A stretch of 64,000 nucleotides of DNA, from assembly GCF_048128805.1 (NCBI RefSeq), contig NC_136013.1:6642102-6706101 (forward strand), given 5' to 3'. Under the pieces are notes generated by a model. That model was not told the DNA's origin, ran no database searches, and saw only the letters and a program-made list of their open reading frames with translations. The translations under genes were made by a program, and so were the position numbers. Origin of the DNA: Centroberyx gerrardi. Lineage: Eukaryota; Chordata; Actinopteri; Beryciformes; Berycidae. The first letter of the stretch is position 1; the number at the start of each line of letters is the position of its first letter. Below are positions 1-64,000 of this stretch, one piece after another.

Positions 1-237
1 GCCTAAATATCATACAAGTTCATAAGACTGGCTAATGTACATTTATTTACTATGTTGAAGGGTTGCCCTACACCTGCTGACCCTACTCACTGCAATCAAA
101 CTAAACTGAATATACCTGCTGTATTGGACTGGTGCATTTTAGGCTCCAATTGCTACTTACACCACCTGATATTTTGCTTTCTGGGGTATTTTATGCATCA
201 CTGTGAGGGGAGTAGGTGTGTGTGTGGGTGTGTGTGT

Positions 238-277
<40 letters not shown>

Positions 278-1113
278 CTATCATAATAATAACATGAATG
301 AAGCTCAGGCTTTCACAAATTGACTGCAGCATTTTATTTTCTGTGGTTATTTTCTTGAGCAAAACTTAGCTAACTTAGGGACATCATAACTAGCCACCAT
401 ATTGATTTACGTTCTTAACTAGCCATTACATATAGCCATAATTAACGTGCATTCTTTACTAGCACTTCATCTCATCCCGTTTTAATATTAAGTGCTGACT
501 CCGCCCACCCGGCCAGTTTCGGCGTACGCCGGTAGCAATTACAAGTGGACCCTATCCTACAGTCCCTGCTCTCAGCGGAGGGAGGGAGCTACGCTGTGTG
601 TGGGAAGCGCTGTGACCGTCAGACCTCTCTGGATTAGACAAGCAAGTAGAGAAAACCGGCATCAGCCGAACCAATTTATTGCCAAATGCTTTGGGATTCA
701 ACACATTAACATTGCTTCCCATGGTCAGAAAAAGTCGGCAGATTTGTCGCTAGTCGCTTTTGAGAAATAAAGTCGCCAGGGGGGTCTGAAAAGTCGCTAA
801 GTCTAGCGACAAAGTCGCCAAGTTGGCAACACTGGATCCGAAACTTTGGACACTTTCTGTCGTTTTCTCTGGCCTGTCTCTTCTCTTCGCCCCTCGCTAT
901 TTTCTCTCTCTTTCTCCAGCGCGTTGTGCAACAGTAATAATCATCCGTGCGAAACACTGAGTGTGTATATAGTTATATGGATTAAACGAAGCTTCGATGC
1001 AAAGAATTTGCATCGATGATTTTTAGTAATCGAGTTACTCGAGTTTCTCGAGGAATCGTTTCAGCCCTAGACTACAGTGACACAATTGATTTATTTGTAA
1101 CACAATCTTCCAG
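1..1113. other. intron of afg1l with repeats
   Basis: No coding exon of AFG1L is recognisable here, so this is read as an intron whose 5' exon lies outside the window. It holds a GT-rich microsatellite (about 214-277). From about 731 to 1075 it holds sequence typical of dispersed fish DNA repeats, with short self-complementary motifs such as AATCGAGTTACTCGAG. The rest shows nothing I can name. Confidence 0.6.
214..277. repeat. (GT)n microsatellite
   Basis: Imperfect GT/GGGT run followed by an uninterrupted TG tract; simple-sequence repeat inside the afg1l intron. Confidence 0.95.
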
Positions 1114-4100
1114 GTCACTGATATCGCTGATGCCATGATTCTCAAGCAGCTTTTTGAGAACCTGTTCCTGAACGGTGTTGTTGTGGTAGCCACCTCTAAT
1201 CGTCCCCCAGAAGGTGAGCAGCAAGTGGCGTGACATTTCCTCAATGCATTTTGTCTGCTGGAGTGCCTTCAGAAACTATTCAACCCCCCCTGACGTTTTC
1301 TGCATTTTGAGGCATTACATCCTGAATTCAAAATAGATTGAATTTGTTTTTTTTGGCACTGATCCCCACAATAACCCATAATGTCAAAGTAGATTTTTTG
1401 TTTACATTTTTTACAAATTAATTGAAAATGAAAAGCTGAGATGGTTTGAGTCAAGCATTCAACTCCTTTGCAGCAACACTACAAAATCCAAATTCCTTTG
1501 AATGTTCTTAAGATGTCTGTATAATTTGATTGGAGTCCATTTTTTATTATGTAGAATGTAACATATATGTCCCACAGATGACGGTGCATGTCAAGAGCAG
1601 AAACTCCAAAATGAAATCCAAGGAACTGTGTGTACAATTCAGGGACAGAAATGTAAGGAATCACAGATCTGGGGAATGGTATAAAACAATTTCTGAAGTT
1701 GTGGGAGTTGACTTGAGCACAGTAGGCTCCATCATTAAGAAATAGATCAAATATGGAACTACCCACACACTGTCTAGAGCTGGTTCCAACCAAACAGGAC
1801 AAGAAAAACCTTGTTCAGGGAGGAGACAAGAACCTAACTGCAAAATACCACAAAATGCAGAAAAAGTTAAGGGGTGTTAATACTTTCTGAAGGCTCTGTA
1901 CTTTTAAAGTTTAACTAGAATAATCAAAGCAAATGGGAAAACATCTTATGACCACCACTCTTTTTTCCTCAGACTTGTATAAAAATGGACTACAGAGAGT
2001 CAACTTCGTGCCTTTTATTGCCGTGTTGCAGGTAAGGAAAAGTAGAAGTAATTAAAGAGCTGTGGCTTTGACATGCCTCAAGCATATGTGCTGCAGTTAG
2101 AAATTAATGACAGCAGTTGCCATTTGTGATAAGCTTATTGAAACTTCTGTCATAATCTTTATATTTTAAAGGCATGTATTGGTAATCATTTTTCCCTCCC
2201 ATGCAGCAATATTGCCAAACTCTTCGCCTGGATTCTGGGATAGATTACCGCAAAAGGAATAGGCCATCCGCTGGAAAACTCTACTTTCTGTAAGTAATGC
2301 ATGACGCAAACCAATCAATAACTGTACTGGATTTATCTGGAATGTGTGTATTCAGGATTATTTTTGTTCACTGATCACTGCAAGCCAGTAGTATAAATGT
2401 TTGGTGTTTTTTTTAATGTTGCCTTATTACATTTTAATGCAGCTCAAGCGAGGCGGATGCAGAAGCTACACTAGACAAGATGTTCGATGATCTGGCGTTT
2501 AAACAGAACGACAGTAAGTGGATTTGCACATGAGCGTTTAACTTTGTAATGCTGTGGCTGATATTAGGGGATTTTCTTGTCCGTTTTGTTGCTATTGCCT
2601 CAGAAATTGAAACCTTTTGTATTGTGATGTGTTTTTACCATAATGCTTTTTCCCCACAGTAACACGACCAAGGGTGCTGAACGTACATAACAGGAAAGTG
2701 CGTCTGAACAAAGCATGTGGGACCATAGCAGACTGTACTTTTGAGGAGCTGTGTGACAGAGTAAGTGTCTCGGCCCTTTATTTTTTGTGAAATTCATGGA
2801 ATCCACTGATGGCATAGGTCTACATTTATCATCCTTAAAAGAGTGCGACTGCTGATCTGGCTTCTTTTGGTCTTTCTGTGGCTGCACATTTTCAAATTTA
2901 CTGTTTTGTTCCATTTATTGCTTTATTGGCAATATATTTTTAGCATCTGATTACCGACAGGACACACTGACAGATCTGGATGCACAAAAATCTGTTTTTT
3001 TCACATTTCTCTTTGTTTGTAGGTGGGCCACTGCGCTCAGACCAGTCAGTGCATTATTTTTGTATGAAATGTCCATTAATAAGAATGGAATCACACTCAA
3101 TCAGTAAGGATATTTTTAAGCATAATTTATTTAATGATGGACAAAATGTTTTCGGCACTCTGGCCGTCATCAGTGTCCCAGGTTGTTCACATTGCTAACA
3201 GATCTTTAAAACCAGATGTGGAAGTCATCAGGCTTCTATTATGATTGGAATTATACATGGTGTTGACACAATCCAGCCATAATGCCCTAAAGAGCAATTT
3301 AAAGAGATGGAGAGGATGAGCAGGGACATGTATTTAAATGCATACACCCACAGGAATCTTATAACAGGCATTTTCAGGCCAAGTGTGGATGATCAAATCT
3401 AAAAAATCACATGGAAATGAAAAGTGTACAGTAACGTTAGCCAGTATAGAGTCCTGGCCATGGATACAAGTGATTCTAGATCAGAAATCCTACTCTTAAT
3501 ATGTTTATATTTATATTTTCCTACCTTTTAATATGTTTATCTTGTGTTGGTTTGGTTTTTACTGTCTGTCATTCAACTGCTGGCTACTACAACTAAGGTT
3601 CCCTTCCGTGAAAATTAAAGTTATTCTATCCTATTCTTGATAACTACAAGCCGTGGTACTGGTGACACCTAGTTGAATGGACCTGAGATAATTACTTAAT
3701 GTGCTGTTTCAGCCTCTAGGGGCCAGTGACTACCTGGAGATGTCCAGGCTGTTTGACACCATCTTTATCCGACACATTCCTCTGCTGACGCTGAACAAGA
3801 AGACTCAAGCCAGGCGGCTCATAACGCTTATAGACACCCTCTATGACCATAAGGTACATCGCAGTTATTCATTTTCTTGAAGGCCTTCAGACACACTTGA
3901 CCTATTGTAAATAACTGAATTTTAGCAGTGTTTTGTATGTTAATGGTTCATTTTGTCTTGATTGAGGTGCGGGTGGTGATTCTGGCAGATCACCCGCTGG
4001 AGGATATTTTTGTGCACGGTGGGGATCATGATCACGACGAGAGTCACATCCTCATGGACGACCTGGGGCTGAAAAGGGTAAGCGCTCCGACTTTGTTTTC

Positions 4101-4943
4101 TCAGCTAAACCTGTTTTTCATGTTCACTGCATACTCGGAAGTGGAAAATGTGGCTAATCAAACTGGCTGGAGTTGTTGGCTGTCAGTCAGTAGAACTTGC
4201 AACACAGGACTGAAAAGAAATCAGTCCACCAGATGTGTGGTGTGAATGGCCTTTTCTGTTGATTTGCATGACAGACTGAACTCCTTAAATATGCTGCTGT
4301 ATATTAAAGTAGATGAGCGTATACTTAGTATTGAAACATCAAAGAAAAGAATCTAATGTACAAGGATTTTCTTTTTTTATTGTGTTTTTATTAGGAATTT
4401 GAAAGCAGATCTACATGAAAAGACAAATTCACAAACTTCCACTTTTTTTTTTTTTATTATAACAATCCCACCCTCTCTTAATTCCCCTCCCTCTCGAACA
4501 GTAAAATAATCATAATAAAATTACATTTAAAAAGAAAAACAAATGACAAGGCTGATATTGGAAAAAATATATTAATTAGAGCGAGCATCATATCCACAGT
4601 TGACATCTATACAAGGATTACAGAAAGACTACAATGATTTTCTATTTAATGAATTAATTTTAGGGAATACCATTAGGACTCTTTCATCTAAAGTAACATT
4701 TTAAGTATGGGTGGCCTCAGAGGGAATCGAACCCCTAACCCTGGCAGATGTAGTGCCATCCTGAGTTAACTCATTAATCTAATTATTACACTGTTGTTTT
4801 AACAGGACTCAGCCAGCGGCCTGTCCATCTTCACCGGAGAAGAGGAGGTGTTTGCCTTCCAGAGGACAGTGTCCCGTCTTACAGAGATGCAGACAGAGGA
4901 GTACTGGGTGGAGGGGGACAGAAGCACGAAATCGCAGGTGTAA
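1114..4943 (+). CDS. afg1l: AFG1-like ATPase, mitochondrial (3' part of gene)
   Basis: C-terminal two thirds of AFG1L/LACE1, a mitochondrial AAA+ ATPase implicated in protein quality control and turnover of respiratory-chain subunits. Eight exons are visible: 1114-1213, 1973-2031, 2207-2289, 2443-2513, 2660-2760, 3713-3853, 3967-4077, 4806-4943. All have AG/GT borders and matching phases. Recognisable blocks are [18 protein letters not shown], the sensor-like [48 protein letters not shown] and the C-terminal [13 protein letters not shown]. They agree along the length with vertebrate AFG1L. Walker A, Walker B and the mitochondrial presequence must lie on exons left of the window. The stop is TAA at 4941. 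An ATTAAA at 5119-5124 is a plausible poly(A) signal. Lying just upstream of FOXO3 on the same strand matches human 6q21. The gene is partial only because of the window edge. Confidence 0.95.
1260..1899 (+). mobile_element. Degenerate Tc1/mariner-type transposon remnant
   Basis: The ends form an inverted pair. AGTGCCTTCAGAAACTATTC is near 1262 on +, and its imperfect reverse complement is near 1880-1897. Between them the reading frame from about 1611 ([15 protein letters not shown], then [20 protein letters not shown]) resembles the N-terminal helix-turn-helix of fish Tc1 transposases. It hits a stop at 1743, and the catalytic DDE part is absent. The element is about 640 bp, against about 1.6 kb for a full Tc1. 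It is therefore an internally deleted, dead copy lying in the intron 1214-1972. The TA target duplication is clear on the right side only. Confidence 0.8.
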
Positions 4944-6982
4944 CATTCGGAAAAGTCACAGGCTGTACTCCACAAGTCTCCGATCTGCCAAAAATCAGCC
5001 AAGACAACACTACTCCTACTCATCTTATCCAGCTGGGCCCGCACAAACCGAACGGCACAGTCCAACATGATGTGTGCAAAACTTGTACATAGACTCGCTG
5101 CAAAGTATTTATTGACTTATTAAAGCCTTTTATCATTTTATTCTGCCATTGCACTTTACATAGTGTGTACAGATCATTTTTAAGATTAACCTTTGGGGGG
5201 TGTCATTGCTTTCAACTCTGTATTGTAACGGTCCAACTGTATTTACTTTTGTTTATCCCATGGGAAAGAGTTGGTGGACTTTTGGAAATGGAATCCCAAA
5301 GGACTTTTATGAGAATTTAAGAGGCATTTTAAGCTATCTCTATTGAGATGTGTTATGTTTTTGAAAAGTATGATGTATTTCAAGGAGGTGTATATGATTC
5401 TAACACTGTAAAATCTGAATACAGTGGCAACAGAATGGTCGGGGGTCTATTTCTGATTATTTATGGAAATGTTTTTTGTGAAATATTTATCTTAGAACAT
5501 TTCACAGATGCATGGTACAATAACACTGGGTATTTTAATTTGTCTGGCATATAAAAGGGCACTGGAATCTCACTCAAAACATAGAAAGCAGGAGAGGAAG
5601 TGTTTTAGTTTAAAGGGCCATTAAATTTTTTTCTCTGTATCTAGTGTGATAAATGAGGCCAATAACAATTCAAGAGGTTCACATTACTGCAGTTGATTTA
5701 TGTTTAGTTTGTTGCCAATGAGCATTACTCTTCTGCTTTATTAAAAAACAAAAATCACTTTAATACACACTGCCCTAAAAGGCAAAGAGCAGAACTGTGA
5801 GAGAAAAGTACTTAAGAGTTGTATCTCCTGTCCCAACAAAAGTATCAATAGTCCAGAAGTCGATTTATTTAGTAGAATTCGTGATTATCGTTTTTGTGGA
5901 TATTAAATCTAAACCCTTTAAAGCACAAAATAAGTTACTGCTGTTTGCTATTTTAGAGCATTACTGTTTTCAACAACTGTGAACAGTGTGAAGGAGCTCA
6001 GATGTTTATTGAAGTTAGTAACAGTGTTGCAACTTTCAGCTTGCAACAACATAACATTGCACTGTAATAGTGATGCTGGCCTTATATCATTCCTGACCAT
6101 ATTTCATACCACAAAACACTCAAACAGTTAATGCTATGGTGACATGACAGTAAAGGTGCACACAACTGATGGCTATTATGTCATTGCTGTCAGGCGACAT
6201 GTACATGCTGTCGCTTTAATTTCTGCCGGGGGGGGGGCAGGTCTTTTTCTCTCCACTTGGACACGGAGCGTTTGCGCCACCACAGCAATAGATTGAATGA
6301 ACTGTTTCAGCAGACTGCTGGCCATAGGGGCTGCCATGCTGGACTATTCAAGATGCGAGAGATGAGCTGCCAGAATGCATCATTTTTAGCTCGGAGAGGC
6401 TGCTTTTGAGCTTCGACACACATTTCTCCAGCAGCTTTTCAGGAGCGGGGCCTATTGAAGCCAACCTCCGCTCCGCCTTGATGGTCTCCAGACAGCAGCA
6501 CACTGGCAGCTCGCTGCACGGATGATAAAGAACTTGGGAAAGGAAACGGTCAAGATGGCAGCGGAATATACGGAATGATTAAGCTGATGTGGTGACACTA
6601 ATGTTGTAATATTTTTGGCATGCATGTCGCAGGATCGCGATTCAGGACGGGCGCTTGTAAAGGAACGCCGTTTGGATTCCTTCAAGAGTCGCTGCTGACT
6701 CTTCCTAACTACACATTTCGCGAAATTGCAATGCATTTCCACAGGGGTGTGGGCTGTGCGCTGGAAATGGCAATATTTTGTTAATGCTGGTCATCCCGAC
6801 CCGTTTGTCTGGGACGGATAAGCGTCTGCGAGAGGACAGACACGTGCTGGCCTGGGCTACAAGGTGGACATTTGCATATCGTGCATAGTAAATTGTTAAC
6901 GAAGCCAACCGACAACATTGATGGAATGCGACCTGAGTGATTTTCTAACCCTTTGTGCAACGACCGAGATATTGCGATTAAC
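4944..6982. other. afg1l 3' UTR, intergenic region and foxo3 promoter/5' UTR
   Basis: The afg1l 3' UTR probably ends shortly after the ATTAAA at 5119. From about 5200 to 6200 the sequence is AT-rich and I see no gene. From about 6220 the composition becomes GC-richer. It includes a G run at 6230-6237 and short upstream ATGs (for example a 7-codon frame 6555-6578), consistent with the foxo3 promoter and 5' leader. The transcription start cannot be fixed from sequence alone. Confidence 0.5.
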
Positions 6983-9900
6983 ATGGCCGAGGCATCGCAC
7001 AATGAACCTCCCTTAAATGTTGAAATAGATCCAGATTTCGAGCCCCAGAAAAGGCCACGGTCCTGCACTTGGCCCCTGCCTCGTCCGGAGTCTGGTGCGG
7101 GCAAGCCCGGAACAAATGACACTGACGTAATCCCAGAAGAAGAGGATGATGAGAATGACACAGAGAGCGGCGTCGCTCAGAAAGCCAGTGTTAAACCCCG
7201 GGAGCTGAGCGGCACCTCGCAGCCCGTGGAGGTGCAGGGTGGCTCCTGCAAGGAGGAAGGCACCGACGGCTCCCCTTCATCCACACAAACCCCCGCCGCG
7301 GCTCTCAGCGGCTCCGCGTCCCAGCAGCTGAGGAAGTCCTCTGCCCGCAGGAATGCCTGGGGCAACTACTCCTATGCAGACCTCATTACCCAGGCCATTG
7401 AGAGCTCCCCCGAGAAAAGGCTCACATTGTCCCAAATCTATGACTGGATGGTGAGGTCTGTGCCATATTTCAAGGACAAAGGCGACAGCAATAGCTCTGC
7501 TGGCTGGAAGGTGAGTGGTGACATGGTTTCTGTCATCATAACAAAGAAAGACCATACTGTGGTGTGAAGGCACACAAAGCATCAGCCTCTCATTGAAGGA
7601 GCAAGGTGCAACACCAGGTTGTTGTTGTTTACAGTGGCATATGACTGATAACGATACCACCTCCATTTTCAGGGGTTTCTTGGTGTTATAAGGTTCCTTT
7701 TGACTCATATTTGGGTGTCACTCGTGATGATCTGATCGTGATCTGAAGTACTAGTGTTGTCTGCATTACAGATAATAAGTGGACAAATGTGTGGCTGCCT
7801 GATAGGCACAGGGCGAGTCTGTGCTTTACTGTCAAATGACATCTAACCCAGGCCAGGCCAGTGTCAAAACACAAGGGTACAAGGCTAGTAGTCTGTACAT
7901 TATATTGCAAATATAATGTACAGACTCTTAGTTCTGCACCTACAAATCTAAGCACATACAAATCCAGTTCTGGACCTCAGTTAAAGGCAAGGTAGTTACT
8001 ATAAAGCATGACAATTAGACTCAAAACATGTAGGCAATGCAAAGTGAATGTGACTTTCATCTGAGCTGTACACACTAGTGTAGTATTGGGGCTTCTTACA
8101 AGCTGCAGTAGGGTCCTGCTTCTGTTTGATTTTAAGGATTAGTTTGGCCTGGAAAACCAATTCATCTGTCATGGAATCAAGTCTGATGAAAGCTCTGAGC
8201 TTTGCAGGATTTAAATGGGGGGGAAAAACTCTGGAAATAGGTTTGTAATCCTGCACAACTGTAGATGTGAGATGCAGGCCTATTCTGGGGTTTCTTCAGT
8301 GAACTGAATAATCTGCACAATATTGTCAGTTTAGTTAGGTAATGTATTGGCTTGCTGGTTGTCAGTATCTCAATCCATTCAGGTTTGCATGCTCCTGTGC
8401 TACCAGAAACGTTCAGTGGCTGCAAACAAATATTGTCTCACACAGGAAAGGGTTAATGTTAGGGTTTCAGAAGTGCTGACATCAGCATTTCCTAGGAGAT
8501 GCTTTGTAGCCGTGTGTGACATTCAGCAATTAGCTTAAGGTTGGTCATCTACACAAGGGTTGGGAGGGACAATATGCATAAAGTCCTAATCATATCCAGC
8601 TTGAGACTGAAGTACAGTAAATACAGACCCACCCCCCTCTCTCCCATTGGGATACCATGATAACACAATCCGTTTGATTCCAGAGTCCATGATGAGATTT
8701 GTGTGCAGCTTTATAGGTTAAATTTTCCATATTGTAATTGGATTGTCTTTAATTCAAGCTGAATATTCACTCCCTATGGATGTGTTTAGCACTGTATAAT
8801 GTGCTGCTCTCTACACAAGCTCTCATATTAGAATACCAGCACTAGCATCATAGGCCAGCCAGTGGCACTGGCTGCTGGGTGCCACACCATCTTTCATGTG
8901 GCCAGGGCACGAGAATCAATCAGCCGACTATAAATTATGTAGGTCAATGTGTAGCAATGTGAGAGAAGTTCACTGTTTCACGTTGGATGTGGCTGTGGCT
9001 GAACTGGCATTGCTCCAGTCCCTGCTCAGAACGAGGCTTTGCTCAAAGGGTGCTGCAGCACTGCTGTGACTGTGTGGGGGAGGGGAAGGCAGGAGTTTGC
9101 TCTTTGTGATTTATCTTTTAAATGCTATACGGCTCATGCTGTATGTACCAGCACAGTATACAGGAAACAGACATTTCCCAGTAGCTGAACAAATACAATA
9201 TGTCTAGCCCTTTCTTTTCAGTAGGCCTAGTAGTTACACAGCATACTGTCCTTTTACCACCCAGGAAATGACAGGAATGTTGTGTAGGTCATCAGGTTGT
9301 TATACATGCGGTCCTGGTTTACTGTATATCTTACCAAACCGTGGTGCAGCTGTTGCAGCCTTGATGGTGCTACTATTCGCTATAATGAAATGGTAAACAT
9401 TATGTTGCGATATTTGTCTCGCTTTACTAATGTGTGTCAGTTTTGAAAGACAAAGGCTGCAGGAGACGTGTCAGCACATTAGGCTGTATAGTGTAGCATT
9501 TAATTGATACAGGCTAACACAGTTCAAGCCTAGTTGACAAATCTGATATCAGATATCATTGTTGTTGACAGTGCAAGACACTTCTTGGGGGGGAAATGTC
9601 TGAAATAGATATGCTCTACTCAATTTGATTACTTGGAACTTGTCTCTACTGAAAACAAGCTATTCTCACTCTCCCCATCCATATATCCAGCCTGACAACA
9701 GAAAGTCTTTGATGTTCCTAGAAGCAAAGAAAAGACAAAATGCAATTCAGGGGATTTGAAGGTCTTGTTCTTATTACTTGGTTGACCATAAGGAGCCAAA
9801 AGCACCCAGGGTCTTTTATTGTTAGATGCACCTAAACAAACATTTAAACAGCAGAAAGCTTAAATGAAATTGGACTGCACAGTTAATCATAAAACATTTG

Positions 9901-12900
9901 AAACTGCTGAAGGGCCAAGGGCTCAATCCATTTTACACGAGGCGGCATAGTTTGATTAGTGCACAGTGATTTTGCACTGGATGCCGTATTTCTTAGTACA
10001 CAAACTCAGTGCAACCTCAAAACCAATTCTTAAATACCAAATACAAAATACAAGGAGATTGGTTAAGTGGTGGTGAAAGCACACATGTTCTGAAGGACCA
10101 GGGTTCTCACCATATAGAATAGGGACATCAATGCCTATAGTTTTGCTGTAGTTGGCCTAAGTCAATATTTCGCTAGAGTTAGTCAAAACTGTCAATTGTG
10201 GGTTGGAGGTGTACTTTCAGTATGCAAATAATGCATAACATTTCCCCTTATGTTTACTTGCCCATGTTTTCATCCAAATTCAAAAAGAGCAAATCTCATG
10301 AGCAAAATGTTTCCATCATATATCAACCCAGCCTATTGGTTATGAAAACGGAAATAGAACTAATGGAAATGGACAAGTTCCCTGAAGTTGCAGACCGGTC
10401 ACTGATACTGTAGTGGAAGGAATGGGCATGGTTTTGTGAAAGCCACCAACACGCACACTAGTGAAAATGAGTTAAAGATTGGGTTAAGTGAGAAATCTAG
10501 CCCAACTAAATGACCATTGGTTTATTCTGAATGGTTGGCAAATCCCATCAACCTTGCCAGCTAACTTAGGTGAAGCAAAAAAAAAGAAATAAGCTAGGAG
10601 GCACCTGAGCATTAGGTCTAAGAGTCAGTCACATGTGTGTCGTAAGTGATGAAAGTGCTTGCTAGGTGACCTAATCCTGTAATTGGCTTTGAGCAAGGGC
10701 TTTGCTAGAAGTTTGATGTCAGCAGGCCATTGCCATTGACTCATAGTATACATGAGAAGACTGTGGCCAATGCTTGATCTCCCATTCATCACAAAGAGAG
10801 CGCCTCCCTTCAAAGCTGCGTTTAGGTTCCATGGTGTTTTTGTTTAGACTGTTTACATCCCTTTCTAATTGGAATGTGTATGTATTTGGTTGTTTAGTGT
10901 TTGACTAGTATAGTCTTCTGAGAGATGGACTATGGATTTAAATAGGACCTCGGTTCACTAAAGTTAATTCAAGCTTATGAGGATTATACTGGACCTCTCC
11001 CAGAACTGTCCTATGAAGTTGGCCTTTCCACTGCAGAGATCACTGCAGTTTCTCCTCTGTTACTGCAGTGTCATTTAGTGTGGGCTGAGCATACTGGCTC
11101 CAGCTGTTTAATTTTGTACATGGTTGGGAATATCTCCAGGGAAATCCTGTAGACCTTTCATAGCAGCCAGAAATAGGTCATGGTGTGAGGTGCAAGGAAG
11201 TCTCTCTTAGAAGACATTTTGATCACCTGCAGTGTTAGCATTGTTCACAATGCTTGGTGCTGATAGTTTGTTTAGTACCAAAAAATAAAGCCTGAAATAG
11301 GCCGACAGCATTGAATGTTGCCTGTTTATAGTCTTCAGTTTTACTCATAGTGGAACGTTGATCACAAACGCATTTCTTACCTTTATACAAAGTACATAGA
11401 CCTATAAGCAAACTACTGTATATAAGACTTTCCAAACTTACATGAATAATAGCTGCACAGCAAGGCTGCTAATCTATGTAAAGGTTTAAAATGGTCCTGT
11501 AGGTGTGTACAATTCATATTTTCATAAGTGCTTTAAGAAATAATGCTATCATACATAAAAACATTTTTTATAAAACCTGAATATGTGCATTTCTAAGTCT
11601 GTCTTTATGCACTTTCGTTGCAGAACTCCATCCGACACAATCTATCCCTCCATAGTCGTTTTGTCAAGGTCCAGAATGAAGGAACAGGGAAAAGCTCCTG
11701 GTGGATGGTCAACCCAGAGGGTGGGAAAGGAGGCAAAGCTCCACGGCGACGGGCTGTATCCATGGACAACAGCAAGTACATCAAGGGTGCTAGAGGCCGT
11801 GCCACCAAGAAGAAAGCCTCGCTGCAGGCGGCCCAGGACGGCAGCTCAGAGAGCTCTTCAAGCCTCTCCAAATGGACGGGAAGCCCCACCTCCCGCAGCA
11901 GTGACGAGTTGGATGCCTGGACAGACTTCCGCTCCCGGACCAATTCCAACGCCAGCACACTGAGCGGCCGTCTCTCCCCCATCCTGGCCAACCTGGAGCT
12001 GGACGAGGTGCCTGACGATGACTCGCCCCTCTCCCCGATGCTCTACTCCAGCCCCAGCAGCATGTCGCCCTCCACGGGGCCCACGGGCCTCTCTGACCTG
12101 GCAGGTACCATGAACCTCAACGACGGGCTCTCTGACAACCTGATGGACGATCTCTTGGACAATATCAGCCTGACGGCATCCCAGCAGCCTCCTCCTGGAG
12201 AGGAAGAGAGTGGAGCCAATGGGCAGGGGAGCTCAGTGTTTACGTTCAGCTGCTCAGGAAGCAGTCTGGGTAGCCCCTCTGGCAGCTACGGGCCTAACTC
12301 TCTTTTTAGCCCTCCGTCCATCACAAGCCTGCGGCAATCACCCATGCAGACCATCCAGGAGAACAAGCAGACCACCTTCTCCTGCATCCCTCACTTCAGT
12401 GATCACCAGACCTTGCAGGATCTGCTCAGCCTGGAGTCCCACAGCCACAGCAATGTCATGCTCACCCAGTCCGACCCTCTGATGTCGCAGGCCAGCACCG
12501 CCATCGCTCTGCAGAACTCCCGCCGCAATGCCATGCTGCTCCGCAAAGACCCTATGTTGGTGAACCAGGCTGGTGCAGGTCAGGCCCAAAGTTCATCAGT
12601 GCCTGGTTGGCAAGCTGGCTTGTCAACCTCTGTCAATGGAGGTCTGGGGCTGAGCAGCGACGCTGGCCACGCTGATGCTAAGCAGCAGCACCTGAAGTCT
12701 CCCAGCAAGAACGCCTCTATGCAGCTTGGCCCGGGTCTGTCCGCTCAGGACCGCTTTCCTGCCGACCTGGACCTAGACGTGTTCAATGGCAGTCTTGAGT
12801 GTGACATGGACTCTATCATCCGCAATGAACTGATGGATGCAGATTGCCTGGACTTGAGCTTTGATTCTCACCTCACCTCTGCCCAGAATGCTAACAGGAA

Positions 12901-12958
12901 TTCAGGAAGTTTCTCCAGCTCTAAACAGACCTCACCCCAGAGTTGGGTCCCAAGCTGA
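6983..12958 (+). CDS. foxo3: Forkhead box protein O3
   Basis: Forkhead transcription factor of the insulin/PI3K-AKT stress pathway; it shuttles between cytoplasm and nucleus. Two coding exons, 6983-7510 and 11624-12958, give 620 residues (human about 673). The start is set at [10 protein letters not shown] because it aligns with the FOXO3 N-terminus; the upstream in-frame ATG at 6953 is not conserved. Visible motifs: AKT site RPRSCTW (T29), acidic PEEEDDEND, forkhead from about residue 124 ([11 protein letters not shown]) with the intron after SSAGWK, recognition helix [13 protein letters not shown], second AKT site RRRAVS (S222), basic KKK nuclear signal, third AKT site RSRTNS (S284). The conserved C-terminal activation segment is at about 555-594 ([19 protein letters not shown]), with a QSWVPS end. 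Teleosts have two FOXO3 paralogs (a/b); I cannot tell which this is. The 4.1-kb intron is short compared with mammals. Confidence 0.97.
7511..11623 (+). other. foxo3 intron 1
   Basis: GTGAGT donor at 7511 and TTGCAG acceptor ending at 11623, interrupting the forkhead domain at the position conserved in FOXO genes. I see no convincing exon, RNA gene or intact mobile element in this 4.1 kb. Any enhancers would need comparative data. Confidence 0.85.
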
Positions 12959-15090
12959 GAAGTTCTGTCAGCGCTCAGCGTGGTTTAAAAAAAAAAAAAA
13001 AGTGGGGAAAATGTATATTGGGGATCATTGTCCTGCATTGTGCAACTAGAGGGAAGAAAGAACATGTGAAAGTGTATTCATGTAGTGTGTTTTTTCCATT
13101 ATTTTTAATGTCAGGCATTACGTTTGGTACTGTATTTTAAATGTCTAAGACACACAAATGGTGTCTTTGCAGTGGAGAAAAGATTTCTTTAAAAAGATCA
13201 ATGTCTGGGCAGCGTGAACAATGGTATTATTGACTGGAATGGAATTGAAGGAGATTTTGTTAAAACAATATGAAAAACGTCAACTCTTGCTAGTCTCAGG
13301 GAATCACTCATATCACAAGGTGATACATGGAACTGATGATGAATTATGTTTTCACCCTGCTTTTTTTCCATTTTCACGCCCTTTCGTACCTAAACCAACA
13401 CGTTTTTGCCAAACCAGCTGTCAGCCTATGGTGGGTGACAGCCTGTTTACAGAACAAGCTGCAGAGAATGTTACATTATTATGTTCCAGTGGAGGATACT
13501 TGATAAGCTTTAAGTTTCTTTGAGAGACGTAGCCTAAGTGGACTAAATGATTAAAAACAAAAGTGTTATTGCGAAGCTTTTTCCCCCCCCCCCATTGATG
13601 CACCGAGTCATGCACCAAATATCGATCTGTAGAGGTAAAATGTTATCAAGATGTGAAATGATCTACATTGTGTGGTTTTGTATGTAATGTTTTATTTTTA
13701 TTTTGCGAATTTTACCCTGTGATTTTAGTGACATTACTGTGAATTCTGTTCCTTCTGAAGAGGTGCATCACTGAAGCTCTCGATAATACGGTGTTTCTGC
13801 TGCAGCTCCCTTTCCTTCACCTTGCCCCTCCTCTTCCACTTACTGCAATATTGGAAGTACTGCTCAGTATACAGAGTTTAGGACAGAAATAAGGACAGTG
13901 TTTAACATGAACATGATATTAGCTATAGTTGACACCATTTACCATTTAGTAAGCACTTAGGACTATTTGGTACTGGAATAAAATCACCACACTTGAGATT
14001 CCAGAGCACTCAAATACAATATTTCAGTGTTCGGTAATTCGAAGGAGTACTTGGTGCTATAAATAAGAAGATAGCAGGGAGTGGCTGCAAATGGAGCGGC
14101 ATTAGTAGCCTCCCTTTGTTATCAGCACTATAGCAGGTGCTGGGTAATAGTGTTTTCAACCCTATGAGGACGTTGTGTAATATCTTGGCAGTTTGCCATT
14201 TTAGGTGAGAAAGAACAACCACAGTATTTTAAATATTGCCAAAATATTTCTGCATTTAAATAAGTGGAAATAAGGGGATACAGAGTGTATAAATATTAGG
14301 ATCCAGTGCTAAGGGCAAACAAAATTACATCAGCACAGTTTTTGTAGGAACAGCAGGATTAATTTTTTTTGTTTACATTTTTGCCAGCTGGAAACAGCCA
14401 AAGGGCCTTTCAGTGAATTGGTGTGCTCATTAAATTGAACTTGACCATCCATGTTTCAGGGAACATATCTATTGAATTTTTTGTTTTGTTTTTTACACTG
14501 AGATAAAAGCATTTCCATTATGCATAGTGTGGTGAGACTAGGTATTGTGGGTAAGCACTTCTGTTTTGATGATCTATTCAACTAGACCTACATTTTGACC
14601 ACCTAAAACAGGCATTGATTAACACAGGCAGACAATGGCAAGTGGTGCCTGAAACTGTTTAAATATTCCATTCAGCACTGTACACACCTTTAGGGTTGTG
14701 AAGAAAATCCAAATGTTATGCCCTGTCGAGTTAAACTGATGTTGGTGTGACAGAAATATTGATTTGTTTGATCTCATTGGCTTAGTTTTTGATTTTGCAG
14801 TGATATTCTGCACCATTATGCTTCCAAATATAGGGTTTTTTGTAGCTTCATATGGTGGATTTCAACCTAAAATGCAACATACTGAGTTGAATCATAATGG
14901 TTTTTTTCAAGGTCACTTTCTCTGATCGACAGTATTTTTGAGTAACACCCACTGCCAATGTCCATACATCGTTTCTTCCTATTGCTCCTACAAAAAAAGA
15001 CATCAAGTTGACATTGCCAGGTGTATTTCCAATTCTTATCTTGGTTGTATCAGAGATGGTGCATGTAAATAAAGCTTGAAGAAGCACTGA
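12959..15090 (+). other. foxo3 3' UTR
   Basis: AT-rich sequence directly after the foxo3 stop. It contains a poly(A) tract at about 12987-13001, an AATAAA at 13977-13982 and another at 15068-15073. The last is the probable main cleavage signal, giving about 2.1 kb of 3' UTR. No other gene is visible. Long 3' UTRs are usual for FOXO3 and are a known site of post-transcriptional control. Confidence 0.65.
15068..15073 (+). terminator. Poly(A) signal AATAAA, probable foxo3 end
   Basis: Canonical hexamer 2.1 kb after the stop codon and 660 bp before the ccdc162 start codon. Confidence 0.55.
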
Positions 15091-15733
15091 ATTTCTCGAG
15101 TTTTTGATATACCTTTTTTTTTTTTTTTTATCCCTAGTGGAATTACACAGCTGCAGACTTCACTCTGCAACCACAGTGGAGGTGATTTGCTATTGGATAA
15201 TCACATCATGAGCTAAGAACCAATCATATGCTGTATCCAAGAAGACTGGACCTACTCTGACTCTGAAGTCAAGGTTTTTTGAATACGGGATGGAAGGTTG
15301 CTGAGATAAATGCTGCTCAACAATTGGTGCACCATGCATATTTATATATTCTAATAACAAATTACTGTCACAGCGCAGTACAGTCTAAAAAGCCCAAGAG
15401 CATGGACAACATACTGTATCAGCCTAACAGAGGAGGAAACCATGAAACGTCGGAGCCCTCTACAGATCAAATGCAGTCACTGTCTTGCTGCTGCGCTCCT
15501 GTGTCAGGATGGAGGACAGGGAATGGGAGAGGAAGCCCGGTTGCATGGAGGCTCGTCTCCATGGAAACCCCACAACAAGTCAGCATGGCAGCACAGAGAT
15601 TTGGCAGCAGTGTTTGGATTAAAAGAAGCCGTATTTTTTGAGTGTTTGAAATGTTGAAGACATAACTTAGAACGGCTGGATCTCAGTTTCCCAGTTTCTA
15701 AACATCTTATAGTCTTAAATTTGCAGTTCTGCC

Positions 15734-18700
15734 ATGTCGGATGTGTACAGAGTTTCCTCCACCGTTAGAGTGGAGCAGATGCAGGCAGAGTTGTCGGATC
15801 AACTCTCGGCACTCAGGGCAGAAATTGAAGTGAATGGATTTCCTCTGGGAGTAGCGCCTTCCAAATCTTACAGGTGTGGAAGCCTGGCTGAGTATATTAT
15901 GTGTTTATATCAGTGGTTTCAAATCATTTTTAGTGTTTGTTTCAATCTGCCTGGAGTTCCAGATACAGTAGGTGGGATTTACCACATTAATCTCAGGTAA
16001 AATGTCAATTACAAAACAGTAAACAAAACTAAATTGACTTTTTAATACTTAATTGATTTTCTAAACCAATTGTTATTTGTCCTATCTGCTAAATCCCATA
16101 TCCCTTAGGCACTTGTATATGCCAGAACAATCCATAAAACGTATTTGTAAAGGCTATTTGACCCAGGTCTCATGTATTTAATATGTTTATATTGATCCCT
16201 GTCTTGTTTACTCATTCTGAGCTTTATTTCAGTTCTGTTCCACCTCCAAAGGACATTTCCTTCTTCCGTGTGGAGAGAGAGCAGACACTTAGGAGGGGAC
16301 TTCAGGTGAGAATGAAAATCTGTTCCTGCTGTTATTCTTATCAAGGTCACTACGCTGATCTAAAAAGTCTGGCGGGTATGGAAAATTAATTTAATTTCTA
16401 GGTCATGAAAACTTTTGGAGTTGCATGAAAACTCTGGGTAATGTGTTATATAATGGTTGACCCACTGTCACTTCACATATCGCCATGGAGTTGATAGACA
16501 AATGGAGGAATCAGGAATCTACAAGCTTATAAACGTACACTGCCTACACTGAGTTTCTCCTCTCCCTCTGGGTTTTAGGTGGCAGGAGCCTTGCCGGTTT
16601 TGTCCCAGTCCAGCATCATGCAGAAGGAGCTGGACAGCTGCCTGAGTATGGAGTACAGTCCTGACAGTCTGCCTCTTCTACTGCACCAGGTGATGACAGT
16701 AAAAACACTCGGTCAAGACACACAAATCCTAAATCGAGGACATGTAGAACAGAATGGAACTGAATAGAGCAGAAAATTGGTAGTAGCAATTTTGGAAAAA
16801 CACTAGGTAAAAATCTGTTTTTAAAAGTGATTTAAACAGATTTACTTGTTGTATTTTGTTTTTTCTCTAGTTCTACACGGACAGATCATATCACTTGGCT
16901 CAGGTCAAATATCTGCTCATGCTGAGATGGAGGAGATTCTGCCGTCACACCGGCGTCATTGAGAAGCTTTATCCTCATTACAAGGTGACAACAAGACCCA
17001 AGCCAGCAGTTTAAAATTGACTAAGTCTCACAGGAGTTTTCTTCTGGTCCACCTTATGTGTGTGTGACGTCCCAGCTCATGCTCTGCTGCTGAATCTATC
17101 ACTGCTGCAGGGGCGTCCAGTCCTTTTGACATGGAGGGTAAAGGACCAAAATATAACAAGGGCAGCCCCAAAGTAATTTCATTGGATATTAATTATTTAG
17201 AAATAAAATGAGCATAAAACTAGTTCTCAAATTCTCAATTCTCAAAATGCTTCTTAGATGGTGTTTGATTAAAATAGGTCAAATACAGAATATTTTTCAC
17301 TGGAACATGATGATGGCCATTTTTAAAAAATATATTTATTCTGCACAGTCAAGATACAAAGAAGCCATACAGACATGGCATGAAATAGGACACAAACAGG
17401 TATACAAAAATAAAATACATTAACATAACAGGGGACATTACAAAACTTAAATACACTTTATAGCTGGAAGAAAATTCAATAAATATAAAATACTGTGGTT
17501 TCCTTGGCAAACAGAAGGGAGGTTTTCTCTTTGTTTTGTTGCTCTCATAAATATGAAATTTATCTAGGATAAAAATAGGATTCATTATAAAATATTGGTT
17601 TTCATATCTACTGTAGCAGGAAGCTGAACAAAGCATTTTTGAACAAAATAGAAATCTCCACAAACGTTGTCAGTTATTAACCTGGAGACATCTTTCCATT
17701 GCTTTTGCTATATTTATTAACATTTTTGTAAAAAGGAGGTCAGATTTACTCTATGGATCTCAATTTGTGAAACCCTGCTTTTATCCCTTTTCTATCTCTT
17801 TCCTCTCTTGCAAAGAATGAGTGTACTTGAGAAGGGCAGACAAACCACTCACCATTCACAACAAATAAAGGAACCATGATGACTGATTTCAGAGAGAAAG
17901 AGGCGTGACATTCATGATGAAACTTATCATCTTTTCATTGCCTATAAACACGACTCTTCAGCTCTGTCTGTCTTCACCGGATCCGATCCGTCTTGTTTCC
18001 CCTCAGGATCAGGTGTCGTATCTGATGCAGGAGTATGAGGATGCGGTTCAGAGAGCGCGCCGACTGGCAGTGACGAGGGAGAAGATCCTGACCGGGCGAG
18101 GAAACGCCATCAACCTCGTCACTCAGGATGATGTGGTCATTTACCTCAGATGGCTCGTCTGCCACCTGCACTCCGTTAAAACCATTCATAACTTCCTGAG
18201 GGTAAGCACCCGGGGGTGATGGACAGTTTTAATGTGTCATGTGCATGTTGTGATTCTTATCAATTAGAATCAGGAATCAGAATCAGGTTTATTTTCACCA
18301 GGTGCATTTTCACATACTAGGAATTTGACTTGGTGAGGTTGGTGCAGTGCAATATACAGACATTTAGACGGACAAACAAGCAGCAATTACAAATTAAATT
18401 TAAATATCAAATGTCAGAGACAAAGAAGTAAAGAAAGAAGAGAAGAGAAGAGATTCCTGAAAATATATACAGTATATACAATGCAGTAAGTGGGTCTTTT
18501 TACAAGGGCTCAGTAGTAAGTTGCATTTAGTGTTTGACAAAGAACCAAATATGAATATGAATAGGTAGTGTCACTATACAGGGAATACAAATATGATAGA
18601 TATGACTATGTATTTACAGATGTACAATTTGTATGGAATTGTGCTCAGAGATTCAGTGAAATTAGTTTCTGTCATTCAATGCATTTGCAATCTTGATTTT

Positions 18701-21700
18701 TGTATATGTCTAAGTGTGTTTAATCATTTTGATATACTGAAAAAAATCAAAACCTCGCGCTCAGCCCCTGACTTGCAGATCCTTTGCACAACTGGTGAAG
18801 ACTATCGGTAGGTCGTACACAAATCAATACATGATGCTTATCTTCTTTATTTTGTGCCAAAAAATAAAGATTTATCGTTTTGTGTGCGACCTACCTATAT
18901 TACTCATCATTTTTATATATTCAAATAAATAAAAATGTGCCGTTCAAGTAGACTTATTCATTTAACAGGTGCTGCACTACATACCGGCTTGTGAAAGGAA
19001 CAATAAGGAATCACAGGCGAACTTCACAAAGGATCGCACTACTTTACAAAAGGCTCAACATACTGATGGTGAGAGACAAACTAACACTATCCTTAACATC
19101 TAGATATAGAGACACTGACAGTAGTTAGAAGGAAAATCCAGTAACAGACAACTGCTGTAACAAAAAATAATGCACACAGTAAAAACCATGATGAAACAAT
19201 AAAAACAATGGCATAATAATAGCAGTAAAAGTAGTAGAGGTACAATATAGCTATACGGGCATAAAGTTATGTTAAAAATAAATGTTTAAAATGAAGAAAG
19301 CAGGATAGATAGACATAATAGTATGCAGTGCACCAAGTAGAGATTTCATACAATAATTCATTACTCACTACATTCAACTGCAGGACTGGCAGATAATGTT
19401 CCCATGCACACTGTTAAACTGGAGGAGTTTCGTCCTGAACTGCAGTCCTTGGTCTCCTATTTCCACCTGCACTATGACGCTCTGAACATCAGGACCACTG
19501 CAGACGAGATGGAGTTATTCAGCATGGTAATACTGTTTGATCTACTACACCACTGATATATAAACACATAAAGTCCCTGCAGTAGTCGTGCCTGGGAGTA
19601 CCACTGTACATCTGTCTGACATCAATCAGTGAAAGGATATACATATATATTATTAGATATCGAATGATATATTGAATGTTTGTATAGGTGTCAAGGGAGT
19701 TCAGAACGATCTTCAGAAAGCAGGAGCTGATGAAGACTTTCCTCCAGTACGATGGTACTGAGGTCAGAGAGAGCGAGTGGGGGAGGAAGAGCGGCAGCAT
19801 GGCTCTGAAGAAGCAGGCCAGCTGGATTCCCTTCATTCAGGTCTGGATGGAGAAATCCAAAATCACAGTCAAATAATATTTCCAAATACTTTTAGTAGTT
19901 TATTTAGGCCTATCTAGGTGCCTGATGGGTTGGCTTTGTGAGTGACAGAAAGTTTAGACAATCACAGGGAAGTAGCTGAACGGCAATTTAGTATAATTTT
20001 CTGTGGTTTATAAATTAATCTATACTACCTTGATGCAGCAAATCCACCCTGTTTTTACTATATTTTTCACTATTTCTCAGGTTTCAAGTTGTGAAGGCCT
20101 TCCAATTGTATGTGCTCGAGAAAGGTTTGTAGGCTATATGTAATAAAAGTTTTGGAGGACAGAGGATATTTATACTGTTTTGATTCTGTCCTGTAGGTTA
20201 AGCCCAAGCGAGATCCATGGCAACAGAAGCTCATCACAAAACTGAAGGAAAAGAAATGTGTTGACGAGTTACTGAGGATGCACTGCAAGTTTCTTCAGGT
20301 AACAGTTCTTATAGCTTTCAATCAACATCATGTCTCCTTTAAAAGTGGAAATATCACAAGACAAGTATTGATGGGGTTGCAACTTCTGTATTACTATACT
20401 ATAGCATATACTAATAGCATGTAATACATATACTAATACATACACATTACTAATACTTTATATATTTCTCTGTGTGTGATTGAATAGTTGCAATTTGCCA
20501 GTGTTTAATTATTTGCTTTGGTAACATATACTGAAGTATTTCATGCCAATAAAGCTAATTTGAATTTAATTGAATGAATTGAATTGTGACATATTATAAT
20601 TGTTGTCTATATTATGATTAAGTGATGATACATTAATCGGATGTGGTTCAAATAGTATTTAAAATAATTGTTAGTTCTTTAATCTGCTTGAAGTACCAGA
20701 GTTGTGGGGTTCAGATTAAACCCCACCAATACAATAAGTACCAGAAATATTTATGCTATTTAAAAGTTAATTTTTTACACTTTTCTGTGATTGATAACAT
20801 ATCTGACACTATCTGGACTGTCTTGATGCAATAACCTCCACCCATCTGCTGCCCCAAATATTTTAAAACAAATACTAAAACTATTTCACCCAGACCTGCC
20901 ACTGATACAGAATATAACTTAGATTTTTATCACATAGCTTTTGCCATATGTCTGGTTTTGAGTTCTCTCCATATTTTGATCTGTATCTGCTCTGCTCAGG
21001 TCCCTGATCTGCTGCATGTGGGCGAGGCTCTAAGAGAACATGCTGCTCATGTGTGCGACTCACAGGCCATAAGCTCCTCATCAGTCTCACACACCGGTAA
21101 CACAAAACTACAGAAGACCTCCGAGATCTGGACCAGCATTTACAGCGCTGCCAGTCTCGCTCAGGCAAGTTTCCTGCTCAGAGAGGTGTGAAAACATTCT
21201 CAGCGTTTCTCAAGGTTGCCTGTGTTGGAGTTCATGTTAAAAGTGACAATTTTCTTGTTAGGATACACGCAATCATTCATCTAGATGTGGAGTCAAAGGA
21301 GGCCAGGATAAACAGAGTTTGAAGAGCAAAACCTCCAGCGCAAAAGATGAAAGGTGTGTAATATTTTTACAGAGAAAATTGCTTTGCTACAATATAATGT
21401 GGCAATATTCCATTTGCAGGACAGTCATGTCTTCAGTCAACAGCAAAGAATTGTGAGTAAGCTCAAGTTAGACTTTTTGGAAGTACGCAGTATGGATTTC
21501 ACATCAAAAGATGAATAAGCAATTGTAGTGTCAGCTTTTAATAATCTTTGTTTTTATGCATTGGTTGCATTTTATTGTTTTTTTCTTGATCTCCTCATTA
21601 AACCATGTAAAAAATGACATCAGCCATTTCTTCAAAGACCAAATACTTATACCTCTTCCTGCATATTACACTAAGGCATCTTTTGGCATTTCAGCTTTCT

Positions 21701-24700
21701 GTGCCTCTGCTCCTTCTTGTAAACACAGCTGCTCTTACATGGACTGCATGCGGCTGCTGGGTCTGGATGACAGTCTGCAGGAAGGCACCTCAGATCCCGT
21801 CACAACCAGCGGTGCATACCTGTCCCTCATTTACCTGCGCCACCTCAAACTCAGAGAGCTCCAGGTGAGGCGAAGAGCTGCACATTCTGTTTTTTGGTTA
21901 GTTGAGGGTGCTTAGATGTGTATTGGATGATGTTGGCTTAAAATAATCATTAATATAAGTGATCTTGCTTCAGTGAGATTTAGTAAAAGAGCTGATTTAG
22001 ATAAGTGTTCATTCTCTGAGATCCTGTTCTTATTCTCCCTGTCCGTAGCGTATCTCTCTTGGGATGCTGAACTACCTGCGCTCTGTAGAGAGGACCTTGA
22101 CCTTTGACCTGGCCGGTCTGCGCCCGGAGGGAAGAGAGCTGTGCAGCACCGCAGAAGAAGCAGGCTGGATGAACGCAGCCAGGGGGGGCAGCGGGGGGGC
22201 AGGAGGTCTTGGCTCGCTCCACTTCAGCCACAACACTCCTGTTGACTACAAGGTGAGGACATGTCACAGTGTGTCACAACCTATTCGTGGGATTCAAGAT
22301 AGTGAAAATAGTCCATGCATTTGGTGAACTGATGACTTCAGCTGCCTTACTGTCGCACAAACATATATATATGTGTATCTTCTAAGCATGTATGGGATAT
22401 ATGCTTAGAATATTAGAAAGAAATGCTTAGAAATGCTTGGAATAAACGCTGCACACTGCTTCTTATGATTCCACAATTTCTTAAAGCTGCAAGAGGCAAG
22501 ATCTTTATGAAAAAACACACCCGTCTTATCATCTTAAATCATAATCGAGAAGAGCATCCCATCTCTCCTGAGTGAGAAGCTGTAGATTTGTCTTATTTTC
22601 CCAAATGAAAGTCCGGTGTCAGGAAAAGTTAGAAACAGTCTTCTAAACAGCAGTGAGCAGCGCTCTGTCCAGAGAAAGCTGGACTCACCAACTTCAGATC
22701 TTTTTCCTCTTTCGTCCCTTTGGTTTCCTTCGGTATAAAGCATCACAGACCGGCTGGTTGGTAAACATGAGTGTGCTGTGTGCAGTTTACTGACATCACT
22801 TTACATGATTTCTGGGTACTGAAGTTCAAATTTTTCAAACGGTTATCTCTCGATGCCATTTTGGGCAGCCAACGTGCAAACTGACCTATTGCAGCTTTAA
22901 ATTATGTACAATGGTCCTTTATTTTATCCTGTGTGAGTAACTAACCTACAAAACCTGCCTTAAAGGTTTCATAGGGGTGTACAGGTATGTACTGTATATT
23001 CTCTCTTGTTGCATCAAAGTGCATATATGACTTCTTCATATTCCAGGTCCATTGCTCAGAGTTCATGGAGTTTGCAGAGGTGGAGAACCTTCATGATTTC
23101 TACAGCGCTGAGGAGAGTTTCATACACACCCAGGACCAGAGAGGGCTGTACATCGTGTATGATGCCGCTCTGAAGGACCTGCAGGAGCTGGAGAGCATGC
23201 TGGCTCTGGTTGGCTCCCACTACATCCAGAGAAACAGCAGCAAGCAAGTGGGAAAAGCTGAGGCTTCCTTCAGCCCGGCAGCAGACATCCGCTCCTGGGC
23301 CGGGGCGGATGCAGACCGCGCTGCAGTGCTTCTGGACTTGTGGACATGTGAGACGGAGTTTCTGGAGAGCAAAGTGCAGGTATAGTGATAATAATGAATA
23401 CTGTAGATAGATGTGATCATTTAAGTCTCTTAGTTGGCTGTTTCCTCACTTGCTTACTAGCTACGATGAATCATTTCCCTTTGAGCATAGATGGAGATAT
23501 CATTTACTTTTAACTAGGCCTGGGACAATTGCCGATATTACTATACTGTATATCGCGGTAAAAAACAATAACAGTTATGACACAGACACATTTTTATGAC
23601 CCTGACCACTGCGGTCATCATTGATGTTTTATTTTTCCCAAAAGAGGGAGCGCTCTAATAAATTGTTATATTTATGTTGTTGTTAAAGTGGATGCAGGCC
23701 AGTAGTAATTTATTTGAGATACTTTTGACTTTATTTTAGATGCTGCTATTTCGATCTTTATTTGTGTTGTTTAAAATTATCCTATCCTAGTATTTTATAA
23801 TTTTGCATTTTAAGAAAAAAGTCAAAGATCTTGTGATTGATATGATAAATTCATTTTTAAGTAATTTAAGCATATTACAGTTCTGTTTTTTAAAGTTTTC
23901 ATCTTTTTAATGATTATCAAGATAATATTATATCAAAATAATTTTGGTCAAGATTAATCATACTATGAAATTTTCATATTGACACAGGCCTACTTTTAAC
24001 ACTTAAATTATGGTTTCCTGTTCACATCAAGCTCTTAAAGTCTTATTAATTGTTGGTATGAATTGCTTACTAGTCACATTTCTCAACTAGAATATCTGTT
24101 TGCTTGCCTACTTTCTCACTTTCCAAGGCCAGTCCTCCTGGAGCAAAAACCAGTTTCTCTTTTCACACTGTAACCTTGTGTTTTCTTATTCTCCAGCTCT
24201 TGAACTGTTACTATGAGGCCTACCAGCACACGTCGGGGACTGAGGAGAGGTTCGCTCTGGCTCAGGTTATCACTGACATCATGCACAGCAGGCCACAGCT
24301 GGACCTGAACCAGGATTACTTTGTTCAGGCCTACAGGGCAGAGATGGCCTGCCTTCAGAGCCACCAGCAGCTGATCAGAGCAGTTCTGGACTGCCAGGTG
24401 AACGCAAAAAGCATATATGAATTAAATCTGTTTACTGTAGTGTTCAGCTCCTTTTTTTCACACCAGAAATTAAGTCTTAAGCCTGCAAAGACCCTACAAG
24501 TGTTTGGTTGTTTGTGTTGATGTGTAAATGTGCAGAAGGATGAGTGCACATGCGGAGGTATGAATGTGAATGTAGTGTGTGGATAATAAAACTAATTGTC
24601 TTCGCTTTTTTAAACACATAAATTGATTGATTATGTTGATGTTTAAGCAGCAGTGGTTGTATGTCCAAGACAAATTTCCCCTTTGATACTAATACAGCTT

Positions 24701-27700
24701 ATCTTTATTTAATATTGTTGTAATGTGTAGTACAGCAAACTATATGAGTGTAATCTATACCCTGCATATTGTGACAGACTGTACTGTTTACCTCATCAGA
24801 TTGAGCAGCAGCGGCGGCACCTCCAACGCATCTGGAGAGACGGCCAGACAGGCTCCGTTCAGGACTACGGCCTTCCACCAAACTATGTTCCCAAACATCT
24901 GGTCTCACCTGGTGGCAGCAGGCAAGTGATAAATACAGCAGTAAGCTCAAGTACATTGGAGTTGGTGTTCTCCAGAAACTCACTATTTCCTACGTGTGTG
25001 TATGTTTGCATGCAAGGGTGGAAATAACTAATTACATTTACTCATGTTACTGTAATTGAGTAGCTTTTTTGTGTACTTTGAGTATTTTTTTAAGTCAGTA
25101 ATTTTACTTTTACTTAAATACGTTTTACTGTACTTTAATACATTTTAAATCACATCATAAATTGGCCAATTGTAGAGCCATTCGCAGTGAACGATCAGTC
25201 AGCAGAGAAAATAATCTGGTTTTAATTCATCTGGTTTTACTCTGTTTTTGCACTTGTAATTGTAATTAAATTGTAATTTCCAATTTTTCAAATTAGAAGA
25301 ATCGAGTTTGAATTCTGTCCTCTCAACCTTTTAGAATTACATGGGAAAGATCACATCTAACAAAGTTCTCTTTTCTAAAAAAGGAACTCAGTAATTTATA
25401 ATCTGAGTACATTTTCAATTAGATATTTTTTACTTTTACTTAAGTAGATTTTCACACCAGTACTTTTACTTCTACCTAAGTAAAATATCAGCAAAGTAAC
25501 AATACATCTACTTGGGTAATTCATTCTAGTTTTCTTTCCACCACTGTTTTCATGCATCTGTCTGTATGTTTGTGTGTCTCTGTCGTCTCTATGGTTTATC
25601 CTCCTCTGTTGTCCTGTCTGTATCCTGGCTGCAGCTCTGCACTGATGAACACATTCCTTCTGGAGGTTCACCCGTCCCTCTGCCTGGCTTCTGAGGTGTA
25701 TTATGGTTTATCCCAGGCTCACACTGAGCTGTGTCAGCTGCACAGAGCCAGGGGCGTCACTGAGAAACTCATCCTGCGACAGAAGCTCCTGCAGCAGGCC
25801 CTGCAGAGCTGGAACACCCTGGCCTCACCCGGGTCCTCATACAGCTCGCAAATACAAAAAGATGTACGTTTTTGTCTTTCTCAGGAATCTATTCAAATCA
25901 CATTAAGCACCATAACTCAGTTCTAGTTTCTTTTCTTCCCCTCACAGTTGTACTCGGATGTGTTTTTTGAGGACCCGACGTCGGTCCAAGATGTGGGTCT
26001 GTCTCTAGTAAGATCTGCTGAGGAGAAGGAGATGAAGCAGGGACGGGAGAAACAGCTGCATGCAGTGGAGACGCTCTCCAAGCTGCTGGAGCTTGTAACC
26101 CTTCGCCACCGCCTGATGGAGTCGGCCTCTGAAACTGCACATCTGGCACAGTTAAGCGAACGCGCACAGTGGGGTCAAATAGCATTCTCAAATAATTCTT
26201 ACCACATAGGACAATACATATGTGAATTGCCCTGATGAAAACCCTACATACTGTAAGTAGGTTAAAACAAATGCTAAGAATTATGTGCATGTACTTCTTT
26301 CCACAGGTCTGGTAATATTACACCCTGACATTATCCAGTATCATTCATTAAGTTCAATGTCTTGGGACACATTTGGTAGAAATCAACACTGTTGACTCTT
26401 TGAAGGGAGTTGCCTACTTGTAAGGGAAACTCTGTAACATTCAATAATTCTTTAAACCCCCCTAGGCTATACAGGAACTTGACGTCGGAGCTCGGATTTG
26501 ATGAGTTCCACCTGTATCTGAGGCCGGTGCAGTTTGAGCTCGCCGAACAAAAAGACAAAGCAGAGCAGAAGTCTGTGTTTATCACGGCCCTGCTGCAAGA
26601 CAACAGCTGTGTGGACAGGTATTTTTTCTGCTTTAAGTCCCATAAAATTATAGAAACACACTGGCCATCTGAGCATGTGCAGGGTGCTGCTAACTTTGTC
26701 ATGATGCTACCAGTCTTTCTTTTTGCTTGTTAGCATTACGAAGTGATCAGTTCTTACCACATTCTCTTCTGTTGACAGCAAAGATGGACAAATATGTAAA
26801 AGGAAATTGTCTAATTGAGGTCATACCTATATTTTGGACTTCTCCATATTTTTCATGGACTTTTTGGAAGCCACTCTGTAGTTCTTGGCAGAGCGCCCAG
26901 CCGGGTTATAAGGAGCCGTATCTGCAACACTCTTCACTAATATAGAATAGATGTCGATTTGTCTCACAGGCAATCTAAAAATATGTACTTTTGAAGGGAA
27001 TCTCTGAGCAGATGTGTGTATCCTTCTAGTATGTTTTCCCTCTTAGTCTCGCCTCTCCATGTGCACTGTATCTATTGTTTCTACTTTTTTTTTTTTTTAC
27101 TGTATTGTTATATACATCACAAGAGCAGTGCAGTGTGTTGCAGAAGGAAATAAAGTGTGTTATCTGCCTCAGGTACACTCCATCCAGCCTGCCTCTGAGT
27201 ATCCAGGAACTGGATGAGAACCAGATTGGGAGATTTAGCTTCAGCTCAAAAGAAGCCGTTGTTCATGTACGTTCAAATTAAATACTGGGGCTTTTATTGG
27301 CTAATGAATGAATGAATGAATGAACAAATCAACCAATTAATTCATTTATTCCTTTTCCCTGCCTCTTCATAGCTTATGAACAGACGCAGTATAGAAAACC
27401 TCCAGGTGACTCTGGCCTGTCAGGTTACACAGAAGAATGCCTTGATAAGTGCCGTGAAACAGGCGTGTTTTTGCCATTGGGCAGAGAGTGTGACCGCTTC
27501 AGCTGAGGTGTGTATAATGCATACTGTAACATGGGTGAATTGCTGTTTAAATATTGCAGTTTGATTTGCGGTCAGGTTATTTCAGATTGGTTTCCATTTC
27601 ATTCTTAAGGGTCAAGAAAGCCTTCATTCTGGTAGAGATGCAAAATCTGCACCAAGATTTGACTCCAAACTTGGAAGTGACACTGACAGCTTGCAGGAAA

Positions 27701-30700
27701 AGGCCGACAATTTCCCCTCCAAAGGACCCAAGAGAGCTGCCACTGGAACCAAGGAGAGGTCATTTTCACCACTGAAGAAGAAATCACGTTAATGACGACT
27801 AACACTGTTTTTGTGCTGTAAATTCGACTCTTTAATGAACCGAATCTTGTTTCTTATTCCAGGCTGATGGAAGCCTTTGTGTCCCTCCAGCTGGAAAAAG
27901 TGGGCCTGCGTGACGAGATGCTGAACTCGTTCATTAAGAAGAAACAGGCAGCGGGGGGTCTGATAAAACACCCAGTGAGTTACACACAGCGGTGGATCCT
28001 CAGGTGGCCGAGCGGGGTGATAAATGTGATTCTCTACCCGTGAAGTAAAACTAATTTCTCTCGCACCGCAGGATGAAGCGGCAAAGATCAAACGGAGGCT
28101 AATTCTCGAGTTTCTAAAAAAGTAAGTCTATTCAGAGCAACAGCATTCCTTTTGTAAATCCTGGATATCAGATGGTTCATGGATGGATCATGTTAGTTCT
28201 ACTGATGATTCGCCTGTTTCGCTCATTGTAAGTCACTTTAGATAAGAGCATCAGCTAAAATCTTGTGTCTGCCATTCTTTCCACAGATTCAGCGTACATA
28301 TTTCTCAGTATTGTGTGAGAGCGCAGATTATCGCACATCACTACAGTCTAACCTCGCTTTTGGACGACATACCATCCGTCCGCCAGTCCCACTTCATGAT
28401 TGGCCGAGCCAGCGAGCTGAAAGTCATTTTGGATTCAGAGGTTGACCTTTGCCCTGACCCCAGGTACAACCAGCCTGAACCAGTGTGATGGGTTTCTAGT
28501 GTCCAGTACCAGGAAAAATGTACAGCTTGCTTTTATCATACATTATAAAGAAATATGGGTCTTGCCAGCGGGAGGAAAAGGGGGAGTACTTTGAGGGGGA
28601 CAGGCTGTAGGTGTAGATTTACTGTAAATACGACCTCCAAACTGGGAAAAGTCATTTCCATCAACCTCCTAATTACAAGTAGGATATGTGGAATTTTTTT
28701 GGGGCTCTGATATCTCTCACTTGGTGTCTTAAATTGCGGAGGTGTGTCAACTCATAGCAGGGAATCTACCCATGTCGGCAGTCCAAGATAATAAAAATCT
28801 AAATTATCAGTTATATTCACACTAATAAAATCCAGTCTACTTATGAAAAAAGAGAGTTATGTTTGCTCCAGTTCGTTTATGGTTGATTTTAAATTCATAG
28901 ATAAAATTATTTTGGATGTGGGCATTCCAGTGCATGAAATACGTGAAGGCTTCCAAGTTGTTGCAGTGAAATGTCATCCTATTCTTATGCTTCTTCTGAT
29001 ATGACATGAACGCGGCGTGCATTACAATACACCGACCACTTTGCTTTGTGTCACTTCGTTCTTTCAAAAGTCTGTTTGTGGGCGTTTGATTGGGTGTGTT
29101 CCTGGGTCAAGCATTGGGTTTGTTTAACATTATTTATGTAGACCTAATTTACATTTTATCATTTTAGTCATTCCATTATGCCCAAATAAAATCCATAATT
29201 ATATGTCTGGAAAATATAATTTTATATGATAATTATGCTTTACTCTAGCAAGCTAGCTCGCTAAGTGGCTACCCCTATTTGGATGTGATGGGGTAAACAT
29301 TATTTGTTTAGACTGCCACAGATAAAGTTAGCAACTAAACTAACTTTTTCTTATTTCACCACTTTCCCCCATACATTGTTTTATTTGTCAAGATCTTTAT
29401 AGGCAGGACAGAGATAGGTAGGCCTAATATAATTTGGGAAAACCCGACACAGCCACCTTCCTTTTTCCATTCAAAGATGGAATGGAACTAGGAACAAAAA
29501 TGTAATGGTGTGAGAATTTGAGAGTCAAATTTTTGCCCACATGTGATTTGGTCTCGCATCACAACCATCATGCATATTTGCATAATACTAAAAGTGGCAG
29601 GTGGGGAGTTTCGGGCAGTTTCACATCTTGTGAGGGGGCCCCAGAATTTCCAGCAGCACCCTTGCTAAGAAACTGCACACACACACACACACAGACACAG
29701 ACACACACATCATTCAATGCATGAAAACACAGATGTGTTTGTGCAGATCACCAGCAGCTCTTCCCCTGAACAGGAGCTTCCAGCCTCGGCCCCGGCAGTT
29801 GTTGTCTGCAGATGGAAAAACACTCCTCAACCTCTGGTACATCCCCCACTTCTCTGAAGTGCTCCGCATGTTCAAAACACTGGATATTTCGGTGAGACGC
29901 TAAAGCCCATCATCAAAACACTATTCTGCAGTAGAGTACGTCATATGTTCCCTTGCTTTCACTTCTATGCTTTTTTCAAGAGTACAGATCATTTCAAAGG
30001 CTAGAGTGCGTGACCTCGATAAAATAGTGTTCATGAATAATTAGTAATGCTTGCTTTTGTCTCCCTTGGGTACCAGATGGGTGGGGGTCTATGAGAACAA
30101 TTCAGATAAGTTATCAGTGTCACATAAGAGGATCCTAAAGTCACTTTCTCATACTTTCCAGTGATTGTCTAAACTCTCTGTCACTTATTTTATTGTCCTC
30201 TCGTTCCATCCATCTGGTTCTCCAAGCAGGTTAAACAAAATGGTTTTGTTTTTAGAATGCATTAGAATGCTGTATTCCTCCATTTTCTCCAACAGGCGTG
30301 TGACAAGGCTCTCCATCACACTCTGGAGATAGTGTCAGCCCTTCATGACATTGTCTATTACCTGGTGAGTTTCTCCAGACTGGGAAACACAGGAGAGTCC
30401 CGCAGCCAGAGGAGAAGACAGGAGGCGGCCGGCCCACATCTGGCAGCGGACTGGGGGGGAACTGAAGGCATCGGTAGGTCGACCTTACAAACAGAGCCAC
30501 TGGTAGTACTGGTAATACTGACATAACGTCAAAAACAAAATACCACATATGTGTGCATACTAAGGGCAATATTCAAGTGTTTCACCTTTTTCATGCCAGA
30601 ACATTTCCAAAATTGACACGTATTCAGTGTTTCGTCCAGAATTGTATTCTTGTCAGGGTGGAAAAGCCTCTGAAACCGCATTTAAATCATCATGCGACAC

Positions 30701-33700
30701 TGAAACTCTCCATTGAAACTCATGCAAATTAAATTATTTCAGGGTTAGCAGCTCTTTAAGGCACCAATTCAATTTCAGGGAAAATCTGATCTGATACATT
30801 AGACCTTTAAATGAGAATTATATTAAGAAAATATTATTGGAAAAAAAAAAAAAAAATCAAAGTTAAATTGATATCCAGTATTTAATAAGACCAATATAGG
30901 CCTGATATATTGGCATAGCGATACATCAGTCTAACACCAGTGCATACGTGTTCAGATGTATTCCAAAAATATATCATATTATATATTTGATTTAACCAAC
31001 TTTTCAATACTCTTCGACATACAGTATTTACATGTGTAAAAATATTAATTTGATAAATGTATTTACTAATATCAAACTAATATATTGATCAGTATGTACG
31101 TGTATGTGGAAAATCAGATGACTGTAATCTCACTACATGTTTCTCCTCACCTCTGGGTGCTACAGGAGCAGAACTACAGCAGATCCAGCGGCAGGTCGCC
31201 GGTCTGTCTGATCCCAGCAGACCGGAGGCTGTCGGCCGTCTGCTGCGGCTCCGCAGGCAGGTGCTCCTCCTGCAGTTTGACACGGCTGTCAGGCAGCTCA
31301 TCAGGTGAGCTGGGCTGGGAGACGTGTGGCTGCTGAGATGTTCAATATGCTGTGTATGGGTGCATCTATACAGCGAAGAACACCAGGTCAGCTGAATGTC
31401 ACCATGAGGTGTCACTCCTCATTCCAGTTTGCTGCTCCCAGTGACTGGAATGAGTTGTACAAGCCTCATGAAATCGGACAAATTCAACTTCTGCCTTGAA
31501 AAATGATTGCAGATATTTACAGGCACACATGCGACTGTTTCTCAGTCAAATGAATACACTAACTTCTCTACGGGTGCTACTGTTTTTGTTGCATGTTTTA
31601 ATTGGTTTTTGTGATGTTCTTGTTGTTCCTGGTCTTATTTGTTATGCTGTTTGCTGTCTCCAAGTCCTTATGTGTGTTTGTCCAGCTTATTCCTGTGCTG
31701 CTTTACAGCTACATTACTTTTTTTTATTGTGTTTTCTGCATACTGCTAGCTTTCTTGTCTTGTCTCCCCATTTTGTTTGTTGTTTTTTTCCTTTCCCCCA
31801 ATTCCCCATCAAGAGGCCTTTTGCCTCTTGCCAGGTCGTCCTTGTAAATAAGAATTTGTTCTTAATTGACTTGCCTGGTTAAGAAAAAAAAATTGTTGCA
31901 GGAGGCCTGATTTAGTGGCTTTTCCATATTGTCTAATTGTGTGTGTTTGTTCCATGTTTAAAGCAATCTGTCATTCCCTGCTTTACTTTCTTATTCTACA
32001 GGAGCTGGTAATAGTAAAGTTGGGCTTAAAAATTGTGTTGTATAATTGTACTGTAGGGTGATGATTTAGGTCAGATGCAAATCAATGAATTATTTGTTTG
32101 AATTATGTCCTTATGTTATATTGTACTCTCAAACCTCTTCCTTTGTCATGTTTCTGTCCATCAGGGAGGCGTTCCTCTCCTCTGGTGACATGGTGTCTTA
32201 CCAGAGTGTGAGTGACAACATGGCGGCCGCCCTCCCTCTGCTGAGTGACAGCATCCGAACAGAAGTGTGCAGTCCGCTGCCTGTTCCTCAACCTCTGGAC
32301 GCTCAAGGCTGCCAGGTTTGTTTAATTATATCATATCAAGTCATGTATGCCATTTAGTGGACACTTCTATACACTTAACAGGACTGTGAGTGCTTTCATT
32401 TTGGGTTGGGGCGTCCTCAGTGGGATTCAAACCCCTAATCCAGAAGTAGAACAAGGCAAATGTGTAGAAGATGTGTAGAAGTACATGATCAAGATCAAAG
32501 GAAATGTACAATATTGTATTCTTCTCATTTTGCCATCCTCTCCAGGCACAAAGACTGTATCCATGGAGAAGTTTTACAGCCTGTCACGGATTGCTCCCAC
32601 TGGATGTTTGGGACGTCCCGCCCATCGAATACTGCATGCAGGTTCACTATCTAACATGTTCCTGTTTTTGTTTTTGACATTTCTCTCGCTTGGATTTCAC
32701 TTGTTCAAGTTCAAATTTAGTGTCACGTTGAAATATTTTAGGGATGCATCTATTGGAGGTTGAAGTGTACAGCACTGAAAAATATTAAGGAAAACACCTC
32801 AACAATCCAAAATGAATATAGACTCTCTTAATAAATACATACTTAATAAATGCACAAACAATATTCAGTATACATGTGTTTGTGTGCAGCTGTGTCTGAG
32901 CGGTCTGAGTGAGCGCAGCAGACTGCAGGCCAACGCAGCGCTCCTCGGAGTGTCTCTGCTCATGGAGGACGTCCTGAACAGTGGAAGGAGGGCGGAGCCT
33001 CTTCGTCTCCATGGCAACAGAGATGATTATGGAAAACCTAATGTAAGTAAGAGTATGTTTATAAGCTGTTACGCAAGTTATGTATGTATATATGTATCTA
33101 TCTTTTTTGTTTATTCATTCATTTATTCTTTCATTTGTTCATTCATTCACTCCTTCATTCTTCCTTTATTTGGTGCAGTAGTCTCAGTGAAATTAAAAAG
33201 AGGGACTTTTCAGAAGAGACCTGGCCAAGAAAGTACCATCAATGACAAACTTATAAAATATATTTTTCCTTTTTTATACATACATATATCAATATGTATG
33301 CATAATATTCTCTACTGTATAACCTTATGTTTACAAATTGTTATATTTTTATATATAGAACACATTTAATATTTGGTAATTCATATTTAAGTAAGAAATC
33401 AAGACTGCTGGTACCATCTATTAATAAGAATTGTAAATAAATCCATATAAGTAATGTACGCTCTTTACTGTACTTCCACTTTTACAGTCTACTTGGAGTT
33501 GTCGGCTGCATATGTTTATATAACCACATAATTATTTAGATTTTATTTTATTGCTTTTATTGCTATTCTTTTTTATTGCTTACTTTATATTCTATTTTTG
33601 TACTTTGTACTTTTTTTTCTCCATGCTACATTCTATCCTATCTCATTACTTTTGCTGCTGCAACGACCCAATCTCCACATGGGGATCAATAAAGTTTCAT

Positions 33701-36700
33701 CTCTCATCTCATCTCCTCTCATATCCTCTTTTCTTTTCTTCTCTTCTCTTCTCTTCAATTCTCTTCTCTTCTCTTCTCTTCTCTTCTCTTCTCTTCTCTT
33801 CTCTTCTCTTCTCTTCTCTTCTCATCTTATCTCACATTACATCCATGCCTTGGTGAACGCAGTGAGGCTGTGCATTGGCCTTAACTTAACTTACATACGT
33901 TTGTGTCTTCATTCCAGGAGGATAAAGGCTGTTTGGAAGCTGAAGAAGAGGGAACATGTGTGTCAGATGCTGTGGTTCCTCTTCAGGATCCGGTCCAGGT
34001 CCAGTCTGTGCTGAGAGGCTTCCTGCTGCTGACAAAGCAGCTTCAGGTCTTCAAGGAGAGCTGGGCTCGAAGACGTCTGGGTGTCGAGGTGATCAGTACG
34101 CCCAGGCTCTATAGACAGTTTGTCAAACTTTACAGGTAAGAACCTCACTTCAGAAAAAAGTGAGCTTTTAAATAGAGTTAGATGAAGATATTGGCCTTTT
34201 AGTAAATGTAGGATTTTTGCCAGTTATGCCGTGTGTAAAACCTACAATTCATTTTTTTTCTTTGTACATTTTATTTATTAATTGAATTGTTCAATGATGT
34301 TTTTTGTAAATTTAATCTTCATTTAAAAGGCCTTATGTATCCCTGAGTTTCCCTGCCATTAAATAGGTGCAGTTGAGAGTTTTAGTGAACCACGATGGTC
34401 TAGATGCTGTTTCAGATGCTTTTCCTCCCTGACAAGAATACAATTCTGTGGGGAAACACTGAATACTAATTTTTTGGCATGAAAATGGTCAAATTATTTC
34501 TTTAATGCGAATTGAATTTTACTTGCTTTTCAGAGCTGAAATCTTTGACCCCAGCATGAGAGCTTTGGCTCACCAGATGGGAAAAGAGAGAGAGTACGAG
34601 GCTTTCACTTCCAGCGAGCAGTCTCTCCTGCCCCCTCCTGGAGCTTCAGAGGTTGATGTGAAGCTGTGGCAGGTAAACTTCTGCAATTAAACCTCACAGT
34701 TACGGCCTCATGTCTTCACAACAAGACTTCACAACTAAACCTTAATAACAACAATAATATCTACTACTACTAATAACATATTTTATTTGTATAATGCTTT
34801 TGAGTGTGCTCAGACGCACTTTACAAGGTTACTAATACAGTTTATTTTATTTATTTTGCACACGTTAAAACAAAATGTGTGGGGGAAAAAAGTGAAATAG
34901 AAAAGAAATATAAGGGTGCAGGGAGGGGAGGTGAGAAATCCACTCAGGGCTTATAGAGACCTCACTTAAAAAAAATAAATAACTCTGTCTCAGCTTCACA
35001 GACTGCTGGAGAGCACTGAGTGTGACCTGATCAGAGCGGTTCAGAGGAGGATCAGCAGAGAGCTGACGCTGGTGATGTCAGAGCAAACCCAACGAGACAC
35101 AGGCCTCCCCACAGGTACCCAAACACTACAGAGAGTCTCTCATTTAATACCAAAGCTCAAAGAAAACATGCCTTAAAAGGATAGAAGAGAACCACAGTAA
35201 ATATCTCTTGTGTCTGGGCAGAGCTTTGGAGAAAAGGCCCAGTGAAGTTCAGTCTGTCTCCTGAGCGACCGCAGATAGTGGAGACGTTTGTCCAGCAGCT
35301 GATGGAGGGAGCTGAGCGGGCGGAGGGACAGGTGGGGAAAAAGTTACTCTACAGGCCAAGCTATACACAGAAACTGGAATCTGTCTTTCCACAAATACCT
35401 TGTAAATATGGTTGGGTAGTAACGGTATACTTGTACTGGAGCTGCGTATACAAAAAAATGTATCTGTATTCCATCACGTTACCTAAAAAAATACAGCATT
35501 CTGATTACAGATACTTGTGAAAAATTATAATAATAACTTTATATAGCACTTTTTTAAAAACAGAGTTATGAAGTGCTTTACAAACACATCAGATTAACAA
35601 TCAGAAAAACAACAGAAAAGTAAGAATGGAATTAAAAAGAGGCACGCAAATGTAAAAACAAAAGAACATAAAAAGAGTGAATCAAGTATTAAAAGCAAGT
35701 CTAAAAAAGTGAGTTAGAGTGAATAGTGAATTAGAGGATTACTTCTGTCAATACCTTTAAAGTGAAAGCAAGCTGTTCTATGTCTTTATAAAATGTGGCA
35801 CAGAAGAAAATTTGTGTTTGTATGCAAAGCTGAAATTTTCTGAACTTTTTTTTTTAATTTTTCACTTTTTCTTATCTGTAATTTTATACCTCAAATATGG
35901 CAAAGTAATCTGAAAGTGCATTACTGAGTTTGGGTAATTCCTTGGATTACAATACTGACACTAGTTTTGATGAGGTAACTAGTAACTGTAATGGAATACA
36001 TTTTTAAAGAAACCTACCCAGCCCTGCTCATAGATACATACACACAGAGCCTTATACGTATGCATTTACTCCCTTGTCCTTGCTGCATTGCTCAATGGGA
36101 CTTTGGCAAGGCTGGTGGGCACAATACATATAACACCAGCCTGTACTGTGTTATATTGTATAACACAGTACATATATAACACAATTGTAACTATGTGTTG
36201 TATTTTACATGTACAGTGTGACTTCTGTTTCTCATGACCGCCACTTATGGCTTCAGGGTGGGACAAAGAGCATTACTGCATTTTCTAATTAACCTCATTG
36301 TTCTTGTGCTTCTATTCAAATTATATTTTACATACTGGGTGATGGTTTTTTCCAGCTGAGGGTCTCCGAGGCTCATCTCCAGCAGTGTCTCTCTGCTCTG
36401 GGCTGTTCTGTGATGGAGCGAGAGCGCCGCAGCTTTCTGCTTTACTCACAGTTTTACGAACAAATCCTGCAGCAGGAGACTCGGCTTCTGTACCACAGAG
36501 AGCAGGTACTGTGTGGATTTGTATGGAGTTTTCCCGGGAAAAAACCAACCAGACACCGGGTGTTTAGAACAGCAAATGTGAAAGCTTTCTTTCTGGTGTA
36601 TGATATTTAATTTATTTATATGAAAATGTTGCGGGTAATTACTTTAATATGTCATATGTTGTCATCGTTGAGTTTATCCCCTTTACCATTTTTTTTTTAA

Positions 36701-38384
36701 ATTTCAGGATTTAAAGAATCTTGAGGACTCTCAGTTTCAGACAAGCAACCCTCACAAAGAGGTACCTGTATACTTAGATATATCTTTGGGACACACACAC
36801 ACACAATAGAGAAAAACATGTCAGATAGTGTGAATTTAATCCTCATATCAGGTTTTTTTTTTACTTTATGTACTCAGGGGATGTTAGCTGAGCTGCTTTG
36901 TGCTCATACAGTTACACAAACTCACACCTGGGAGCTTTCTTCTATTTCTATCGCCTCAGCTCTACTGAAGCAGCTGGGGTTAAAGGGTTAAACTCAAGGG
37001 AAATTTGAGTTTTTGCAGGGGAGGAGAGTGTTTCTTGTCTCTGTCTCTCTCTTGGTAACGGTTATAACTTGGGTCCCATAATATAAACAGTGTTGATTTA
37101 CTCTGATCTTGTTCCACAGGTGTCTGTTTTGTGTCGTGGGATGATGCTGCAGATCTCGGCCCTGCAGGCGCGGATCGCTCAGCTGGAAGAGGAGAACGGG
37201 AGTCTAGAGAAACACCTCCGTCTCAAGTTCAAACAACGCTACGACCCTTTGGTCCGCCAACTCTTCTCCACTTGCATCAAGCTAAAGGTGTGAAATTTTA
37301 TCTCATACATTTTGCATGTTATACAAACGAGTTTCTTTCCAAAATGAGATGTGAGATTCATCAGTCAATGTGTCAAAAACCCAGATGATGCTATTTTCAT
37401 AAAACTGTTTTGTAAGCAAGTCTCAAAATGACTTTAATAGTAACCCATATTTAATTTTTTTTGTTGCAAAAGTTATATAAACCTCCCTATTTGCTCTATT
37501 CTTATTTGTATTCTATGTTTTTTCCCACTGTATCTACTGCTACTATTTGCTGCTGCTGTTTCATCTCACTTCTTATTCACTCCTTGACTTTTATGATCTT
37601 TATTTCTCCTTGTCATCTGTCTGTATCTCAGGCCAGGCTTGATGAGAACCAGCGGCGAATGGAGCAGGATGTGAGCGTGATGGTGAACAGAATAAGGGAA
37701 GAAGGAGTGGACAAAATTATCAAGCTCAAGAAGAAGTACGGCTCCACCAAAGACAACGATGATCTCACTCTCACACAGCTGAAGGTACAGTAATACAGTC
37801 GGTGCAAGAATCTGTTCTATAAAAGTAGATAGGCATCTGAGTTTGGTCTCATAGGTATAATATAGGTTATAATATACTTTTTCTTGCATGAACTGAATGT
37901 TTACATGTTTATTTATGTGTTGAGAGACTTTCATGACTCGCCTTGAAACCTGTTCCAACCCATTCTACAATTCAAAAATACGTGTCAATGAGAAAATATG
38001 CATTAATTTCTTCATACATACATTTTTACAGATACTTTTTGCAGACACCTACATTGTCCAACCAGAGCGTTACATTCATAACTCACACTCCTCTCTTTTC
38101 TACTGATTTTCAACCTGTTTGTTAGAAGGAAGAAGTCCATGAGCTGAACATGGAGAGCAGCCAGCTGACTGTCCTGCTCTGTAAACTGAAGGCTCTGGCT
38201 CACTGGAGGCAGGTGGTGGGTCAGGGAAAACTACACAGTCAGCTGCTGCAGAGTCAGCAGGTGAGGAGGAGGATGGAGAAAAATTGTTAGGAAATCAAAT
38301 CGCACCAAACCTTAGGTTACATTCCCTGTGGAGAGGAAACAAGTGCAACACAGAGAATGTGACATCTTTCTTTGTTCTATATTT

Positions 38385-38475
<91 letters not shown>

Positions 38476-38477
38476 AT

Positions 38478-38517
<40 letters not shown>

Positions 38518-41500
38518 TTATCGTTCATTTCATTTTACACACATGCTTTTATTTAATTTGCTTTTACCCATTTTATTTTGTTATTTTTCTGCCTGTTAAT
38601 CTTGTTTTGTGTCTGTAATTGCATTTTTAGCGCTCATTTTACCAGTTTTGATTTATTTATATATATATATATATGTAAGTTATCACTTGTAAAGCATCTT
38701 GTGACACTTTTTTGAAAAGTGCTAAATAAATAAATAAAGTATTATTATTATTTTGTGTTGTCCAGAGAGAGATTGCCTGTCACACAGAGGCCCTCAGAGT
38801 GAAGATGATGTCAGAGGAGGAGGTGGTTTCACTGCAGGAGGAGCTGGAAGCCACGAAGCAGGCCTTGACCCGGTGTGAGGCAGAGAGCAGCAGCACCAAG
38901 AGGCTGCTCAGCAGAAAGGTACACACACACGAGAGCTGCTTGTGCATTTGCATATATGTTTCTTAGTTACTGATGGTGTGTAGAGCCAATAAAATCATGT
39001 ACTTAGAAGCGAATAGAGTCCACAGAGTTCCCTTAATTTGCAAGTAAAAGTCTTCTTCATCTGACATGTTCAACCCATCAGGGGGATCAATGTGAAATAA
39101 ACCAGGATTTTTTAATGTGTGTGAATCATCTGTAAATGTATGAAAATGCCAATTCTTGTAGATCTTCTTTTGTTTACATCTAGTTACTACTGCATAAAAT
39201 TCAACTGATAACTGTTTTCCCATGAATGAACTTCTACAATTAGTCATATCTATTAAAATCTATAACATCTACTTACTCACTGACTTAAAGCTGCACCCAT
39301 CTTATCAGCCTGAATCACAAAGTAGGGCTGCAATAGAGAAGGGCGTCCCATCCCCTCTTAATTGAGATGCTGTAGATTATGGATACTGGCGGGAAATCTT
39401 CTCCACTCAAAGGAAGTGACAAATTACAAAAGCGAAATACAAAACTTGCTCCTAAACAACAGCAAGCAAGTGCTCTGTCCAGAGAAAGATGGACTCACCA
39501 ACATTAGATCTTTTGCCTCTCTTGTCACTTTGGTTTCCTTTGGTGAAAACAGATCAGCTGGGTTGGTAAATATGATTGTGCTGTGTGCAGTTTGCTGACA
39601 TCATGTTACAGGATTTCTGGGTATTAAAGTTCAAACAGTTTTCAGCTACTTCTCACTGCCATTTACAGCCGCCAGTGTGTGAAATTGCTGCATGCAGCTT
39701 CAATTCATTTACTAATTATCCATTAATACTTGCTCAAAGACAGAGTTGCTCCAGGTGGCCAGGCATCAGTCTGCCCAGGAGGCCCGGAGCAGGCAGGAGC
39801 TGGACAGCCACCGAGAGCAGAGCCTGGACCAGATGAGAGCCGACATGGAAGACAGAGACCAGCGGCTCCAGGCCCTCAGAGACCAGCTGGACAGAGGCAG
39901 CAGGAAGAGCCAGTTACAGAGGCAACGCAGCGCCAAACACATCCGACAGGTTCATACATGACCTCATTAGACAGACGTGCTCCCGTAACACATGAGAACT
40001 GTATATGGCTGCTGTCAGAGAAAAAACACATCTGCATAAACTAGTTTTTCAAGAATGAAGGAAAAATGCCTCTTTTCTCATTGGAACCTGCATTTTTGAA
40101 ATCGCACAATGGGGTTTCAACGGGTTTGAAGAGCCGTATGATTATGAAACTCGATCAAAACATAAATGAAAAGAAGAGAGGAGTGCTTCAGTTACGTTTT
40201 GGTGTGCAAAGGAATTAAGGTGCTCTCTGGTTTGAGGTTGTTGCTTAGTGAAAAAATAAGCTTCAAGACACTCTTCAGGCAAAAACATTTAAGCCTTTAT
40301 TTCATGGCTAGTTTAAAAGAACATATTGGGAATAACTCATGCTGTGGCTTTCTTCATGGAGTAGCACCAAACATGAAGAACAACATTCTTGACCTGAAAG
40401 GCGGCTTGGAACTTTTTTCAAAACAGATATGACTTTCAATTCATGTAAGCAAAACAAGGAAAAAACGAAACTTTCAGTTCAAGGAATAAAATCACAACTG
40501 TTTTTTTTTTCTGTAACAGCTGCAATATGCTTAAGTAATTTATCATTAATGTGAACGAGACTACTGCACCATTACCCATACTGTGTTGGATCTAGGTGAA
40601 GAGCCAGCTACACCAGGAGCGCTGCCTCAAGCAAGAGGCTTTTCAGCAGGTGGATAAGCTGCAGAGCCAGGTGAACGACGTTGAAGCAGCTCTCTCCAGG
40701 TGCGCCTCTACGCCAGGTAAGTGCCTGGGAATTTGTTTCTTTGCATCTGAGACACATATACAAGTGTGCGTTTTACCAGAAAGGTTAAAGCGCAGGCTAA
40801 GTCAGCAGATAGGGGTTCAATGTTTTACTCAAGGACACCTCAACAGGGAACAGTGGTGGAAAAAGTACTCAAATCCTATACTTAAGTAAAAGTAGCAATA
40901 CCATAATGGAAAAATACTCCAGCAAAAGTAAAAGTTCTGCATTCAAAAGTTTGCTTAAGTACTAGCAGTAAAATATACTGCAGTATCAAAAGTAAAAGTA
41001 CTCATTCTGAAGAACAGTCTCTTTCAGTGTTAAATTATTGATGCATTAACCTGTAAGAATATTTTAATGTTGTAGGTCTAACTGCTCCATATACTCAACA
41101 TATTTTATGAATTTATTGTATGTTTTGCATGTAAAACCTTATTCTGCAAAGCAACTAGTCACTACTGCCATCAGATAAATATAGTGGAGTAAAAAGTACA
41201 ATATTTCCCTCTGAAATGTAGTGGAGTAAAAGTCTAAAGTCTCACAAAATGGAAATACTCAAGTAAAGTGCCAGTACCTGAAAACTGTAGTTAAGTACAG
41301 TGCTTGAGTAAATGTATTTTACTTTCCACCTCTGACAGGGACAGATACATTAGGGATTGAGCCTGTGACCCTCAGTAGGGTTTCTCTAATCCCAGGAGGG
41401 TTTTTCCCTTTGCTTGAAATGACTCCACTTGCTATTTCACTCATGATTCTCTTTTTCTGTCCTTTCTCTCTTCCATCACAGGGCAAAGCAAGACTTATTA

Positions 41501-42524
41501 CACTGCGTCTCTCAGCAGATCGAGTGCTAGAACTCCCTCAGCAGGTACTGTTCCCACCGCAGCATCATCATCTTACCTTCATCTCAGAAAAACCTGGGGA
41601 AAAAAAAAATCACATTTCGGCATGAGCGGCACTTTATTAACTTTATTATCTTGTGAGCAATGCCTTGATTTGTAGCTGCTCGTGTACTTCAGGAGTAAAA
41701 TCAAGGCCATCAGCGTGTTCAGATACTCGAAACCCTTCTTTTGATTACATTTTAAATTCCATTATAGATGATATTTTTGCCCAGCGGAGTGGAACAGCAA
41801 AGCCGAGGCTCTGTTCTCTGTTCTATTTCTGTCTCAGGTCTGCTAAAGGCCAGTCAGCAGCCTGCTCTCCAGCTCGGCAGCCATACGAGCGACGCCACTC
41901 TGCAGGACTTTGCTACTGAACCGAGCCACCAGAAAGCACCGCCAGACGCTGCCTGGAGCCATTTTAACACCAAGCTAGACAGACCCAAAGCAGTGAGTAT
42001 ACTCCAGAACAGCAGTGGAGTGCACTTAACTAAGTCCACCCAGCAATTAGATGGTCAAGTTTCAAAAGAATATCGCAGCATAGTCGGTGGAAGAGGGCAA
42101 CACTTGCTCAAAGTATAAAAATAAGTGTCCAGCAGCAGTGCAGTGGACAGGACCCCCTCCACTCTGCACCTGCTGTGTTTGGATCAACTACCAACACAAC
42201 TTTCTCTCCTGCTGCTCTCTCTCTCGCTCTCGCTCTCTGTAAGCCTTCCAGTTGTCTCAGTAAAGACAAGTGCACTGCCCAAAAATTACATACAAACATA
42301 TTTTTAATGAGGTAATGCTGTTTTCATACTTTGAGCAAGGGTCATACCATCCTCGGATACATACACAGAAGAGTAAAACTGAGTTATTAGAGAACATGCT
42401 TAGTATGGCTGGGAGCAGCATGTTGTACTAGGCAGTCGGAGCTTAATTTGTGTCTTTGTTACTGTTTCAGGATCCTTCTCGCCTGCGTGTTGTGACTGCT
42501 GAGACGCTGTTGCCAAATCTCTGA
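15734..42524 (+). CDS. ccdc162: Coiled-coil domain-containing protein 162, intact 47-exon gene
   Basis: Large protein of unknown biochemical role; identity rests on sequence type and 6q21 synteny. Exons: 15734-15873, 16233-16305, 16579-16689, 16871-16984, 18007-18201, 18969-19068, 19384-19526, 19688-19840, 20197-20298, 21000-21164, 21262-21353, 21420-21452, 21729-21864, 22049-22252, 23047-23379, 24197-24397, 24800-24921, 25635-25863, 25948-26150, 26466-26618, 27173-27266, 27373-27507, 27610-27758, 27863-27974, 28072-28121, 28287-28463, 29747-29891, 30296-30473, 31166-31304, 32165-32315, 32546-32641, 32890-33042, 33918-34135, 34534-34672, 34994-35114, 35222-35331, 36356-36505, 36708-36761, 37120-37287, 37632-37784, 38126-38260, 38766-38918, 39740-39949, 40596-40716, 41482-41544, 41838-41992, 42471-42524. 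The sum is 6,585 nt, 2,194 residues, with all phases consistent. The N-terminal 60% is mostly helical (LHYIPACERNN, SELGFDEFHLYLRPVQFE). Exons 38-44 are heptad coiled coil (ISALQARIAQLEEENGSLEK, VSLQEELEATKQAL). Exons 12, 13, 19, 23 and 43 have the least certain borders. Introns after exons 10 and 17 use GC donors. Confidence 0.85.
16985..18006 (+). other. ccdc162 intron 4, no gene seen
   Basis: About 1 kb of AT-rich intron. The stretch 17310-17640 looks like an old retroposon 3' end (A-rich, no usable frame), but I cannot name it. Confidence 0.5.
18262..18480 (+). repeat. Dispersed fish repeat, probably a LINE 3' tail
   Basis: Starts with AATCAGGAATCAGAATCAGG and contains GAATTTGACTTGGTG and GCAATATACAGACAT, wording common in many teleost intronic repeats. 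It ends in a purine-rich GAAGAGAAGAG tract. It is a fragment with no coding capacity. Confidence 0.55.
21165..21261 (+). other. GC-AG intron in ccdc162
   Basis: The exon ends ...GCT CAG and is followed by GCAAGT, the strong consensus of U2-type GC donors. The acceptor is TTGTTAG. Continuing in frame into 21262 gives an open frame, while reading on past 21164 meets a stop at 21189. No GT donor nearby keeps the frame. Confidence 0.75.
22480..22900. repeat. MITE-like intronic repeat, copy 1
   Basis: Bounded by TTAAAGCTGCA on the left and its near complement TGCAGCTTTAA on the right. Shares a long diverged alignment, in the same orientation, with 39286-39705, for example GCTCTGTCCAGAGAAAG and GTGCTGTGTGCAGTTT. 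Non-coding; lies in a ccdc162 intron. Confidence 0.75.
23515..23992. mobile_element. hAT-like MITE with exact 8-bp target duplication
   Basis: Ends TAGGCCTGGGAC... and ...GACACAGGCCTA are inverted repeats. The element is flanked on both sides by CTTTTAAC (23507-23514 and 23993-24000), an 8-bp duplication typical of hAT insertions. The 478-bp interior is AT-rich and has no transposase. Confidence 0.85.
24922..25634 (+). other. GC-AG intron in ccdc162 carrying a hAT MITE
   Basis: Donor AG|GCAAGTG at 24922 and acceptor GCTGCAG ending 25634. The phase (2 then 1) joins AG+C to a serine codon and keeps the frame open through the next 229-nt exon. The interior is mostly the MITE at 25013-25546. Confidence 0.75.
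25013..25546. mobile_element. hAT-like (Tol2-end type) non-autonomous element
   Basis: Left end CAAGGGTGGAAATAACT and right end CTTTCCACCACTG are inverted. Subterminal ACTT/AAGTA repeats (TACTTTTACTTAAATAC) are the style of Tol2-like hAT ends. Flanks TTTGCATG (25005-25012) and TTTTCATG (25547-25554) are a 7/8 target duplication. No transposase. Confidence 0.8.
29674..29709. repeat. (CA)n microsatellite
   Basis: ACAC run with GA interruptions, 38 bp upstream of the exon starting at 29747. Confidence 0.9.
30615..30760 (-). repeat. Dispersed repeat family A, partial inverted copy
   Basis: Reverse-complement fragment of the family also found at 34200-34500 and 60745-61440. Shared landmark: ATTCAGTGTTT plus CAGAAT, and AAACTCTCCATTG. 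Confidence 0.65.
31385..31893 (+). repeat. LINE 3' end
   Basis: Begins with a short frame (HSSFQFAAPSDWNEL) resembling the C-terminal end of a fish LINE ORF2. It continues through a T-rich 3' region to TTGACTTGCCTGGTTAAG and a poly(A) tail. It is a 5'-truncated dead copy, sense to ccdc162. Confidence 0.7.
33540..33835 (+). repeat. LINE/SINE tail plus (TTCTC)n microsatellite
   Basis: T-rich segment ending CATGGGGATCAATAAAG, a common fish retroposon 3' end, runs straight into about 100 bp of TTCTC pentamers (33730-33822). The simple repeat probably grew from the tail of the retroposon. Confidence 0.75.
34200..34500 (+). repeat. Dispersed repeat family A, copy
   Basis: Same unit as 60745-61440: AAAACCTACAATTCA, TGTTCAATGATGTTTTTTG, GGGGAAACACTGAATACT and TTTGGCATGAAAATGGTC occur in the same order in both. 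This copy is uninterrupted, so it shows the empty site for the LTR inserted in the other copy. Confidence 0.75.
35520..35720 (-). repeat. Retroposon tail (inverted)
   Basis: AATTATAATAATAACTTTAT followed by TAGCACTTTT is the inverted form of common fish LINE tails that end in a trinucleotide repeat. A similar sense-strand tail is at 38640-38757. It sits in the intron 35332-36355. Confidence 0.5.
38385..38521. repeat. (TCTA)n microsatellite
   Basis: About 34 near-perfect TCTA/ATCT units with one TCA break and one TTTA break, in the ccdc162 intron 38261-38765. Confidence 0.98.
39286..39705. repeat. MITE-like intronic repeat, copy 2
   Basis: Second copy of the repeat at 22480-22900, in the same orientation, in the intron 38919-39739. 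It begins TTAAAGCTGCA and ends TGCAGCTTC. Diverged and non-coding. Confidence 0.75.
40851..41334. mobile_element. hAT-like (Tol2-end type) non-autonomous element
   Basis: Ends CAGTGGTGGAAAAAGTACTC and ACTTTCCACCTCTG are inverted, with many AAGTA/TACTT subterminal repeats. Flanks ACAGGGAA (40843-40850) and ACAGGGAC (41335-41342) form a 7/8 target duplication. No transposase. It lies in the ccdc162 intron 40717-41481. Confidence 0.85.
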
Positions 42525-43510
42525 AGTGGAAGCCTTTCAAATGTAATTGCGTGGCTTAAAGTTGTTACAGTTGCGGCTCACCCATCAGTAAATTAACCCC
42601 GGGTTAACTTGTTGGGGAAGTTAGCCGGCTGTTAGTTTGTGTCTGCTGTTTTACATGCAGTGTGCGTGCATGCAGTGTTTTCTGTGCTGGCCTTTGCAAA
42701 CCGAGTTGAATGTCGAGTGTTGTTTTCTTCAGGCCTACTGTGTGTTTTTACTTTGCAGCAGGGTGCGGTGCGATTCAGTATTCAGCGTTCACCATGCTGT
42801 TGCCAGTGCCAAGATCTAAACCTGTCGGAGGGTTTTGTTCATTTTCATTCAACAAGGCATTTTATTGTCAATTATATTCACAGCGGTTTAAAAACTCATG
42901 TGTCTTGCCTTCAAAAATCAGTGCAGCAGCATTATACTGCTTTGGTCCCTCTTTCAGTCTTTCTTTACACTTGCTTTTTCATATAAAATCGATTGAATAA
43001 TAAACCAATTTCTATCCACTGCGAATAAACAAAATACTGTCAATCAGTTTCAATCAAATACTGTATTGGATCAATCCTTGATTTGATCAAGGAATATCTT
43101 AACAGTAATGTTACTTACTATTATGATTACTTGTGCATCAGTTACATTATCAATGCAGGGTTCCCACACTCACTGGGACATCAAATTCAAGGACTTTCAA
43201 GGTCTTGTTTGTTGAAATTCAAGTACTGAAAATTGGAATGTTTTGGGGTAAGACGTGACATTGGTCAAAATTAGACACCACAGAGGTCTCATACTCATGA
43301 TCTTGTGAAGTCAAGAAATCATCAAGTACTTTCAAGGCCATCCGTTAATATTCCCAAAAAACTTTTAAGGCCTTATTTTATTTTGATTTTCAACAAACTT
43401 GGGAACCCTGTCAATGTAGCAGCATTATCAGTTGGGAAGACAAATGGATTTGGCAGCCACACACACACACACATCCACAGTCAGTCAGCCTGAACCAGCT
43501 CTCCACCCCC
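42525..43510. other. ccdc162 3' UTR and convergent junction with zbtb24
   Basis: The two stop codons are only 986 bp apart and the genes converge. AATAAA on + at 42999-43004 is the probable ccdc162 signal. On -, AATAAA at 43382-43377 is the nearest candidate for zbtb24; it lies inside the repeat 43156-43410. No further gene is seen. Confidence 0.6.
43156..43410. mobile_element. Short terminal-inverted-repeat element (MITE)
   Basis: Left end CAGGGTTCCCA and right end TGGGAACCCTG are inverted repeats. TCAATG flanks both sides (43150-43155 and 43411-43416). The 255-bp interior contains repeated TTCAAG/CTTTCAAGG words and no frame. Confidence 0.75.
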
Positions 43511-47877
<4,367 letters not shown>

Positions 47878-49458
47878 TTTCTCCCCCACAGTCACTTCTG
47901 CTCCTGTAAGTGATGAGAGGCAACTCATGTCAAGAGAGGGCAACAGTGCAGAAAACTACATGAAAGGAGCAAGTACACATCTGTCTGTGTAAGTGTGCAT
48001 GTGACTTTACAGAGAACTCCACTGGCTAATATATTAGATTTAATAGAAAAGCTCTCTTGAAAACATACCCCATAAAAGACATGAGAGTTCAGGCTGCTAA
48101 GTTAACCGGTTTGCTGCTGTCTCAAAAGTCAAAAAAACGCGTGCAATGATGCATGTGTAACCAGATTCAGGTTTAGCACGCAGGCTACACTGTCTCAAAC
48201 AGTGGTGGGTCGCCAGACGTAGGCCACGTCTAACTGAGATGGCAAAACGTGCAAATGAAATAACGCACCGAATGAGCGAAATCAAAGCAATACTGTGTGT
48301 GGGACGAACCCAGAAATCCCGAGTCGCACAAACCGCGGTGGAATTCAAAATACTGAGCTTTTAGGACCTTACCTTGTATTTTGATCGGGGACGGAGGACG
48401 TGAATATGTTATCGCGAGAGGTGTGGTTATGAAAGTAGCTCCACGCGCTGCAGTGCGAGCCGACCTACATGTGCTGCGGATAGCACGAGCGCCCGCCCTC
48501 CAATGGAATTAGACCGCCGCTTGCTCTATAGATCAACTGTTGAATTGCTTGCTTTAAGTAGGCTTTAAGCGATCTATTTTTTCTATGGAGATTTGTCCAG
48601 AATATTAGCAACAACAGAAGAAACGATTGATGCAAACCTGCTTATTTTTGCTCTGATGCATGTTTATTGAATAATCAATTAATGGCTGCAGACGCCTCCT
48701 TCAGGACCTGACAGCCAGCTGGAGAGCGAAGCAGCCGGCGGACTATCATGGATGGGAATCTCCATTCCTATGCAGAGTTGTTGACATCCAGGAGGCTGTG
48801 ACTTGCATCCAAACAAGTTGGTACACAAGTTTTACACCGTTTTGTGATTTGACTTTGTTTTACCCTCTACAGTCTATGGGTTGGACCGTAAAAGCAATTA
48901 ATTCCATAAGTGAACTCATTAAATATTTTACAACATTCTACTTGACTGCACACATCAGTGGGCTACTTCTATATTATGTTCTCAAAATTTCCATGCACTG
49001 CGTTGTGGTGTTTTTACAGTCAAGAAAAAAATCAATTAAATAGGCTAAGGCAACGCGTTTTTTTTATGGTTGTGGGTAATACAATAATCAACGAAAATAC
49101 ATACATTTTACGGCATTTTGCGCCTAAGAAAGGTTCTTTGAATAGACTGCACCTTTAGTTGTCGAAAAAAATTACTTATTTTGGCAAAAGCGTCTGCTAA
49201 ATGACATAATGTAAAATAAATAACCCGAAAGATAAAATATATTGACTGCGACGAAAGAAATGAATGCACTACTTTTTATTTAGTTAATTATGCAACGTCT
49301 AAGTTATGTAATGCATTACAATGGCAACAAGCCATTGTTACCGACCTTTGCACGGCCCAATCGGTGAAGCACAGTATGTTTAAAGAGTCACTCGTGACAA
49401 AGGTTGCTCGACCCAACACTCTGCCACCTGTGTGAGACGCAGCAGGATCGGGTCCACC
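47878..49458. promoter_or_regulatory. zbtb24 5' UTR exon and divergent zbtb24/ddo promoter region
   Basis: A 5' UTR segment 47903-47878 is preceded by an acceptor. The matching donor is at 48372-48371 (AAG|GTAAGG), so a non-coding first exon of zbtb24 starts somewhere near 48.4-48.5 kb in a CG-richer stretch. ddo starts at 49459 on the opposite strand. The roughly 1 kb between them shows no other gene and must hold both promoters. Confidence 0.6.
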
Positions 49459-51050
49459 ATGAAGAGTGTGAAGGTCGTGGTGGTGGGAGCAGGTGTGATT
49501 GGCCTCTCCACGGCCGTCTGCATCGCCGAGGCTCTTCCCTTCTGCTCGGTGACTCTGCTGGCTGACCAGTTCAGCCCGGACACCACCAGCGATGGGGCTG
49601 CTGGGATACTGTTCGCTGCACAGTTTCCAGGTATGCACAAGTCTGGTTTTTCCACCTGACACTCAAATTATCAGGCTAAAAATCATTTGCAAGGCAGAAA
49701 TTCCCTTGTCTACTCCTCTCTCTCTCTCCATCTTCATCTCTCTGCAAATATATTCTATAGAGATTATTTTTGCTGTATTTGCCAATCAGATATTCCTTTG
49801 GAGAGACAGAGACGCTGGTTCAAGGAAAGTTTTGAGCACTTGTTGGCCATTGCTCAATCCCAGCATGCATCTGAAGCTGGAGTGCTGCTGAGCTCAGGGT
49901 AAGAGGTCTTCTTGACTGACCCAGTGTGGAAAAGAGGTTGATATTCTGCCAAGGTTACTATTATATGATCTCTTTACATCCAGTGATTTTTGATTTATAT
50001 ATTTTTTCTTCTAGGTGGCAGATTTTCAAGGAGGTCCCCGCTAAGAAGGAGCCCTTCTGGTCGGAGTTTGTGCTGGGCTTTCGCCTCATGACCGCCCGGG
50101 AACTGAAGCGGTTTCCAGATCACAAGTTTGGCCAGGCTTTCACCACCATCAAATGTGAATGTTCCAGCTACCTGCCATGGCTGGAGCAAAGGTTCCTCCT
50201 CTAATTATTCATAGTAAAACAGAGTGTGTCATTATCATCAGGTCAATATACTTTCAGTTGAACTACTCCAGGATTTTCTTAAAAAAAAAAAAAAAAAGCC
50301 TTTTGCCATGAAAAGATTCACAATTAACACTTAATTTAATTAATTCCAGTGCAATTTACATTTTGAATTCATTGACTGAAATGGAATCAAACCCAATCAT
50401 GGCCTTTATAGATATGAATATAAACAACTGTTAAATATGCTCTCTATGACAAGTTATTTACATAAACTCTTTTCACTCCTGTTTTCTTAAGGTTCAGAAA
50501 AGCTGGAGGCCAAGTTGAACAGAGGAAAGTCAACAATCTGCAGGAATTAAGCGAAAGCTACGACATCATTGTCAACTGCTCTGGCCTGGGCTCCAAAACC
50601 CTGGTGGGCGACCTCCAGGTGCACCCGGTCAGGGGCCAGGTCCTCAAGGTGCAGGCCCCCTGGCTGCAGCACTTCATCAGAGACGGAGACGGAAAGACCT
50701 ACGTCTACCCCGGCGTTGACAGCGTCACTATAGGCGGCACGAGGCAGGAGGGCGACTGGAGGCTGGAAGTGGACGAAGGAGACACCAGGAGCATCCTGGA
50801 GCGCTGCGGCAGGCTGGAGCCTTCGCTGAGCACCGCCAAGGTGCTGAGCGAGTGGGTGGGCCTGAGGCCGAGCAGGAGGAACCCGCGGGTGGAGAGGGAG
50901 CTGGCGCTGCTGCAGGGCCGCCGGGTGCCGCTGGTCCACAACTACGGCCACGGGGGCTGGGGGGTGACGCTCGCCTGGGGCACCGCCCTGGATGCTCTGG
51001 GGCTGGTCCGGCAGTGTCTTCATGAAATGCCTCCACAGGCTAAACTGTGA
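49459..51050 (+). CDS. ddo: D-aspartate oxidase
   Basis: Peroxisomal FAD enzyme that oxidatively deaminates D-aspartate and related acidic D-amino acids to 2-oxo acids, ammonia and hydrogen peroxide. Four exons, 49459-49630, 49790-49898, 50015-50191, 50492-51050, give 338 residues (human 341). The start lies in CCACCATGA and fits the N-terminal FAD-binding fold: [14 protein letters not shown] (GxGxxG, residues 10-15). Other blocks: [95 protein letters not shown] and HFIRDG are DDO-like rather than DAO-like. The C-terminus QAKL ends in AKL, a good PTS1 peroxisomal signal. The third exon's donor (AG|GTTCCT) is weak but keeps the frame. The 3' end is partly duplicated just downstream. Confidence 0.96.
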
Positions 51051-51105
51051 ACAAATTCTGCTGCTAAATTCTACTGTATTTGGTGCGAACAACACTTGCC
51101 TTTAA

Positions 51106-51386
51106 AGAGCAAATCGACACTACATCACATAGGGCAGGAAATTGCTTCTCCACTGCTCTCGGTTTGAAACTTTCAAGCATGTTGCTGTTTTCAAGCATGT
51201 TGCACTAGTGGCCACACCCCAATCAGGGATGTCAAAGCAGGTATTTCGCCAAAACCGAAATACCTGCTTTGACATCCCTGATTGGGGTGTGGCCACTAGT
51301 GCAACATGCTTGAAAACAGCAACATGCTTGAAAGTTTCAAACCACAGAGCAGTGGAGAAGCAATTTTCTGCCTGTTGATTTGCTCT
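51106..51386. mobile_element. Palindromic foldback MITE, piggyBac-like TTAA insertion
   Basis: Left arm to 51248 and right arm from 51256 are almost perfect reverse complements, around a 7-nt loop CCAAAAC. The left arm carries one short extra segment. The ends AGAGCAAATC and GATTTGCTCT are inverted repeats, directly flanked by TTAA on both sides (51102-51105, 51387-51390). No coding capacity. TTAA duplication is the mark of piggyBac-type transposition; assigning the family is inference. Confidence 0.85.
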
Positions 51387-51608
51387 TTAAGTAAAGAGAT
51401 CTACTAGCAGAGAGATGCAATTCATTTAAAGATAACAAATGCAGACTTACTGAAATGTGTCGAAGAAGTGAGAGAAGAAAAGCAAGCAGTCTTATTTGGT
51501 TTTTACAATGTACATAAGGGAAATGATTTAGGGAAACACATTAGTGAAAGCAATGGTGTTTTAATTTACTACAAAGAGTGATTATTATACAATTTATGTT
51601 TGGAGACA

Positions 51609-51925
51609 CTGGAGCTGATCAGGCAGCATCTTCATGAAATCCGTCCACAGGCCAGACTGTGAAGAAATTCTGCTACTAATTTCTACTGTATTTGGTGCCA
51701 ATAGCAGTTGCCTTTGAGTGAAGAGAGCTACTGGCAGAGAGATGCAATTCATTTAAAGATAACAAATGCAAATGCAGAGTTACTCAAATGTGATGAAGTG
51801 ATGGTACAGAGCTGACTGTCTAACCGTATTAATCATCAGGAAAACACTGTACATTAATGAATGTAATGGCATTTACTACTGAGAGTGATAATAAAAATGA
51901 TTTGTTTATGTCTGATAATTTAAAA
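51609..51925 (+). pseudogene. Partial second copy of the ddo 3' end
   Basis: 51609-51662 encodes LELIRQHLHEIRPQARL and a stop, aligning with the authentic ddo end [17 protein letters not shown] (50997-51050). The similarity continues into the 3' UTR (CTACTGTATTTGGTG, GCAGAGAGATGCAATTCATT). No upstream catalytic sequence is present, so it is a broken fragment and not a gene. The retained ARL still looks like a PTS1 end. Confidence 0.75.
51890..51895 (+). terminator. Candidate ddo poly(A) signal AATAAA
   Basis: Canonical hexamer located in the duplicated copy. The corresponding place in the first copy reads GATTATTATAC and lacks it. Confidence 0.5.
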
Positions 51926-51994
51926 TATGACATTGGACTCATTCCCTCAGCAACGAATGTTTCCAAAATCTGCAATTTCTTACTGTAGGTTGTC

Positions 51995-52000
51995 TTTATT
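51995..52000 (-). terminator. Candidate sash1 poly(A) signal
   Basis: AATAAA on the minus strand, 322 bp after the sash1 stop, about 100 bp from the convergent ddo signal. Confidence 0.5.
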
Positions 52001-52321
52001 GCTCATATTAATTGATTGTATCAACTACATTAAATTATATTCAGTATTTTCCAATGCTTCTGTGCTTGCATGTATTTACAGGCGACATCAGTTCAACAGT
52101 TAGGTAACAGGGATCAACAATGATTCTTAATTGTAATGCTTTGTCTGGCAGTATTGATTTTTGTCACATTATGAAAGCTAGTTGACAATTGCAGTAACCA
52201 TTATTCTAGAAAAGCCAGTAATATACAGTAATATACACTTGAACACTTGATGAAGTCCATGTAAAACATCTTCCGTTTGCCTCGGCTTCTATGTAGACGT
52301 GCAGGAGGCAAAAATCTGGGA

Positions 52322-63711
<11,390 letters not shown>

Positions 63712-64000
63712 CTGCAAAGGGAACAAGAGACCGTGTGAGCGTCTCAGCACATGATGCAGAGCTGGAGGTCACTGTCTGTACTCTGTCAGCTGATATACTG
63801 TTCATAATCGAGTAGCTGGCACACATATTACTACTTCAAAGAAATGATGAAAAATGCACTCTTCTATACATGCAAATATAAATGTTCTTTTCAACAACAT
63901 GTTTTGACTATTTTCAGCATACTGGGATCTTATAAACTAATATAGCTGAAAATAAACAGCGAAAACTCAACATTTCACGTTTTATACACTGACAATTTGC
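63712..64000 (-). other. sash1 intron at window edge
   Basis: Upstream intron of the first visible sash1 exon, with a good pyrimidine tract and CAG acceptor at 63712; no exon seen. Confidence 0.7.

Follow-up and report, generated by a model that had tools for sequence, protein, structure and literature searches.

One arm of a palindromic MITE in the duplicated ddo 3' end was probably copied from the other

The 3' end of ddo is tandemly duplicated in the 64,000-nucleotide stretch of Centroberyx gerrardi DNA that we analysed (the window), and a palindromic MITE copy sits between TTAA flanks in the first of the two duplicates. Its two arms are almost identical, and the best reading is that one of them was probably overwritten by a copy of the other through template switching. 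The insertion anatomy, the MITE family, the ends of the element and the rare and private changes shared by its arms were observed directly. The element itself is ordinary, and the arm conversion is unusually clear. The locus thus offers a natural vertebrate palindrome in which arm-to-arm copying is legible from private variants, with an empty site adjoining. Both the element and the copying process are of kinds already known, and the case is clear but local. The homogenised arms were the unexpected part; an initial annotation of this DNA had made no mention of them.

The duplicated ddo 3' end and its empty site

The gene that carries the element is D-aspartate oxidase (ddo), with 6rkf as its best solved-structure match (E 4.3e-51) and the Pfam domain DAO. 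The 3' end of this gene forms a tandem pair, here called copy A and copy B (Table 1). The initial annotation had proposed that the last 17 codons and the 3' UTR were doubled, and our alignment bears this out. With the element removed, copy A aligns to copy B at a local score of 241, compared to a maximum of 29 in 200 shuffles. This similarity is significant: in its best part, 169 of the 195 aligned bases agree (97/117 upstream of the insertion point and 72/78 downstream). The proposed starts, 50997 and 51609, were slightly late, since the two copies begin at 50989 and 51601. A weaker similarity extends to 51599 in copy A and 51911 in copy B (score 63.5; the top of 500 shuffles reached 62). When copy B was searched in the assembly, it matched its own locus only, that is, itself and two pieces of copy A. 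Seventeen codons and a stop are readable in both 3' ends. The open C-termini kept in the two copies (50997-51050 and 51609-51662) end in QAKL and QARL, both of which we take to resemble peroxisomal targeting signals.

The palindrome is confined to copy A, where it was originally described as a 281-bp element between TTAA flanks and where we confirm it at 51106-51386, and copy B is without any trace of it. At the insertion point, copy B reads CCTTTGAGTGAAGAG and copy A minus the element reads CCTTTAAGTAAAGAG. The built-in empty site that had been claimed for the second copy is therefore supported by the alignment, though it is a diverged one, because copy B has TTGA at the position of the insertion.

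The same annotation held that the insertion postdates the duplication or that the element was lost from one copy. The empty site in this claim stands, and for the order we infer that insertion after duplication is the simplest, since a single insertion is simpler than an insertion, a duplication and a precise loss. It is distinctly unlikely that the element predates the tandem duplication and was then precisely lost from copy B. Such a loss has a precedent in piggyBac, which excises precisely at TTAA, but it would take two steps, an excision plus a mutation, where a single insertion suffices, and copy B has TTGA with nothing left of the element. Under insertion after duplication, if TTGA was ancestral, then a mutation that followed the duplication made copy A alone a TTAA target; with TTAA as the ancestral state, copy B mutated to TTGA.

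The RNA fold of the element region (289 nt) reaches -245.3 kcal/mol, compared to a shuffle mean of -74.5 (z -35.6). A scan of 50901-52100 found a single AATAAA, in copy B, and an ATTAAA at 52029. If the AATAAA at 51890 is the ddo poly(A) signal, the hairpin would presumably be transcribed as part of the ddo mRNA, and the 3' UTR of this metabolic gene would then contain some 130 bp of duplex.

Table 1. Positions in the window of the two ddo 3' ends, the element and its parts
Feature	Position	Strand	Basis or remark
Copy A of the ddo 3' end, carries the element	50989..51599	+	Alignment; stop codon 51048-51050
Left TTAA flank (target-site duplication)	51102..51105		Sequence and family ends
Palindromic MITE copy, 281 bp	51106..51386		Sequence, family search, fold
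13 nt of left arm without right-arm counterpart	51120..51132	+	Placement as aligned; unpaired in fold
Inner left arm, perfect over 88 bp; favoured as conversion template	51161..51248	+	Direction from arm comparisons
Private tandem duplication (18-bp spacing), left arm	51171..51203	+	Sequence, assembly search
7-nt loop	51249..51255		Spacer longer and asymmetric in most relatives
Inner right arm, perfect over 88 bp; favoured as overwritten arm	51256..51343	-	Direction from arm comparisons
Private tandem duplication (18-bp spacing), right arm	51301..51333	-	Sequence, assembly search
Right TTAA flank (target-site duplication)	51387..51390		Sequence and family ends
Copy B of the ddo 3' end, lacking the element	51601..51911	+	Alignment strong to 51801, weaker to 51911
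TTGA, empty-site position in copy B	51714..51717	+	Alignment to copy A
AATAAA in copy B	51890..51895	+	Only AATAAA within 50901-52100

The MITE family and its mobiliser

To place the element, we searched the 779-Mb assembly for the palindrome and counted its TTAA flanks, which revealed a multi-copy family. The whole element matched at least 39 other places (40 of 216 candidates were scored). A 27-base arm probe gave 150 matches at ≤2 mismatches and a 31-base end probe gave 141 at ≤3 mismatches, with 0 matches for either reversed control. Our family sample comprises 97 other loci, 39 of them picked by similarity to the window copy and 58 by arm probes, the latter drawn from among the matches listed. 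As is usual for MITEs, the element is short (281 bp) and non-coding, has terminal inverted repeats and occurs in many copies. The copies are not, however, highly alike, as mean arm identity between copies is 84.9% (34 copies). In BLAST, the scored matches are mostly 68-82% identical to the window copy, with short pieces up to 93%. This low identity between copies reads as that of an old family.

The ends of the family are well defined, in counts that tilt towards well-kept ends because 73 arm pieces beginning after model position 4 were excluded. With nested ends set aside, TTAA is exact at 63/85 ends and has one change at 17/85, while the first four bases of the element are AGAG at 62/85 and AGGG at 10/85. 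In a stricter set, which leaves out the window copy, repeat-nested ends and smaller look-alike flank groups, TTAA is exact at 55/74 ends and 68/74 start with AG. Among the 22 loci with both ends readable, 12 have TTAA at both. Further out the base composition is mixed, apart from a slight surplus of T and C directly next to the TTAA.

Another 25 ends are nested in a second repeat and were tallied separately (TTAA at 16/25). Some MITE copies seem to share one TTAA of this second, longer repeat and were apparently carried along with it. An empty version of the nesting repeat was sought in the assembly, with 0 matches at ≤3 mismatches. Among 130 flanks compared, two clusters of 17 flanks each are alike outside TTAA. 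The loci with look-alike flanks are L015, L017, L022, L023, L029, L030, L032, L037, L038, L063, L072, L073, L078, L079, L084-L086, L088, L093, L099-L102 and L106. One further locus, L107, has a 297-bp stretch twice in direct orientation (1-297 and 2784-3080, 98% alike). Each of these 297-bp copies contains part of one MITE arm, and between them lies a 311-aa open frame that is olfactory receptor-like, judged from its first residues.

Which transposase moved the family can be approached from its ends. Kolobok elements follow a rule of TTAA targets and 5'-RR..YY-3' ends (PMC9587614, in excerpt), and Xenopus Kolobok had AG termini in all ten copies for which both ends were found, according to an excerpt of PMC6004289. 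Both features, the TTAA target-site duplication and the 5'-RR/YY-3' termini, are present at the ends of our family, and the window copy itself has AG..CT termini. Because of this TTAA target and these AG..CT ends, the ends alone favour a Kolobok-type mobiliser, which may have acted in trans. The likeness of the window element to the Kolobok superfamily consists of the shared TTAA duplication and RR..YY ends, AG..CT here (excerpts of PMC9587614 and PMC6004289), so that the assignment is one by ends. An autonomous copy or transposase was sought in four 6-kb regions, beside 5 of the 141 end matches, and none was found there; two of the four regions contain ordinary two-armed copies.

The initial annotation had instead taken the TTAA preference as a sign of piggyBac-type mobilisation. 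A piggyBac transposase as the mobiliser is very unlikely: the TTAA target-site duplication agrees with it (exact at 55/74 ends), but piggyBac-type ends start with CC[C/T]T (PMC2872659, in excerpt), a motif that is absent here, where 68/74 ends start with AG. On these ends, we reject a piggyBac origin. The coral piggyBac-type MITEs in that excerpt have the TTAA duplication in common with the window element, but their CC[C/T]T ends are absent from it (PMC2872659).

The window element also resembles the Xenopus T2-MITE in that both are short and non-coding, target TTAA and start with AG (PMC6004289, in excerpt). However, the excerpt gives AGGRR for T2-MITE ends (PMC6004289), and this terminal motif is not that of our family, with its predominant AGAG and less common AGGG.

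Near-identical arms as a trait of the window copy

The inner arms of the window copy are complementary at 88/88 positions and stand 7 nt apart. This perfect stem of 88 bp compares to a longest stem of at most 44 bp, and a median of 11, in the other 74 two-armed copies. (Both arms could be read in 75 of 98 loci, and 38 loci offered 60 comparable positions.) Similarly, the window arms are 98.2% identical over 112 comparable positions, compared to a mean of 82.9% between them and the arms of other copies. To see how arms compare across the family, we used a sample of 40 loci, of which 36 were two-armed and 34 had at least 40 comparable positions. In these 34 copies, the window copy included, mean arm identity was 86.3% within copies and 84.9% across copies. 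Within-copy identity exceeded the cross-copy mean in 21/34 copies, the window copy among them, which indicates that near-identical arms are a trait of the window copy and not of the family. A general rule by which arms are kept alike in every copy is unsupported by these 21/34.

The private variants of the window copy point the same way. In the assembly, its 18-bp-spaced tandem duplication has two matches at ≤3 mismatches, and these are the copy's own two arms. A probe for two changes in AATTGCTTCTCCACTGCTCT matched both window arms exactly; its only other hits were two single arms, each differing by one change. An inner-end probe again matched both window arms exactly and elsewhere one arm of L012, with one change. 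In the 98-locus alignment, the window arms are partly joined (71 positions), and so we used the 112-position arms for the counts of rare bases and diagnostic columns. Of the rare bases in the window copy, defined as those in ≤3% of other arms, 6 are shared by the two arms and 1 is confined to a single arm, compared to 12 shared and 344 confined to one arm across the other 74 copies (Fisher p 4e-8). Where the units of the tandem duplication join, two alignment columns are unreliable in the window arms, and we therefore repeated the count without them (window 5 vs 1, others 12 vs 337; Fisher p 8e-7). As expected under template switching, the derived variants of one arm are thus also found in the other.

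Still, part of this signal is supplied by subfamily ancestry, given the sharing of changes within copies across the family and the rare bases of L019. In the other copies, the window copy left out, changes shared between a copy's own arms amount to 1.94%, a modest excess above all 1000 shuffled pairings (mean 0.90%, max 1.38%). Three of the shared rare bases of the window copy co-occur in one arm of L019.

Two other copies, L041 and L036, have 3 and 2 rare bases in both arms, respectively. These are possible smaller conversion tracts.

Izsvak et al. are said to have proposed, in 1999, a hairpin-based copying model for Angel-type palindromic fish MITEs. By this description, and not by sequence, the Angel-type MITEs and the window element are alike as palindromic fish MITEs. 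The copying considered here is that of a single element and does not account for its family as a whole.

The copying resembles template switching between inverted-repeat arms, in which the sequence of one arm is copied into the other and the arms become identical (PMC8604942, in excerpt). Many reports of homogenised long inverted repeats are cited within that excerpt (PMC8604942). The yeast arms it describes are 7-16 bp (PMC8604942), whereas the window copy would have been copied over at least 88 bp, including the tandem duplication. A literature search found no paper on the homogenisation of MITE arms by template switching; as many subscription journals lay outside this search, the result is no proof of absence.

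Direction, mechanism and place of the copying

We propose that the MITE, a non-autonomous DNA transposon of a scattered family, inserted at TTAA in the first of the two tandem ddo 3'-end copies and that, at some point, a nascent DNA strand may have folded back at the short loop, copied at least 88 bp of one arm and switched back. A single fold-back event of this kind would yield the near-perfect inner hairpin, the shortened loop and the presence of one arm's changes in both. The tandem duplication of one arm would have been carried into the other by the same copying. A polymerase is the presumed agent of this arm copying. The trace expected of gene conversion following a break is nearly the same as that of template switching.

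Because the spacer of the relatives is asymmetric, most copies can be oriented, and 70 were. The middle of the family spacer is absent from the window copy, whose loop score is nearly even (10 vs 8), and this copy was oriented by eye from the GCC after its left arm. Between the left and right arms of the relatives, five columns differ at p < 0.005. The best separator is column 126, with A 33, G 27 and C 2 in left arms and A 3 and G 52 in right arms; the window copy has the left-type A in both arms. At columns 40 and 52, it has T in both arms, a base that is commoner in left arms and frequent in both. By contrast, at column 120 it has G in both arms, which is commoner in right arms. At column 130, both window arms have C, which is rare in relatives (2/57 and 1/43). 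Finally, GGTATTTCG, which L012 shares with the window copy, is restricted to the left arm in that relative. Mainly through column 126 and this one relative, the likelier template is the left arm, on the 51102 side, a direction that these comparisons suggest weakly.

The differences that remain between the window arms bear on where the copying took place. They amount to four events, namely two A/G differences, a 13-nt gap and a C against GT. Of the 147 positions of the arms, the outer 59 contain all four events and the inner 88 contain none. With an even spread, differences would be restricted to the outer part with a probability of 0.026, in a test made after the pattern had been seen. Because the arms differ only in their outer parts, it is probable that the inner tract arose after the outer parts had diverged.

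Copying probably took place at the ddo locus itself. The main alternative is that the arms were equalised in a source element that then transposed to ddo and has since been lost or is absent from the assembly. This is the lesser possibility, though one to be taken seriously. A transposed copy would agree with the intact TTAA at both ends, and variants of the window copy recur in a single arm of L019 and of L012. Against it, the tandem duplication is found nowhere else in the assembly at ≤3 mismatches, which favours the ddo locus over a source element, and the four arm differences are all outer, with the low post hoc probability given above. Long palindromes are difficult to sequence, but it is highly improbable that the perfect inner stem is a hairpin artefact of assembly or sequencing, given the four events, including the 13-nt gap, that distinguish the outer arms.

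A broader conjecture, which we consider unlikely, is that snap-back arm copying restores near-perfect palindromes within a MITE family that is old and decaying, and that the ddo locus represents such a renewal before further spread. If true, snap-back renewal would give individual copies matching arms again, and new subfamilies could start from them.

In the outer arms (51102-51160), two of the three mismatched columns have G in the left arm and A in the right arm, read on the + strand. The right-arm A is the family consensus at both, and the third column is a C/T beside a gap.
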